From contig NZ_BAIS01000002.1 of the NCBI RefSeq assembly GCF_000613345.1, positions 1 to 64,000 on the forward strand: a DNA stretch of 64,000 bases, read 5' to 3'. The position numbers and the translations under genes were made by a program. Positions 1-64,000 of this stretch are shown in pieces. The notes below the pieces were generated by a model. That model made no database searches and was not told where the DNA came from. It saw nothing but the letters and a program-made list of their open reading frames with translations. This DNA comes from Prevotella disiens JCM 6334 = ATCC 29426 (lineage in GTDB: Bacteria > Bacteroidota > Bacteroidia > Bacteroidales > Bacteroidaceae). Each line of letters starts with the position of its first letter. The stretch's first letter is position 1.

Positions 1-1
1 T

Positions 2-58
2 TTAGACAATTCGGACTTTTACACAGAATTAGAAAGTTTGCATAAATTACCATATTGA
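2..58 (+). CDS. Possible C-terminus of a gene entering from the left
   Basis: One frame is open from the left edge to a TGA at 56-58 and ends in residues TELESLHKLPY, which reads like an ordinary protein tail. The 18 residues are too few to name a family. It lies upstream of the fur operon on the same strand. This is weak evidence, because a random open stretch of this length is not rare. Confidence 0.3.
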   Translation, partial: LDNSDFYTELESLHKLPY

Positions 59-77
59 ACAGAGGGGGTGTCGCACT

Positions 78-177
78 TGGAAATTGTTTTTGAAGTAAAA
101 CAGTAGCTTTTGAGGTGCAAAACAGGCTCTTTTGAGTTGCAAAATAGGCTCTATTGAACCGCAAAACAATCACTTTA
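78..177 (+). repeat. 22-bp intergenic repeat array, locus A
   Basis: Three consecutive units of exactly 22 bp start at 112, 134 and 156, after a shorter 20-bp unit at 92-111. The shared core is close to GCAAAACAGGCTCTTTT. The sequence before the first unit (about 83-90) is a degraded inverted copy of the core, which could pair with 97-104. The same unit family recurs near 10.35, 18.8, 39.45 and 45.18 kb. The array fills most of the spacer upstream of the fur-like gene. No coding potential is seen. Confidence 0.8.
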
Positions 178-275
178 GAAGATGAGGATATTAGTTAGAT
201 TATCGCATTTCTTCTTTGCACTTCATTTTTCGGTATCATGAAAGCTATGGTTTAACTTTTTTTTTATTTGCCTTA

Positions 276-320
276 TTTAGACTTTGTGATTAAAATTTCC
301 TAACTTTGTAGGAAATTTAA
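276..320 (+). promoter_or_regulatory. fur promoter with overlapping palindrome
   Basis: A Bacteroidetes -7 element TAACTTTG lies at 301-308, with a weak -33 (TTTA, 276-279). The -7 box is framed by an inverted repeat, AAATTTCC at 293-300 and GGAAATTT at 311-318, so a protein bound to the palindrome would cover the promoter. Fur-family genes are often autoregulated, so an autoregulatory operator is inferred. The palindrome itself is directly visible. Confidence 0.6.
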
Positions 321-330
321 TCAGTTAGTC

Positions 331-822
331 GTGACTAAAGATATAGTCAAACAAAAAGTTAGAGGCATTCTCGATAGTTATCTTGAGATGAATAATCATA
401 GAAAAACTACCGAGCGTTTTGCCATTCTTGATGCTGTTTATGATATGCAAGGGCATTTTTCACTCGAAGAGTTAAGTGCTAAAATGCTAAAAGACAGTTT
501 CAGAGTATCACGCGCTACATTGTATAACACAATGCGGCTCTTCATAGAGTTACGTTTAGTAGTGCGTCATCGATTTATTGGGCAGACAAAATATGAAGTC
601 TGTTACAATAATGATGACCATATTCACCAGATATGCACAGTCTGTGGGACTGTTACTGAAATAGATTCCGAACCTATTACGGCGGCTATTGCAGACACAA
701 AATTATCAAGGTTCCGCAAAGATGGATTTTCGCTATATATATATGGTGTCTGTTCTAAGTGCCATACCAAGCTATTGCGTGAACAAAATAAAGCAAAAAA
801 TAAGAAACAAGATAAGAATTAA
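331..822 (+). CDS. Fur/PerR-family transcriptional regulator
   Basis: A 163-residue member of the Fur family of metal- or peroxide-sensing repressors. The N-terminal winged helix-turn-helix has its recognition helix around residues 56-71 (VSRATLYNTM). The C-terminal dimerisation domain carries two CxxC pairs, C102/C105 and C141/C144, which form the structural zinc site. The start is GTG, placed just after a -7 box with a palindrome. The stop overlaps the purA start by one base (TAATG), so the two are translationally coupled. Whether it senses iron, zinc or peroxide cannot be told from the sequence. The lysine-rich tail after residue 150 is probably disordered. Confidence 0.9.
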   Translation: MTKDIVKQKVRGILDSYLEMNNHRKTTERFAILDAVYDMQGHFSLEELSAKMLKDSFRVSRATLYNTMRLFIELRLVVRHRFIGQTKYEVCYNNDDHIHQICTVCGTVTEIDSEPITAAIADTKLSRFRKDGFSLYIYGVCSKCHTKLLREQNKAKNKKQDKN

Positions 823-2096
823 TGGAAACAGGTAAAGTTGATGTCCTATTGGGTTTACAATGGGGCGATGAAGGTAAAGGAAAAATAGTTGATGTGCTTA
901 CACCGCGCTATGATGTTGTGGCTCGTTTTCAAGGTGGTCCAAACGCAGGTCATACTTTGGAATTTGAAGGTCAGAAATATGTACTACGTTCTATACCATC
1001 TGGTATTTTCCAAGGAGGAAAAATCAATATCATTGGCAATGGGGTAGTGTTAGCACCAGATTTGTTTATGAATGAAGCAAAAGATTTGGCAGCCTCAGGA
1101 CACCCTCTTTTTGAAAGACTTTACATTTCTAAAAAGGCACATTTAATCATGCCTACTCACAGAATTCTCGATAAAGCTAACGAAGTTGCAAAGGGAAAAG
1201 AAATGGTAGGTACTACGGGGAAAGGCATCGGCCCTACCTATACCGACAAAACAAGTCGCAATGGTTTGCGTGTTGGAGATATTCTTGAAGACTTTGAAAG
1301 TAAATATGAGAAGCATAAAGAGCGTCATTTGAAGATGCTTGCTGCTATGAATTGGACTGACTTTGAGGGCTTTGAGGAAATTGAAAAACAATGGTTGGAA
1401 GGTATAGAATACATGAAGAACTTCCGTTTTGTGGATTCTGAACATGAAATCAACCATACTTTACGCAATGGAAAGAGTATTCTTTGCGAAGGCGCACAAG
1501 GCACAATGCTTGATGTAGACTTTGGTTCTTATCCTTTCGTAACCTCATCAAATACCATTTCCGCAGGTGCTTGTACAGGATTAGGCATTGGTCCTAATAA
1601 AATTGGCAACGTGTTTGGCATTATGAAAGCCTATTGTACGCGTGTTGGTTCAGGTCCTTTCCCAACAGAATTGTTTGATGAAACAGGTGGGAAAATGCGT
1701 GATTTAGGGCACGAATATGGTGCTGTTACGGGCAGAGAACGTCGTTGTGGTTGGATAGATTTGGTACAACTTCGCTATTCTATAATGGTGAATGGAGTTA
1801 CAGAACTTATCATGATGAAGAGCGATGTACTTGATACATTCGAAACCATCAAGGCTTGCGTGGGTTATGAATTGCCAAATGGCGAAACAACTGACGAATT
1901 GCCTTACGACATTTCAGATGTTAAACCAATCTATAAGGAATTAAAAGGTTGGAAAACAGATATGACAAAATTTACAAGTGAAGCACAATTCCCAAAGGAA
2001 TTTAACGACTATGTAGCATTCCTTGAGCAATTCCTTGAAACAAAAATCGGTGTAATTTCTATTGGACCAGACCGAGAACAAACCATTATACGATAA
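822..2096 (+). CDS. purA: Adenylosuccinate synthetase
   Basis: Cytoplasmic enzyme that joins IMP and aspartate with GTP to make adenylosuccinate, the first committed step to AMP. The 424-residue length is normal. The GTP-binding and catalytic loop WGDEGKGK is at residues 14-21, and GNAGHT-type (here PNAGHT), [10 protein letters not shown] and TGRERRCGW segments follow in the family order. The ATG overlaps the fur stop by one base, and hisS starts 7 bp after the stop, so fur-purA-hisS is one transcription unit. Identification is secure. Confidence 0.98.
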
Positions 2097-2103
2097 TAAA
2101 TAT

Positions 2104-3468
2104 ATGGCAAATAAACCTTCTATCCCAAAGGGTACACGAGATTTCGGACCCGATGAGATGGCAAAACGAAATTATATATTTGATACAATAAAGAGCGTAT
2201 ATGCACTTTATGGATTTCAACAAATCGAAACTCCAGCAATGGAAACCCTTCAAACACTCATGGGAAAATATGGGGACGAAGGCGACAAGTTGCTTTTCAA
2301 AATATTAAATTCTGGTGATTTCCTTAAAAATGCAAAAGATGAGGAGTTATTAGAACGTAATCCGCTTAAATTACAGACCAAAGTTGCAGAAAAAGGATTG
2401 CGCTATGACTTAACAGTCCCATTTGCTCGCTATGTCGTAATGCACCGTGAGGAATTGCAAATGCCATTCAAACGCTATCAAATTCAACCTGTTTGGCGTG
2501 CTGACCGCCCACAAAAAGGACGTTATCGCGAGTTCTATCAATGCGATGCCGATATTGTTGGGTCAGTCTCATTGCTCAATGAAGTCGAGCTAATGCAAAT
2601 CATTGATATGGTTTTTGCAAAGTTTGGCATTCGTGTGCAAATCAAAATCAACAACAGAAAAATACTATCTGGTATTGCAGAAGTTATTGGTGAAGCTGAT
2701 AAAATTGTGCAAATTACCACCGCAATTGATAAGTTGGATAAGATAGGATTGGAAAGTGTGAATGCTGAACTCGCCAAAGAGGGCATACCAACCGATGCTA
2801 TTGAGAAGTTGCAACCAATTATTCAGTTGAGCGGAACGAATGATGAAAAGCTCGATACCATTGCTAAGGTGTTGTCAAATAGCGAAATCGGAATGAAAGG
2901 TGTGGAAGAATCCCGCTATATTCTTGATGCTTTAAAGAAAACAAACCTAAAGAATGAGATTGAACTGGACCTTACTTTGGCACGTGGATTGAACTACTAT
3001 ACAGGTGCAATCTTTGAAGTTAAGGCATTAGATGTTCAAATTGGTTCTATCACAGGTGGTGGACGCTACGACAATCTTACAGGAATTTTCGGTATGCCAG
3101 GACTCTCTGGTGTTGGAATTAGTTTCGGTGCTGACCGTATTTATGACGTTTTAAACACTTTGGACTTATATCCAAAGTCAAGCGTAACGGGTACTCAACT
3201 CTTGTTTATCAACTTTGGTGAAAAAGAAATGAACTATGTGTTACCATTTGTTGCACAAGCACGCAAAGCAAACATACGAACTGAAATTTTCCCAGACTCG
3301 GTAAAAATGAAAAAGCAAATGGCATACGCCAATGCAAAGAATATTCCTTTTGTTGTATTAGCTGGTGATAGTGAAATAGAACAAGGAAAAGTAACTTTGA
3401 AAGATATGGAATCGGGTGAACAAACACTTGTTTCTTCCGAAGAACTTATCTCAAAGTTAGGTTTATAA
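2104..3468 (+). CDS. hisS: Histidyl-tRNA synthetase
   Basis: Class II aminoacyl-tRNA synthetase charging tRNA-His, 454 residues from the ATG at 2104 ([15 protein letters not shown]). An in-frame codon at 2062 lies inside purA and would add 14 non-homologous residues, so it is not used. Class II motif 2 is seen around [16 protein letters not shown]. The histidine-specific ARGLNYYTG and GGGRYD segments follow, with a C-terminal anticodon-binding domain over about the last 90 residues. It is third in the fur-purA-hisS operon. Confidence 0.97.
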
Positions 3469-3525
3469 TAAATAAAGGGAAGCTGTGGGAAATAGTCCTA
3501 TGACTTTCCTTTTATATTTCCATAA

Positions 3526-4425
3526 ATGAGAAATCAAAAACCATATCAGAAAAAGGAAAAGTATGTTCAACTGAATGTACAAGAGAATGCGCTGCTTTTA
3601 GAATGGTTATTGGCGAATGTAAAGCAAAGTAAATCAAAAATTAAGGCTACTTTGCAAAATCGTGGTATCATGGTTAATAAAAAAATCGTTACCCAATTTA
3701 ACTACGAATTACATGCTGGTGATAAAATTTCTGTTAGTACAAGTAAGAAAAATGACCAATTCCAAAGTCGCTATGTCAAGCTTTTATACGAAGATAGGTA
3801 CATTGTCGTCATAGAAAAAGCACAAGGCATTCTTTCAATGGAGGCAGGACATGCGTCTTTGAATGTGAAAAAAGTTCTTGACGATTATTTTAAGAAATCA
3901 AAACAAAAGTGTACTGCTCATGTAGTGCATCGTCTTGACCGTGATACATCGGGTTTAATGATTTATGCCAAGGATATGCAAGCCGAACAAATCCTTGAAC
4001 ATGAGTGGCATAACATAGTTTACGATAGAAGATACGTTGCCGTGTTAAGCGGAATTATGGAAGATGATAGTGGAACGATTTCTAATTGGCTGAAAGATAA
4101 TAAGGCTTATGTAACTTATAGTTCTCCTTTCGACAATGGAGGAAAATATGCCGTTACTCATTTCAGTGTTTTAAAGCGCAGCAATTCGCATTCATTGGTG
4201 GAATTTAAATTAGATACTGGTAGAAAAAATCAAATCCGTGTTCACGCAGCTGATATGAATCACCCTGTATGCGGCGATAATAAATATGGAAATGGCGATA
4301 ATCCTTTGCGACGATTGTGTTTGCATGCTTACATGTTGTGCTTCTATCACCCCATAACTCGTCAGCCAATGGAATTTAGTACATATATTCCAGCAGGTTT
4401 TAAACGACTATTTGAAAGTAAATAA
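3526..4425 (+). CDS. RluA-family RNA pseudouridine synthase
   Basis: A 299-residue protein that isomerises uridines in rRNA or tRNA to pseudouridine. Residues 20-75 look like a small S4-type RNA-binding domain (NRGIMVNKKIVTQ). The catalytic domain has the family signature HRLDRDTSGL at 135-144, with D138 the expected catalytic aspartate. The later GRKNQIRVHAA segment is also typical of the family. The exact target (RluA, RluC or RluD type) cannot be assigned. It follows hisS after 57 bp, and a tiny membrane protein starts 1 bp after its stop. Confidence 0.9.
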   Translation: MRNQKPYQKKEKYVQLNVQENALLLEWLLANVKQSKSKIKATLQNRGIMVNKKIVTQFNYELHAGDKISVSTSKKNDQFQSRYVKLLYEDRYIVVIEKAQGILSMEAGHASLNVKKVLDDYFKKSKQKCTAHVVHRLDRDTSGLMIYAKDMQAEQILEHEWHNIVYDRRYVAVLSGIMEDDSGTISNWLKDNKAYVTYSSPFDNGGKYAVTHFSVLKRSNSHSLVEFKLDTGRKNQIRVHAADMNHPVCGDNKYGNGDNPLRRLCLHAYMLCFYHPITRQPMEFSTYIPAGFKRLFESK

Positions 4426-4426
4426 T

Positions 4427-4591
4427 ATGGAACATATAGGAAATTATTTGGGCACTATTATCCTTATTATAATAGGATTTTTAGCAATAAAAAAGATTAC
4501 AAGCTGTTTGTTTAAAGCAGTTGTTGGTGTTATTTTGCTTGCTATTGCTGCATATTTGTTGGCAAATACAGGCCTCATCTCATCGTTCTAA
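4427..4591 (+). CDS. Small two-helix membrane protein (54 aa)
   Basis: A short open frame begins at an ATG 1 bp after the stop of the pseudouridine synthase gene and encodes 54 residues. Two hydrophobic segments (about residues 7-20 and 31-47) flank a short lysine-containing turn (AIKKITSCLFK), as in a helical hairpin in the inner membrane. The tight spacing and a terminator 24 bp downstream support a real gene. I do not recognise the family, and no function is proposed. Confidence 0.6.
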   Translation: MEHIGNYLGTIILIIIGFLAIKKITSCLFKAVVGVILLAIAAYLLANTGLISSF

Positions 4592-4614
4592 CACGCTTAA
4601 TCGCATGAAATAAG

Positions 4615-4655
4615 AAAGGCAGTATTCTCAAAATTATTGAAAATGCTGCCTTTTT
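4615..4655. terminator. Bidirectional intrinsic terminator
   Basis: AAAGGCAGTATT and AATGCTGCCTTT form a 12-bp stem with one mismatch, followed by a T run on the plus strand and preceded by A-rich sequence. It lies between convergent genes, so it can end both transcripts. Confidence 0.8.
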
Positions 4656-4687
4656 ATTGGAAAATCAAATATCTATTACCTTTCAAT

Positions 4688-5431
4688 TTATATTTGATGA
4701 TAAGTTTCTTCGAACGGAATGCGGAAGCGTTCGCCCCAAACTCCATCAGGTAAACGGACGCCGCAAGTTATCAACATATTTATTTCGCAATCATAAGGTA
4801 AACCCAAAGCCTTTTTAACTAACTTACTATCAAACCCTTCCAATGGACATGTATCATAATTTGCTTCGCTCATAGCGAGCATAAAGGTTTGAACAGCAAG
4901 CGCACAACTTTTGTTTACAACTACGCGGACATCATTTTCAGATACTTGACGAACAATAGGGCGGAACAATCCAATACATTGCGCAAGGATTTTTCTGCCT
5001 AATCCAAATATACCAAAGCAACGGGCGTACAAAAAAGGCATCAGTTTTCCGTAATAAATATCCCATTTCTTTATTCTTTTAGCTTGCTTTTCTAATGGGC
5101 TATGACACTTGATATTTTCACGTTCAAACTCCTTTACAGCATTGGCGTGGCGTTTAAAATAACTTTGTCGTGTAACAAATACAACCATTTGTTGCGCTGA
5201 TGTTGCCGTTAATTGGTCTAAACAAGCAACAGAAAGTTTCTCTAAAATATTTTTATTTGTTATATGGTAAGCCTCCCAAAGCTGCATATTTGAACTCGTT
5301 GGAGCCAATGTTGCCATTTTTATGCACTCTTTTACCTTTTCTGTGTCAAGAGTTTTGGTAGAATCATAATGCCTAATGGCTCTACGATGGTTTAATATTT
5401 CGTATAAAGACATTTTTTCTTCGGTTTTCAT
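4688..5431 (-). CDS. Nitroreductase-family flavoprotein
   Basis: An FMN-dependent NAD(P)H oxidoreductase fold of about 247 residues. The start region SLYEILNHRRAIRHYDSTKT carries the RRAIRxY FMN-contact motif of the family, followed by LAPTSSNMQLWEA. The C-terminal part has the CPLEGFD and LGLPYDCEINMLITCG segments. The ATG at 5431 leaves 16 bp to the serB stop. An upstream in-frame start at 5470 would overlap serB and is less likely. The substrate is unknown. It is the last gene of the rfbC-lipoprotein-serB operon. Confidence 0.88.
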   Translation of the reverse strand: MKTEEKMSLYEILNHRRAIRHYDSTKTLDTEKVKECIKMATLAPTSSNMQLWEAYHITNKNILEKLSVACLDQLTATSAQQMVVFVTRQSYFKRHANAVKEFERENIKCHSPLEKQAKRIKKWDIYYGKLMPFLYARCFGIFGLGRKILAQCIGLFRPIVRQVSENDVRVVVNKSCALAVQTFMLAMSEANYDTCPLEGFDSKLVKKALGLPYDCEINMLITCGVRLPDGVWGERFRIPFEETYHQI

Positions 5432-5447
5432 ATCGGTCGTTGGTAAT

Positions 5448-6694
5448 TTACATTCTTCCAGCTTCGCCAAGATAACTATCTTTGAATCCTAAGAAATAAA
5501 GCACTCCATCAAGTCCGATGACATTAATATTTTGTTCTGCGGTCTCTCTTACTCTTGGTTTTGCATGGAAAGCAATTCCCAAACCAGCTTCTGCAAGCAT
5601 AGGAAGGTCGTTTGCGCCATCACCAACAGCAATGGTTTGTGCTAAATTTACTTTCTCTACTTGCGCAATAAGTTTCAAAAGTTCAGCTTTTCTACGACCA
5701 TCTACTATCTCGCCAACGAAGTTCCAGTCAATTTATTGTTTTCGTCTATTTCCAATTCATTAGCGTAAACGTAGTCAATATTATACTTTCGTTGTAAATA
5801 TTCGCCAAAGAAAGTGAATCCTCCACTAAGAATAGCAATCTTATATCCACAATTTTTTAGCACACTCATTAATCTATCAACGCCTTCAGTGATAGGAAAA
5901 TTATCGGCAATCTCTTGCATCACATTTGCATCAAGTCCCTTTAGAAGTGCAACACGCTCTTTAAAACTTTCTTTAAAGTCTATTTCGCCACGCATGGCAC
6001 GTTCTGTTATTTTTTGAACTTGCTCGCCTACGCCAGCTTTTTTAGCTAATTCATCGATGCATTCAGTTTGAATTAATGTTGAGTCCATATCAAAACAAAT
6101 CAAACGGCGCATTCTACGATACATATTATCTTTTTGTAACGAGAAGTCAATTTCTTGTTCTTGACTCATTTTCATTAAGTCTGCTTGCATTTGAACATAA
6201 TCATTTGGTGTTCCTCTAAGCGATAACTCGATACAAGCACGTACATTCGTATTCTTGCGTACAATACTTTGGCGACCTGTAAGGCGTACAATAGAGTCGA
6301 TATTCATATCTTGATTAGCAATAGCTTTAGTAGCTGCTTCAATATTTTCTGCTGAAAGTGAGCGTCCAATGATAGTTAAAATATATCGATTTTTGCCTTG
6401 TTGGTCAACCCATTCTTCATATTCTTCATCAGAAATGGGAGAGAATCCGATATTGACTCCTAATTCTGTTGCTTTAAAAAGTAAGTCTTTCATTACTTTT
6501 CCTGAATTATCTTCATTTGTACGGATTAAGATACCAAGCGAAAGTGTAGCATGAATATCAGCTTGTCCAATATCTAATACCCTTGCATCATACTTTGCCA
6601 AAATGCTCATTATCGATGCAGTGAGACCTGGTCTATCTTGTCCTGTAACTCTAACTAAAATTTGTTCTTCCTGAATTTTCTTATTTTCTTTCAT
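5448..6694 (-). CDS. serB: Phosphoserine phosphatase, frameshifted in this sequence
   Basis: Last step of serine synthesis, removing phosphate from phosphoserine. Two ACT-like domains occupy residues 10-180, followed by a HAD phosphatase domain with the nucleophile motif DMDST at 202-206 and SGGF further on. The reading frame breaks near 5720 (minus strand GGAACTTCGTT) after ELEIDENNKLTGT. The next frame carries on at once with VGEIVDGRRKAELLK and the HAD motif GDGANDLPML. Restoring one base gives about 415 residues, normal for Bacteroidales SerB. I regard this as a one-base sequence error rather than a pseudogene, but a real mutation is possible. Confidence 0.9.
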
Positions 6695-6751
6695 AAAATC
6701 GTTTTAATTATATCTTTGGTATGGCTATTTTCTTTTAGTTGATAGTAAAAC

Positions 6752-7540
6752 CTAACTCATTTTCATTGATGTTTTTCCATCATTTGTTATTCGAATTTCT
6801 ATCACATAGCTTGTTGATGCATCTGGAATACCAATAATAGCATCGTAATAGAGTGCCATTTCGTCTGCTCTATTAAATTCAAATCTGCGTAAAATACTTT
6901 TTTCCAAGAATTTCCTATCTATTAGTGATGCAAATTCTTGCTTTTTGAAATCATGTGCAAAGATTTTTGTTCCATGATTTGTGATATTTACGGAAGCAAC
7001 ATTATCAAGATAAGTGTTATCTACTTCCATTCCGTTTTCATTAAATGTTGATTTTATAACCCTATCAGATGTGGTTTTGACCTTGATATTGCTATCAAAA
7101 TAGCCAAAACTCGTTCTTACTGTTGTGTCAGCTTCATCATGTAAAAATGTATTCATCGCATAAACTTGATAACCAAATGAGGCTTTCAGGTCTTTATTTT
7201 TGCTTTTTACTAATTTTACTTCTTCTCCATTATTGTTTAGAAAGACAAAAATATTGTCTGATTGCTTTGTTATCTTATAGCTATTTTTATTTTGTCCTTT
7301 CAAAAATAACGAATCTTGATAAATCCAAAACTTTACAGACATACTTGCAGAGTCTGGATAAAAAATACTATCCCCCTTTGCCATAAGGGCAGGAACATCG
7401 TCTTCTTCAGTTACCCAAAGCCCTTGAAACATTTCTTTTGCTTTCAAATCTTCTTCGGGATTATCTTCCTTTGCTTTATCGGTACAACTTACGAAAAGCA
7501 AGATTGAAAAAAATAGTATTAAGACTCGATTTTTTTTCAT
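6752..7540 (-). CDS. Lipoprotein with a DUF4738-like domain
   Basis: A 262-residue predicted lipoprotein. The signal peptide ends in a lipobox with C19 (LLFVSC), followed by an acidic stretch typical of Bacteroidetes lipoproteins. The segment around GDSIFYPDSASMSVKFWIYQ, followed by alternating short beta-like strands, resembles DUF4738 proteins as I remember them. The second half (about 125-262) is not familiar. It lies between rfbC and serB on the same strand with short gaps, so it is cotranscribed. Function unknown. Confidence 0.65.
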   Translation of the reverse strand: MKKNRVLILFFSILLFVSCTDKAKEDNPEEDLKAKEMFQGLWVTEEDDVPALMAKGDSIFYPDSASMSVKFWIYQDSLFLKGQNKNSYKITKQSDNIFVFLNNNGEEVKLVKSKNKDLKASFGYQVYAMNTFLHDEADTTVRTSFGYFDSNIKVKTTSDRVIKSTFNENGMEVDNTYLDNVASVNITNHGTKIFAHDFKKQEFASLIDRKFLEKSILRRFEFNRADEMALYYDAIIGIPDASTSYVIEIRITNDGKTSMKMS

Positions 7541-7557
7541 TCTATTATGCTTTTATA

Positions 7558-8106
7558 TTAGAATAATTCAGCATCTTTCCAAGCTGCAGCATGGTTGTCT
7601 TTTTCAGATGTGATGACTTTATTCATGTCAATAGGCCATTCAATCCCAATGGTTTCATCGTTCCATCTAATGCCAGCTTCGCTTTGTGGAGCATACACAT
7701 TATCTACTTTGTAGGTGAATATTGCTTCGTCTGACAAAACCAAAAAACCATGGGCAAAGCCACGAGGAATAAAAAATTGTCGTTTATTTTCGTCGGACAA
7801 TTCTACCATAACGTATTTCCCAAGGGTAGGGGAGTCTTTTCTTAAATCAACAGCAACATCTAATACTTTTCCTTTTAGTACTCGTACCAACTTTGCTTGT
7901 GAATATTCTCCTTTTTGATAGTGAAGACCTCGCAACACTCCAAAGGTAGATTTTGATTCGTTATCTTGAACAAATTCTACATGCTTTCCTATATTTTTGT
8001 CAAAATCAGATTGTTTCCATACTTCATAGAAGTATCCACGGTTATCGTTGAAAACTTTAGGTTCCATTATCCAAACCCCCTCAATATTGGTTTTCTTATA
8101 TTCCAT
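7558..8106 (-). CDS. rfbC: dTDP-4-dehydrorhamnose 3,5-epimerase
   Basis: Third enzyme of dTDP-L-rhamnose synthesis. The 182-residue length is standard. The cupin fold shows the family motifs FNDNRGYFYEVW, LRGLHYQ (catalytic base H62), AVDLRKDSPTLGKY and PRGFAHGFLVLSD. The next enzyme, RfbD, is in this window near 37 kb, while rfbA and rfbB are not seen. It leads a four-gene minus-strand operon with its own promoter. Confidence 0.96.
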   Translation of the reverse strand: MEYKKTNIEGVWIMEPKVFNDNRGYFYEVWKQSDFDKNIGKHVEFVQDNESKSTFGVLRGLHYQKGEYSQAKLVRVLKGKVLDVAVDLRKDSPTLGKYVMVELSDENKRQFFIPRGFAHGFLVLSDEAIFTYKVDNVYAPQSEAGIRWNDETIGIEWPIDMNKVITSEKDNHAAAWKDAELF

Positions 8107-8133
8107 TTGTCATTTATATAGTTTATTGTAATG

Positions 8134-8165
8134 CAAAGTTAGATATTTTTATTGAGATATTGAAA
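8134..8165 (-). promoter_or_regulatory. Promoter of the rfbC operon
   Basis: On the minus strand, TTTC (8165-8162), a 20-nt spacer and TAACTTTG (8141-8134) match the Bacteroidetes -33/-7 consensus with one mismatch in the -33 box. The start codon of rfbC is 28 bp downstream. Confidence 0.7.
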
Positions 8166-8236
8166 AAAACGTTTGTTAATTGGCTTTAAATTCTGATTTG
8201 TACATTTCTTTTATTTTGAAATACTATAATGTATCA

Positions 8237-8267
8237 TTTGGTGTTTTGATATTTTTTTGTACTTTTG
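8237..8267 (+). promoter_or_regulatory. Promoter of the polysaccharide dehydratase gene
   Basis: TTTG (8237-8240), exactly 19 nt, then TACTTTTG (8260-8267) gives a full consensus match. It is divergent from the rfbC promoter in the same 220-bp spacer and 59 bp upstream of the ATG at 8327. Confidence 0.75.
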
Positions 8268-8326
8268 CACAATAATGACAAAAAAAAAATCAAACTGATA
8301 TTAACGTATAGTTGCATTTTTTTAAT

Positions 8327-10243
8327 ATGAATATTTATATGAATTTTTTTAGATGGTATTTCTCTAGAAAAGCTTTACCATATTGGACAATTTTATTGAT
8401 TGATAGTATGATATGCTATTTTTCAGGATTGCTGATATTCTGGCTTTACTATCATGGTGCAATTGCTGTTGAACATATTTATTTATTGACTAAAACTATT
8501 TTTGTTTACATGGTTTTTAACCTTGTAGGCTTTAGGGTTTTCCGTACTTATTCGGGTATCATACGTTATTCTTCTTTCGTTGATTTGCAGCGTGTAAGTT
8601 TAGCAATGTTATTATCTCTTTCATTAGCAGAAGTTATGCATTATATGATTTTTGCGTGGAAAATGAATTTTGTACCATTACAAGGTCGGCAAATAGCAGC
8701 AATGTATCTTGTTGCAACCATCGGAATGATAACTTTTCGTATTTTGGTAAAGACAATTTACGATGTTACCATGAATCCCAATCAAAAATTGCGTACTCTT
8801 ATCTATGGTGTTCATGAAGGCGGAATAGGGTTAGCTACCAATATTCACAACGATAAAAAAACAAAATTCTTATTAAAAGGATTTATTTCACATGATGAAA
8901 AGTATTTTGGTAAAACCCTAATGGGCGAAAAAATCTTTATCATAGATAAATTCTTTGAGGAGCATCTTCATGAAATGAACATTCAAGCGGTTTTGGTTTC
9001 TCCGCTTCAGGTTAAACGTTTTCGTGATGACACACATTTGCAGGATTTATTAATCAATGCGAAAGTGCAAATTTACATTACTGAAATGTCGAAAGAATGG
9101 AGTGGGAAAGAAGATTTTGAGCATGTTCAATTGAAAGAAATAAGCATTGAAGACCTATTGCCTCGTGATGAAATAACTGTCGATATGGACGCTATTGGAG
9201 GATTGCTGAAAGATAAACGTATCATGATAACAGGTTCGGCTGGTTCTATAGGTTCGGAAATGGTACGTCAAGTAGCAATCTATCAACCAGCACAACTTAT
9301 TTTAATTGACCAAGCCGAAACGCCTCAACACGATATTCGCTTAATGATGCACTCTGATTTTGCGAACATTAAGGTTGAAACCATTGTTGCAAACATTGCT
9401 AATTTCGACCGAATGGAGTCCATTTTTAAGAAATATAAACCAGAATATGTGTTCCACGCTGCAGCTTATAAGCATGTGCCGATGATGGAGAATAATCCTT
9501 CTGAGAGCGTTCAAAATAATATTTGGGGAACAAAAGTTATTGCCGACCTTAGCGTTAAGCATGGTGTGAAAAAATTTGTGATGATTTCTACAGACAAGGC
9601 TGTCAATCCTACCAATGTTATGGGGTGTTCTAAACGTATATGTGAAATCTATTGTCAAAGCTTAAATATGAGCTTAAATAAAAATGGAATAGTTTCTGGA
9701 ACTCAATTTGTTACAACACGATTTGGAAACGTTCTTGGTTCCAATGGTTCAGTTATTCCTCTATTCAAAAAACAAATAAAAGCAGGCGGTCCAGTAACTG
9801 TTACCGACCCAAAAATTATACGTTTCTTCATGCTTATTCCTGAAGCATGCAAATTAGTTTTAGAAGCTGGAACACATGGAAAAGGTGGTGAAATTTTAGT
9901 ATTCGATATGGGTAAACCTGTAAAAATTGCTGATTTGGCACAGAGAATGATAAAACTTTCTGGCGCAGACGATGTTCATATAGAATATACAGGATTACGC
10001 GCAGGCGAAAAACTCTATGAAGAGGTGTTGAGTACCACAGAAAATACATTGCCAAGTTTCCACGAAAAAATTCGCATAGCACAAGTGCGTGAATACGATT
10101 ACAATTCTGTAAACGCTGATATAGAAGAATTAATTCGCATTAGCCATACATATAACAATATGGAAATTGTGAAGAAAATGAAAGAAATAGTCCCCGAATA
10201 TGTCAGCAATAATAGCATCTATTCTGCATTGGACAAAAAATAA
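8327..10243 (+). CDS. Membrane nucleoside-diphosphate-sugar dehydratase (CapD/WbpM/PglF type)
   Basis: A 638-residue polysaccharide biosynthesis enzyme from the ATG at 8327; an in-frame TTG at 8312 is less likely. The N-terminal 140 residues hold about four membrane helices. A CoA-binding-like Rossmann region and the catalytic short-chain-dehydrogenase domain follow, with the NAD loop TGSAGSIGSE near residue 300 and the STDKAVNPTNVMGCSKR active-site segment. The family makes 4-keto-6-deoxy UDP-GlcNAc-type sugars for capsule, O antigen or glycosylation. It lies beside rfbC but is divergently transcribed. The exact sugar substrate is not determined. Confidence 0.93.
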   Translation: MNIYMNFFRWYFSRKALPYWTILLIDSMICYFSGLLIFWLYYHGAIAVEHIYLLTKTIFVYMVFNLVGFRVFRTYSGIIRYSSFVDLQRVSLAMLLSLSLAEVMHYMIFAWKMNFVPLQGRQIAAMYLVATIGMITFRILVKTIYDVTMNPNQKLRTLIYGVHEGGIGLATNIHNDKKTKFLLKGFISHDEKYFGKTLMGEKIFIIDKFFEEHLHEMNIQAVLVSPLQVKRFRDDTHLQDLLINAKVQIYITEMSKEWSGKEDFEHVQLKEISIEDLLPRDEITVDMDAIGGLLKDKRIMITGSAGSIGSEMVRQVAIYQPAQLILIDQAETPQHDIRLMMHSDFANIKVETIVANIANFDRMESIFKKYKPEYVFHAAAYKHVPMMENNPSESVQNNIWGTKVIADLSVKHGVKKFVMISTDKAVNPTNVMGCSKRICEIYCQSLNMSLNKNGIVSGTQFVTTRFGNVLGSNGSVIPLFKKQIKAGGPVTVTDPKIIRFFMLIPEACKLVLEAGTHGKGGEILVFDMGKPVKIADLAQRMIKLSGADDVHIEYTGLRAGEKLYEEVLSTTENTLPSFHEKIRIAQVREYDYNSVNADIEELIRISHTYNNMEIVKKMKEIVPEYVSNNSIYSALDKK

Positions 10244-10328
10244 ATTGAAATTCTTCATGAAATCTTCGGGAAATCAAATAGATTAAGTTTCCCCAAAAAT
10301 TCCCTTTTAAAAACGAAGAATGTTCTTT

Positions 10329-10394
10329 GAAACTAAAAAGTGCCTATTTAGGAGGCTTAAATAGGCACTTTTTAGTTTCAAAATAGCCTATATT
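10329..10394 (+). repeat. 22-bp repeat array, locus D, with a perfect 22-bp palindrome
   Basis: Three units of exactly 22 bp start at 10329, 10351 and 10373. The first is the inverse of the second, so 10329-10350 and 10358-10379 are perfectly complementary across a 7-nt loop (GGAGGCT). As RNA this would be a very stable hairpin and may end transcription of the upstream dehydratase gene. It belongs to the same family as the arrays near 0.1, 18.8, 39.45 and 45.18 kb. Confidence 0.85.
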
Positions 10395-10504
10395 GAAAAA
10401 CGTTCTATTTTTTATAGTTAATACAAACATACCATTTTAAACTAATATAGATTATGATAAATAAATATTTTAATTTATCATTATAAACCCTATTTCTTAC
10501 AAAG

Positions 10505-10545
10505 ATGACTTAAATAAGGTCATCGCTGACGCTAATTTAAGTCAT
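10505..10545. terminator. Stem-loop downstream of the rhodanese gene
   Basis: ATGACTTAAAT (10505-10515) and ATTTAAGTCAT (10535-10545) form a perfect 11-bp stem, with an inner GTCA/TGAC pairing around a TCGC loop. It sits 27 bp past the stop of the minus-strand rhodanese gene. No strong T run follows, so a terminator role is uncertain. It could instead stabilise the mRNA 3' end. Confidence 0.5.
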
Positions 10546-10571
10546 TCAAATTGTAATCCCAAAAGATTGCG

Positions 10572-10976
10572 TTATTTTTCTACTGCTTTTCCTTTAGCTT
10601 GCCAATCCAAGAAACCACCTAATAAGTTAATCGTTTTAAAACCTTTTGCTTTGAGAATTTCGCAAGCCTTTGCTGAACGTTTACCAGAACGGCAATAAAC
10701 GGCAATTGTTTTTTTCTTATTTAAAGTTGCTATCGCCTTCTCCGCAAAATTATCTTGCAGTACATCTATATTCTTTGCACTTGCAATATGCCCTTCCGAA
10801 TATTCCTTGTCAGTACGCACATCTAAAAGTTGAATTTGATTACTTTGAATCGTTTTTTCAAACTTATTTGCATCAACATCACCAACAGTTGTTATATTTG
10901 ATTTACAAGCGGTTATAGCCCCCATAAGGCATACTACTATACCATTTTTTATTCCTATAGAAGATAGTTTTTTCAT
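10572..10976 (-). CDS. Rhodanese-domain lipoprotein
   Basis: A 134-residue single-domain rhodanese with a lipoprotein signal peptide (lipobox ITAC, C24). It is therefore predicted to be anchored in a membrane facing the periplasm. The active-site loop CRSGKRS begins at C95, which would carry the persulfide. LLDVRTDKEYSEGHI and GGFLDWQAKGK are typical of the family. Small exported rhodaneses are common in Bacteroidetes, but their sulfur acceptor is unknown. The gene stands alone, flanked by a stem-loop downstream and a spacer of about 260 bp upstream. Confidence 0.9.
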   Translation of the reverse strand: MKKLSSIGIKNGIVVCLMGAITACKSNITTVGDVDANKFEKTIQSNQIQLLDVRTDKEYSEGHIASAKNIDVLQDNFAEKAIATLNKKKTIAVYCRSGKRSAKACEILKAKGFKTINLLGGFLDWQAKGKAVEK

Positions 10977-11120
10977 ATTTATTTTTGTCTATTTTGCTAC
11001 AAAAATAAGGATTTCTACCCAACTAATATCGGAATTATCAATAATAGCCGCTTATTTTAATACAACTTAACTTTCCGCTGTACCTAAAAAGATAAATCCT
11101 TTGATAATCTTATCAGATTG

Positions 11121-11151
11121 TTTGTAGAATCATTTTTTTACTGTATATTTG
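11121..11151 (+). promoter_or_regulatory. Promoter of the lipoprotein gene at 11240
   Basis: TTTG (11121-11124), 19 nt, TATATTTG (11144-11151): full match to the Bacteroidetes consensus. It leaves a leader of about 85 nt before the ATG. Confidence 0.75.
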
Positions 11152-11239
11152 CAAAATGTAGTAGTGTAATTACTTGAAAGTATTTCCTACCCTGCCGTCT
11201 GAAAACAAAATATGGATTAAAATTTAAATCATAAAATAT

Positions 11240-11869
11240 ATGAATAAAGTGATAAAGCATAAGCTCGTATTTGCGTTAAGTTGCATTGGGCTTACAATAG
11301 CCGCAACTGCTTGTAAAACTACAAAACAAAATCAAGGAGAACAATTAGCAGGTGTAGCTCCTATTGTTGGTTTTGCTTTTAATAAAAAGGGAGAATGTTA
11401 TGCTAAAAAGGTAAGAAAACTTACTGAAAAAGAATTCAAAGAACTTACGTCTTCGGGTGGTTTGTTTTGTTTGTCTACTCGAATAATTAATGAAGATGGA
11501 ACATTGTTTGATAAAGACTATCATGCTATGCGCATAGGTTCTAGCCCAATTAGTTACTATTTTAAAGATGGAAAATGCAACTCCTTCTTCTTTTCATCTG
11601 CAAAAGGTAAAACTGTAACTTATGAGAATGATTTCCGATATGATGTAAAGCAAAATACGCTGACTATTAGCAATGGGGTACAATTAAATATTGTAGATTA
11701 TAATGACGATACATTAGGTGCTATCATACAAATGGGATTCTCCGATAAAGACAAAAAACAATATGCTTATGTTGTTTACCGACGTGCTGGAAATGCAGAA
11801 GTTTTCAATCGACTATTTAATGCTGGAGTATCAATTCCTATCAAAGATAATCATATCATAATAGAATAA
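11240..11869 (+). CDS. Predicted lipoprotein of unknown function
   Basis: A 209-residue protein with a signal peptide ending in the lipobox ATAC (C25). The mature part is mixed alpha/beta, with segments such as FNKKGECYAKKVRKLTEKEF and a tyrosine-rich middle, and I do not recognise a family. It has its own consensus promoter and a strong terminator directly after the stop, so it is probably a single-gene unit. It converges with the DUF5715 gene. Confidence 0.7.
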   Translation: MNKVIKHKLVFALSCIGLTIAATACKTTKQNQGEQLAGVAPIVGFAFNKKGECYAKKVRKLTEKEFKELTSSGGLFCLSTRIINEDGTLFDKDYHAMRIGSSPISYYFKDGKCNSFFFSSAKGKTVTYENDFRYDVKQNTLTISNGVQLNIVDYNDDTLGAIIQMGFSDKDKKQYAYVVYRRAGNAEVFNRLFNAGVSIPIKDNHIIIE

Positions 11870-11879
11870 GAAAAAACAT

Positions 11880-11926
11880 AAAAAATACGCATACCCCCAC
11901 CTCCTCTTTCGGTATGCGTATTTTTT
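11880..11926. terminator. Bidirectional terminator between convergent genes
   Basis: AAAAAATACGCATACC (11880-11895) and GGTATGCGTATTTTTT (11911-11926) are a perfect 16-bp inverted repeat. The right arm touches the stop codon of the minus-strand gene (11925-11927). Confidence 0.85.
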
Positions 11927-12743
11927 ATCGAATTGTAATATGGAAACAACCTTGTCGCTTTTCATATTTTATATAGCATCTTCCTTGTTTCCGCATATCG
12001 TTTAGTACTTCGCTCAAAACCCATTTTAAAGTATCATCTCTAACAGGTCGAGTAATTGCTCTATATTTGTTATAAGCAATATCAAAGGTTGTTCCGTACA
12101 AATGACAACTTTTTTCAGTTGCATTACCATTGTGTTTTTGCAAATTTTTTATATCTTCTTTTGTTCGTAAAACACTTGTTACTAACAATTTATTTAAAGG
12201 AATATTCTTGACTTGTAGGCTATCGAAGAAATTCCGTCCAATATCTTGAAGCAAAATAGAAGCTCGTGGAACTAAATATGGCACACTATTCGATAATTTC
12301 TTCACTTCATAAAAAGGATTGCTACCTATATAAACAAGTTCTTTTATTCTTTTTTCAGCATCTATCCTATTTTCAACAGCAGGAACAGCATATTTTAAAG
12401 CAGCTGCAACTTGTACATGTTGAGAATCTGGGAAACTTACATCATAGTCAGCCACACTATTAATACGCGAAATGCGTTCTTTTCCATCGCGATTATAAAA
12501 GTTTGTGTAGCTTAATGGAGGTAGATAAGCTTGTCTATTAATTTTAATCGAATTAGATTCCTCTTGAAATATAGAACTACTTGATAATGTTTTGTTTATA
12601 TATTTTGTTGGAATTTCTTCTTTAAGAGAATAAGTTTTACCTGCTATTGAAGGGAAAATAAGCCTTATAAGAGCAAGGATAGCTGTTGCAATCATAAAAC
12701 CTATAAGAAAATTATTCTTTGTTATCTTTCGTTTATTTTTCAT
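11925..12743 (-). CDS. DUF5715 protein with M15-peptidase-like signature
   Basis: A 272-residue protein with one N-terminal membrane anchor (about residues 11-32) and a periplasmic domain. Counting from the upstream in-frame ATG at 12770, residues 221-230 read SCHLYGTTFD, matching the SxHxxGxxxD zinc motif of M15 D-Ala-D-Ala peptidases. H277 in the C-terminal CFHITIR would be the third ligand. Peptidoglycan cleavage is therefore inferred, not shown. I chose the ATG at 12743 because a -7 box (TACCTTTG, 12756-12749) lies inside the first codons of the longer version. It is divergent from phoH. Confidence 0.75.
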   Translation of the reverse strand: MKNKRKITKNNFLIGFMIATAILALIRLIFPSIAGKTYSLKEEIPTKYINKTLSSSSIFQEESNSIKINRQAYLPPLSYTNFYNRDGKERISRINSVADYDVSFPDSQHVQVAAALKYAVPAVENRIDAEKRIKELVYIGSNPFYEVKKLSNSVPYLVPRASILLQDIGRNFFDSLQVKNIPLNKLLVTSVLRTKEDIKNLQKHNGNATEKSCHLYGTTFDIAYNKYRAITRPVRDDTLKWVLSEVLNDMRKQGRCYIKYEKRQGCFHITIR

Positions 12744-12748
12744 TGCCG

Positions 12749-12756
12749 CAAAGGTA
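12749..12756 (-). promoter_or_regulatory. -7 element just before the DUF5715 start
   Basis: On the minus strand, TACCTTTG ends 5 bp before the ATG at 12743. If it is used, the mRNA has almost no leader. No good -33 box is seen at the expected distance, so the call is tentative. Confidence 0.4.
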
Positions 12757-12797
12757 CTAATTTTTTTCATAATTCGTTTTATAAGAATTGATATTTA

Positions 12798-12829
12798 TTT
12801 GCGAGGTTCACGAATTTATATTAACTTTG
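12798..12829 (+). promoter_or_regulatory. phoH promoter
   Basis: TTTG (12798-12801), 20 nt, TAACTTTG (12822-12829) is a full consensus match. It overlaps a TTG that could be mistaken for the phoH start, and so fixes the true start further downstream. Confidence 0.8.
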
Positions 12830-12855
12830 CACCTATTATTAATATAGACGAAAAA

Positions 12856-13842
12856 TTGATAGAAAAGCATATTATTCTTGAAGATATTGACCCTGTATTA
12901 TTTTACGGAGTTGGTAATGGACATTTGCAAATAATAAAGTCTCTCTTCCCAAAAGTGAGAATTGTTGCACGCGACAATGTACTAAAAGTGCTTGGAGATG
13001 AAGAGCAAATGGCAAAATTCGAAGAGGATATTGAACGTATTTGCAAACATATTGTAAAATATAACGTCATTACCGAAGAAGATATACTTGACATTGTCAA
13101 TGGAAAACAAGCAAAAATAAACGCTGTAAAAGGTGTTATCGTCTATTCTGTTTCGGGCAAACCTATTAAAAGTCGTTCTAAAAATCAGCAAGATTTAGTT
13201 GATGCTTTTAATAAAAACGATATGGTTTTTGCCGTAGGACCAGCTGGAACTGGTAAAACTTATTTAAGCATTGCACTTGCTGTTAAAGCTTTAAAAGGAA
13301 AAGAGGTAAAGAAAATAATTTTATCACGTCCCGCAGTAGAAGCTGGCGAGAAACTAGGCTTTCTTCCAGGCGATATGAAAGATAAAATAGACCCTTATTT
13401 GCAACCATTATACGATGCACTTGAGGACATGTTTCCAGCTGCAAAACTACAAGAAATGATGGATAAGCATATCATTCAGATAGCCCCTCTCGCTTTTATG
13501 CGTGGACGCACGCTTAATGATGCAATTGTCATACTCGATGAAGCGCAGAATACTACTACAGCACAAATAAGAATGTTCTTAACACGCTTAGGAATGAACT
13601 CAAAAATGGTTATCACGGGGGATTTAACACAGATAGATCTTCCCTATAATCAAAAGAGTGGCTTGAAAGAAGCCATTGACATTTTAACAGAAACAAATGG
13701 AATATCAATCATAAATCTTGACCAAAAAGATATCGTACGCCATAAACTTGTTACAAGAATTGTAAACGCTTACGACGCATACGATAAGTCAAGATTAAAT
13801 AAATCGGATTCAAAAAAATATAAAAATGAATGCACTAACTAA
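12856..13842 (+). CDS. phoH: PhoH-like ATPase
   Basis: A cytoplasmic PhoH/YbeZ-type ATPase linked in other bacteria to RNA metabolism. I place the start at TTG 12856 ([13 protein letters not shown], 328 residues), because the longer frame from TTG 12799 begins inside the promoter -33 box. Walker A GPAGTGKT is at residues 128-135 and Walker B is near VILDEAQN, with [10 protein letters not shown] between them. The C-terminus overlaps purC by 17 bp, so the two are cotranscribed. It heads the phoH-purC-menG-aroE-purM-prfA run. Confidence 0.93.
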
Positions 13843-14776
13843 GACCGAATTCAAATTCGAAGGACAAAATGAAGTATATCATGGCAAAGTTCGTGATGTT
13901 TATAATATCAACGATGATTTAATCGTCATGGTTGCAACTGACCGCATCTCTGCTTTCGATGTTGTTTTACCTAAAGGTATCCCTTTCAAAGGTCAGGTTT
14001 TAAACCAGATTGCATCTAAATTCTTAGACTCAACTTCTGATATTTGCCCAAATTGGAAATTAGCTACACCAGACCCAATGGTAACAGTTGGCTTGAAATG
14101 TGAAGGTTTCAAAGTAGAAATGATAATTCGTTCTATTTTGACAGGTTCAGCATGGAGAGAATATAAAGCAGGTTGCAGAGAAATTTGTGGTGTAAAACTT
14201 CCTGACGGAATGCGTGAAAACGAACGTTTCCCTGAACCAATTATCACTCCTACAACAAAGGCAGACGAAGGTCATGACCTTAATATTTCTCGCGAAGAAA
14301 TTATCAAACAAGGCATTGTTTCTGAAGAAGACTACAATACAATCGAAGATTGGACACGCAAACTTTTTGCACGTGGTCAAGAAATGGCAGCTGAAAAAGG
14401 CTTGATACTTGTTGATACAAAATACGAATTTGGCAAGCGTAATGGAAAATGCTACCTTATTGACGAAATTCACACTCCAGATTCAAGTCGATACTTCTAT
14501 GCTGATGGTTACGAAGAAAAGTTTGAAAAGGGTGAACCACAGAAGCAACTTTCAAAAGAATTTGTTCGTCAATGGCTGATTGAACATAACTTTATGAACG
14601 AACCAGGGCAGATTATGCCAGAGATTACCGATGAATATGCAACAAGCGTAGGCGACAGATACATTGAACTTTACGAGCATATTACAGGTGAAAAGTTTGT
14701 AAAAGCAACAGATACAACAGACTTAGCAAAGCGCATTGAGAAAAATGTAAGTGAATATCTTGCATCAAGAAAGTAA
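13826..14776 (+). CDS. purC: SAICAR synthase
   Basis: Joins CAIR and aspartate in de novo purine synthesis (phosphoribosylaminoimidazole-succinocarboxamide synthase). The 316 residues include [34 protein letters not shown] and DTKYEFG, all typical of the long Bacteroidetes form. The start overlaps the phoH 3' end by 17 bp. With purM two genes on and purA at the left end, several purine enzymes are encoded in the window. Confidence 0.97.
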
Positions 14777-14824
14777 ATGATGCTCAAAATACTGAAGGAA
14801 ATAAATTCTTAAATAACACAGAAC

Positions 14825-15559
14825 GTGTATAATCAAGAAAAAATTAAGCCCTATAATAGTACTGAGGAAAAAGGAAAAGTAGTAGAGGCGATGTTTGATA
14901 ACATTGCCCCTACTTACGATACTTTAAATCATAGATTGTCATGGAATATTGATAAAGGTTGGCGACGCAAAGCTATCATGCAACTTGCTCCTTTTTCTCC
15001 TAAACAAATGCTTGATATTGCAACAGGAACTGGAGATTTTGCCATTTTAGCTTCTCAAATGCTCCAACCAAAGACACTTATAGGTGCTGATATTTCCGAA
15101 GGTATGATGGAAATAGGCCGACAAAAGGTAGCAAAGATAGGACTTAATCAAACCATTTCTTTTCAAAAAGAAGATTGTTTGAACCTTACTTTCCCTTCCG
15201 AAACCTTTGATGCTGTTACTGCGGCTTTTGGAATTAGAAACTTTCAAGACTTAGATAAAGGACTTTCCGAGATGTGTCGAGTGCTTAAAAAAGGCGGACA
15301 CCTCTGCATTATAGAACTTACCACACCTGTGAAATTCCCAATGAAGCAATTGTTTAAACTCTATTCAAAGATAGTTTTGCCTACTTATGGACGCTTAATT
15401 TCGAAAGACAGCGGTGCATACGATTACTTGAATAAAACGATTGCAGCTTTTCCACAAGGAGAAGTGATGATGAAAATATTAAAAGAAGCAGGCTTTGCCA
15501 AAACTTCTTTTAAGCGATTGACTTTTGGTATATGTACCATGTATATTGCTGAAAAATAA
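14825..15559 (+). CDS. menG: Demethylmenaquinone methyltransferase
   Basis: S-adenosylmethionine-dependent methylase of the UbiE/MenG family that completes menaquinone, the quinone expected in an anaerobic Bacteroidales. 244 residues from a GTG start. Motif I is [11 protein letters not shown], and the family segment [20 protein letters not shown] precedes it. [20 protein letters not shown] and [12 protein letters not shown] are also typical. It lies between purC and aroE with short gaps on both sides. Confidence 0.94.
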
Positions 15560-15571
15560 AATTTATGGCTT

Positions 15572-16318
15572 ATGGATAAATATGGACTTATTGGATACCC
15601 TTTAGAACATTCCTTTTCTAAAGAATACTTTAATGAAAAATTTCAGAATGAAGGTATTGATGCACAATATTTGAATTATGAAATTTCGAATATTGCCGAT
15701 CTTATGGAGATAATTAATACGACTCCAAACTTAAAAGGGTTCAATGTAACCATTCCATACAAAGAGCAAATCATAAAATATCTTGATGCGCTTAGTCCAG
15801 AAGCCAAAGCTATTGGCGCTGTTAATGTTGTAAAAGTAGAGCATCATGGAAACAAAGTCTATTTAAAAGGTTATAACAGCGATGTTATTGGATTTACAAA
15901 GAGCATAGAACCGCTTTTAGAACGTTATCATAAGAAGGCGCTTATCTTGGGAACGGGTGGCGCAGCAAAAGCTATTAGTTATGGTTTAGCTTCTTTGGGA
16001 ATTGAAACAAAATATGTTTCAAGACGTAAGAACATTGCTGGATTAACTTACAATGATATTTCGCCTAAGATTATCAACGAATTTAATGTAATTGTCAATT
16101 GTACTCCAGTAGGAATGTATCCAAATGTTGAAGAATATTTACCATTACCATACGAGGCAATGGATAGTCATACCCTACTTTACGATTTACTTTATAATCC
16201 TGATGTTACACAATTCATGGCGAAAGGTGCCGAAAATGGTGCTGTAGTCAAGAATGGATTGGAAATGTTATTGCTTCAAGCATTTGAAAGTTGGGATATT
16301 TGGAACGGGAAAAAATAA
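15572..16318 (+). CDS. aroE: Shikimate dehydrogenase
   Basis: Reduces 3-dehydroshikimate to shikimate with NADPH in chorismate synthesis. 248 residues, somewhat short but normal for Bacteroidetes AroE. Substrate-binding YPLEHSFSKEYFN, catalytic lysine segment FNVTIPYKEQI, the NADP loop LGTGGAAKAI and the final KNGLEMLLLQAFESWDIW are all present. It starts 12 bp after menG and precedes purM by 15 bp. Confidence 0.95.
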   Translation: MDKYGLIGYPLEHSFSKEYFNEKFQNEGIDAQYLNYEISNIADLMEIINTTPNLKGFNVTIPYKEQIIKYLDALSPEAKAIGAVNVVKVEHHGNKVYLKGYNSDVIGFTKSIEPLLERYHKKALILGTGGAAKAISYGLASLGIETKYVSRRKNIAGLTYNDISPKIINEFNVIVNCTPVGMYPNVEEYLPLPYEAMDSHTLLYDLLYNPDVTQFMAKGAENGAVVKNGLEMLLLQAFESWDIWNGKK

Positions 16319-16333
16319 TTAAAGATACTATAA

Positions 16334-17496
16334 ATGAATAACAGATATGCAATGCGTGGCGTTAGCGCAGCAAAAGAAGACGTTCATAACGCTATTAAAA
16401 ATATAGATAAAGGAATTTTTCCACAGGCTTTTTGTAAAATTATTCCTGATATTTTAGGTGGAGATGGCGAGTATTGTAACATTATGCACGCTGATGGTGC
16501 TGGCACAAAGTCTTCGCTTGCCTATATGTACTGGAAAGAAACAGGCGATTTGGGCGTTTGGAAAGGCATTGCACAAGATGCTATCGTTATGAATACCGAT
16601 GATTTGCTTTGTGTTGGAGCGGTTGATAATATCTTAGTTTCATCAACTATTGGTCGCAACAAGATGCTTATTCCAGGTGAAGTTATTTCAGCAATCATCA
16701 ATGGAACTGACGAATTGCTGGCTGAAATGCGCGAAATGGGTATCGGTATTTATCCGACAGGTGGCGAAACAGCTGATGTTGGCGATTTGGTTCGCACGAT
16801 TATTGTTGACTCGACTGTCACTTGTCGTATGAAACGTTCTGATATTATTGACAATGCAAACATTCGTCCAGGCGATGCTATCGTGGGATTAAGTTCTACA
16901 GGACAAGCAACCTACGAAAAGAAATACAATGGCGGAATGGGTAGCAACGGATTAACCAGTGCTCGTCATGATGTTTTTGAAAAGTATTTGGCAAAGAAAT
17001 ATCCTGAAAGTTTCGACCATGCTGTGCCTGAAGAATTAATTTATAGCGGTAAATATAAACTGACCGATGCCATTGAAGATAGTCCTATCAAGGCTGGCGA
17101 ATTGGTTCTCTCCCTACTCGCACCTATGCCCCTGTCATAAAGCGTATTTTGGACGAAAAACGCTCTGAAATTCATGGAATGGTACATTGCACGGGGGGAG
17201 CTCAAACTAAAGTTTTGCACTTTATAAATGACAACTGTAAAGTCGTGAAAGACAATATGTTCCCTATTCCACCACTCTTTAAGGCTATCAAAGATTGTAG
17301 TGGTACAGATTGGAAAGAAATGTATCAAGTGTTCAACATGGGACACAGAATTGAAATTTACGTTCGTCCAGAGGTTGCCGACTCAATTATTGCTATCAGC
17401 AAAGAATTTAATATTGATGCTCAAGTGATTGGACATATAGAAGAAGGTGAAAAGAGCCTGACTATCAAGAGCGAATTTGGAGTATTTAATTATTAA
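16334..17496 (+). CDS. purM: AIR synthetase, frameshifted in this sequence
   Basis: Phosphoribosylformylglycinamidine cyclo-ligase, closing the imidazole ring in purine synthesis. The N-terminal part shows GGDGEYCNIMHADGAGTKSS and YPTGGETADVGD. The frame breaks at the CCC run 17112-17114, where the expected VLSPTRTYAPVIKRIL needs a fourth C. From there the next frame continues through HGMVHCTGGAQTKVLHF and FNMGHRIEIYV to the stop at 17496. With one base restored the protein has 387 residues, normal for the family. A homopolymer sequencing error is the simplest reading. Confidence 0.93.
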
Positions 17497-17559
17497 TCAA
17501 ACAAAAATAACGGCATAAGTCCGTTGAAAAATACAGCATCTATAATCAAATAAAAATAT

Positions 17560-18672
17560 ATGCCCGAAAAAAATAGTATATTAGAAAAGCTTGACGGATT
17601 AGAAGCACGCTTTTTAGAAGTTTCGACATTAATAACAGACCCTGATGTTATCAGCGACCAACAACGATACGTCAAACTAACCAAGGAGTATAAAGACCTT
17701 GGCGACATTATGGATGCGCGTAAGCGATACATTAAGTGTTTGACAACAATCAGCGAAGCAAAAGATATTCTCACCAATGAAACCGACCAAGAAATGAAGG
17801 AAATGGCTCGATTGGAGTTGAGTGAAAACGAAGAATTGTTGCCAAATCTTGAAGAAGAAATAAAACTTTTGCTTGTTCCGAAAGACCCTGAAGATGATAA
17901 GAATGTGCAAATGGAAATTCGTGCAGGTGCAGGTGGCGATGAAGCTGCCTTATTTGCAGGCGACATCTTTAATATGTATAAGCGCTATTGTGATAAAAAA
18001 GGTTGGAACCTTTCTATTACATCAGTTTCAGAAGGTACTGTTGGCGGTTTCAAAGAAATCGATTTTGCAGTTGCTGGTACTGGTGTTTATGGAATTTTAA
18101 AATATGAATCAGGCGTTCACCGTGTGCAACGTGTACCTTCAACCGACACGCAAGGACGTATGCAAACCTCAGCAGCCACCGTAGCTGTACTCCCTGAAGC
18201 CGATAAGTTTGAAGTAAATATCAATGAAGGCGACATCAAATGGGATACATTCCGTTCAAGTGGTGCTGGTGGTCAGAACGTAAATAAAGTAGAATCAGGC
18301 GTTCGCTTGCGTTATCCGTGGAAAAACCCAAACACTGGAGAGGTTGAAGAGATTCTCATTGAATGTACAGAAACTCGCGACCAACCTAAGAATAAGGAGC
18401 GTGCCTTGTCACGTTTGCGCACATTTATATATGACCGTGAACATCAAAAATATGTAAACGACATTGCAAGCAGACGTAAAAGTCTTGTTTCAACAGGCGA
18501 CCGTTCGGCAAAAATTCGTACCTACAATTATCCACAAGGACGTGTAACAGACCATAGAATAGGTTTTACCACACACGATTTACCAGGATTTATGAATGGT
18601 GATATTCAAGATATGATAGATGCACTTACTGTTGCAGAAAATGCAGAAAAGTTGAAAGAAAACGAATTGTAA
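17560..18672 (+). CDS. prfA: Peptide chain release factor 1
   Basis: Recognises UAA and UAG stop codons and triggers peptide release. 370 residues. The catalytic GGQ motif is in SSGAGGQNVNKVES. The N-terminal helical domain is followed by the typical EIRAGAGGDEAALFAGD segment, and a C-terminal TRDQPKN-like segment is present. It follows purM after 63 bp. The spacer after it carries a 22-bp repeat array. Confidence 0.97.
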   Translation: MPEKNSILEKLDGLEARFLEVSTLITDPDVISDQQRYVKLTKEYKDLGDIMDARKRYIKCLTTISEAKDILTNETDQEMKEMARLELSENEELLPNLEEEIKLLLVPKDPEDDKNVQMEIRAGAGGDEAALFAGDIFNMYKRYCDKKGWNLSITSVSEGTVGGFKEIDFAVAGTGVYGILKYESGVHRVQRVPSTDTQGRMQTSAATVAVLPEADKFEVNINEGDIKWDTFRSSGAGGQNVNKVESGVRLRYPWKNPNTGEVEEILIECTETRDQPKNKERALSRLRTFIYDREHQKYVNDIASRRKSLVSTGDRSAKIRTYNYPQGRVTDHRIGFTTHDLPGFMNGDIQDMIDALTVAENAEKLKENEL

Positions 18673-18772
18673 GTCTAAAAATATAAAATAATTCAAATTT
18701 CAAAAGTTTATAGACTAAGAAAAAAACGATTGCTACTTGAAAATAATCAATTAAGGTTAAGTAGAAATTTTT

Positions 18773-18831
18773 AAAAGAGCCTGTTTTGGACTTCAAAACA
18801 GGTACTTTTGAAGCTTAAAACAGATGCTTTA
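18773..18831 (+). repeat. 22-bp repeat array, locus B, with hairpin
   Basis: AAAAGAGCCTGTTTT (18773-18787) is an inverted core. It is followed by two direct 22-bp units at 18788-18809 and 18810-18831. The inverted core pairs with 18795-18809 in 13 of 15 positions across a 7-nt loop (GGACTTC), the same design as locus D. It lies in the 292-bp spacer between prfA and pyrF. I see no gene in that spacer. Confidence 0.8.
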
Positions 18832-18964
18832 AGAGGTTTACTTATAATACATTGACTTTCAAGAAGGTATAATTAGCTTAAAAATCCCTTTAAGTTTAAG
18901 CTTGAGAAGTAAAATTTAGGATATAACTTAGAAACTTGCAAAACAAAATAATACTGATACTGAA

Positions 18965-19786
18965 ATGGATAGAAAACAATTAGTAGAACAAATCTTTACA
19001 AAGAAAACTTTTCTTTGCGTTGGTCTTGATACCGACTTAAATAAAGTTCCACATTTTTTATTGAAGGAAGAAGACCCTATTTACGCTTTCAATAAAGCTA
19101 TAATTGATGCAACTGCTCCTTACTGCGTAGCTTACAAACCTAATTTGGCTTTCTATGAGTGCTATGGCTTAAAAGGTATGCAAGCATTTGTGAAAACTAT
19201 TGATTATTTAAAGAAGAACTATCCAAACCATTTCATTGTTGCAGATGCAAAACGAGGCGATATTGGCAATACTTCAAAAATGTATGCGCAGACTTTCTTT
19301 GAAGAATACAATGTTGATTCATTGACGATTGCACCCTACATGGGCGAAGATTCAGTAAAACCATTTTTAGAATATAAAGGCAAATGGACTATTTTATTGG
19401 CATTGACCAGCAATAAAGGAAGTCAAGATTTCCAATTATTTGAAGATAAAAATGGATTAAGACTTTTTGAACGTGTACTTACAAAATCACAAGAATGGGG
19501 CAATCCAAACAACTTGATGTATGTTGTAGGTGCAACCCAAGGAAGTTTATTTGCTGATATTCGCAAATTAGCGCCAGAGAGTTTCCTATTAGTACCAGGT
19601 GTTGGTGCACAAGGTGGTAGCTTACAAGAAGTATGTAAATACGGTATTACTAAGGATTGCGGTTTATTAGTCAATTCTTCACGCGGTATTCTTTATGCAA
19701 GTAGTGAAGAAAATTATACAGAAGTTGCCGCTCAAAAAGCCAAAGCCTTGCAAGAAGAAATGGCTATTGAATTAGCAAAACTTTAA
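18965..19786 (+). CDS. pyrF: Orotidine 5'-phosphate decarboxylase
   Basis: Final step of UMP synthesis. At 273 residues with the [12 protein letters not shown] signature it belongs to the longer type 2 PyrF group. The lysine and aspartates of this motif form the catalytic network. [14 protein letters not shown] at the N-terminus and the GVGAQGG and LVNSSRGI phosphate-binding segments agree. It precedes the HD hydrolase gene by 23 bp. Confidence 0.96.
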
Positions 19787-19809
19787 AACTAAAATTATAG
19801 GAACGGATA

Positions 19810-21030
19810 ATGAGCGAAAGCAAGATTATTAGCGACCCAGTTTTTGGATTTATTAGAATCCCATCAGGACTTCTAATGAACATTATTCGCCATCCCTATA
19901 TGCAACGTCTTACCCGAATCAAGCAGTTAGGGCTAACAACAGTTGTTTATCCAGGCGCACAACATACAAGGTTTCAACACTCATTAGGTGCATTCCACTT
20001 AATGAGTGAGGCAACATTGTCCCTACAACAGAAAGGAGTCTTTATCTTTGATAGTGAAGCTGAGGCTGTACAAGCTGCCATTTTGATGCACGATATTGGG
20101 CATGGTCCTTTCTCGCATGTTTTAGAAAACACTTTATTTAAAGGCATTTCCCATGAAGAAATCTCCTTAATGGTGATGAATGCCATGAATAAAGAAATGA
20201 ATGGCGAACTTAATCTTGCCATTAAAATCTTTAAAGGCGAATATTCCAAGCAATTTCTTCACCAACTTATTAGTAGTCAGTTAGATATGGATAGGTTGGA
20301 TTATCTGCGACGAGATAGCTTCTTTACAGGAGTAACGGAAGGAAATATAGGGTCTGCACGCATCATAAAAATGCTGAATGTCGTTGATGATGAATTAGTC
20401 GTTGATGCTAAAGGAATTTATTCCATAGAGAATTTTCTAACTTCTCGCCGTTTAATGTATTGGCAAGTATATTTGCACAAAGCAACCGTTGGATACGAAA
20501 AGCTACTGATTAATCTGCTAAAACGAGCAAAAGCACTCATAAAGCAGGGACAAAAGCTATTTGCTTCAGAACCATTGGCTTATTTTCTCGAAAATGATGT
20601 TGATGCAAACTACTTTTATTCACGACCAGAATGCTTAGCACATTATCTAAATTTAGACGATAGCGACTTGTGGAGTGCCATAAAAGTATGGAAAAATCAT
20701 GAAGATAAAATATTATCCCTACTTGCTGATGATTTCATCAATCGGAAATTATTTAAAGTAGAAATACATGAAACTCCCATATCAAGCGAAAATATTCAAG
20801 CATGCAAAGATAAAATATGTAAGGCATTACAAATTTCAGAAGATGAATGTAACTACTTGATAAGCATTGATACCGTTCAAAAAGACATGTACGATATCCA
20901 TGAAGACCATATCAGTATTTTATCAAAAGACGGCACAATGAAAGATATTACAGAAGCGTCAGAAATATTGAACGTGGAATTATTATCTAAAAAAATTTGT
21001 AAATATTACTTTTGTTATCATCGTATCTAA
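19810..21030 (+). CDS. HD-domain phosphohydrolase
   Basis: A 406-residue HD-superfamily metal-dependent phosphohydrolase of the type related to dNTP triphosphohydrolases. Metal ligands are visible in TRFQHSLGA (H57) and MHDIGHGPFSH (H94, D95, H98), and SSQLDMDRLDYLRRDS carries a further aspartate motif. The C-terminal 120 residues are less conserved. The substrate is unknown. A nucleotide role fits the adjacent pyrF gene but is only suggested by context. Confidence 0.88.
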   Translation: MSESKIISDPVFGFIRIPSGLLMNIIRHPYMQRLTRIKQLGLTTVVYPGAQHTRFQHSLGAFHLMSEATLSLQQKGVFIFDSEAEAVQAAILMHDIGHGPFSHVLENTLFKGISHEEISLMVMNAMNKEMNGELNLAIKIFKGEYSKQFLHQLISSQLDMDRLDYLRRDSFFTGVTEGNIGSARIIKMLNVVDDELVVDAKGIYSIENFLTSRRLMYWQVYLHKATVGYEKLLINLLKRAKALIKQGQKLFASEPLAYFLENDVDANYFYSRPECLAHYLNLDDSDLWSAIKVWKNHEDKILSLLADDFINRKLFKVEIHETPISSENIQACKDKICKALQISEDECNYLISIDTVQKDMYDIHEDHISILSKDGTMKDITEASEILNVELLSKKICKYYFCYHRI

Positions 21031-21041
21031 TAAAAGTTTCT

Positions 21042-21049
21042 TATCTTTG
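21042..21049 (+). promoter_or_regulatory. -7 element before lpxD
   Basis: TATCTTTG matches the -7 consensus, 31 bp before the lpxD ATG. No TTTG lies at the usual distance, so the promoter may be weak or need an activator. It would serve lpxD-lpxC/fabZ-lpxA-miaA. Confidence 0.5.
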
Positions 21050-21079
21050 CAAAAATAAGCAATAACAATCTTATACAGA

Positions 21080-22120
21080 ATGGAATTTAGCGCAAAACAA
21101 ATAGCAGAATTTATCCAAGGATACGTAGAAGGAGATGAAACTGTCACTATCAATACATTTGCAAAGATAGAAGAAGGAATCCCTGGTGCAATCACTTTCT
21201 TGGCTAATCCAAAATACACACAATATATTTACGAAACAAAATGTTCAATCGTTCTCGTAGATGAAAGCATAACAATAGATAAGCCAATAAAAACGACTAT
21301 TATTCGTGTGCAAAATGCTCGCGATTGTGTAGCAAAATTACTTCAACTTTATGAAAGCATGAAGCCTAAAAAGCAAGGCATTGATGCGTTGGCATTTATT
21401 TCTCCAAAAGCAAAAATTGGCGAAAACGTTTATATTGGAGCGTTTGCATATATCGGTGATGGTGTTGAAATTGGCAATGGAAGTATGATTTATCCGCATG
21501 CTACCATTATGGATAACACTATTTTAGGTGAAAATTGCATCATTTATCCAAATGTTAGCATTTACCATGATTGTAAAATTGGCAATAATGTCGTTTGCCA
21601 TTCTGGTAGTATTATTGGTGCTGACGGCTTTGGTTTTGCACCAAATCCTAAAACAAATAGTTATGATAAAATACCACAAATAGGCATTGTTACAATCGAA
21701 GACAATGTTGAAATTGGCGCAAATACATGTATTGACCGTTCAACAATGGGTAGCACCTATCTCAGAAAAGGTGTAAAACTCGATAATTTGGTACAAATTG
21801 CTCATAATACGGATATTGGCGAAAACACAGTAATGAGTGCGCAAGTGGGCATCGCAGGCTCAACAAAGGTTGGCGAATGGTGCATGTTTGGCGGACAAGT
21901 AGGAATTTCAGGACACTTAAAGGTAGGAAACAAAGTGTTCCTTGGCGCGCAATCAGGTGTCTTAAGCAATCTTAAAGATAACCAATCGCTTATGGGAAGT
22001 CCTGCAATTGAACCAAGAAAATACTTCAAATCAGAAGTTATTTTTCAACGTTTACCAGAGATGTACAAGAAATTAGACCTTTTAGAAAAGGAAATTGAAG
22101 AATTGAAAAAGAATAAATAA
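21080..22120 (+). CDS. lpxD: UDP-3-O-acylglucosamine N-acyltransferase
   Basis: Adds the second acyl chain in lipid A synthesis. 346 residues. An N-terminal uridine-binding domain (to about 95) is followed by many hexapeptide repeats ([19 protein letters not shown]) forming a left-handed beta helix, with the expected catalytic histidine region [11 protein letters not shown] and GIAGST. A short C-terminal helix closes the chain. The next gene starts 5 bp later, making one operon for early lipid A synthesis. Confidence 0.96.
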
Positions 22121-22125
22121 ACGAT

Positions 22126-23513
22126 ATGGAAACAACAAAACAGAAAACATTGAAGGGAAGTTTTTCCCTCTTTGGAAAAGGCTTACACACAGGTTTAAGT
22201 CTTACTGTTACTTTCAATCCTGCTCCAGATAATTTTGGTTATAAAATACAAAGAATAGATTTAGATGGACAACCCATTATTGATGCTATTGCTGAAAATG
22301 TTATTGATACCCAGCGAGGTACAGTAATTGCAAAAGGAGAAGCCCGTGTAAGTACAATAGAACACGGTATGGCAGCTCTTTATGCAATGGGAATAGATAA
22401 TTGTCTGATTCAAATTAATGGTCCTGAATTTCCTATTCTTGATGGCTCAGCAACAATGTATGTCGAAAAAATTAAGGAAATCGGCATTGTTGACCAAGTT
22501 ACACCAAAAGATTATTACATTATTCGCAAAAAAATGGAGTATAGAGATGCGAATGGAAGTGTAATAACAATTCTTCCAGATGAGCAATTCTCTATCACTG
22601 CGATGTGTTCTTTCGAATCAAAATTCATTAGTAGCCAGTTTGCTACTTTAGATAATATTGACAAATTTGCCAATGATATTGCGCCTGCAAGAACATTCGT
22701 ATTTGTTCGCGATATTATGCCATTATTGCAAGCTAACCTCATTAAAGGGGGCGACCTTGATAATGCTATAGTAATCTATGAAAAACAGGTAGACCAATCT
22801 ACTCTTGACCAATTAGCCGACTTGTTAAAAGTGCCTCATATGGATGCAAATTCTGTTGGTTACATACAAAATAAACCTTTGATTTGGGACAATGAATGTA
22901 CAAGACACAAACTGCTTGACATCATTGGCGATATGGCATTAATAGGAAAGCCACTTAAAGGTCGCATTGTTGCTACTCGACCAGGTCATACTGTAAATAA
23001 CAAGTTTGCACGAATGATTCGCAAAGATATTCGTAAGCATGAGATACAAGCTCCGATATATGACCCAAATGACGAGCCAATCATGGATAATATCAGAATT
23101 CGTGAACTTCTTCCTCATCGCTATCCAATGCAATTGTTGATAAAGTTATTGCAATGGGTGCAACAATGATTGTTGGTGTTAAAAATATCACTGCAAACGA
23201 ACCATTTTTCCAAGGTCATTTCCCTCAGGAACCAGTAATGCCAGGTGTATTACAAATTGAAGCATTAGCACAATGCGGTGGTTTATTGGTGCTTTCGCAA
23301 GTTGAAGAACCTGAAAAATGGTCAACTTATTTCTTGAAAATTGATAATGTAAAGTTCAGACAGAAAGTTGTTCCTGGCGATACATTGCTGTTCCAAGTAG
23401 AACTATTAAGTCCGTTGCGCCATGGTATCAGTTCCATGAAAGGATATATGTTCGTTGGCGACCAAGTTGTTGCTGAAGCAACATTTACAGCGCAAATAGT
23501 GAAAAACAAATAA
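22126..23513 (+). CDS. lpxC/fabZ: LpxC-FabZ bifunctional enzyme, frameshifted in this sequence
   Basis: The N-terminal half is UDP-3-O-acyl-GlcNAc deacetylase (zinc ligand H80 in TIEHGMAALYA, ILDGSA, later HKLLDIIGD). The C-terminal half is a 3-hydroxyacyl-ACP dehydratase (GHFPQEPVMPGVLQIEALAQ). This fusion is the usual arrangement in Bacteroidetes. The frame breaks at about 23134-23137 (CAATTGTTGAT), where a second G would restore MQLVDKVIAMGATMIV. The restored product has 462 residues. A one-base sequence error is likely, since both halves are intact and normally essential. Confidence 0.93.
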
Positions 23514-23520
23514 CAAAGAT

Positions 23521-24291
23521 ATGAACACGATAAGTCCATTAGCTTTTGTACATCAAAACGCAAAGATAGGAGAAAACAATATTATTGGTCCTTTTTGCTA
23601 TATTGACGAAAACACTATAATAGGCGATAATAATAAACTTTTAAATAGCGTAACCATTCATACGGGGGCAAGAATTGGTAATGGAAACGAATTTTTCCCT
23701 GGCGCAAGTATCTCTACTAAGCCACAAGATTTAAAATTCAGAGGCGAAGTAACTACATGTGAAATTGGTGATAATAATTCTATCAGAGAAAATGTAACTA
23801 TTTCTCGTGGTACAGCTTCTAAAGGGACAACTATTGTAGGTGATAATAACCTATTAATGGAGAACATGCATATTGCCCACGATTGTATTATTGGCTCAAA
23901 TACTATCATTGGCAACTCGACAAAGTTGGCTGGTGAGGTTGTGGTTGAAGATTTTGCAATCATTTCTGCCGCTGTTCTTTGCCACCAATTTTGTAGTATC
24001 GGTTGCAATGTTATGATTCAAGGCGGAAGTCGTTTCTCGCAAGATATTCCACCTTACATTATTGCAGGCAGAGACCCTATTCGTTATTGTGGAATTAATA
24101 TTATCGGCTTACGCAGAAAGGGATTCACCAATGAACAAATCGACCAAATTCATAATGCTTATCGTTTGATGTATGGCGAAGGAACACGCGAAGAAAATAT
24201 TCAAAAAATCAAAGATACTTTGCCAATGACAAAGGAAATTCAGCATATTATAGAATTTGTGCAAGCATCACAAAGAGGTATTATCAAGTAA
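23521..24291 (+). CDS. lpxA: UDP-GlcNAc acyltransferase
   Basis: First enzyme of lipid A synthesis. 256 residues. Hexapeptide-repeat beta helix throughout the first two thirds, with the catalytic-histidine segment MHIAHDCIIGSN and the RGTASKGTTIVGDNN loop. The C-terminal helical part begins at NIIGLRRKGFTNEQ. It is 7 bp after the fabZ half and 3 bp before miaA. Confidence 0.97.
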   Translation: MNTISPLAFVHQNAKIGENNIIGPFCYIDENTIIGDNNKLLNSVTIHTGARIGNGNEFFPGASISTKPQDLKFRGEVTTCEIGDNNSIRENVTISRGTASKGTTIVGDNNLLMENMHIAHDCIIGSNTIIGNSTKLAGEVVVEDFAIISAAVLCHQFCSIGCNVMIQGGSRFSQDIPPYIIAGRDPIRYCGINIIGLRRKGFTNEQIDQIHNAYRLMYGEGTREENIQKIKDTLPMTKEIQHIIEFVQASQRGIIK

Positions 24292-24294
24292 TTT

Positions 24295-25200
24295 TTGCAG
24301 TTGAAAAAGCAAAATCTAATTGTATTGACAGGTCCCACAGGTGTTGGTAAAACAGCTTTGACGCTCGAAATAGCTCAGCATTATAACATTCCAATTATCA
24401 ATGCTGATTCAAGACAGATATACAAAGAGTTACCCATAGGTACAGCTGCTCCCTCTAAGGAGCAGCTTGCGTGTGTAAAACACTTTTTTGTGGCTTGCAA
24501 AAGTATTGATGAATACTATTCTGCAAGCATTTTTGAGCAAGAAGTGTTAGAACTTCTAAATGCAAATTCTAATTCAAATTTTATACTTTCCGGTGGTTCG
24601 ATGATGTATATTGATGCCGTTTGCAATGGTATTGATGATATTCCTACTATCAAAGATGAAATTAGAAAAGAGTTAATGCAACGTCTTGATGCTGAAGGAC
24701 TGCCTACCCTATGCAATGAACTAAAGAAACTTGACCCAAAACATTGGGAAATAGTGGATAAACAAAACCCTCGTCGTGTCCTTCATGCCTTAGAAGTATG
24801 TATTCAAACAGGGAGAACCTACACTTCTTTTCGGTCAAATACTAAACAAGACCGCCCTTTTAATATTATAAAAATTGCATTAAACCGTGAGCGTGAGGAA
24901 TTGTATGAAAGAATAAATGCTCGCACCCACGTTATGATTGCTGATGGAATGATTGAAGAAGCATTGAAAGTGTATGATAAACGAGACTTGAATGCACTGA
25001 ATACCGTTGGTTACAAAGAACTTTTTGAATATCTGGAAGGTCTGGTAACCTTAGACGAAGCAATCTTTAAGATACAAAGTAATACAAGAAAATATGCCCG
25101 AAAGCAACTAACTTGGTTTAAACGTGATAAAGATGTCAGTTGGTTTCACCCCAATGAAACTAAAGATATATTAAATTACATAGATACTTACCTCGTTTAA
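24295..25200 (+). CDS. miaA: tRNA dimethylallyltransferase
   Basis: Transfers a dimethylallyl group to A37 of tRNAs reading U-initial codons. 301 residues from a TTG start at 24295; a second TTG at 24301 is possible. The P-loop TGPTGVGKT is followed by NADSRQIYKELPIGTAAPS. ALNTVGYKELFEYL and the TRKYARKQLTWFKRD tRNA-binding helix are diagnostic. It is the last gene of the lpx operon, and a promoter-like element for the next gene follows within 20 bp. Confidence 0.94.
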   Translation: MQLKKQNLIVLTGPTGVGKTALTLEIAQHYNIPIINADSRQIYKELPIGTAAPSKEQLACVKHFFVACKSIDEYYSASIFEQEVLELLNANSNSNFILSGGSMMYIDAVCNGIDDIPTIKDEIRKELMQRLDAEGLPTLCNELKKLDPKHWEIVDKQNPRRVLHALEVCIQTGRTYTSFRSNTKQDRPFNIIKIALNREREELYERINARTHVMIADGMIEEALKVYDKRDLNALNTVGYKELFEYLEGLVTLDEAIFKIQSNTRKYARKQLTWFKRDKDVSWFHPNETKDILNYIDTYLV

Positions 25201-25211
25201 AAACATTTTGG

Positions 25212-25219
25212 TATTTTTG
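25212..25219 (+). promoter_or_regulatory. -7 element before the penicillin-binding protein gene
   Basis: TATTTTTG matches the -7 consensus 47 bp before the ATG. No clear -33 TTTG is seen. Confidence 0.45.
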
Positions 25220-25266
25220 CAGTCTAATTAAAAAACGAACAGTCTATTTAATAAAGAAATTTCTGA

Positions 25267-27813
25267 ATGAAAAGTATAATAAAATTTTTTAAAAGAATTA
25301 TCAATGGAATAGCTAATTTCTTTCCTTGGTATATCAAACTTTATAAAGGGCGTACATGGTACACAAAAATGGCATTGGGTATCGTGTCTTTCTTTGTATC
25401 CATATTTATCTTTTTTGGTTTAGTTGATATGAATTTCCTTTGGTTGTTTGGTAAATCTCCAGGCTTTGCTGAAATCAAGACTCCTCCAACCTATGCTGCA
25501 TCTGAAATTTACAGTGCCGATTCTGTTTTAATTGGAAAATATTATAAGGAAAATCGTATCCCTGTTAAGTATGAAGAAGTTAATCCAACTTTTTGGAAGG
25601 CATTAATCAGTACTGAAGACGAACGTTTTTATAGTCATCATGGTGTTGATTTTATGGGTATTGGTGGTGCTATCAAGGACGCTGTAACGAAAGATGGCGC
25701 TCGTGGCGCATCTACTTTGACCCAGCAACTTGCCAAAAATATGTTCCGTATTCGTAATAAAGAATATTCAGGATTGTTAGGACATATTCCTGGACTTAAA
25801 ATGCTGATTGTAAAGGCAAAAGAATGGATTATGGCATACAAAATAGAACTAATATATTCGAAAGACGAAATCCTTACAATGTATGCTAATACCGTTGATT
25901 TTGGAAATAATGCCTACGGAATAAAAACGGCTGCAAAGGCATATTTTAATACAACGCCAAGCCATTTAACAACTGAACAAATCGCAACTTTAGTCGGTAT
26001 GTTAAAAGCTACCACTTATTACAATCCAATTTTAAATCCAAGCAATTCGATAGGTCGTCGTAATACGGTGCTTTACAACATGGTAACCCATGGCTATTTG
26101 ACTCAAGCAGATTACGATAAATATTCAAAGAAGCCAATGAAACTTGATGTTCATTTGGAAGAAAACTATGACGGACAAGCTCAATATTTCCGCGAATATG
26201 TTGCTGACTATTTGAAAGATTGGACTAAAGACAACGATTACGATTTATATAGTAGTGGTTTAAAAATATACACTACCATTGATACGCGCATGCAAAAATA
26301 TGCAGAAGAAGCTGCAAAAAAACAAATGCGTAGAATACAACAAGAGTTTGACAGACACTGGAGCGGACAAGACCCTTGGCGCAACGAAGATGGCAACTTA
26401 GTTCCTGGCTTCATTGAAGGTATTGCCGAACGCCAACCATTCTATAAAAAACTGGTTCAAAAATATCCTAATCAACCCGATAGTGTGCTTTATTATCTGA
26501 ACAAGCCACACAAAGTAAGGTTATTTGATTACGACAAGGGATACATTGAAAAGGAAATATCCTCAATGGATTCTATCCGTTATATGGTGAAATTTATGCA
26601 CTGTTCAATGGTGGCTATGGAACCACAGACGGGTGCAGTAAAGGCTTGGGTTGGCGATATTGACTTTAAAACATGGAAATACGATAAAGCTGTTGCCGAA
26701 CGCCAACCAGGTTCAACCTTTAAACTTTTCGTTTATGCTGAAGCTATGAACCAAGGTTTAGCCCCTTGCGATAAACGACGTGACGAATATATTAGCATGC
26801 AAGTCCCCGATAAGAAAACAGGAATTGTGAAAACATGGACACCACGCAATGCAAATGGTTCTTATTCAGGCGATTCGATTACCTTAAAAGCTGGCTTTGC
26901 TCGAAGTGTTAATACTATTGCAGTTCGTTTAGGACAAGAAATGGGCATCAAAAATATCATTCGCACTGCCCAAGATATGGGTATAAAGAGTCCACTTGAG
27001 GACGAACCTTCATTGGCTTTAGGTTCAAGTGATGTAAACTTGCTTGAAATGGTAAATGCTTATTGTACTGTTGCCAATGATGGTGAACAAATTGACCCTG
27101 TAGTGGTTACAAAGATTCTTGATTCGAAAGGTAATGAAGTATATGTTGCACCACATGACGGCAAGCAAGCATTGAATTATCAAAGTGCGTTCTTCATGCA
27201 AGAATTGCTCAAAGGTGGTGTTACAGAACCAAGTGGAACCAGCCGTGCTTTAGGACAATATATCTTTGATGATACGGATTGGGGAGGAAAGACGGGGACT
27301 TCAAACAATCACTCTGATGCATGGTTTATGGCAGTAAGTCCTAAACTTGTTGTTGGTGCTTGGGTTGGTGGTGAATATCGTAGTATTCACTTCCGAACTG
27401 GAGCGTTAGGGCAAGGGTCTAAGACAGCTTTACCTATCTGTGGTAGCTTTATTTATGATTTGATGCGCGATAGGGCTTTTCAAAAGTATCATGCTAAATG
27501 GCTTCCAAACGCGGATAAAGATATTGACCCTATCATGTACAATTGCCAGTCAACTGTTCAACGCACTTACAAGGCAGATACAATTCACTATGATAGCAAT
27601 GCCGAGGACAATCAACGCAACAATGATGAAAACGAAGGTGTTGAGAATATTAAATTAGATGAAAATGGTATGCCTATTCCTACCGAAGAAGATGGAAAAG
27701 AAGGGGAAAAGCAAGATAAACATAAGCAACAAAAACAACCTTCTAATAATCATAATGAGGCATTGCCACGTGTAAACAAGCCAAAAGTTCAGCCTATTGA
27801 AATTAACTTATAA
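25267..27813 (+). CDS. mrcA: Class A penicillin-binding protein (PBP1A type)
   Basis: Bifunctional cell-wall polymerase, 848 residues, anchored by one membrane helix (about 37-60). The glycosyltransferase domain has EDERFYSHHG from E117. The transpeptidase domain has the serine motif RQPGSTFK with S483, and KTG at 675-677 in GGKTGTSNNHSDAWF. After about residue 775 comes a hydrophilic tail rich in Asn, Glu, Lys and Gln, with no domain I recognise. The stop overlaps the next start by one base. Confidence 0.94.
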   Translation: MKSIIKFFKRIINGIANFFPWYIKLYKGRTWYTKMALGIVSFFVSIFIFFGLVDMNFLWLFGKSPGFAEIKTPPTYAASEIYSADSVLIGKYYKENRIPVKYEEVNPTFWKALISTEDERFYSHHGVDFMGIGGAIKDAVTKDGARGASTLTQQLAKNMFRIRNKEYSGLLGHIPGLKMLIVKAKEWIMAYKIELIYSKDEILTMYANTVDFGNNAYGIKTAAKAYFNTTPSHLTTEQIATLVGMLKATTYYNPILNPSNSIGRRNTVLYNMVTHGYLTQADYDKYSKKPMKLDVHLEENYDGQAQYFREYVADYLKDWTKDNDYDLYSSGLKIYTTIDTRMQKYAEEAAKKQMRRIQQEFDRHWSGQDPWRNEDGNLVPGFIEGIAERQPFYKKLVQKYPNQPDSVLYYLNKPHKVRLFDYDKGYIEKEISSMDSIRYMVKFMHCSMVAMEPQTGAVKAWVGDIDFKTWKYDKAVAERQPGSTFKLFVYAEAMNQGLAPCDKRRDEYISMQVPDKKTGIVKTWTPRNANGSYSGDSITLKAGFARSVNTIAVRLGQEMGIKNIIRTAQDMGIKSPLEDEPSLALGSSDVNLLEMVNAYCTVANDGEQIDPVVVTKILDSKGNEVYVAPHDGKQALNYQSAFFMQELLKGGVTEPSGTSRALGQYIFDDTDWGGKTGTSNNHSDAWFMAVSPKLVVGAWVGGEYRSIHFRTGALGQGSKTALPICGSFIYDLMRDRAFQKYHAKWLPNADKDIDPIMYNCQSTVQRTYKADTIHYDSNAEDNQRNNDENEGVENIKLDENGMPIPTEEDGKEGEKQDKHKQQKQPSNNHNEALPRVNKPKVQPIEINL

Positions 27814-29570
27814 TGGGTAGAACCAAGATTGATATATCAAAGATAGAATTGGATAGCGAGGAGTTTAAACAAGCACTCCAAGTTATCCAATTTACTCATA
27901 CCTCCCTCTTCCTTACAGGAAAGGCAGGAACTGGTAAATCTACTTTTCTTCAATATGTTACGGCTACTACAAAGAAAAAGTATGTAGTACTTGCACCCAC
28001 TGGTATAGCGGCTATTAATGCTGGTGGAGCTACTTTACATAGCTTTTTCAAACTTCCTTTCCACCCTTTTCTTCCTAACGATTCGCGTTATAATTCGCGT
28101 AATATCCGTTCAAGTTTACGTTACAACAGCGAGAAATGCAAGCTGTTGCGCGAACTTGACATGATTATTATTGATGAAATTAGTATGGTTCGTGCCGATA
28201 TTATTGATTTCATTGACAAGATTTTGCGAGTTTATAATCGCAATATGCGTGAACCATTTGGTGGTAAACAAATGATTTTTGTAGGTGATGTTTACCAGCT
28301 TCAACCTGTTGTAAAGGAAGACGACCATCGTTTGTTAAGTCCTTTTTATGCAAGCGAGTTCTTTTTTGATGCCAAAGTCTTTCAAGATTATCCCTTGGTG
28401 AGCATAGAACTGAAAAAAGTTTATCGCCAAAAGGACGATTCTTTTATTTCGATTCTTGACCACATACGCACTAATCAAACAACTTACGATGATTTGCACC
28501 TCCTTAACGAGCGTGTAACTCCAAAGTTAGAGGCTGAAAACGCTTCTGATTTGTCGATAATTTTGTCTACTCGTCGCGATTCTGTTGAATGGATTAATAG
28601 CCAAGAACTCAATAAATTGGAAGGCGAAAATATCACATTAATAGGTAAAATCACGGGAGAATTTCCAGAGAACAACCTCCCTACTTCGTTAGAATTGACC
28701 TTAAAAGTGGGAGCGCATGTAATGTTTGTCAAAAATGATTTTGAAAAACAATGGGTTAATGGAACCCTTGGTATTATCATTGGCATTGATGAGGAAGCGG
28801 GTATTCTCTATATTCAAACGGAGGACGGAGAAGACTTGCAAGTACAGCAAGAACTTTGGGAGAACATACGCTACACTTTTAACGAGAAAGAACAGAAGAT
28901 AGAAGAAGAACAAATCGGTACTTTCACACAATATCCTATCAAGTTAGCATGGGCTATCACGGTTCATAAAAGTCAAGGACTCACCTTCAAGAATGTTGAT
29001 ATTGATTTTACAGGTGGCGTTTTTGCAGGCGGACAAACTTACGTTGCCCTCTCTCGCTGCACGAGTTTAGATGGTATCACGCTCCGTCAGCCTATTGAAC
29101 AGAAGGATATTTTTGTGAAAGCTGAGGTCGTAAACTTTGCGAAACATTTCAACGACAATAACATTTTGCGCACAGCACTTATGCAGAGTAAGGCTGATAG
29201 AGAATATTTTGAAGCAACACAAGCCTTTAATAACGGAGATTTTCAAACCTTTTTAGACAAATTCTTTTTGGCTATTCATAGTCGTTACGACATAGAAAAG
29301 CCTGTGGCAAAGCGGCTTATAAGGCGAAAGCTCTCCATTATCAATCAATTAAAAGATGAAAACAAAGCGTTGATAGAAGCAAGAAGAAAGCAAGAAGAAA
29401 TGCTAAAACGTTTATCAACCGAATATGTTTTCATGGCAAAAGAATGCGAAGCTGAAGCAATGTATGAGGCTGCTATCAACAATTACAATAAGGCTTTAGA
29501 ACTTTATCCTGAAAATCCTATTGCTGTAAAACGTTTAAAATCAACAAAGAAAAAGATTAATAGAAAATGA
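27813..29570 (+). CDS. PIF1/RecD-type helicase with TPR-like tail
   Basis: A 585-residue superfamily 1 DNA helicase. Walker A GKAGTGKST is at 36-44, Walker B is IIIDEISMVRAD, FVGDVYQLQPV follows, and the C-terminal WAITVHKSQGLTF plus YVALSRCTSLDG close the motor. The last 120 residues are helical and end in a TPR-like repeat (ECEAEAMYEAAINNYNKALELYPENP). It starts within the last codon of the penicillin-binding protein gene (TAATG) and its end overlaps the next lipoprotein by 4 bp, so all three are coupled. The cellular role is not known. Confidence 0.88.
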   Translation: MGRTKIDISKIELDSEEFKQALQVIQFTHTSLFLTGKAGTGKSTFLQYVTATTKKKYVVLAPTGIAAINAGGATLHSFFKLPFHPFLPNDSRYNSRNIRSSLRYNSEKCKLLRELDMIIIDEISMVRADIIDFIDKILRVYNRNMREPFGGKQMIFVGDVYQLQPVVKEDDHRLLSPFYASEFFFDAKVFQDYPLVSIELKKVYRQKDDSFISILDHIRTNQTTYDDLHLLNERVTPKLEAENASDLSIILSTRRDSVEWINSQELNKLEGENITLIGKITGEFPENNLPTSLELTLKVGAHVMFVKNDFEKQWVNGTLGIIIGIDEEAGILYIQTEDGEDLQVQQELWENIRYTFNEKEQKIEEEQIGTFTQYPIKLAWAITVHKSQGLTFKNVDIDFTGGVFAGGQTYVALSRCTSLDGITLRQPIEQKDIFVKAEVVNFAKHFNDNNILRTALMQSKADREYFEATQAFNNGDFQTFLDKFFLAIHSRYDIEKPVAKRLIRRKLSIINQLKDENKALIEARRKQEEMLKRLSTEYVFMAKECEAEAMYEAAINNYNKALELYPENPIAVKRLKSTKKKINRK

Positions 29571-30061
29571 GAACACATAAGATAATTTACATTCTATCTA
29601 CTTTATGCGTCATTATTCTCCTTTTTGTAGCTTGCAACAATGGGACAAACGCACCGAAATCGCTAAAGGATACTGTGCCTTCAGCTGCCTTTGCACCTGA
29701 AATAAACGATACGACAGTGGAAATAAACTTGGCTTATATCACCAACTTAAAGTTTCCAAAATATAAAATAATCAAAGAAAATCCGATTATCCCCGACTCT
29801 ATCAGCATTGCATACGACGAAGAAAGCGTGGTTGGTGGTAATTATTCAGCAATTCTTAACTTTGACACCATTCCTAACCAGCAATTTTACGCTATGATAG
29901 AAGCTACAGCAATGAAAGATACTTGCTGGAAAATAAATCAAGATAACTTCATGTTCAAGCGCAAAGATAAAAATGGCGGACTTTACAGCGTTGCATTTAC
30001 CAAAGGTAGTATGCAAATTCTTGTTAGTCATCTCAATTCCGACTTGGTAAAAGTCAAATAA
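29567..30061 (+). CDS. Small lipoprotein of unknown function
   Basis: 164 residues with a signal peptide ending in C23 (LLFVAC). The mature domain has no motif I recognise. The start overlaps the helicase stop by 4 bp (ATGA). Coupling to the penicillin-binding protein through the helicase suggests an envelope role, but that is only context. A 23-bp repeat array and a terminator follow. Confidence 0.65.
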   Translation: MRTHKIIYILSTLCVIILLFVACNNGTNAPKSLKDTVPSAAFAPEINDTTVEINLAYITNLKFPKYKIIKENPIIPDSISIAYDEESVVGGNYSAILNFDTIPNQQFYAMIEATAMKDTCWKINQDNFMFKRKDKNGGLYSVAFTKGSMQILVSHLNSDLVKVK

Positions 30062-30084
30062 TATTTTCTCTTTAAAACTTAAAC

Positions 30085-30153
30085 ATTGTCATCAATGAAG
30101 TGATAGCACTGTCATCGTTGAAATGATTACACTATTATCGTTAAAGCACTCAA
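30085..30153 (+). repeat. 23-bp tandem repeat array, locus F
   Basis: Three imperfect units of 23 bp start at 30085, 30108 and 30131. The shared part resembles TGTCATCGTTGAAATGATTA. Units 1 and 2 match at 17 of 23 positions, and unit 3 is more diverged. The sequence differs from the 22-bp family elsewhere in the window, but the size, tandem form and 3'-end position are alike. Confidence 0.7.
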
Positions 30154-30223
30154 AATAAAATTGAATTGGAATTTGCCTTTATGGTGCAATATACTTACAG
30201 CAGCCTTACCTTATTTGCATTAT

Positions 30224-30257
30224 AAAAGGGGCATGTTTCATTAGCACGCCCCCTTTT
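30224..30257. terminator. Bidirectional terminator
   Basis: AAAAGGGG (30224-30231) pairs with CCCCTTTT (30250-30257), with one bulged C in the right arm. It lies between the convergent lipoprotein and GlsB-type genes, with T-rich or A-rich flanks on both sides. Confidence 0.7.
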
Positions 30258-30280
30258 AAAAGTGTATAATTCATCTCCGA

Positions 30281-30523
30281 TTATTTATCGGAAATCAGTT
30301 TCCAAATCCAAAGGAAAATAATTGAACCGACTAAAGCTGTACCGAGTGAGCAAACGCCCCCTCCCCAATCAATATTAACCCATGAAAGAACGTTACCACC
30401 AATGAAACCACCAATGATACCAATTAGCATATTCCAAAAACAACCGTTTTTCTTCTTATCAATAAAGAAGCCTGCTAACCAACCTGCTAATGCACCCACG
30501 ATGAGTGTTCCTATTAATCCCAT
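30281..30523 (-). CDS. GlsB/YeaQ/YmgE-family membrane protein
   Basis: 80 residues with three hydrophobic segments. The GTLIVGALAGWLAGFF start and the GFIGGNVLSW middle are typical of the transglycosylase-associated (GlsB/YeaQ) family of small inner-membrane proteins, often tied to stress responses. The biochemical role is not established. It starts 42 bp after the fmt stop and may be cotranscribed with it. Confidence 0.85.
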   Translation of the reverse strand: MGLIGTLIVGALAGWLAGFFIDKKKNGCFWNMLIGIIGGFIGGNVLSWVNIDWGGGVCSLGTALVGSIIFLWIWKLISDK

Positions 30524-30565
30524 AATCGTTTTACTTTAAATATGAATAGTAAGCTTAGCTTTATT

Positions 30566-31588
30566 TTATTCGCTAAGCAATTTATAATTTTCTATTTGTT
30601 GAAAACCATTCAAAAACGAACGGCTATCTATTCTCTTCTTACCAGATAATTGTAATTCCTTTATTTCTAACAATCTATCAGCAGTATTGATATAGAGCGA
30701 TTTACCTTCCACAATAAACGTTCCAGACTCGCCCTTTGACGGCATATCGGTTTTAGCAGTTTCGAAGACTTTCATCACCATCTTGCCTTTTTCCTTCATT
30801 TCGTTATTGATTGCCACCATATTTGACCATGCGCCAGGATAAGGAGACAACCCACGAACAAAGTTATAAATGTCTTTTGATGGTTGCTGCCAATTAATTT
30901 TGCACGTTTCTTTGAATATTTTCGGTGCATCATGGAGTTCGCAGCTATCATTTTGTATTTCTGTAAAACTTTCTATGGCAGTTGTCAATTCCTCTTTGCT
31001 CATGTCAAACAATAGGTTTTGAGCAAGAAAATCTATTGTTTCGGTTGCTAAAACAGCCCCTAATTTCATCAAGCCATCGTAAACATATTCTGCATTCGCA
31101 TGGTCAGGAATAGGAAAATGTTTGCGTTGAATGATTCTACCAGTATCAATATTCTTGTCAAGGAAAAAGGTTGTAACTCCTGTTTCTGTTTCTCCATTTA
31201 TCACCGCCCAATTAATAGGGGCAGCACCACGATACTGTGGTAACAAGGCAGCATGCACATTGAAAGTTCCAAAGCGAGGCATATCCCACACTTCTTGTGG
31301 CAACATACGGAAAGCGACAACTACTTGCAAATCTGCATGATAGCTTTTCAACTGAGCTAAAAAGTCGGCATCTTTCATCTTAATAGGTTGCAATACGGGC
31401 AAACCTACTGACTCTGCGTAAACTTTTACGGCTGGAGCTTGTAATGTATCTTGATGCCGTCCTACGGGTTTGTCAGGTTGTGTAACAACTGCCACCACAT
31501 TGTAGCCGCCTTCAACCAACGCTTTCAGCGATTCGACAGCAAACTCTGGTGTTCCCATAAAGACAATGCGTATATCTTTCTTATCCAT
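30566..31588 (-). CDS. fmt: Methionyl-tRNA formyltransferase
   Basis: Formylates initiator Met-tRNA using 10-formyltetrahydrofolate. 340 residues from the ATG at 31588 (MDKKDIRIVFMGTPEFA). A longer frame from 31642 adds 18 residues without homology. The catalytic segment is NVHAALLPQYRGAAPINWAVINGE, and the C-terminal OB-like domain starts near INWQQPSKDIYNFVRGLSPYPGAW. It lies 64 bp after the ClC gene on the same strand. Confidence 0.96.
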   Translation of the reverse strand: MDKKDIRIVFMGTPEFAVESLKALVEGGYNVVAVVTQPDKPVGRHQDTLQAPAVKVYAESVGLPVLQPIKMKDADFLAQLKSYHADLQVVVAFRMLPQEVWDMPRFGTFNVHAALLPQYRGAAPINWAVINGETETGVTTFFLDKNIDTGRIIQRKHFPIPDHANAEYVYDGLMKLGAVLATETIDFLAQNLLFDMSKEELTTAIESFTEIQNDSCELHDAPKIFKETCKINWQQPSKDIYNFVRGLSPYPGAWSNMVAINNEMKEKGKMVMKVFETAKTDMPSKGESGTFIVEGKSLYINTADRLLEIKELQLSGKKRIDSRSFLNGFQQIENYKLLSE

Positions 31589-31652
31589 ATCTTTTTCTTT
31601 CTTTATCCTTAATGTCTTAAACCTCACGAATGTAAGGTGCATTATTACTAAT

Positions 31653-33449
31653 TTATTCTTCGCTAAAATCGGCCACTAACTGACGATACATATTGTAAAG
31701 TCTTGCACGAGAGATATAACCAATAAAATGTCCATCGGGTTCGATAACAGGAAGCATTTGTGCCTCCGTCTTTTCAAAAATCTTCATCACACTTTCCATT
31801 GGGTCGTTCACCCCCAATACAGCAGGTGGTTGAGTCATAATCTGATAGACTTGGAAACGATGATACAATTCTGAGCGGAAAATAATGTGGCGCAACTTCG
31901 TAATATCAATTTCGCCTAACAAGTTTCCGTTATCATTCAACACTGGGATATAATTGTTTCGGCTTGAACTAATCGCATGAACCAACTTACCCATTTCCAT
32001 TGTTGGTTCAACCGAAGTATAGTCACGATCGATAATCTTTTGCATGTTCATCATCGTCATCACAGCTTTATCGGTGTGGTGGGTCAATAATTTTCCTTGT
32101 CGAGCCAATCGAACAGCGTAAATACTATGTTGTTCAAATATATTTATTGTAAGGTAAGAACTAATGGTAACGATAATCAGCGGAATGAAAAGTTGGTATC
32201 CACCCGTCAATTCAGCAATCAAAAATACTCCTGTAAGGGGGGCGTGCATCACTGCTGCCATCACTGCTGCCATGCCATAGAGTGTGAAATTCTTTTCAGG
32301 AATGTATTGACCAATTTCCTGAACATTCCAAAAGCGAGCAAAGAAGAAACCTGCAAAACCGCCAATGAACAAAGACGGAGCAAACGTACCACCACAACCG
32401 CCAGCACCATTTGTCGCACTTGTGGCGAAAACTTTAGTCAGTCCGACAAGACCAACGTAGAGTAGTAAGAATTCAGTATGACCAGCAAACATAGAACCAT
32501 GCATAACTTGATTCCAATCAGTTTCGGTATTACTTTCAATAAAGATGCGCAAACTGTTATAGCCTTCACCATAAAGCGAAGGAAAAACAAAAATAAGTGA
32601 GGATAAAACGATTCCGCCTGCAAATAATTTCAAGAAAGGGTGAGCGGAAAGTCCTGCATATTTGTTTTCGCACCACGACATGATACGCATAAAATAAAGC
32701 GAGAGAAAACCACAACCAATACCCAAAAGAATGGTAGGCGGTACACGACTTAAACTCCAAAAATAGTCCATTTTAAAGTCGTACATAGATTCCCCACCTG
32801 TAAAGAAATAAGAAAAGCAAGTTGCAGTAACAGAGGAAATAAGGATTGGCAATAAGGCTGCCATGGTTAAATCCACCATCAATATTTCCAAAGTAAATAC
32901 AAGACCTGCAATCGGTGCTTTAAAAATACCTGACACAGCAGCTGTTGCTCCACAACCTACCAATAACATGAGGGTGCGTCTATCCATTTTAAAGAGTCTA
33001 CCCAAGTTACTTCCTATGGCAGAACCAGTTAAAACAATCGGCGCTTCAGCTCCCACAGACCCACCAAAACCAATAGTAATTGCAGAAGCAACAATAGAGC
33101 TCCAAGTGTTATGGGCTTTTAATTCTGAGCGTTTGGTAGAAATAGCATACAAAACTCGTGTGATGCCATGTGAAATATTGTCGCGAACAACATATTTAAC
33201 GAACAAACTTGTAAGCCAAATACCAATAACAGGGTAAAGCAAATACAACCAGTTGATGGTCATCATGCGGAATCCTGATGTTATTAATGTTTGAATTTCT
33301 CCAATGATAAGATGCAGAATATAAGCTGCCAACGCAGCTAAAAAACCTACAATGAAAGCCAACACAAGTACAAATTGTCGGTCGGACACATGCGCCTTAC
33401 GCCAATTGTCTATGGTGGAAATGATATTATTGTCAGTTTCGTTTGTCAT
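31653..33449 (-). CDS. ClC-family chloride channel/transporter with CBS domains
   Basis: 598 residues from the ATG at 33449. The membrane domain (about 25-430) shows the ClC motifs GGSVGAEAP (gating glutamate retained), GIFKAPIAGLVFTLE and GAGGCGGTFAPSLFIGGFAG. Two CBS domains occupy about 450-590 (MTMMNMQKIIDRDY, then YQIMTQPPAVLGVNDP) and usually bind adenine nucleotides. Whether it is a channel or a Cl-/H+ exchanger cannot be settled here. It lies between tsaC and fmt in a minus-strand run. Confidence 0.93.
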   Translation of the reverse strand: MTNETDNNIISTIDNWRKAHVSDRQFVLVLAFIVGFLAALAAYILHLIIGEIQTLITSGFRMMTINWLYLLYPVIGIWLTSLFVKYVVRDNISHGITRVLYAISTKRSELKAHNTWSSIVASAITIGFGGSVGAEAPIVLTGSAIGSNLGRLFKMDRRTLMLLVGCGATAAVSGIFKAPIAGLVFTLEILMVDLTMAALLPILISSVTATCFSYFFTGGESMYDFKMDYFWSLSRVPPTILLGIGCGFLSLYFMRIMSWCENKYAGLSAHPFLKLFAGGIVLSSLIFVFPSLYGEGYNSLRIFIESNTETDWNQVMHGSMFAGHTEFLLLYVGLVGLTKVFATSATNGAGGCGGTFAPSLFIGGFAGFFFARFWNVQEIGQYIPEKNFTLYGMAAVMAAVMHAPLTGVFLIAELTGGYQLFIPLIIVTISSYLTINIFEQHSIYAVRLARQGKLLTHHTDKAVMTMMNMQKIIDRDYTSVEPTMEMGKLVHAISSSRNNYIPVLNDNGNLLGEIDITKLRHIIFRSELYHRFQVYQIMTQPPAVLGVNDPMESVMKIFEKTEAQMLPVIEPDGHFIGYISRARLYNMYRQLVADFSEE

Positions 33450-33512
33450 TTTCAATAACCACGCTTGTTGATAAAACAATTTGTGGCAAATTATTTTTTA
33501 GATTTATAGTAA

Positions 33513-34082
33513 TTATTTTCTAATAATAGTTATTTCACCCGATTCGCCAACTTTTATAATGGTAGAAGGTTGGTGAGGTTTATGCTCTTGTCGGCGTGAC
33601 ATACAAACATAGTCTACTGCATTGAGTATTTCTTCAGAAATATCAGGATAGTTTTGTGCAGCAGGTTCGCCACTTATATTTGCCGATGTACTAACAATCG
33701 CTTTTTGAAAACGGAAACAAAGTTCCTTAGAAAAAGGCTCGTTTGTAATACGCATACCAATAGAGCCATCTTCTGCAACCAAATTTGATGCAAGATTTAC
33801 CGCATTATCCAAAATTATGGTAGTAGGTTTCACCACAGCTTCCATGAGTTGCCATGCTACATCAGGGACATTCCGAACGTAACGTTGAAGGCGATCTTGC
33901 GAATCAACCAAACATACCAAAGCCTTAGAATCATCTCTGTGTTTTATTTCATAAACCTTTGCAACAGCTTCGGCATTAGTTGCATCACAGCCTATACCCC
34001 ATACGGTATCAGTTGGATAAAGTATTACCCCACCCTTGCGCATAACTTCGACCGCCTTTTTAATATCTTCTTGTTGTGTCAT
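33513..34082 (-). CDS. tsaC: Threonylcarbamoyl-AMP synthase
   Basis: Sua5/YciO/YrdC-family enzyme making threonylcarbamoyl-AMP for the t6A37 tRNA modification. 189 residues, the short form without the Sua5 C-terminal domain. GGVILYPTDTVWGIGCDATN, KHRDDSKALVCLV and IVSTSANISGEPAAQNY are diagnostic. It has a good promoter and leads tsaC-clc-fmt-glsB. Confidence 0.95.
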   Translation of the reverse strand: MTQQEDIKKAVEVMRKGGVILYPTDTVWGIGCDATNAEAVAKVYEIKHRDDSKALVCLVDSQDRLQRYVRNVPDVAWQLMEAVVKPTTIILDNAVNLASNLVAEDGSIGMRITNEPFSKELCFRFQKAIVSTSANISGEPAAQNYPDISEEILNAVDYVCMSRRQEHKPHQPSTIIKVGESGEITIIRK

Positions 34083-34111
34083 CTTAATCTTTTTTCAATC
34101 ATATAGGAATA

Positions 34112-34143
34112 CAAAGTTAGAATAAAAAAAGCAATTGGGCAAG
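34112..34143 (-). promoter_or_regulatory. tsaC promoter
   Basis: On the minus strand, CTTG (34143-34140), 20 nt, TAACTTTG (34119-34112). One mismatch in the -33 box. The ATG is 29 bp downstream. Confidence 0.65.
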
Positions 34144-34197
34144 TATATAGAATAAAAATAATATTATAGAGCATGAAACAAAATAAGAAAAATAAGA

Positions 34198-34233
34198 AAA
34201 ACCGCTACCATTTCTCCTTTTGATAGCGGTTTC
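34198..34233 (-). terminator. Terminator after the ROK kinase gene
   Basis: AAACCGCTA (34199-34207) and TAGCGGTTT (34224-34232) are a perfect 9-bp stem with a 16-nt loop. On the minus strand a T-rich run follows (GGTTTTTCTTATTTTTC). It lies 82 bp past the kinase stop. Confidence 0.7.
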
Positions 34234-34314
34234 TTTTATGTAAAGATATTGCCAGCAGGGCAAAGAAAGTCTATTTTTGACTTGCCAAGTGTAGCTTTAC
34301 CTTACGTGTATGTA

Positions 34315-35292
34315 TTACATTTCCCAACCAATTGCCGAAGCACCTAAGACAGCTGCGGAAGCATCATCGAGAGAACTTACTAAAAATTTGGCTTTACCTT
34401 TAAATACAGGCATAACATATTTGTCATAAGCAGCAATAATTGGGTTCATAAGTAAATCGCCAGCCTTGGTTAATCCACCAAAGAATACAAACGCTTCAGG
34501 TGAAGAGAAACTTGCAAAGTCGGCACAAGCAGCACCTATCATATCGCCTGTAAAGTTGAAAATATCTAAAGCCAACTTATCTCCTTTACCAGCAGCAATG
34601 GAAACGTCTAAAGAAGTAATTTCTTCAGGATTCATTTCGCGCAAAAGTGAAGGTTCTGATGATGTTTCAAGTAGTTCACGAGCGGTACGAGCAACACCTG
34701 TTGCAGAGCAATAAGCCTCTAAACAACCTTTTCTACCACAGCCGCAAAGACGTCCTTCGTTGCCACGAACCATGGTTACATGACCTAATTCGCCCGCAAA
34801 ACCATCAACACCATATACCATTTGACCATTAATGACAATGCCTGAACCCACGCCTGTGCCAAGTGTTATCATAATAAAATTCTTCATACCACGAGCCACA
34901 CCATATTGCATTTCGCCAATAGCAGCTGCATTCGCATCATTTGTAAGTCCAACAGGTATACCTAAACGGTCTGAAAACATTTTAGCCAAAGGTACTACAC
35001 CCTCGTGAGCCCATACCAAATTAGGTGCATATTCGATAGTTCCACGATAAAAATTACCATTTGGTGCGCCAATTCCCATAGCCTTTATTTGTGAAATTCC
35101 TCCCACTTTGGCTATAATTGGTTTCAAAACTTCAATACCAGCATCTACGAAATCTTCAACGGTCTTATAACTTTGCGTTTTTATCGCATTTGTAGCTAAT
35201 ACTTGACCTCGTTGGTCTACTATTCCGAAAACAGAATTTGTACCTCCTAAATCCAATCCTATAACGAATGGCTTTTGTTCTTGTGCGTCCAT
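34315..35292 (-). CDS. ROK-family sugar kinase (glucokinase type)
   Basis: 325 residues. The phosphate-binding loop is DLGGTNS at 14-20 and the catalytic aspartate is D119 in LTNDANAAAIGE. The ROK zinc site is formed by H171 with C183, C185 and C190 in LCGCGRKGCLEAY. It is most similar in layout to glucokinases of Bacteroidetes and probably phosphorylates glucose for glycolysis, but ROK members also act on other hexoses. A consensus promoter and its own terminator make it a single-gene unit. Confidence 0.9.
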   Translation of the reverse strand: MDAQEQKPFVIGLDLGGTNSVFGIVDQRGQVLATNAIKTQSYKTVEDFVDAGIEVLKPIIAKVGGISQIKAMGIGAPNGNFYRGTIEYAPNLVWAHEGVVPLAKMFSDRLGIPVGLTNDANAAAIGEMQYGVARGMKNFIMITLGTGVGSGIVINGQMVYGVDGFAGELGHVTMVRGNEGRLCGCGRKGCLEAYCSATGVARTARELLETSSEPSLLREMNPEEITSLDVSIAAGKGDKLALDIFNFTGDMIGAACADFASFSSPEAFVFFGGLTKAGDLLMNPIIAAYDKYVMPVFKGKAKFLVSSLDDASAAVLGASAIGWEM

Positions 35293-35322
35293 TAAAAATA
35301 TTTTTAGTTTAAATTGTACTCA

Positions 35323-35353
35323 CAAAGATAGGAAAAAAGCATAATACTGCAAA
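35323..35353 (-). promoter_or_regulatory. Promoter of the ROK kinase gene
   Basis: On the minus strand, TTTG (35353-35350), 19 nt, TATCTTTG (35330-35323): a full consensus match, 31 bp before the ATG. Confidence 0.8.
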
Positions 35354-35368
35354 CTTTTAGTGGCTAAA

Positions 35369-35400
35369 TTTGCTTATTCCATATAATTTTTGCAATTTTG
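35369..35400 (+). promoter_or_regulatory. Promoter of the LysE-type exporter gene
   Basis: TTTG (35369-35372), 20 nt, CAATTTTG (35393-35400), one mismatch. The ATG at 35410 is only 10 bp downstream, so the mRNA would have a very short leader. An in-frame TTG at 35398 lies inside the -7 box and cannot be the start if this promoter is used. Confidence 0.55.
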
Positions 35401-35409
35401 CAGACGATT

Positions 35410-36090
35410 ATGACCATACCTTTTCCAATTCAATTAGATATCCTTGATTTTATTTTCAAAGGTATCTTAATAGGTATTATAGCCTCTGCGCCAATGGGAC
35501 CAGTAGGTATTTTGTGTATTCAGCGTACTTTAAATAAAGGACGTTGGTATGGATTTATCACAGGAGTTGGTGCTGCAATTAGTGATACGATTTACGCTTT
35601 AATCGTTGGATTGGGAATGAGTTTCATCATGGAACCATTACAAAACCCAGCCAATCAATTTATATTACAGATTTCTGGTAGCATTATTTTGTTGCTTTTT
35701 GGTATTTATTGTTTCATGTCAAATCCTACAAAAAAGCTTCACAAAAGTGGTAAAACGAAGGGAACGCTATTTCATAATGGTTTAACAGCCTTTCTTGTAA
35801 CGTTTTCTAATCCGATGATTATCTTCCTTTTTATGGCAACTTTTGCACAATTTGCTTTGATTCAACCTTCACGTCCTGTTGAAATGGGAGTAGGATTATT
35901 GTGCATTCCAATAGGAGCTTTGTTGTGGTGGTATGGACTTACATGGCTTGTCAATAAGATACACGATATTTTTAATATGAATGGAATCTTAATCATTAAT
36001 AGAATTATTGGTTCAGTAGTGATAATTTTTTCGCTTATCATCTTAATTGGTACCGTATTTAATCTTTACCACCTACCATCTTATTATTAA
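35410..36090 (+). CDS. LysE-family exporter
   Basis: 226 residues with about six membrane helices. The N-terminal segment GILIGIIASAPMGPVGILCIQRTLNKGR is typical of LysE/RhtB amino-acid exporters, as are the LTAFLVTFSNPMIIFLFMATFAQF middle and the C-terminal helix. Substrate unknown. It precedes the DUF4924 gene by 4 bp. Confidence 0.88.
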   Translation: MTIPFPIQLDILDFIFKGILIGIIASAPMGPVGILCIQRTLNKGRWYGFITGVGAAISDTIYALIVGLGMSFIMEPLQNPANQFILQISGSIILLLFGIYCFMSNPTKKLHKSGKTKGTLFHNGLTAFLVTFSNPMIIFLFMATFAQFALIQPSRPVEMGVGLLCIPIGALLWWYGLTWLVNKIHDIFNMNGILIINRIIGSVVIIFSLIILIGTVFNLYHLPSYY

Positions 36091-36094
36091 AATA

Positions 36095-36700
36095 ATGTTT
36101 ATAGCAAACGAATTAAGAAAGAAAAGTATTGCAGAATACTTACTTTATATGTGGCAAATGGAAGACATCATTCGTGTCTATGGTTGCTCGCTCACTCGTA
36201 TCAGAAAAGAATACATTGAAAAATTTGATTATACGGAAGAGCAAAAGGAAGACGAAGAAGATTGGTTCGGAAACTTAGTAAGAATGATGAACCAAGAAGG
36301 TTGTCGTGAACATGGACATTTACAAATAAATAAGGTGTTGATGCAAGGCTTGACCGATTTACATAATGAACTTTTGGCTTCTTCTAAATTTCCTTTCTAT
36401 TCAGCAGAATATTACAGAGTGCTTCCTTATATTGTGGAACTACGAGGGAAGACTAAGCAAGTAGCTGATAGAATGGCACGAAAGAACGAAGAAAATTTAA
36501 AGGAAATTGCTGCAAATCTTGGTCATAGCGAAATAGAAACTTGCTTTGATGTGCTTTATGGCGTAATGATGCTGCGTTTGCAAAAGAAGGAAATAAGTCA
36601 AGAAACCAACGTGGCAGTAAAGGAAATTTCAACCCTTATTGGCATGTTGGCAGATTATTATCAGAAGGATAAAACAGAAGGACTTGTTTTCGAAGATTAA
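36095..36700 (+). CDS. DUF4924 family protein
   Basis: 201 residues, soluble and mostly helical. The start MFIANELRKKSIAEYLLYMW is typical of the DUF4924 family, restricted to Bacteroidetes as far as I know. A longer frame from 36047 overlaps the exporter gene and is rejected. It lies between the exporter and rfbD genes with short gaps. Function unknown. Confidence 0.82.
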   Translation: MFIANELRKKSIAEYLLYMWQMEDIIRVYGCSLTRIRKEYIEKFDYTEEQKEDEEDWFGNLVRMMNQEGCREHGHLQINKVLMQGLTDLHNELLASSKFPFYSAEYYRVLPYIVELRGKTKQVADRMARKNEENLKEIAANLGHSEIETCFDVLYGVMMLRLQKKEISQETNVAVKEISTLIGMLADYYQKDKTEGLVFED

Positions 36701-36730
36701 TCGCTTTACCGAAAAGAAATATTTAAGATT

Positions 36731-37615
36731 ATGAATATATTAGTAACGGGGGCCAACGGAATGTTAGGCAACACAATTCAAGTGGTAGCAAAAGAAAGTA
36801 AAGACCAATATCTCTTTACTGATGTATGCGAAGGTTACCAAAAACTTGATATTACAAATCTTGAAGAAGTACGCCGTACGGTAAAAGAAAATAACATTGA
36901 ATGTATCATAAATTGTGCCGCATGGACAAATGTTGATGGTGCAGAAACAGCAGGCGATATTGTTGAAATGCTCAATGCTACTGCTCCTGAAAACCTTGCA
37001 AAGGCAATGAAAGAGGTAGATGGCTTGTTGGTACATGTAAGTACCGACTATGTATTTGGTGGCGACCCCTATAATACCCCTTGCAAGGAAGACCAAAAAG
37101 GCACACCAACTGGTGTTTACGGATTGACAAAACTGCATGGCGAAGAGAAAATCATGGCAGTGGGTGGTAAATATATTATCGTTCGCACAGCATGGTTGTA
37201 TGGTGAATTTGGTAAGAACTTTGTCAAAACAATGATGAATCTTACTGCAACGAAGCCCGAATTGAAAGTTGTTTTCGACCAATGTGGCACTCCTACCTAC
37301 GCAGTTGATTTAGCCAAAGCCATTTTTGATATTGTTGAAAACAGAAAATACGAAGAAAATACAGGTATTTACCATTTCTCTAACGAAGGTGTTTGCAGTT
37401 GGTACGACTTCGCTAAGGCTATTGCTGAATTTGCAGGCAACACTTCTTGCAACATTCAACCTTGCCATAGCAATGAATTTCCCTCACCCGTAACACGTCC
37501 AGCCTACTCTGTTTTTGACAAGACAAAGATTAAAACCACATTTGGAACGTCTGTTCCTTATTGGATTGATAGTCTGAAGAAGTGCGTAGCTAACTTATTG
37601 AACGAAAAAAATTAA
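36731..37615 (+). CDS. rfbD: dTDP-4-dehydrorhamnose reductase
   Basis: Last step of dTDP-L-rhamnose synthesis, reducing dTDP-4-keto-rhamnose with NAD(P)H. 294 residues. The nucleotide loop GANGMLGN is at 7-14, STDYVFGG follows, and the catalytic pair is Y130 and K134 (YGLTK). It is 29 kb from rfbC in this window, so the rhamnose genes are scattered rather than clustered. prfC starts 35 bp later. Confidence 0.95.
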   Translation: MNILVTGANGMLGNTIQVVAKESKDQYLFTDVCEGYQKLDITNLEEVRRTVKENNIECIINCAAWTNVDGAETAGDIVEMLNATAPENLAKAMKEVDGLLVHVSTDYVFGGDPYNTPCKEDQKGTPTGVYGLTKLHGEEKIMAVGGKYIIVRTAWLYGEFGKNFVKTMMNLTATKPELKVVFDQCGTPTYAVDLAKAIFDIVENRKYEENTGIYHFSNEGVCSWYDFAKAIAEFAGNTSCNIQPCHSNEFPSPVTRPAYSVFDKTKIKTTFGTSVPYWIDSLKKCVANLLNEKN

Positions 37616-37650
37616 AGATTCCCCGTAAAATATAAACGGAAAGATATTCT

Positions 37651-39218
37651 ATGAACGAAATACAACGCAGAAGAACTTTTGCAATTATATCTCACCCTGA
37701 TGCTGGTAAAACCACATTAACCGAGAAATTTTTGCTTTTTGGTGGACAAATCCAAGTAGCAGGAGCTGTAAAAAGTAATAAAATAAAGAAGACAGCAACG
37801 TCCGACTGGATGGATATAGAGAAACAACGTGGTATCTCAGTTTCTACTTCGGTGATGGAGTTTGACTACGAAGGCTACAAAGTAAATATTTTGGACACGC
37901 CTGGACACCAAGATTTTGCCGAAGATACCTACCGTACTTTGACTGCTGTCGATTCGGCTATTATCGTTGTCGATTCTGCAAAAGGTGTTGAAACACAGAC
38001 ACGTAAACTCATGGAAGTTTGCCGAATGCGCAACACTCCTGTAATTATCTTTATCAATAAAATGGATAGAGAAGGTCGCGACCCATTCGAATTGCTTGAC
38101 GAATTAGAGGAAGAATTGCAGATTGGTGTGCGTCCTTTATCATGGCCTATCGGACAAGGACAACGCTTTAAGGGAGTTTACAATATATTTGAACAGAATT
38201 TAAACCTCTTTACACCGAACAAACAGCGTGTTACTGAAACGATAGAAATGAAGATTGACTCTGAAGAATTAGATGCTCAAATCGGTGAAAACTTTGCCGA
38301 ACAATTGCGCACAGAACTTGAATTGGTTGACGGAGTCTACCCAGAATTTAATGAAGAGACCTATCGCTCGGCTGAAGTAGCCCCTGTTTTCTTTGGTTCT
38401 GCTTTAAATAACTTTGGTGTTCAAGAACTTCTTAACTGCTTTATCAAGATTGCACCAAGTCCAAAACCTACACAAGCAGAGGAACGAACCATAGAACCTA
38501 CTGAACAAAAGTTCACGGGTTTTATCTTCAAAATTACGGCTAACATCGACCCTAACCACCGCAGTTGTATTGCGTTCTGTAAGGTTTGTTCTGGTAAATT
38601 TGAACGTAATCAACCTTATTTACACGTTAGAAATGGGAAAACATTGCGTTTCTCATCGCCAACTCAATTTATGGCACAACGTAAAAGCACAGTAACTGAG
38701 GCTTATCCAGGCGATATTGTTGGTCTTCCAGATAGTGGTGGCGTCTTTAAAATAGGTGATACACTGACAGAAGGCGAAGAATTACACTTTCGTGGTCTGC
38801 CAAGTTTCTCTCCAGAATTGTTTAAATACATTGAAAACGATGACCCAATGAAGGCGAAACAATTTCAAAAGGGATTGGAACAATTAATGAATGAAGGTGT
38901 AGCCCAATTATTTGTAAATCAATTTAATAACCGCCGCATCGTAGGAACAGTAGGACAATTGCAGTTTGAAGTTATTCAGTACCGCTTGGAACACGAATAC
39001 AATGCAAAATGCCGTTGGGAACCAGTTCATTTACATAAAGCTTGTTGGATAGAAGCAGAAAGTGCTGAGGCACTTGAAAACTTTAAAAAACGAAAATACC
39101 AATATATAGCAAAAGATATTGAAGGGCGCGACGTTTTCTTAGCGACTCTGGTTATGTACTGAGCATGGCGCAACAAGATTTTGAAGAAATAAAGTTCCAT
39201 TTTACAAGTGAGTTTTAA
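37651..39218 (+). CDS. prfC: Peptide chain release factor 3, frameshifted near its end
   Basis: GTPase that recycles RF1 and RF2 from the ribosome. The G1 loop [10 protein letters not shown] is at 14-23, with DTPGHQDF and NKMDREGRD following. The frame reaches EGRDVFLA and then breaks at 39143-39145 (TTAGCGACTC). One added base lets the next frame continue [20 protein letters not shown] to a stop at 39218. The restored length is 522 residues, as usual for RF3. Only the last 22 or so residues are affected, and sequence error is the likely cause. Confidence 0.93.
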
Positions 39219-39430
39219 CCGATAGGAACTATTCTTATCACTGGTATTTCCTATTCTCAAGTACAAGACTACAATACATATTGACAAAAGCACTCAGAGG
39301 AGTGGATTTATCTCCAACCTTCTCCCTTGGTCTTACGTTAATAGATATTGTAGTTTTCCTTTTTTATTGTTGAAGTGAAAGTGCATTGAAAAATCGAATC
39401 ATTGCAATGTTCCTCTTCAACTGTTGCTTT

Positions 39431-39496
39431 GAATTTCAGAATAGGCTATTTTTAGGTTCAAAACAGGCTGTTTTGAGTTTCTAAACAGTCTCTTTT
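39431..39496 (+). repeat. 22-bp repeat array, locus C
   Basis: Three direct units of exactly 22 bp start at 39431, 39453 and 39475. They share a core close to TTCAAAACAGGCTCTTTT with the other arrays. No clear inverted first unit is seen here. The 469-bp spacer between prfC and htpG contains this array and otherwise nothing I can interpret. Confidence 0.8.
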
Positions 39497-39687
39497 CTTT
39501 AGATTATAAACATGGTGAGTTGGAATTGAGTGCGCCTATCCTGCCTCTTCTGTCCCAAAAGCCTACTGCCACTACCTTCTATTCGTGCCAATTTGTTTAT
39601 CATAGAAAGATTTTAGTGAATTTATTTAAGTTGGCATAGTATTTGTAATTATAAAAGCAGACAGAAAATAATAAAACAAATACAATT

Positions 39688-41740
39688 ATGCAAAAAGGTA
39701 AAATAGGCGTAACGACAGAGAACATTTTTCCTGTCATCAAAAAATTTCTTTATTCTGACCACGAAATATTCCTTCGTGAAATGGTTTCGAATGCTGTTGA
39801 TGCTACACAAAAGTTGCGTACTCTTGCTACAACAGGCGAGTTTAAAGGCGAAACTAATGACCTTAAGGTGAATGTGAAACTCGATGAAAAGGCTGGGACA
39901 CTTACCATTAGCGACAATGGTATTGGTATGACGGCTGAAGAAATCGAAAAATATATCAATCAAATTGCATTTTCGGGTGTTACCGATTTCTTGGATAAAT
40001 ATAAGGATAAGGCAGAAGCATCATTGGTCATTTTGGACTTGGTTTCTACTCTTCGTTCATGGTGGCTAAGAAGGTGGAAATCATCACAAAGAGCTATCGT
40101 GAAGGTGCGCAAGCGGTGAAATGGAGTTGCGATGGCAGCCCAGAATTTTCACTCGAAGAGGTGGAAAAAGAAGGTCGTGGCTCTGACATCGTACTCTATA
40201 TTGACGACGATTGCAAAGAATTTCTTGAGAAACAAAAGATAGAAGGTTTGCTTAATAAATACTGCAAATTCATGTCTGTGCCTGTTGTCTTTGGTAAACG
40301 CTCTGAATGGAAAGACGGAAAAATGGAGGATACCGATGAAGATAACATTATTAATAATGTAGAACCATTGTGGGCAAAGACTCCATCGGGTTTGAAAGAC
40401 GAGGATTATAAGAGTTTCTATCGTACGCTCTTCCCAATGAACGACGAACCTTTGTTCTGGATTCACCTCAATGTTGATTATCCATTCAATCTTACAGGTA
40501 TTCTTTATTTCCCACGTGTGAAGAACAACATCGAATTGCAACGCAACAAAATACAGTTGTTCTGTAACCAAGTGTTTGTTACCGACCAAGTGGAAGGCAT
40601 TGTGCCAGAGTTCCTTACATTGCTTCACGGTGTGATAGATTCACCAGATATTCCTTTGAATGTTAGTCGTAGCTACTTGCAGAGCGATGCGAATGTAAAG
40701 AAAATTTCAAGCTATATTACCAAGAAAGTTGCCGACCGTTTGAACAGTATCTTCAAGGAAAACCGCAAGGAGTATGAAGAAAAATGGGCTGACTTGAAGC
40801 TTTTCGTGAACTATGGTATGCTTTCGCAACCTGATTTTTACGACCGTGCCAAGGATTTCTCTTTCTTGACCGATGTAGATGGTAAGAACTTCACTTACGA
40901 AGAGTATAAGACCCTTATTAAGGACAACCAAACCGACAAGGAAGGTAATCTTATTTACCTTTACGCCAACGACAAAGAGGAGCAATTCTCATACATCGAA
41001 GCAGCCAAGGCAAAGGGCTATTCTGTCATTTTGGCTGACGGACAACTCGATGTTCCAGCCGTTTCTATGTTGGAACAAAAGTTTGAAAAGTCACGTTTTG
41101 TGCGTGTCGATTCTGATGTCATTGACCGCATCATTGCCAAGGACGATAAACCAGAGCAAAAACTTTCCGACAACGAACGTGATATTCTCTCTGAAGCGTT
41201 CCAATCGCAAATGCCTCAAATGGAAAAGGCACAATTTATGGTTGAAATTGAAGCCATGGGCGAAACGGCACAGCCAGTTATCGTTACACAAAACGAGTAC
41301 ATGCGCCGTATGAAGGAAATGAGCCAGTATCAACAAGGTATGGGTTTCTATGCACAAATGCCTGACAATTACACCCTCGTATTGAACTCTGACCACGCTC
41401 TTGTGAAGCGTATTCTCGAAGAGGGCAGTGCCAATACAGCCGAAGCCTTGAAGCCTATTCTTAGTGAAATAAAGGGTTTGCAAGCTCGTGAGACAATACT
41501 TCGTCAGGAACAAGGCAAGAAAAAGGCAGAAGAAATTACGCAAGAAGAGAAGGACGACCTTAAAGGTACGGAGACAAACTCGGTGAACAGCGCAAGCAGA
41601 AGAACGAAATCATTGCTGAATATGCTAAAGGTAACGATTCTATCCACCAACTTATCGACCTTGCTTTGTTGCAAAACGGCATGTTGAAAGGTGCTGCGTT
41701 AGACAAATTTATCAAGCGTTCAGTTGATTTAATCAAGTAA
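39688..41740 (+). CDS. htpG: Chaperone HtpG (Hsp90), two frameshifts in this sequence
   Basis: ATP-dependent cytoplasmic Hsp90. The N-terminal GHKL domain shows EIFLREMVSNAVDA and ISDNGIGMT. The first break is at 40019-40021 (GAAGCATCATTGG), where one A restores IIGHFGLGFYSSFMVAKKVE. The second is near 41571 (ACGGAGACAAAC), after which the other frame reads DKLGEQRKQKNEIIAEYAKG to a stop at 41740. The restored protein has 684 residues, right for the family. Two independent -1 changes in one well-conserved gene point to sequence error. Confidence 0.93.
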
Positions 41741-41764
41741 AAAACGAATCAATATAGCATCGTA

Positions 41765-41794
41765 AAGGGGAAATTTTCACAAAAATTTCCCCTT
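41765..41794 (+). terminator. htpG terminator
   Basis: AAGGGGAAATTTT (41765-41777) and AAAATTTCCCCTT (41782-41794) form a perfect 13-bp stem with a 4-nt loop, followed by AATTATTTTC. It lies 24 bp past the restored htpG stop, which supports that stop. Confidence 0.85.
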
Positions 41795-41923
41795 AATTAT
41801 TTTCTAAACATGCTCCAACTTTGCGTTTCTTCGTTGTTGTAAAGTTTTCTTTTACTTCTTCTAAAACTATTTTCCTTAACTCCCTTTAACTCCCTACCTT
41901 TTCCCTATTCCATATTAATTTCG

Positions 41924-41931
41924 TAATTTTG
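41924..41931 (+). promoter_or_regulatory. -7 element before the oxidoreductase gene
   Basis: TAATTTTG matches the -7 consensus 17 bp before the ATG at 41949. No TTTG at the usual distance. Confidence 0.45.
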
Positions 41932-41948
41932 CACAAAAAGATAAAATA

Positions 41949-42932
41949 ATGAAGCATATAGCTTGGGGATTTATAGGTTGTAGTGAAACTACTGAACGCA
42001 AGTCGGGTGCAGCATTTAATGCTGTAACTGAGTCGCACGTTGAAGCTGTGTTCAGCAGAAATACCAAAAATGCACGCACTTATGCTAACCAACATGCCAT
42101 AAAAAAATGGTATACCGATTCGCAAATGTTGGTAAACGACCCCAATGTCAATGCAATCTACATTGCTACTCCCCCATCTACCCATGCTACTTATGCGATT
42201 ATGGCGATGAGAGCTGGAAAACCTTGCTTAATAGAAAAGCCTTTAGCGGGTTCGTATGAAGATTGTGTACGCATTAATCGCATTTCTGAGAAAACTGGTG
42301 TGCCATGTTTCGTAGCCTATTATCGCCGCTATTTGCCATATTTTAAGAAGGTAAAAGAAATTTTGCAAAGTGGTGCCATTGGCAAAGTGCTTACCATGCA
42401 AGTGCGTTTTGCAGTGCCTGCAAATGAATTAGAGGATACTAATTACGATGAAGTACCTTGGCGTTTGCAGTCAAAAGATACTGAACGTAATTATTTTTAT
42501 GACTTAGCACCACATCAATTGGACTTGCTCCAAAGTATGTTCGGCGTAATTACTAAAGCTCATGGCTATGTTTCCAATCGAACAGGTCTTTTCGAAGCTG
42601 AAGATACGGTAAGTGCTGTTTTCCAATTCGAGAAAGGACTTAGTGGAAGTGCGTCATGGAGTTTTACAGCGCATGAAAGTGCAAAGGAAGATAGCATTGA
42701 AATCTATGGAACAGCAGGACGTATCATCTTTTCTGTTTACAATTATATGCCAATTGAACTTTATACCAGTCAAGGCATGCAGTATATTGATATAAAAAAT
42801 CCTCATTACGTTCAGGAACCACTCATTCGCTCTATTGTTCAAGACTTGCAAGGTTATGGGAAATGCGAATGTACAAGCGTAGAAGCTACCCCTACTAATT
42901 GGGTTATGGATAGAATATTGGGCAAATATTAA
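41949..42932 (+). CDS. Gfo/Idh/MocA-family oxidoreductase
   Basis: NAD(P)-dependent dehydrogenase of 327 residues. The Rossmann domain begins IAWGFIGCSE and the family motif EKP is at 96-98 (CLIEKPLAG). The C-terminal alpha/beta domain contains the catalytic-type histidine in YDLAPHQLDLL. Family members act on sugars or inositol derivatives, and the substrate here is unknown. It is bounded by the htpG terminator on the left and starts its own unit. Confidence 0.9.
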   Translation: MKHIAWGFIGCSETTERKSGAAFNAVTESHVEAVFSRNTKNARTYANQHAIKKWYTDSQMLVNDPNVNAIYIATPPSTHATYAIMAMRAGKPCLIEKPLAGSYEDCVRINRISEKTGVPCFVAYYRRYLPYFKKVKEILQSGAIGKVLTMQVRFAVPANELEDTNYDEVPWRLQSKDTERNYFYDLAPHQLDLLQSMFGVITKAHGYVSNRTGLFEAEDTVSAVFQFEKGLSGSASWSFTAHESAKEDSIEIYGTAGRIIFSVYNYMPIELYTSQGMQYIDIKNPHYVQEPLIRSIVQDLQGYGKCECTSVEATPTNWVMDRILGKY

Positions 42933-43033
42933 TTTTAAAGACAAAATAAGTAAAGTTTCTGTTGCGATAAATATTGTAGTAAGCAAAATTAAAATTTACG
43001 TTTAGGAAAAGTAACGCAAATAAAATATTATAA

Positions 43034-44181
43034 ATGAGATTTTTCTTATTCATCATATTACTTCTTCAAACTCTTTCTTCGCACGCTACAGAAAGAGTTT
43101 GGAATTGTGCTGACACCATAAAATGGGAACGACCCGATACAACGAAGTCGTTTCGCCAATATTTACGAAAAGCAAAGCGTATGATGAAGAAGATGAATGA
43201 CATTGATACCAATTATATTGAACCTCAACGCTATAACTTTACCGTCATGCTTCAAAATACTGATAACTTTGAAGTATATGCTTTGAATAGTAAAAACGGA
43301 CAAAGTATAACTTTTGCACCCGACCCCAGCATTCGTATTGGTCCGTATGTTGGTTGGCGATGGGTCTTTTTAGGATATACACTTGATATTAAACACCCAT
43401 TCGCAACAGGCTCAAGTAATCAAAAAAAAGAGTTGGATTTGAGTATTTATAGTTCTAAAATTGGTGTTGATCTTTACTATCGTAATACGGGAAATGACTA
43501 TAAAATTAGGCGAATGAATTTGGGACAGGGCATTGATACAAGTCCTATGCGTGGGGTAGATTTCAATCAACTTAAATCTACCGTAAAAGGATTTAATGTC
43601 TATTACATCTTTAATCATCGCCGTTTCTCCTACCCTGCTGCTTTCAGTCAAAGTACTATGCAACGCAAATCGGCAGGTAGTCCACTTATTGGCATCGGTT
43701 ATACACGCCATACGTTAGAAATAAATTGGCCAGAACTCTATGATGAAGTGGCAAAACGTGTTGATTTATCGAAGTTTGAGGGGGGATTGATAGCACATTA
43801 ATGGTAGAAAAAATACGCTATACCGACATTTCTGTTAATGGTGGCTACGCTTACAACTGGGTTTTTGCACACAATTGGCTTGCAGCAGGTTCACTTACAA
43901 TAGGTTTAGCCTACAAACGAAATTCGGGAAAGATTATTGAAGAGAATTTCAATTTGCGCAATTTTATTTCTAATAATCTAAATCTTGATGCTACTGCACG
44001 CATCGGATTGGTTTGGAACAATATGAAATGGTACGCTGGTATGAGTGCTATCATGCATGCATACAATTACAGACGCGACCAATTTTCATCAACCAATTTG
44101 TTCGGAAACATAAATTTTTATGTAGGAATGAACTTTGGTAAACGAAACAAATCAAAGAAAAATAAAAATAAAAAACAATGA
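43034..44181 (+). CDS. DUF4421 protein, frameshifted at a G run
   Basis: A Bacteroidetes envelope protein with a signal peptide (residues 1-18) and a probable outer-membrane beta-barrel of alternating strands. The first frame runs to 43801 and stops after KFEGGLIAH. The other frame is open through the same site (GGIDSTLMVEKIRYTD) to 44181, ending in barrel-like strands and a lysine-rich tail. The break is at six Gs (43778-43783), and a seventh G restores one protein of about 382 residues. Sequence error is most likely, but a G run can also slip in vivo. The next gene overlaps by 4 bp. Confidence 0.8.
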
Positions 44182-45118
44182 AAAGATTATATTCAGCTGT
44201 TGTTTTCTTAATAATGTTGGTGGCTTGCAATGCCAAAGCTCCCAATCCTGAAAATCATCCGAAGCAAACTACTACCTCAGTTCCACAGAAAACAAAGAAA
44301 TTGCAGCCTAAAAGTGTAAAATCAAACGCTCTAAATGCTCAAGTAGAACGCCTTTTAGCTGAATTTCTACCACTCAAAGATAAACTTACCAATGAGGAAT
44401 TGATTCTTAAAGTAGCACGACATTTTATAGGAATCCCATACGTTGCTCACACTTTAGACCGTAATCCAAACGAACAATTGGTTGTAAATCTGAAAGAAAT
44501 GGACTGCACCACTTATCTTGAAAATGTGATAGCAATAGTGTTTTGCGTAAAAAATAGCCAGTCTACCTACCAAGATTTTACGAATATGTTGCAGAAAATT
44601 CGCTATCAAGGAGGCATTTTGGCTTATGAAAATCGATTGCACTATTATCAATGGTGGGTAACAGACAATGAAAAAATGGGATTTCTAACAGAAATTTCAG
44701 CACCCAATCCACCTTTTACGGCAACGCAACGTCTGAAAATAAACTATATGAGCGAGAATTTTATGGCATACGATATGCTTAAAAATAATCCAGAACGTAT
44801 TGCGAAAGTTAAGAAAAAGGAAGATGCAACAAACGGAAAAATAGTAAATTACATACCTAAAAGTGAAATAAAAAATACCCAACTTTTACGCCAAATCATA
44901 CACGATGGAGACATCATCGCCCTCGTAACCAATAAGCGAAACCTTGATACGACGCATCTTGCATTGCCGTTTGGCACAAAGACGGACTTCATCTGCTCAA
45001 CGCATCAAGCTTACAAAAGAATAAAAAAGCCGTAGTAGAACCCACCGAAACACTCTACGATTATCTTAAAACACGCCCCTATAATATAGGAATTCGAGTG
45101 GCACGTTTGAAACTATAA
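44178..45118 (+). CDS. DUF1460 NlpC/P60-like amidase lipoprotein, frameshifted near its end
   Basis: The DUF1460 family contains NlpC/P60-like muramyl amidases. Signal peptide with lipobox VAC (C17). The nucleophile is C110 in NLKEMDCTTYLENVI. The frame breaks near 44961 (CATCTTGCATTG) right at the family segment DTTHLGIAVWHKDGLHLLNA, which needs one more G. The other frame then reads on through VVEPTETLYDYLKTRPYNIG to a stop at 45118, giving 313 residues. It is coupled to the DUF4421 gene by an ATGA overlap. Sequence error is the likely cause. Confidence 0.88.
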
Positions 45119-45152
45119 GCTATTGAAAATTATGAATAATGCTAAAAAAGTC

Positions 45153-45211
45153 AAAAGCTATTGTTTTGAAGCATGAAACAATCTATTTTATCGTTCAAAA
45201 CCATAGCTTTA
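45153..45211 (+). repeat. 22-bp repeat array, locus E, with hairpin
   Basis: An inverted core (45153-45167, AAAAGCTATTGTTTT) is followed by two direct 22-bp units at 45168-45189 and 45190-45211. The inverted core pairs with 45175-45189 at 11 of 15 positions across a 7-nt loop (GAAGCAT), matching the design at loci B and D. It lies in the spacer upstream of rpsA. Confidence 0.7.
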
Positions 45212-45331
45212 TATTTGGAAATGATTTTTTTATTCGTAAAGATAGCTCAAAATAAGCGTAAACTTTTAAATTAAAGTAAAATTAGCAAAGAAAAAAGCAC
45301 GAAAGTTGCTAATATTCAGAATATTATTAGT

Positions 45332-45365
45332 AACTTTGCGCCTTGTTAGGGCATTTTATGCCCTT
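45332..45365 (+). promoter_or_regulatory. rpsA promoter and leader hairpin
   Basis: TAACTTTG (45332-45339) is a consensus -7 box, and the -33 is weak (GTTG, 45306-45309). Directly at the expected transcript start comes AGGGCA (45349-45354), a 5-nt loop and TGCCCT (45360-45365), a perfect 6-bp hairpin in an untranslated leader of about 80 nt. Ribosomal protein leaders often mediate autoregulation, so that role is inferred. Confidence 0.55.
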
Positions 45366-45423
45366 GAGAGAATTATTCACATAAAGTCTAACTTTATTAA
45401 TTACAAATTTTTTAAAAACATTT

Positions 45424-47198
45424 ATGGCAAATTTTGAAAACGTCAATCCAATGTCAGAGTTCAACTGGGAAGAGTTCGAAAACGGTGTAACCGTTGGCGG
45501 CAACAAAGAAGAACTTACAAAGGCTTACGACGACACCCTCAACAAGATTCACGAACACGAAGTAGTTGAAGGCGAAGTAATCTCTATCGACAAGAAAGAA
45601 GTAATCGTAAACATCGGTTACAAGAGCGACGGTATCATTCCTGCTTCTGAATTCCGCTACAACCCAGAGCTTAAAGTAGGCGACAAGGTTGAAGTTTACG
45701 TTGAAAACCAAGAAGACAGAGGTGGTCAGCTCGTGCTTTCACACAAGAAGGCACGCCTCCAAAAGAGCTGGGAAAACATTAACGAAGCACTCGAAACTGA
45801 TGCAGTTATCCAAGGTTACATCAAGAGCCGCACTAAGGGTGGTATGATTGTTGATGTATTTGGTATCGAGGCATTCCTCCCAGGTAGCCAGATTGACGTT
45901 CACCCAATACGCGACTACGATGTATTTGTAGGCAAGACAATGGAATTCAAAGTTGTTAAGATTAACCAAGAATTCCGTAACGTAGTTGTATCACACAAGG
46001 CTCTCATCGAAGCTGAGCTCGAAGCACAACGCAAGGAAATAATCTCACACCTTGAAAAGGGTCAAATCCTCGAAGGTGTTGTTAAGAACATTACTTCTTA
46101 CGGTGTATTCGTTGACCTCGGTGGTGTTGATGGACTTATCCACATCACTGACCTCTCTTGGGGCAGAATCAACGACCCACACGAAGTTGTTGAACTTGAC
46201 CAAAAAATTAACGTGGTTATTCTTGATTTCGACGAAGAAAAGAAGCGCATTGCTCTCGGCTTGAAGCAACTCGCTCCACACCCATGGGACGCTCTCGATC
46301 CTAACCTCAAGGTAGGCGACCACGTTAAGGGTAAGGTTGTTGTTATGGCTGACTACGGTGCTTTCGTTGAAATCCAACCAGGCGTTGAAGGTCTTATCCA
46401 CGTTTCAGAAATGAGCTGGAGCCAACACTTGCGTTCTGCACAAGATTCATGAAGGCTGGCGATGAAGTTGAAGCAGTAGTATTAACACTCGACCGCGACG
46501 AACGCAAGATGTCTCTTGGTATCAAGCAACTCCGCGAAGACCCATGGGAGGCTATCGAAGCTAAATACCCAGTTGGTTCTAAGCACAACGCTAAAGTTCG
46601 CAACTTCACAAACTTCGGTATCTTCGTTGAACTCGAAGAAGGTGTTGATGGTCTTATTCATATTTCTGACCTCTCTTGGACTAAGAAGGTTAAGCACCCA
46701 TCTGAATTCACACAAACAGGCGCAGAAATCGATGTTGTTGTTCTCGAAATCGACAAGGAAAACCGTCGCTTGAGCCTCGGCCACAAGCAATTGGAAACAA
46801 ATCCTTGGGATACATACGAAACAATTTACACACCAGGTTCAACTCACGTAGGTAAGATTACAGAATCTATGGACAAGGGTGCTGTTATCACACTTAACGA
46901 AGGTGGCGAAGGTTTCGCAACTCCAAAGCACCTTGTTAAAGAAGATGGTTCACAAGCACAACTTGGCGAAGAACTTCCATTCGTAGTGATTGAATTTGTT
47001 AAAGAAACAAAGCGCATCATTCTTTCACACTCTCGCACATTCGAAGAAGTGAAGGAAGAACCACGTCGCCCACGCGGTGGTAACAACAAGAAAGCTTCTG
47101 AAGCAGCTGCACAAGTTAATAATGTAGCAGCTAGCACATCTCTTGGCGACCTCGGCATTCTCGCTGACCTCAAGAAGAAGATGGAAGAAGGCAAGTAA
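45424..47198 (+). CDS. rpsA: 30S ribosomal protein S1, frameshifted in this sequence
   Basis: RNA-binding ribosomal protein made of repeated S1 domains. Several are visible, each with a core like GVFVDLGGVDGLIHITDLSW. The frame breaks at 46446-46447 (CAAGATTCATG), where one T restores SAQDFMKAGDEVEAV. The second frame starts at the same site and runs to 47198, giving 591 residues in all. The gene uses C-ending codons (CTC, CGC, AAC, TAC) far more than its neighbours, as expected for very high expression. An essential gene with one lost base points to sequence error. Confidence 0.95.
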
Positions 47199-47235
47199 TT
47201 ACAGAAAAGTAAATTATTACAATCATCATAACAGG

Positions 47236-47267
47236 ACTGGACTCCACATCGGAGTCCAGTTTTTTTG
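47236..47267 (+). terminator. rpsA terminator
   Basis: ACTGGACTCC (47236-47245), loop ACATC, GGAGTCCAGT (47251-47260), then seven Ts: a textbook intrinsic terminator 38 bp after the rpsA stop. Confidence 0.92.
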
Positions 47268-47342
47268 TTTTTTATACAATAAGACTTTGTTTTTTAAATT
47301 AAAATCCATATATTTGCAATCTGACATTTTCATACATCACCA

Positions 47343-48284
47343 ATGAAGCGATATATCTTAATAGTTCTGACTTTTGCTGTTTGTCTTTGCTCAACCATGG
47401 CAGGACCTACCATTCGTTGGAATCAAACTTACCAAAACTACTTCGATAAATACAAAAATCTTGCTATTAAGGAGATGCAACGCTACGGAATACCAGCAAG
47501 TATTACCCTTGCACAAGGAGTTTTGGAGAGCGGAGCAGGGCAAAGCAAATTGGCAATAGTTGCCAATAATCACTTTGGTATAAAATGTCATGATTGGACT
47601 GGGCGCACCATTTCGCACGATGATGACCTCAATGGTGAGTGTTTTCGTGCTTACGACACAGTGCTTGATAGTTTTGAAGACCACTCAAAATTTCTCAGTG
47701 GAAGAAAACGCTACAATTGTTTATTTAATCTTTCAAAATATGATTATCGTGGTTGGGCACATGGACTAAAGCGTGCTGGATATGCCACCAATCCCCAATA
47801 TGCTTACAAACTTATAGAAATTATTGAGGTCTATAAACTTTACCAATACGATAATGCAAAGTTTGTAGAACCAATTGAGCCAACTCGTCCTGAAATCACA
47901 AAGAAACCAACACCAAAGCAAAACATGTTGAATACAGGTTTGCGTAACTTCCGTGCTTTCAACGAAAATTGTTACGTTACGGCACATGCGGGTGATACTT
48001 ACAAGGATATTGCTAAAGAGGTGAATATTAGCGAGAAAAAGTTGGCTAAATACAACGAACAGGATATTGACAAACGACTCTATGAAGGCGAAATTGTATG
48101 GTTACGCAAAAAACAAAAGCACGCTCCAAGCGAGTATCGAAATCGTCCTCATATCGTTCAACCATCTGAAAGCTTATACGATATATCACAAAAATATGGT
48201 ATTCGACTAAAAAATCTTATCAAGATGAATAAAAAATTAGTGAAGCGTGGTATCTGTACCAACGACAAAATAAGATTGTACTGA
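47343..48284 (+). CDS. Glucosaminidase with two LysM domains
   Basis: A secreted peptidoglycan hydrolase of 313 residues. Signal peptide 1-20. The glucosaminidase domain (about 30-170) has the FlgJ-like motif GVLESGAGQSKLA with catalytic E62, and NNHFGIKCHDW. Two LysM peptidoglycan-binding modules follow (about 215-262 and 269-313, the second starting HIVQPSESLYDISQKYG). It stands alone between two strong terminators. Cell-wall remodelling is the expected role. Confidence 0.92.
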   Translation: MKRYILIVLTFAVCLCSTMAGPTIRWNQTYQNYFDKYKNLAIKEMQRYGIPASITLAQGVLESGAGQSKLAIVANNHFGIKCHDWTGRTISHDDDLNGECFRAYDTVLDSFEDHSKFLSGRKRYNCLFNLSKYDYRGWAHGLKRAGYATNPQYAYKLIEIIEVYKLYQYDNAKFVEPIEPTRPEITKKPTPKQNMLNTGLRNFRAFNENCYVTAHAGDTYKDIAKEVNISEKKLAKYNEQDIDKRLYEGEIVWLRKKQKHAPSEYRNRPHIVQPSESLYDISQKYGIRLKNLIKMNKKLVKRGICTNDKIRLY

Positions 48285-48289
48285 CAATT

Positions 48290-48326
48290 AAAATAAGGTG
48301 GATTCTTTAAAAATCCACCTTATTTT
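48290..48326 (+). terminator. Terminator after the glucosaminidase gene
   Basis: AAAATAAGGTGGATT (48290-48304) and AATCCACCTTATTTT (48312-48326) are a perfect 15-bp inverted repeat with a 7-nt loop, 6 bp after the stop. It could also act on the opposite strand. Confidence 0.85.
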
Positions 48327-48488
48327 GTTTTCAAACCATGGATTGCAGCTTGTTTTTCATTCTATTTTTTTCATTTAAATAATAATCCTGTCAGTTTATA
48401 CAGATGAGTAAGGTTTCCATACTGGCATTGCTCTGAATTGAAAAAGAAGCTTAAACGAAAACAAAGGTAGTTTTTGAAAAACAAAAGG

Positions 48489-49283
48489 TTAGAGTTTTTC
48501 GCCACAATGGCGACAAAATCGGTCGTTAGGGTCTATTCTATCGCCACATCGTGGACACTCTCCGTGCTTCGATTTCCTTTGCGTTTCATCAACAAATGTA
48601 GCAGTAACAATGCCTGTTGGAATGGCTATAATGGTATAACCGAGCAACATTACAAAGGCTGAAAGCAACCGTCCGAAAGGCGTTACTGGCGTTATATCGC
48701 CATACCCCACCGTGGTCATGGTTACGATGGCATAGTAAACCGATGTACCAAGGTCGGTAAACTGCGTGTTAGGCTGATTACCTTCCGCAAGATACATGAC
48801 TGTGCCAAGACAGGTTACGGTGATGAGGACAAACATAAAGTAGACCAAAATTTTATTAGAACTTTTCTTTAACGACTGCAATAGCAGGTGTCCTTCGTTC
48901 AGAAAGGTAAAGAGTTTGAACACACGGAAGATTCTAATAAAACGAAATGAGCGCAAAAGTATCATGTATTTTGCACTTGGGAAAATGATACTTAGGTAGG
49001 GCGGAACGGTCGATATGAAATCAACAATACCGAAAAAGGTTAACGCATATTTTCGTGGTTGGGGCGAACAATACAATCTTGCACAATAATCAAAGGTGAA
49101 CAATGCCGTTAAAATGATTTCAACGATTTCCAAAATATACTTGTAGGTGTAAGCCAACGTTCTTACACTTTCGGTAAAGGCAACAATAATGCTTACAAAA
49201 ATAATGACGATGAGCGCAATATCGTAAGCTTTTCCCTCTTTCGTATCGGCTTCAAAGATGATTTTGTATAACTTTTCTTTCAT
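48489..49283 (-). CDS. Voltage-gated-like potassium channel with C-terminal zinc ribbon
   Basis: A six-helix ion channel subunit of 264 residues. The S4-like helix has regularly spaced arginines (RSFRFIRIFRVFK, 111-123). The pore carries the K+ selectivity filter TVGYGD at 191-196. After the last helix comes a short linker and a zinc ribbon, with C243, C246, C257 and C260 in CPRCG and CRHCG. The gene is 13 bp after the ABC-F gene and probably belongs to the engB operon. The role of the zinc ribbon is unknown. Confidence 0.92.
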   Translation of the reverse strand: MKEKLYKIIFEADTKEGKAYDIALIVIIFVSIIVAFTESVRTLAYTYKYILEIVEIILTALFTFDYCARLYCSPQPRKYALTFFGIVDFISTVPPYLSIIFPSAKYMILLRSFRFIRIFRVFKLFTFLNEGHLLLQSLKKSSNKILVYFMFVLITVTCLGTVMYLAEGNQPNTQFTDLGTSVYYAIVTMTTVGYGDITPVTPFGRLLSAFVMLLGYTIIAIPTGIVTATFVDETQRKSKHGECPRCGDRIDPNDRFCRHCGEKL

Positions 49284-49296
49284 GAAAAACTATTCC

Positions 49297-51078
49297 TTAC
49301 TCTAATTCTGACAATTCCAACCAACGCATTTCCTTTTTGTCTAATTCGGCTTTTAGATTTGGCAGCTGCTTTGATATTTCCGTTAATTTATCAATTTCAA
49401 TATTTCCCGAACACAGTTGCTTCTCCATTTCGGCAATACTAGTTGTGATTTGCTCTATTTCTTTTGTGAGTTGCTCGTATTCTCTTTTTTCTTTGTAACT
49501 CATTCGTTTACGCGTATCGTTGTGATAGTCGCGCTGAACGCTTTGCTTCTTTTCCTTTTGCTTTGTTTCTGCGTTTTCTTCTTTGGTTTTCAACACATTA
49601 TAATCACGGAACTGCGTGTAGTTTCCAGGAAAATCTTTTATTTCTCCTTCGCCCTTGAATACCAACAAATGGTCTACCACCTTGTCCATAAAATATCTGT
49701 CGTGGGAAACCACTATGACACAACCTGGGAAGTCTTGCAAATATTCTTCAAGTATTTGAAGTGTCTGAATATCAAGGTCGTTTGTAGGTTCGTCGAGGAT
49801 AAGAAAATTAGGATTTTTCATCAAGATAGTACACAAATACAGCTTTCTTTTTTCGCCTCCCGAGAGTTTTGCCACATAGTTATGCTGCATTTCGGGTGTA
49901 AAAAGGAAGTAGTTTAAGAATTGTGAAGCCGTCATGTGCCTGCCACCTCCAAGGTCGATGTAATCGGCAATGTCGGTAATGATGTCTATTACCTTTTGGT
50001 CGTCTCTGAATTTGAGTCCTTCTTGCGAGAAATAGCCAAAGCGCACGGTTTCGCCAATATCGAATTTCCCGCTATCGGGCTTCACCAATCCGAGTAACAT
50101 TTTGATAAAGGTCGATTTTCCAGTACCGTTATTGCCTACAATGCCCATTTTTTCGAAGCGAGCAAAGTTGTAATAAAAATCTTTGAGTATGGTTTTCGTT
50201 TCGAAGGCTTTTGAAACGTATTGGCATTCAAATATTTTGCTACCAATATATACGTTCGATGCCTTCAAACGTATTTGTCTTTCTTCGATACGTTGTTGTG
50301 CTTTTGCTTGCAATTCGAAGAAAGCGTCTTCTCTGTATTTTGCTTTGTGTCCACGTGCTTGTGGTTGTCGGCGCATCCAATCTAACTCTGTTCGATACAA
50401 GTTGTTGGCTCTTGCTATTTCGGCACGTGTGTTGGCGATACGCTCTTGTCGCTTTTCCAAATAAAACGAGTAATTTCCTCGATAGGTATAAACCATATTA
50501 TCGTCTAATTCGAGTATAACATTGCATACATTATCAAGGAAATAACGGTCGTGCGTAACCATTAACAAGGTCTTATTTCCTCGCGAAAGATAGCCTTCTA
50601 ACCACTCTATCATTTCAAGGTCTAAGTGGTTGGTAGGTTCGTCGAGTATGAGCAGGTCAGGTTCGGTAATGAGTACATTTGCCAATGCTACTCGTTTTTG
50701 CTGTCCACCACTCAACTGCCCCATTGGTTGGTCAAGGTCTGTAATCTTCAGAGTGGTCAAAATTTGCTTTGCCTTCAACACTTTCTCGGGGTCGCCTTCG
50801 TGGTTGAAGCACGCATCAAGCACAGATTCTTCTGATTTAAACTTAGGACTTTGCACCAAACAGTTTACTTTCAAGTCGTTACGAAAGATGATTGCACCTT
50901 CTTCGTAGCCCTCTTTGCCTGTAAGAATGGATAATAAAGTAGACTTTCCTGTGCCATTTTTCGCTATCAATCCTACGTGTTGTCCTTCGGCAATGGAAAA
51001 CGAAATCTGGTCGAAAAGCACTTGTGAGCCAAATCTTTTCGATAGTTTTTGAACGTCTAAGTAAGGTATCTGTGCCAT
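49297..51078 (-). CDS. ABC-F ATPase (Uup-like)
   Basis: 593 residues with two ATPase domains and no membrane helices. Domain 1: AKNGTGKST, LSGGQQKR, DEPTNHLD. Domain 2: GNNGTGKST, LSGGEKRK, DEPTNDLD. The interdomain linker is positively charged, and the C-terminal 70 residues are a predicted coiled coil (KEKREYEQLTKEIEQIT) as in Uup. ABC-F proteins act on the ribosome, and some give antibiotic resistance, but nothing here points to resistance. It lies 12 bp after engB. Confidence 0.92.
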   Translation of the reverse strand: MAQIPYLDVQKLSKRFGSQVLFDQISFSIAEGQHVGLIAKNGTGKSTLLSILTGKEGYEEGAIIFRNDLKVNCLVQSPKFKSEESVLDACFNHEGDPEKVLKAKQILTTLKITDLDQPMGQLSGGQQKRVALANVLITEPDLLILDEPTNHLDLEMIEWLEGYLSRGNKTLLMVTHDRYFLDNVCNVILELDDNMVYTYRGNYSFYLEKRQERIANTRAEIARANNLYRTELDWMRRQPQARGHKAKYREDAFFELQAKAQQRIEERQIRLKASNVYIGSKIFECQYVSKAFETKTILKDFYYNFARFEKMGIVGNNGTGKSTFIKMLLGLVKPDSGKFDIGETVRFGYFSQEGLKFRDDQKVIDIITDIADYIDLGGGRHMTASQFLNYFLFTPEMQHNYVAKLSGGEKRKLYLCTILMKNPNFLILDEPTNDLDIQTLQILEEYLQDFPGCVIVVSHDRYFMDKVVDHLLVFKGEGEIKDFPGNYTQFRDYNVLKTKEENAETKQKEKKQSVQRDYHNDTRKRMSYKEKREYEQLTKEIEQITTSIAEMEKQLCSGNIEIDKLTEISKQLPNLKAELDKKEMRWLELSELE

Positions 51079-51090
51079 GCTGCTCGTCTT

Positions 51091-51768
51091 TTATTCTGCC
51101 TTTTCGTCTGTTTCTGCTGGTTCTTGCGCCTCTTCCTCTATTGGTTCTTCGGGCAAAGTAAGCGTTTCGCCTGCCAGTTCAGCGTTGATTCTTCCAATAT
51201 AGTCGAGCACTTCCTCTCGCCCAAGTTTCGATTCCGATGATGTTACAAAGTAAGGAGGTATTTCTTCCCATGTATCTTCCAACTTTTTCATCCATGCAGC
51301 AGCATTGGCTTTTGCTTTTCCGACCGAAAGTTTATCAGCTTTTGTAAAGACAATTGAAAACGGAATATTGCTTTTGCCTAACCAATCTATAAATTCTCGG
51401 TCTATTTTTTGTTGCTCGTGGCGTATGTCGATAAGCACAAAGACGTTCACCAACTGCTTGCGTTGCAATAGGTATTGGGCTATCATTTGCTCCAATTTAT
51501 TGCGTACCGTCTTCGAATTTTTAGCATATCCATAACCAGGAAGGTCTACAATGTACCACTCTTTATTGATTATGAAATGATTGATTAACAATGTTTTACC
51601 CGGTTTTGCTGATGTTTTAGCCAAACCTTTATGATTGCAAAGCATATTGATAAGGCTCGATTTTCCCACATTCGAACGCCCTATAAATGCGTATTCGTTT
51701 TTTGTATCGTTAGGACACTTCGCTATCGTAGGCGAAGAAATACTAAATTCAGAATTCTTAATTATCAT
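51091..51768 (-). CDS. engB: Ribosome biogenesis GTPase EngB/YsxC
   Basis: GTPase needed for large-subunit assembly. The P-loop GRSNVGKSS is at 30-38, [10 protein letters not shown] is the G3 region, and TKADKLS and TSSESKLG form G4 and G5. The 225 residues include an acidic Glu-rich tail (about 195-225) that is longer than the core fold needs. It leads the engB, ABC-F, channel run. A -7 box TAGTTTTG lies at 51795-51788 on the minus strand, 20 bp upstream. Confidence 0.94.
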
Positions 51769-51929
51769 TTTGATTTTGTTTTGACTACAAAACTACAAAA
51801 AAAGGACGAAATATTGGCATCGTTATCCGAAATTCATCCTTGTGAAGCTAAAAAGTGATGGTTGTTATAGAACTTTACAACATGGGAAGTAACCTAATTC
51901 TTTTGCTCAACTTCTTTTGTAAAACCACT

Positions 51930-52547
51930 TTATAGAATATCAAATTTTTTTAGAGCCTTTTTGACTATCAATTCATATTCTTCTCCCAAATCGCAAAATC
52001 GTTGTACACAACGAAAAGCTGCCTGTTTTACAGCCAAGTCATTTGACAATAAAGCTACTTCAACTTGGTCAAGAAATTCGTTCATACCTCGTTCATTAGG
52101 CTCTTTTCTATCAGAAAATAGACATGCCAATGTTTGAAAACCACAGATAAGATACAAACTCTTATCAGAAGCCAAACATTTAAATGCCAACGAAGGAGCA
52201 TAATCAAGATAGCGAAGCAAATTGAATGAAAGGTGTTCAGCTATTTCTTGTGTCGGAATTTGTTCTAACCAAATATCAGCAACATCGGCTAACATCTTTT
52301 CAGAAGGCATAATATAAGTTGCTAAAATCTTACATTCACGACTATTTTCTTTCCATAAAGCAATTGCCAAATCATAATCTTTCCCATAATCTTTTGCAAT
52401 TTTGCGCAAAGATAATAGGTCAATTCCCCAATTTACTTTATAATCTGCACCTTTTTCACGCATAGATTGAGCAGCTACTCCGTTCATGTATAAATGGAAA
52501 GATTGCTTAATTTGCTTTATTTTTTCGTGTGTTTCTTCTGTCATCAT
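51930..52547 (-). CDS. AlkD-like HEAT-repeat protein
   Basis: 205 residues, all helical, resembling the DNA alkylation repair (AlkD/AlkC) HEAT-repeat family: WGIDLLSLRKIAKDYGKDYDLA, LWKENSRECKILATYI and FQTLACLFSDRK. Bacteroidetes carry many such short members, and glycosylase activity is not shown for them. Its start overlaps the dipeptidyl peptidase stop by 4 bp, so expression is coupled. I see no obvious functional link between the two. Confidence 0.78.
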   Translation of the reverse strand: MMTEETHEKIKQIKQSFHLYMNGVAAQSMREKGADYKVNWGIDLLSLRKIAKDYGKDYDLAIALWKENSRECKILATYIMPSEKMLADVADIWLEQIPTQEIAEHLSFNLLRYLDYAPSLAFKCLASDKSLYLICGFQTLACLFSDRKEPNERGMNEFLDQVEVALLSNDLAVKQAAFRCVQRFCDLGEEYELIVKKALKKFDIL

Positions 52548-54514
52548 ATACTATATTCTTTGGAATATCTCATCATCTGATTTGAATAGCTTTCTGTATA
52601 ATCTAATATAACATCAATTACTTGATTATTAATATCGTATTCTAAATTCATTCGAGGATTAATAAAACCTTTATAAGGAGCAATATTCAGCTTTTTGTAA
52701 CGCTCTAAAACTTCATTATGCAACGCTTCATCAACCTTTATGGCATAAGTTTCGACTAACATACGAGCCGCATCGAAGTCTCCACAACTCTTTATTCGTT
52801 GTATTTCAGCAAGCTGTTGTGCAAAGATTTCACGCAATTTTTCGTAATCATTAATGCGAATATAAGTCTTTGTTCTATTGCTATTTATTTCTTTATTCTG
52901 AACAAATTCTATAACATTATGAACTTTACCCAATTCAAAAGCCCAGCGAGCAATCAAAGCCCTATTCTGCATGTGTGATTCTTCAATCATTTTTCCAGCC
53001 TTGATACGTGCTAATTGAGTCATTAAGCCATTCATTATATACGAATAATATTGTGCTTTGTAGGCTTCTTCTGAATGTAGTAAGCCTAATTCTATTAACT
53101 TTTTATCAGCGATATAATACAATCCAAATAAGTCGGCACGTGCTTCTTCTATCGTGTTGCCATAATTTTTGAGTGCATCAGAATCGGTTTCAGGAAGTAG
53201 CTTTCCACTTCCATGCCCCAAGCATTCGTGTAAATCGGTATGCAATTCATCGGTTAAATCGGCATGTTTTGCTATCAAATCGCGTGTTGCAGCGTCAATT
53301 GCAAATTCTTCGATAAAGCCATTTCCTTTTGCAGCAACATTATATGCATGTGTTAAATTGGAAATAGTAACACTTTTTGAGCCATGTTCAGCACGAATCC
53401 AATCTGCATTTGGTAGATTGATACCTATAGCAGAGGCAGGATATTCGTCACCGCCTAACATTGCTGCACAAACAACATTGGCTGTAATACCTTTTACGAC
53501 TTTCTTTTTAAACTCCTCATTTACAGGAGAATTATCTTCAAACCATTGAGCATTACTTGATATGAGTTGTGTACGTTTGGTCGCTTCTAAATCTTTATAA
53601 TGAACAATTCCTTCCCATGAACCTTTCAGTCCTAAAGCATCGCCATAAACTTCGATGAAGCCGTTTATAAAATCAATTTGACCTTTATGTTCCTTTACCC
53701 ATGCGATAGAATATTTGTCAAAGTCGTGTAAATCGCCTGTTGTATAATAATGAACGAGCAAACGAATGATTTTTTTTTGGTCGTCGTTTTCAGTGTAAGT
53801 TATGGCTTTATTCAACCAATATATGATTTTTTCTATAATTTTGCCATACTTACCATTCAGCTTCCACACTTCCTCATAAATCTTACCATTCTTTTTTACC
53901 AAAGTAGTGTTTAGCCCAAATGATAATCCTTTGTCGCTTGCTTGTTGTTTTTGGTTTGTATAAAAATGTTCAACCTCCTCTTGGCTAACATTTTCATAGT
54001 AATTGTTGGCTGAAGTCTGTATCAAATCAACACCTTCTGCCTTATTAACACGTTTCGCCAATATATCGGGATTAAAAATAATCTCGCATAGTGTGTTGCA
54101 AAGTTCTTCTAACTTGTCATGAGTATCAAGTTTGAAAAACTCTTTCCCCAACGATAGTACAGCTTCTTGAAAGTATGAACGAGAAAAGTGGGGCTGAAAT
54201 TTATCCATTGCATAATGATGATGTATGCCACTTGCAAACCAAACTTGCTTTAAATAGAGTTCCAAAGCTTTAAAGTCATTGCTTTCTTGTTTGTACTTTG
54301 CTATGACAATTGCTTCCAAGGTTCGTCTGATTTGCAGATTATACTTTCCAAATTGGTCGAAAGTTATATCTCGTCCCCATAATGTAGCTTGCGCTAAACA
54401 ATAAATGTATAATTTTTGATTTAGCGTAAGATTTTTGAATCCATCTAATTGATAGCGTAACATTTGAATATCGCCAAATCTTTCAGATGAATAATCAAAA
54501 GTTTCTTTGTTCAT
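52544..54514 (-). CDS. Dipeptidyl peptidase III (M49)
   Basis: Zinc metallopeptidase removing dipeptides from N-termini. 656 residues. The M49 zinc motif HECLGH is at 429-434 and the second motif EEARAD is at 456-461. No signal peptide is present at this start, so it should be cytoplasmic, whereas I recall other Bacteroidales members with a lipoprotein signal. It lies 24 bp after the AraC-type gene and overlaps the AlkD-like gene by 4 bp. Confidence 0.93.
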   Translation of the reverse strand: MNKETFDYSSERFGDIQMLRYQLDGFKNLTLNQKLYIYCLAQATLWGRDITFDQFGKYNLQIRRTLEAIVIAKYKQESNDFKALELYLKQVWFASGIHHHYAMDKFQPHFSRSYFQEAVLSLGKEFFKLDTHDKLEELCNTLCEIIFNPDILAKRVNKAEGVDLIQTSANNYYENVSQEEVEHFYTNQKQQASDKGLSFGLNTTLVKKNGKIYEEVWKLNGKYGKIIEKIIYWLNKAITYTENDDQKKIIRLLVHYYTTGDLHDFDKYSIAWVKEHKGQIDFINGFIEVYGDALGLKGSWEGIVHYKDLEATKRTQLISSNAQWFEDNSPVNEEFKKKVVKGITANVVCAAMLGGDEYPASAIGINLPNADWIRAEHGSKSVTISNLTHAYNVAAKGNGFIEEFAIDAATRDLIAKHADLTDELHTDLHECLGHGSGKLLPETDSDALKNYGNTIEEARADLFGLYYIADKKLIELGLLHSEEAYKAQYYSYIMNGLMTQLARIKAGKMIEESHMQNRALIARWAFELGKVHNVIEFVQNKEINSNRTKTYIRINDYEKLREIFAQQLAEIQRIKSCGDFDAARMLVETYAIKVDEALHNEVLERYKKLNIAPYKGFINPRMNLEYDINNQVIDVILDYTESYSNQMMRYSKEYSI

Positions 54515-54538
54515 AAAGTCTTTTAGAAAATTCTTATT

Positions 54539-54985
54539 TTATAGTTTGAAATTTCTACTTTGTGCATTCAACTTTCTCTTTTCTTGTAGTTTGAACTCAC
54601 GTGGTGTCATTCCGTTTATGCGATAGAAAGAAGCATAAAATGATTGTCGATTTGCAAAACCTACCATCTCGCTTATATCTTCCATATTTAAATCTTGATA
54701 TTTTTTCGATGCAAGGATTGTCATTGCTTCCTCTATCCTAAATTTATTCACAAAAGAAGTATAGTTCGTTTTGAACTTTACGTTTACAACGGCTGATATA
54801 TATCGTGTATTCGTGCCTAAATCGTCAGCGAGTTGTTTGGCAGAATAGTTTTTATCCTTATATTTCTGCTGGATTAGTAGTATGTTTATAATTTTATCCT
54901 TCAACTCTTCCATCAATTTCGGACTCACAAATTTGCGATATGCCGCTGTCTTTTCTTTTTTTTCTGTAATATTATACTTTGCCAT
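54539..54985 (-). CDS. Small AraC-type transcriptional regulator
   Basis: 148 residues with a C-terminal AraC/XylS DNA-binding domain of two helix-turn-helix units (YSAKQLADDLGTNTRYISAV and MEDISEMVGFANRQSFYASF, then GMTPREFK). The N-terminal 35 residues are too short for a ligand-binding domain. It is first in a run with dipeptidyl peptidase III and the AlkD-like gene, which it may control. Upstream, GTTG (55061-55058), 21 nt and TATATTTG (55036-55029) form a plausible promoter in the 214-bp spacer before RNase Z. Confidence 0.85.
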   Translation of the reverse strand: MAKYNITEKKEKTAAYRKFVSPKLMEELKDKIINILLIQQKYKDKNYSAKQLADDLGTNTRYISAVVNVKFKTNYTSFVNKFRIEEAMTILASKKYQDLNMEDISEMVGFANRQSFYASFYRINGMTPREFKLQEKRKLNAQSRNFKL

Positions 54986-55199
54986 AAATAGTATGATTAA
55001 AACAAATTACCGCTAAGTTGATACTTTGCAAATATAAATATTTTTTTTTTACAAATTCAACTTTTTTGGCAATAATTCTTGAAATCTGTACAAATTTTGA
55101 AAGCAAATATTCAATATCTCATAGAAAAAGCACTTTTTCTACATTATCAGAATGATTATTTTATCATTCTTCACTCAAAGGGAAATGGCATTCATCTAT

Positions 55200-56117
55200 T
55201 TATTCAACATTAAAAAACATTTCTTCGTTTGTTAAAAAGCTATTTACGAATATCTCTTTTGCTTCTTTTAATAGTTGCTTCTCATCATTGTATCGGGCAG
55301 AATAATGCCCTAAAAGTAATTTTCCAACTTCGGCTTTTAACGCTACTGTTGCAGCTTCCGATGCAGTGCTGTGATAATAAAGTTTTGCTCTGTCCTTAAA
55401 ATCATCAGCATAAGTGCTTTCATGATACAATACATTTACGCCTTTAACCATTTTATGAAGATTTTTCATGTAGCGTGTATCAGAGCAATAAGCATACGAA
55501 CGAGGTTTTTCCGCAGGTATTGTCAAACGAGTGTTGGGAATAATTTCGCCATCGTCTGTTGTCCAATCTGCTCCTGCTTTAATATTATTGATTTGACTAA
55601 CAGGGATTTTGTAAAAATCAATCATATCCCTTTTAATATGCGGAGCTGTTGGCTTTTCGCGAAAAAGAAAGCCGCAACATGGTATGCGATGTTCTAATGG
55701 AACAGATTCTATCGTAATACTTTTGTCTTCGTATATAACCTTATTTTCTGTTGTTTCCACACAATGAAAGAATACTTCATATTCTAATCCTTTGCAGAAT
55801 AATTCCATAGAGAGGTTAAAGTATTGCTCGAACTCCTTTGGTGCATAAACATGAAGTGGATTTGTGCGACCTGTCATGCCAAAAGTGGAGAGCATTCCCA
55901 TTAATCCAAAGCAATGGTCGCCATGAAGATGAGAGATGAAAACTGCTTGAACTTTCGAAAAATGAATACGCGAGCGCCTGATTTGTATTTGCGTTCCCTC
56001 TCCACAATCTATCATAAAGAGTTTTCCTCGCACCTCCACAATCTGACAAGTTGCATTGTGGCGAAGCGTAGGTAATGCACTTCCGCACCCTAAGATATGT
56101 ATTTTAAAAGGCTCCAC
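55200..56117 (-). CDS. rnz: Ribonuclease Z
   Basis: Metallo-beta-lactamase-fold endonuclease that trims tRNA 3' ends. 305 residues. The metal motif HLHGDH spans H63-H68 (SHLHGDHCFGLMG). LGCGSALPT at the N-terminus, SDTRYM and HESTYADDFKDRA near the C-terminus are typical. It starts 2 bp after the lipoprotein stop, as third gene after mazG. Confidence 0.96.
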   Translation of the reverse strand: MEPFKIHILGCGSALPTLRHNATCQIVEVRGKLFMIDCGEGTQIQIRRSRIHFSKVQAVFISHLHGDHCFGLMGMLSTFGMTGRTNPLHVYAPKEFEQYFNLSMELFCKGLEYEVFFHCVETTENKVIYEDKSITIESVPLEHRIPCCGFLFREKPTAPHIKRDMIDFYKIPVSQINNIKAGADWTTDDGEIIPNTRLTIPAEKPRSYAYCSDTRYMKNLHKMVKGVNVLYHESTYADDFKDRAKLYYHSTASEAATVALKAEVGKLLLGHYSARYNDEKQLLKEAKEIFVNSFLTNEEMFFNVE

Positions 56118-56119
56118 GC

Positions 56120-56677
56120 TTATTTGTTACGTCCGAAAAGGAATACTCCGTTTTTATTTTCAAGCAACATTGAGTCTGCTCCAAGTTCTAAGACCGCAAA
56201 AGTATCTTTAGACAAAACGAGTTTTCCATTAAATATCTTCCATTTTGTCCATGTATCTTTCTCCGATTGTACTTTAGACGTAATCGTTCCTCCCTCGATA
56301 ATATCGAAATTCTTATCGATGCTTGACCAATTTCCAAGCAACGAAGTAATATTAATTGCACTGCGCAACATCATATCGCCATATTCTTTGTATCCGATTA
56401 CAGCAAAGCGGTCGCCTATAAGTTTACCACCTTTAACAACTTCCGTAGTATCGTCAGGGTTTTGAATAAACTCCAATGTGTCGCCAGCGTCGGTCAATAA
56501 TATAATTGAATTCATGCCACCATCGAGCATTGTTCCATAAATAGTAGTATCACCTGCGTTAAGCGAATCAGCAGACTTTGAATTTGTCTCTATAACTTTC
56601 CCTTTGTTTGTATTCTTACAACCAATAAAGATAGCTGCAATGAATGCAAATAACAAAATAATAGGTAATTTTTTCAT
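56120..56677 (-). CDS. Lipoprotein, possibly lipocalin-like
   Basis: 185 residues with a signal peptide and lipobox IGC at C20. The C-terminal half (LLGNWSSIDKNFDIIEGGTI to the end) has the GxW start and beta-rich pattern of small lipocalin-like domains of Bacteroidetes. This is a weak resemblance. It sits tightly between mazG (10 bp) and rnz (2 bp). Confidence 0.6.
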   Translation of the reverse strand: MKKLPIILLFAFIAAIFIGCKNTNKGKVIETNSKSADSLNAGDTTIYGTMLDGGMNSIILLTDAGDTLEFIQNPDDTTEVVKGGKLIGDRFAVIGYKEYGDMMLRSAINITSLLGNWSSIDKNFDIIEGGTITSKVQSEKDTWTKWKIFNGKLVLSKDTFAVLELGADSMLLENKNGVFLFGRNK

Positions 56678-56687
56678 AACTTAAATA

Positions 56688-57581
56688 TTATTTATTTTCT
56701 ATTTTCTTAGCTTCATTCCAAAGTTTATCCATTTCTTCTAAAGCCATATTTTTCAACTCTTTATCTTGTTTCTTAGCTTGTTGTTCAACGTAAGTAAAAC
56801 GAGAAATGAATTTCTTGTTAGTATATTCGAGCGCATTGTCTGGGTTTAACTTGTAAAGTCGGGCTGCATTGATGACTGAAAAAAGGAAATCACCCAATTC
56901 TTTTGTAGCCTTTTCGCTGTCTTCTTTGGATAATTCCACTTTCAGTTCTTCAAGTTCTTCAGCAACTTTTTCCCATACATCTTCTCTATTTTTCCAATCA
57001 AATCCAACATTGCGTGCTTTGTCTTGTATTCTATACGCTTTGATTAGACTTGGCAAAGAATCAGGAACTCCAGAAAGCACCGTTTTGTTCCCTTCCCTCT
57101 CCTTTTGTTTTCTCTGCTCCCAAGTCGATTCAACTTGTGTTGCCGTTGTTGGCAATTCGCTGCTACCGTTTGTGTTTCCTTGTTTTTTAGTGTCTAATTC
57201 GTCCTTATAAACAACTTGTCCTTGTTGATTGATTGCCATTTTTTCATCTGCAACTTGCCAACCAGTCCAATCTATAAAGTCATGACGGAACATGAGTTTA
57301 TCCGATTGAGCATTGCAGACATCAACGATATCAAAATCGTTAGTTTCACTTCCCAATAGCGAATAGAACACAACATGTTCCATAACATCGCCCAATTCTT
57401 TACAAATGTTTTTTTTGTCCTGCTTGATGAGCGCATCAGCAAGCTCAAAAGTTTCTTCAATAGTATTAGGACGCAAACTTTCAAAAGTTTGTTTTCTGTC
57501 CCACGGACATTCCTTTCTTAATCGTTCTTGAACATCAAGTAAACGACTGAATGCTGCTAATTTTTCTTCTTTGGTATGCAA
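56688..57581 (-). CDS. mazG: NTP pyrophosphohydrolase MazG
   Basis: Cleaves nucleoside triphosphates to monophosphates and pyrophosphate. 297 residues with two MazG domains: the first at about 15-110 (CPWDRKQTFESLRPNTIEETFEL, EELGD-like KELGDVMEH), the second at about 180-280 (SLIKAYRIQDKARNVGFDW, KELGDFLFSVINAARL). Between them is a hydrophilic linker (about 122-160) longer than I expect, including QGNTNGSSELPTTATQ. It is divergent from valS and leads mazG-lipoprotein-rnz. Confidence 0.93.
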   Translation of the reverse strand: MHTKEEKLAAFSRLLDVQERLRKECPWDRKQTFESLRPNTIEETFELADALIKQDKKNICKELGDVMEHVVFYSLLGSETNDFDIVDVCNAQSDKLMFRHDFIDWTGWQVADEKMAINQQGQVVYKDELDTKKQGNTNGSSELPTTATQVESTWEQRKQKEREGNKTVLSGVPDSLPSLIKAYRIQDKARNVGFDWKNREDVWEKVAEELEELKVELSKEDSEKATKELGDFLFSVINAARLYKLNPDNALEYTNKKFISRFTYVEQQAKKQDKELKNMALEEMDKLWNEAKKIENK

Positions 57582-57632
57582 TCTTATGAAATTTAAAGTT
57601 AAAAGAAGTACTAAGTACCCTTATTTATTATG

Positions 57633-57670
57633 CAAAGATACATTATTCAAGCGATTTTTTCGTAATTTTG
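57633..57670. promoter_or_regulatory. Divergent -7 elements for mazG and valS
   Basis: Minus strand TATCTTTG (57640-57633) points to mazG, and plus strand TAATTTTG (57663-57670) points to valS 43 bp away. Both match the -7 consensus. Neither has a clear TTTG -33 box. Confidence 0.55.
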
Positions 57671-57712
57671 CATCGTTTTTAAAGATAATAAAGAAATTAT
57701 AATATAAACGCA

Positions 57713-60405
57713 ATGGAATTAGCAAGTAAGTACGACCCACAGAACGTGGAAGCGAAGTGGTATGAGTATTGGCTCAACAACAAATTATTCAGTTCTAAGC
57801 CCGATGGACGAGAGCCTTACACGGTGGTTATTCCTCCACCTAATGTAACGGGTGTTCTGCACATGGGACACATGCTGAACAACACAATTCAAGACATTCT
57901 TGTCCGTCATGCACGCATGGAGGGTAAGAACGCTTGTTGGGTACCAGGTACCGACCATGCCAGCATTGCGACAGAAGCAAAAGTTGTAAACAAACTTGCT
58001 GAACAAGGAATAAAGAAGACTGACCTCACACGAGATGAGTTTTTGAAGCATGCGTGGGATTGGACTGACGAACATGGTGGCATTATCCTTAAGCAATTGC
58101 GAAAACTTGGTTGCTCTTGCGATTGGGAACGCACAGCTTTTACGATGGACGAGAAACGTAGCGAAGGCGTTATCAAAGTTTTCTGCGACCTTTATAATAA
58201 AGGTCTAATCTATCGTGGTGTGCGCATGGTAAACTGGGATCCAAGTGCAAAAACCGCCCTTTCTGACGAAGAGGTAATCTACAAAGATGAGCATTCAAAA
58301 CTTTATCATCTTAAATATTACATTGCTCCTGAAGACCAAAGCAAGGTTGAACGTAAGCACGAAGAAAATGTAATGCACCAAGATTGCAAGGGATATTATG
58401 CAGTTGTGGCTACAACACGTCCTGAAACCATCATGGGCGACTCTGCAATGTGTATCAACCCTGACGACAATAAGAACACTTGGTTGAAAGGTTTGCATGT
58501 AATTGTGCCATTAGTAGGTCGTTGCATTCCTATTATTGAAGACTCTTATGTTGATATTCAATTTGGTACAGGTTGTTTGAAAGTTACTCCTGCTCACGAC
58601 ATCAACGACCATGCTCTCGGTTTGAAGCATGGTTTGGAAACAATTGATATTTTCAATGACAACGGAACACTTTCAGAAGCAGCTGGACTTTATGTTGGTC
58701 AAGACCGTATGGATGTACGCAAGCAAATTGCAATAGACCTTCAAACAGCTGAATTGATGGAAAAGGTTGAAGACTATGATAACAAGGTGGGCTACTCTGA
58801 ACGTACCAACGTGCCTATCGAACCAAAGCTTTCAACGCAGTGGTTCTTAAGCATGCAACACTTTGCAGATATTGCGCTCGACCCTGTAATGAACGATGAA
58901 ATAGAGTTCTATCCTAAAAAATACAAAAATACTTATCGCCATTGGTTGGAAAATATTAAGGATTGGTGCATCAGTCGCCAACTTTGGTGGGGACATCGCA
59001 TACCTGCTTACTACTTTAAAGACCAAGACGGCAAGCCAGCTACGGTTGTTGCGGAAAATATTGAAAACGCTTTGGAACAAGCAAAGCGTATAAATCCAAG
59101 CATAAAACAGGCTGATTTGGAACAAGAAAGCGACTGTTTGGATACTTGGTTCTCAAGTTGGTTGTGGCCAATTTCTGTATTTGACGGAATCAACAACCCT
59201 GAAAATGAAGAAGTAAAATATTATTATCCAACCAGCGACTTGGTTACAGGACCAGATATTATCTTCTTCTGGGTAGCTCGTATGATAATGGCTGGCTATG
59301 AATATCGCCAAACATTCCCATTCAAACATGTTTATTTCACGGGGATTGTACGCGACAATATCGGACGAAAAATGAGCAAGAGTCTTGGCAACTCACCTGA
59401 CCCATTGGAATTAATAGCAAAATATGGTGCTGACGGAGTGCGCATGGGTATGATGCTTTCTGCTCCAGCAGGCAACGACATCTTATTTGATGAAAGTCTT
59501 TGCGAGCAAGGACGAAACTTTAACAATAAGATTTGGAATGCTTTCCGTCTTGTTCAAGGTTGGGAGACTGCGATATAGACCAACCAGAGGCTAACAAGAT
59601 TGCCATTAAGTGGTTTGATGCGAAACTCAAAGAAGTAAATGCTGAAATGGAAGAGCAGTTTAAGAGTTATCGTATTTCTGAAGCTTTGATGACAGTTTAC
59701 AAGCTTTTCTGGGACGAATTTTCAAGTTGGTACTTGGAAATGATTAAGCCTGAATATGGCAAACCTATTGATAAGCAAACTTACGAGGCTACACTTCGTT
59801 TCTTTGATACATTATTAAAGATGCTCCACCCATTCATGCCGTTCATTACAGAAGAATTGTGGCAACATATTTTCGACCGTAAGGGAAATGAAAGCATCAT
59901 GTTAGAGAAGTTAGAATTGGCACAACCTACTGATGAAGAAAAAACTTTGATAGTAAAAATTGAGAACATGAAACAAATTGTGGGTGGTATTCGTACCATT
60001 CGCAACCAAAAGAATATTGCTCCAAAGATTGCACTCTCATTGGAAGTTGTCGGCAAAAACAATTATGAAACTTACAACGCTGTCATTGCGAAAATGGCAA
60101 ATCTTGAAAATATCAATGTTGTAGCCGAAAAAAGCTCTGATGCTTCTGCCTTCATGGTAGGTACTGATGGCTTTGCGGTTCCACTTGGTAATTTGATAGA
60201 TGTGAAAGCTGAAATCGAAAAATTAGAGAAAGAACTTGCTCACTTAGAAGGTTTCTTGAAAGGTGTCAAAGCAAAACTCTCTAATGATAACTTTGTTGCT
60301 CATGCCCCAGAAGCAGTTATTGCAAAGGAACGCAAGAAGCAAAGTGATTCGGAAGAAAAGATAGAAGCTATCAAAGCTAATATTGAGGAACTTAAAAAGA
60401 AGTAA
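57713..60405 (+). CDS. valS: Valyl-tRNA synthetase, frameshifted in this sequence
   Basis: Class I aminoacyl-tRNA synthetase charging tRNA-Val. HIGH motif HMGH at 50-53 ([14 protein letters not shown]), KMSKS at 553-557, editing domain between. The frame breaks at 59570-59572 (GACTGCGATATAG), where one base restores [20 protein letters not shown]. The other frame continues through the anticodon domain and the C-terminal coiled coil ([20 protein letters not shown]) to 60405. The restored length is 897 residues. A sequence error is likely. Confidence 0.95.
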
Positions 60406-60415
60406 AATAACTTTA

Positions 60416-60458
60416 TTGGGTAGGTGACGCTTTTTGTGTACCTACTCAATATTTTTTG
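60416..60458 (+). terminator. valS terminator
   Basis: TTGGGTAGGT (60416-60425) pairs with ACCTACTCAA (60440-60449), with one G-T pair, followed by ATATTTTTTG. It is 10 bp after the valS stop. Confidence 0.8.
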
Positions 60459-60534
60459 CTTTACCTCTACTTGTGAATTATTTTATTTTCGTAACTCATT
60501 GTAATTTAACAGGATAATATTAATACCTCCCCTT

Positions 60535-61701
60535 ATGAAAAAGTTAATATTCTTTACTTTCATTTCCTTATTGTTCTTCTCATGTAGTAAGGACGATGAA
60601 TTATCGAACAAACGCCAACGCCCTAACATAATAGCTAACAAAACTATCTTTATGTATTTGCCTTGGACGGGAGGAAATTATGATAGCGGATTATATTCGG
60701 CGTTTATGAAGAATATAAGTAACGTTGAAAAAGCTATTGTAACAAAACAATCTTATCAAGCTACACGTACGTTGGTTTTGATAGCCAATTCTGCATCGTC
60801 AGCTACGTTGTTCGAGATTATTTACGACAAGGGCAAATGTTGGCGAGATACTTTAAAACAATATACAATCAGCGAAACTAATGAGAAAAGTCTTACTCAA
60901 TATCTTGCTGATGTTAAACATTTCTCTCCTACTCCTGTCTATTCTATGATAATGGGAGCGCATGGTACTGGTTGGATTCCCAAAGGAACAAAACTTAATA
61001 GAAGTAGAAGTATCGGCGGAATAAGTGCAGCTCAACAATACAATATCACTGAAATTACAAATGCAATTGCCAATAATGGTATTAAATTAGAATTTCTTTG
61101 CTTCGATGATTGCTACATGGCAAACGTTGAAGTAGCTTATGAATTGCGCCAAGCAACGAATTATATTATAGCTTCGACATCGGAAATAATGGATTACGGA
61201 CTACCTTATCATTTAATTTACCAATATATGGCAGAGCAAAGTCCTGATTATAATGCAATTATAAATGGGTTTCTATCATTTTATGCAACTTATTCTGCAC
61301 CTTATGGAAGTCTGTCAGTCATAGATTGTGCCTATTCAAATGATATTGCTGCCGTGCTTAAAAAGTTCAATTCATCGAGTGCAACTCCTCCAACAGCTGA
61401 CGAAGTTGCTGGACAAGATGTTTTCGCCAATCATTTATTCTATGATTTGGGTGATTATCTTAAAAGATATAATGCACAAATAACATCCATAGGACAGGAC
61501 ACTATCGAATATAGTCAAATCATAAAGCATCTTATTCCTTTCACAGGGAAAACTGAAAAACTTTATAGTGGCTTTCTTGACGCCCCATATACTTACAACG
61601 TTTCGGCTTATAGCGGTATTACCATAAGCGACCCTTCTGTTAATGCTGCGGCGATAGAAAATAAGAATAAAACAAATTGGTGGATTGCCACCCACCAATA
61701 A
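60535..61701 (+). CDS. Clostripain-family (C11) cysteine protease lipoprotein
   Basis: 388 residues with a lipoprotein signal peptide (lipobox LFFSC, C17). The C11 catalytic pair is recognisable as H143 in IMGAHGTGW and C193 in CFDDCYMANVEVAYEL. TIFMYLPWTGGN near the N-terminus is typical of Bacteroidetes members. Clostripain-type proteases cut after Arg or Lys and are often self-activated. Surface or periplasmic location is inferred. It converges with ribE, 13 bp apart. Confidence 0.88.
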   Translation: MKKLIFFTFISLLFFSCSKDDELSNKRQRPNIIANKTIFMYLPWTGGNYDSGLYSAFMKNISNVEKAIVTKQSYQATRTLVLIANSASSATLFEIIYDKGKCWRDTLKQYTISETNEKSLTQYLADVKHFSPTPVYSMIMGAHGTGWIPKGTKLNRSRSIGGISAAQQYNITEITNAIANNGIKLEFLCFDDCYMANVEVAYELRQATNYIIASTSEIMDYGLPYHLIYQYMAEQSPDYNAIINGFLSFYATYSAPYGSLSVIDCAYSNDIAAVLKKFNSSSATPPTADEVAGQDVFANHLFYDLGDYLKRYNAQITSIGQDTIEYSQIIKHLIPFTGKTEKLYSGFLDAPYTYNVSAYSGITISDPSVNAAAIENKNKTNWWIATHQ

Positions 61702-61714
61702 CTAAATTTTTGCT

Positions 61715-62320
61715 TTAAACCTGAAAGTTATTCAGCCGGGCAATATATTTACCGAGTATATCAAACTCAAGATTTACAATTGTACCGATTTGAATATCTG
61801 CAAAATTAGTGTTTTCGCGTGTATATGGGATAATCGCAACTTTAAAAGTATTATCAGTTGGCTCGCAAACGGTTAGCGATACACCATTGACTGTTACCGA
61901 ACCTTTATCGACTGTGAAGTATCCACGTTTTGCCAATTCAATGTCTTGTTCATATTCAAAGGTGAAATAAGTACTACCATCAGCATTTTCCATTGCAACA
62001 CATTTTGCTGTTTCATCAACATGACCTTGTACAATATGTCCATCAAGGCGACCATTCATCAACATGGAACGCTCTATGTTCACTCTGTCGCCAATTTTTA
62101 ACAAGCCAAGATTAGAGCGGTCTAATGTTTCTTTCATTGCCGTAACGGTGTAAGTATCATCAGTCAAGCGTACTACGGTAAGACAAACACCATTATGAGC
62201 AATGCTTTGGTCTATTTTTAATTCATTAACGTATGTACATTTCAGCGTGAAATCTATATTTTCTTGATAACGTTCAATAGCTACTACTTGTGCCATTTCT
62301 TCTACTATACCTGAGAACAT
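61715..62320 (-). CDS. ribE: Riboflavin synthase alpha chain
   Basis: Dismutates two lumazine molecules to riboflavin. 201 residues made of two similar lumazine-binding domains (MFSGIVEEMAQV and, about residue 96 on, LDGHIVQGHVDETAKC). IAHNGVCLTV and GSVTVNGVSLTV are the matching repeats. The region just upstream on the same strand holds a structured RNA with a terminator, so ribE either has its own promoter or depends on read-through. No other riboflavin genes are nearby. Confidence 0.96.
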   Translation of the reverse strand: MFSGIVEEMAQVVAIERYQENIDFTLKCTYVNELKIDQSIAHNGVCLTVVRLTDDTYTVTAMKETLDRSNLGLLKIGDRVNIERSMLMNGRLDGHIVQGHVDETAKCVAMENADGSTYFTFEYEQDIELAKRGYFTVDKGSVTVNGVSLTVCEPTDNTFKVAIIPYTRENTNFADIQIGTIVNLEFDILGKYIARLNNFQV

Positions 62321-62367
62321 ATTTTATTTTCTTGGTTTTATATCGTTTTTTATATTATTGTTCATCA

Positions 62368-62402
62368 TAAAAAAGGTGGAACTCCAAAAGGAACTCCACC
62401 TC
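62368..62402 (-). terminator. Terminator of the candidate RNA, upstream of ribE
   Basis: On the minus strand, AGGTGGA and TCCACCT (62401-62395 with 62380-62374) close a stem, continued by TCC/GGA around a TTTT loop, and followed by six Ts. It ends 48 bp before the ribE start codon. Confidence 0.85.
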
Positions 62403-62631
62403 ATTATTATCTCTCTATGACGAGAGTTTTAGAAAGTCGCATCGATGATGTGATGAAAAGTCCGAGTATCTATGATAGGAGAACTCTCCGCTTTTGTAAT
62501 CCACCGACCCAAGGGTTTAGTCGCTAATGCGATTTATGTGGCCCGCCATTGTCAAGAGAAGTCTTCTCGGTTTTCAGATTTATTTGATGACTATCCCAAT
62601 CGAATCGACACGACTATGTCTTTACCTTTCA
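62368..62631 (-). ncRNA. Candidate structured non-coding RNA (6S-like or ribE leader)
   Basis: About 264 nt without a gene, bounded by a consensus promoter and an intrinsic terminator on the minus strand. Long-range pairing is visible: 62604-62615 with 62435-62446 (12 bp, two G-U), and inside it 62566-62576 with 62454-62466 (11 bp with a 2-nt bulge). Smaller hairpins include TCGC-ATTA-GCGA near 62517-62528. The 181-nt core closed by its own ends, with a wide internal loop, recalls 6S RNA, but I do not recognise conserved 6S sequence. It does not match the FMN, TPP, cobalamin or SAM riboswitch consensus I know. Identity is open. Confidence 0.6.
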
Positions 62632-62635
62632 AATG

Positions 62636-62666
62636 CAAAGGTAATACATTTTTTCAATGTACCAAA
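62636..62666 (-). promoter_or_regulatory. Promoter of the candidate RNA
   Basis: On the minus strand, TTTG (62666-62663), exactly 19 nt, TACCTTTG (62643-62636): a perfect Bacteroidetes promoter beginning 10 bp after the lpd stop. No protein-coding gene of more than 11 codons follows before the terminator. Confidence 0.8.
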
Positions 62667-62675
62667 CAGTTGCAC

Positions 62676-64000
62676 TTAAATTATGGTTTCAAGCAATACT
62701 TCACCAATAGTTGGGTGAATATGAATAATGTCACGCAAATCATTGAGCGTAGCATCATTGTTCATAAGTACTGCAACTTGTTGTGTAATATCAGCAGAGT
62801 GGGCACCAAAGACGTGGCAACCAATGATTTTACCATTTTCGTCAGCCATAACTTTGAGCATGCCTTCGGTTTCTTCCATTGCCAATGCCTTACCATTTGA
62901 ACGGAAAAAGCCTTTCTTCACAATACACTTGATACCTTCTTTCTTGCAAGCATCTTCGGACATACCTACTGAACCTGCTTCTGGATAGGTAAATACGGCA
63001 GCTGGCATAATATCGAAACGAATCTTATCTTGCTTGTTCATGATATGATTCAAGACGTGTAAACCTTGGAAACTTGCTGCATGAGCCAACATTTGCTTTC
63101 CATTCACATCGCCAATAGCATAAACGCCTGGTACGTTGGTTTCATAGTAATCGTTGGTTTCAATACCTTGTTTAATAGTATTTATGCCTGCAACTTCCAA
63201 ACCAAGACCTTCAACATTAGCAGCACGACCTGTTGCAACAAGTACAACATCGGCAACGACTTGCTTTTCTTGACCTTTTTGTTCAAAAGTAACGACAGCT
63301 TGTTTCTTGTCTTCTGTTGCTTGAATGCTCTTAACACCACTATTCATATTGAAATTGATTCCACGTTTTTCCAAAGTCTTGCGCAAACGCTTGGCAATAT
63401 CTGAATCTATCGTTGGCAAACATTCCTTGAGGAACTCAATAACAGTAACAGAGCTACCGAAAGTTTCAAACGCAGAAGCAAGTTCAAGTCCAATAACACC
63501 AGCACCAATGATAGCCATTGAGTTAGGAACATGGTCAATTTCCAACAATTCAGTAGAAGTCATAACCTTATCCTTGAGGTCTGTACCTTCAGGAGAATCC
63601 AAAGTTGGTATAAAAGGAAGCATTCTTGCACGAGAACCTGTTGCAATAATAATATTGTCAGCAGTCATTTGTGTCCCATTCACTTCAATAACTTTCTTGT
63701 CAACGAATTTGGCTTCACCTTCAATATAAGTGATGCCAGGTTGTGCCATAAGGCCTTTTACACCTTCACGCAACTGTGCAATCACGTCATTTTTACGTTC
63801 TTGAATGCGAGTGAAGTTCACATGACCACCGCCTACGCATGAAAGCAATGGATTGCGATAGAGTTCTGCATCGTGAGCAAAACTCTTTGTTGGTATGCAA
63901 CCACAATTAAGGCATGTTCCACCAGGGTGGGATTTCTCAATGATGGTTACCTTTAGCCCTTCTTTGGCAGCATGAACTGCCGTATGGTAGCCTCCAGGAC
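62676..64000 (-). CDS. lpd: Dihydrolipoyl dehydrogenase, N-terminus beyond the window
   Basis: FAD-dependent disulfide oxidoreductase (E3) of 2-oxoacid dehydrogenase or glycine cleavage complexes. The frame is open to the right edge. Upstream of the internal TTG at 63848 it reads PGGYHTAVHAAKEGLKV and then GGTCLNCGCIPTKS, the redox-active disulfide. The NAD-binding GAGVIGLELASAF, YAIGDVNG, and the C-terminal HIHPTIGEVLLE with the catalytic histidine are present. The first few residues (FAD-binding GxGxxG) are cut off by the edge. Confidence 0.95.
   Translation of the reverse strand, partial: PGGYHTAVHAAKEGLKVTIIEKSHPGGTCLNCGCIPTKSFAHDAELYRNPLLSCVGGGHVNFTRIQERKNDVIAQLREGVKGLMAQPGITYIEGEAKFVDKKVIEVNGTQMTADNIIIATGSRARMLPFIPTLDSPEGTDLKDKVMTSTELLEIDHVPNSMAIIGAGVIGLELASAFETFGSSVTVIEFLKECLPTIDSDIAKRLRKTLEKRGINFNMNSGVKSIQATEDKKQAVVTFEQKGQEKQVVADVVLVATGRAANVEGLGLEVAGINTIKQGIETNDYYETNVPGVYAIGDVNGKQMLAHAASFQGLHVLNHIMNKQDKIRFDIMPAAVFTYPEAGSVGMSEDACKKEGIKCIVKKGFFRSNGKALAMEETEGMLKVMADENGKIIGCHVFGAHSADITQQVAVLMNNDATLNDLRDIIHIHPTIGEVLLETII

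Follow-up and report, generated by a model that had tools for sequence, protein, structure and literature searches.

On the minus strand of the stretch of Prevotella disiens DNA analysed here, 64,000 nt in length and referred to as the window, the genes for dihydrolipoyl dehydrogenase (lpd) and riboflavin synthase (ribE) flank a spacer that holds, in a row, a promoter, a conserved RNA and an intrinsic terminator (Table 1). Such a gene, with a promoter and a terminator in line on the minus strand and no other gene inside, had been placed between lpd and ribE by the original prediction, and the layout is borne out on each of these points. The flanking genes are identified by profile matches, with lpd being cut by the end of the window, and the promoter elements stand directly after the lpd stop codon. 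The terminator is a 13-pair hairpin running from 62402 to 62373 and followed by Ts, with the terminator scan returning 4 such sites in 4 kb against 2.4 expected. In a program-made listing of open reading frames, the minus strand has no frame of at least 60 aa within the interval, and a mechanical 142-aa frame (62472-62900) crosses it on the plus strand.

Table 1. Features of the lpd-ribE spacer and its flanking genes in the window.
Feature	Position	Strand	Basis or remark
lpd, dihydrolipoyl dehydrogenase gene on the upstream side, truncated at window end	62676..64000	-	TIGR01350.1, 441 bits, cut-off 408.8
-33 element TTTG, Bacteroidetes housekeeping-type promoter	62663..62666	-	sequence; consensus from PMC7366714
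-7 element TACCTTTG (TAnnTTTG)	62636..62643	-	sequence; motif upstream in 60/65 loci
6S RNA	62429..62615	-	RF01693 full-length match; 187 nt conserved
Closing stem P1, 5' strand	62604..62615	-	12/12 pairs changed on both sides, 47 sequences
Closing stem P1, 3' strand	62435..62446	-	same covariation as the 5' strand
Helix P2, 5' strand (AGU)	62590..62592	-	partners 62461, 62460, 62458; included in RNAalifold consensus
5' internal loop, 18-20 nt depending on the closing helix	62571..62588	-	conserved CAUCAA; unpaired in RNAalifold consensus
Proposed helix P3, 5' strand (CCGAG)	62566..62570	-	partner 62462-62466 (CUCGG)
Intrinsic terminator in the 6S-ribE gap (hairpin with T run)	62373..62402	-	terminator scan; -18.3 kcal/mol
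ribE (riboflavin synthase), downstream neighbour	61715..62320	-	NF006767.1 and TIGR00187.1 above cut-off

Promoters of Bacteroides follow a consensus of TTTG near -33 and TAnnTTTG near -7 (PMC7366714), with which the TTTG and TACCTTTG elements of the window agree, and transcription would start near 62632. Because a sigma-70 scan yields no promoter at 62636-62666, the promoter is not of the E. coli type. Taken alone the pattern is weak evidence, since the window contains 16 matches to its spaced form where chance alone would give 6.6. Across loci, 60 of 65, the window's own included, have TAnnTTTG in the 80 nt that precede the RNA, where 500 mononucleotide shuffles of the same upstream stretches averaged 3.3 and never exceeded 8; a random 80-nt stretch from the loci contains the motif in 4.4% of cases. 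The distance from motif to RNA differs among loci, and in some of them it is probably not the actual promoter. These 65 loci, on which the neighbour counts below also rest, include the copy in the window (L001) and leave out six duplicates, L060-L065.

An Rfam scan assigns the RNA to RF01693 (Bacteroidales-1), the match spanning model positions 1-179 of 179 with 118.6 bits and an E-value of 4.5e-19, the gathering score being 60 bits. It is the sole Rfam match at gathering score in the 64-kb window; a riboswitch or leader family was consequently rejected, as were L20_leader, snoRNA and other low-ranking rows, all far under their cut-offs. Rfam describes the family as '6S-Bacteroidales RNA suggested'. 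The models of generic 6S RNA (RF00013) and 6S-Flavo (RF01685) gave no match in the stretch, even at E-values up to 10. The original prediction had remarked on a likeness to 6S RNA in size and shape, which the full-length match supports, and the search against Rfam covariance models that it proposed returned precisely this suggested 6S family. Its label of an unassigned RNA fails, because the standard scan assigns the stretch to RF01693, and where it left room for either a new RNA or a diverged form of a known one, the RNA is a known one. The feature is thereby settled as a member of a catalogued RNA family. A test for a conserved coding frame was uninformative, with 28 of 282 frames open over the full length (47 rows of 161-200 nt) and no sign of a conserved frame.

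RF01693 is a regular component of the family of genomes to which the window belongs. One match is present in the P. disiens genome (93.9% complete), and among 151 sampled family genomes the model scores above cut-off in 146, covering 30 of 30 genera, with 5 genomes in which it was not found. Each of the 146 carries a single match, G065 excepted: its assembly, 81% complete, holds three on three contigs (C107, C214 and C219), representing either real copies or a mixed assembly. Class-wide, RF01693 was detected in 14 of 198 genomes; 6 exceed the cut-off, 5 of them from the window's family, and the control genome of Bacteroides ihuae carries it as well. Membership of the window RNA in RF01693 is consequently congruent on both score and lineage, as the full model passes the gathering threshold and the family occurs in Bacteroidales. 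The RNAs of the family share the conserved core and the order of elements with the window RNA.

The secondary structure was assessed on an alignment (A1) of the window and 46 hand-picked sequences from the 64 other loci. Left out were the reverse-stored L003, L006, L007, L012, L013, L014, L017, L018, L025, L028, L029, L030 and L031, together with L004, L015, L044, L067 and L068, with long inserts in L044 and L068. The long-range stem proposed originally, pairing 62604-62615 with 62435-62446, is present and passes the test for compensatory changes put forward with it: all 12 pairs show such changes in the 47 sequences, 88.7% of cells are paired and 91 cells carry changes on both sides. Five hundred shuffles, which do not preserve relatedness, averaged 7.9 pairs, 73.6% of cells paired and 24.8 both-side cells, and none reached the observed values. 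Versions of the stem slid along the alignment do preserve relatedness and gave 6-10 pairs, 32-52% of cells paired and 17-32 both-side cells, a comparison that favours a structure drawn from the same sequences, above all on cells paired. The consensus from RNAalifold comprises 36 pairs, 24 of which have a both-side change in at least one sequence. Since the Rfam consensus structure of RF01693 leaves the ends unpaired, covariation support is gained here for a closing stem that the model does not pair.

Relative to the Rfam structure, the window RNA thus differs in a closing stem backed by covariation and in a helix P2 backed by pairs that are kept in nearly every row. P2 is ACUC/GAGU in the majority of rows; three of the 47, the window and two congeners, have AGUC/GACU. 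At pair 25-156 C-G is found in 43, G-C in 3 and U-G in 1 of the 47 rows, so that the window RNA departs from the family by a C-G to G-C swap also seen in 2 of the other 46. On the 5' side, columns 30-51, corresponding to 20 nt in the window, are unpaired in the RNAalifold consensus and include CATCAA in 41 and CAAA in 27 of the 47 rows. A further helix P3 (CCGAG/CUCGG) is possible, its five pairs being standard in 46, 45, 42, 41 and 35 of 47 rows; it is absent from the RNAalifold consensus, where GAG instead pairs with CUC of columns 162-164. With either arrangement the 5' loop is predicted to remain unpaired. Folding of the single sequence was rejected as proof, the 187-nt core reaching z = -1.0 (31 of 200 shuffles as good); the transcript including the terminator reaches z = -2.6 (2 of 200).

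The canonical 6S RNA consists of a closing stem, a large 5' bulge and an apical stem (PMC8414754). The window RNA has the first of these, a closing stem that joins both ends of the RNA with all 12 pairs covarying, and between its closing and apical stems it is predicted to open into a large internal loop on the 5' strand. The RF00013 type, represented by E. coli ssrS, is similar in length and layout, and its model gives no match anywhere in the window's genome, with matches in 5 of 14 control genomes. RF01685 likewise lacks matches in the window's genome and in the controls; the model does find 7 of the 198 class-wide genomes, one over cut-off. The two models, RF01693 and 6S-Flavo, coincide in position and strand at three loci, L152, L153 and L159, none of them from the order of the window; genomes G171 and G312 supply two of these, and L159 was added under laxer filters. 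The ends AACTCAAC and GGAGTTT of the 6S-Flavo consensus are common to L152 and L153 and resemble ACTCATCA and GGAGTTT of RF01693. We read these coincidences as weak hints of a shared ancestry that fall short of proof, because RF01693 scores just 33-41 bits there, below its cut-off, and the 6S-Flavo match at L159 has an E-value of 0.05, with L152 alone passing the 6S-Flavo cut-off. The two models may describe one RNA.

PMC7366714 reports that B. thetaiotaomicron has a 6S RNA, along with product RNAs of two classes, and credits the prediction of the Bacteroides 6S to Wehner et al. 2014. We infer that this RNA is the same as RF01693; it differs from the window RNA in its surroundings, with ribE next to the RNA in none of the 55 loci from other genera. 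In a Flavobacterium, 6S RNA is named among the known RNAs detected (PMC9723704); PMC5581868 and PMC7160235 contribute nothing to the question. The 2010 paper that defined the Bacteroidales-1 motif enters it as an RNA, with a '?' for a cis role (PMC2864571). Gene layout, closing stem and family match are direct observations in P. disiens, and we conclude with high confidence that the stretch is a 6S RNA gene, served by a Bacteroidetes housekeeping-type promoter of its own that follows lpd closely, and bounded on the ribE side by a terminator.

How such an RNA would work can be outlined by analogy. 6S RNA is a small RNA believed to sequester the RNA polymerase of the cell and set it free again. 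Mechanistically, it is described as a mimic of promoter DNA that binds the housekeeping polymerase and is freed once the polymerase transcribes one strand of the open loop into product RNAs (PMC10406553, PMC8414754). The window RNA is predicted to fold as a rod, composed of the covarying closing stem, an asymmetric internal loop with CAUCAA in its 5' strand, and an apical part bearing the conserved core of GGCGGGCC and GGUGGAUUACAAA. As in known 6S RNAs, this rod would imitate an open promoter and bind RNA polymerase with the main sigma factor as growth slows; release would follow when the polymerase transcribes the 5' strand of the loop to give short product RNAs. The 5' loop (62571-62588) would accordingly be the putative template strand. 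An exact mimicry of the -7 element by this loop is not claimed, as CAAA, the complement of TTTG, occurs in just the 27 rows given above. In P. disiens itself, transcription of the gene, polymerase binding, release and product RNAs would be expected on the same grounds.

The genomic neighbourhood of the RNA is variable. Upstream, lpd is found in 2 of the 65 loci. Downstream, searches with the window proteins place ribE 17-198 nt from the RNA, in the same orientation, at all 10 loci of the window's genus; in the fetched downstream sequence (mostly about 1.5 kb; under 160 nt in 3 cases) none of the 55 loci from other genera has it. A tRNA-Ser (cga) gene was observed near the 6S gene in 6 of the 22 loci scanned (L044, L051, L052, L053, L059 and L068). 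Seen from the other side, the best 80 of at least 554 ribE loci (L072-L151) all belong to genera named as Prevotellaceae, the best named ones being Prevotella with up to 88% identity, and 75 of these 80 have a 6S-like match upstream of ribE on the same strand.

These data bear on an alternative raised by the original prediction, a long leader that controls ribE by termination. Spelled out, the RNA would act in cis, sense a signal, for example a flavin, and decide on passage through the terminator into the gene. The terminator of the window does sit between the RNA and ribE, no TAnnTTTG is present within 150 nt before the ribE start of the window, and the order of RNA and ribE recurs in the 75 Prevotellaceae loci just described. 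As a general function the leader fails, because the RNA is followed by ribE at each of the 10 loci of the genus and, within the sequence fetched, at none of the 55 elsewhere; a position upstream of ribE is hence not conserved wherever the RNA occurs. The tRNA-Ser neighbours, and the lack of any riboswitch or leader family at gathering score in the window, likewise speak against it, leaving the leader without support as a general function and, to our judgement, very unlikely.

More improbable still is a small RNA of Bacteroidales that acts in trans by another mechanism and has no relationship to 6S. Such an RNA would be compatible with the failure of the generic 6S model to match and with an Rfam label that says no more than 'suggested'. 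It is opposed by the coincidence with 6S-Flavo at three loci, by the 6S-like layout and length, by the presence of RF01693 in nearly all genomes of the family, and by the product RNAs reported for the Bacteroides 6S (PMC7366714). That the spacer represents a chance arrangement devoid of RNA function draws on the ordinary folding energy of the core and on the recurrence of the promoter pattern in the window; faced with a covarying closing stem and with conservation in 146 of 151 genomes, we consider its probability negligible. The 6S RNA gene in the window is real and well supported, of a family that is already catalogued, and as such the finding is largely ordinary, except for its placement just ahead of a riboflavin gene in Prevotella relatives.

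That placement was characterized further in the 75 linked loci, where the gap from 6S to ribE spans 25-403 nt. In 72 of them TAnnTTTG occurs in the 80 nt ahead of the 6S match, in 3 it occurs in the gap, and in 4 anywhere from the 6S start to ribE. Within 110 nt before ribE the element is present in 3 of 75 linked loci versus 12 of 25 unlinked loci of other genera (Fisher p = 1.4e-6, with relatedness ignored). The unlinked controls are the best 30 of 53 matches after removal of 4 with 6S nearby and of L181, which starts at a contig end; some of them seem to abut an upstream coding region. A folding-based search found a separate hairpin as terminator in 32 of the 75 gaps and, in 44, a T run where the closing stem lies; 13 gaps have both and 12 have neither. 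A search restricted to mismatch-free stems gave terminators in 12 of 75.

Among the 80 ribE loci, five lack a 6S match. Two of these, from Segatella copri (L088 and L089), have TATCTTTG at -47. A third, L150, is cut by a contig end and shows an apparent 6S 3' end and a TAnnTTTG at -51; were it counted as linked, there would be 76 linked loci and 4 elements. The remaining two, L085 and L112, have neither a 6S match nor a TAnnTTTG element of their own, which tells against a simple rule.

Since the gap seldom holds a second housekeeping promoter element, a shared transcript of 6S and ribE is suggested, and we take ribE to be transcribed often by read-through that begins at the 6S promoter. On a more specific, tentative account, which we find conceivable yet place somewhat short of probable, the 6S gene of Prevotellaceae opens a shared 6S-ribE unit in which the promoter of ribE itself has been lost and the gene is reached by read-through past the closing stem or terminator. 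Against read-through, other sigma factors or weak promoters may serve ribE from sequences that escape the exact TAnnTTTG motif. A narrow literature search combining '6S RNA' and 'riboflavin synthase' returned only a comparison of Streptomyces and E. coli. The arrangement in Prevotella relatives poses the question of whether a 6S promoter also drives a metabolic gene; if so, the output of riboflavin synthase would be tied to the transcription of 6S RNA.
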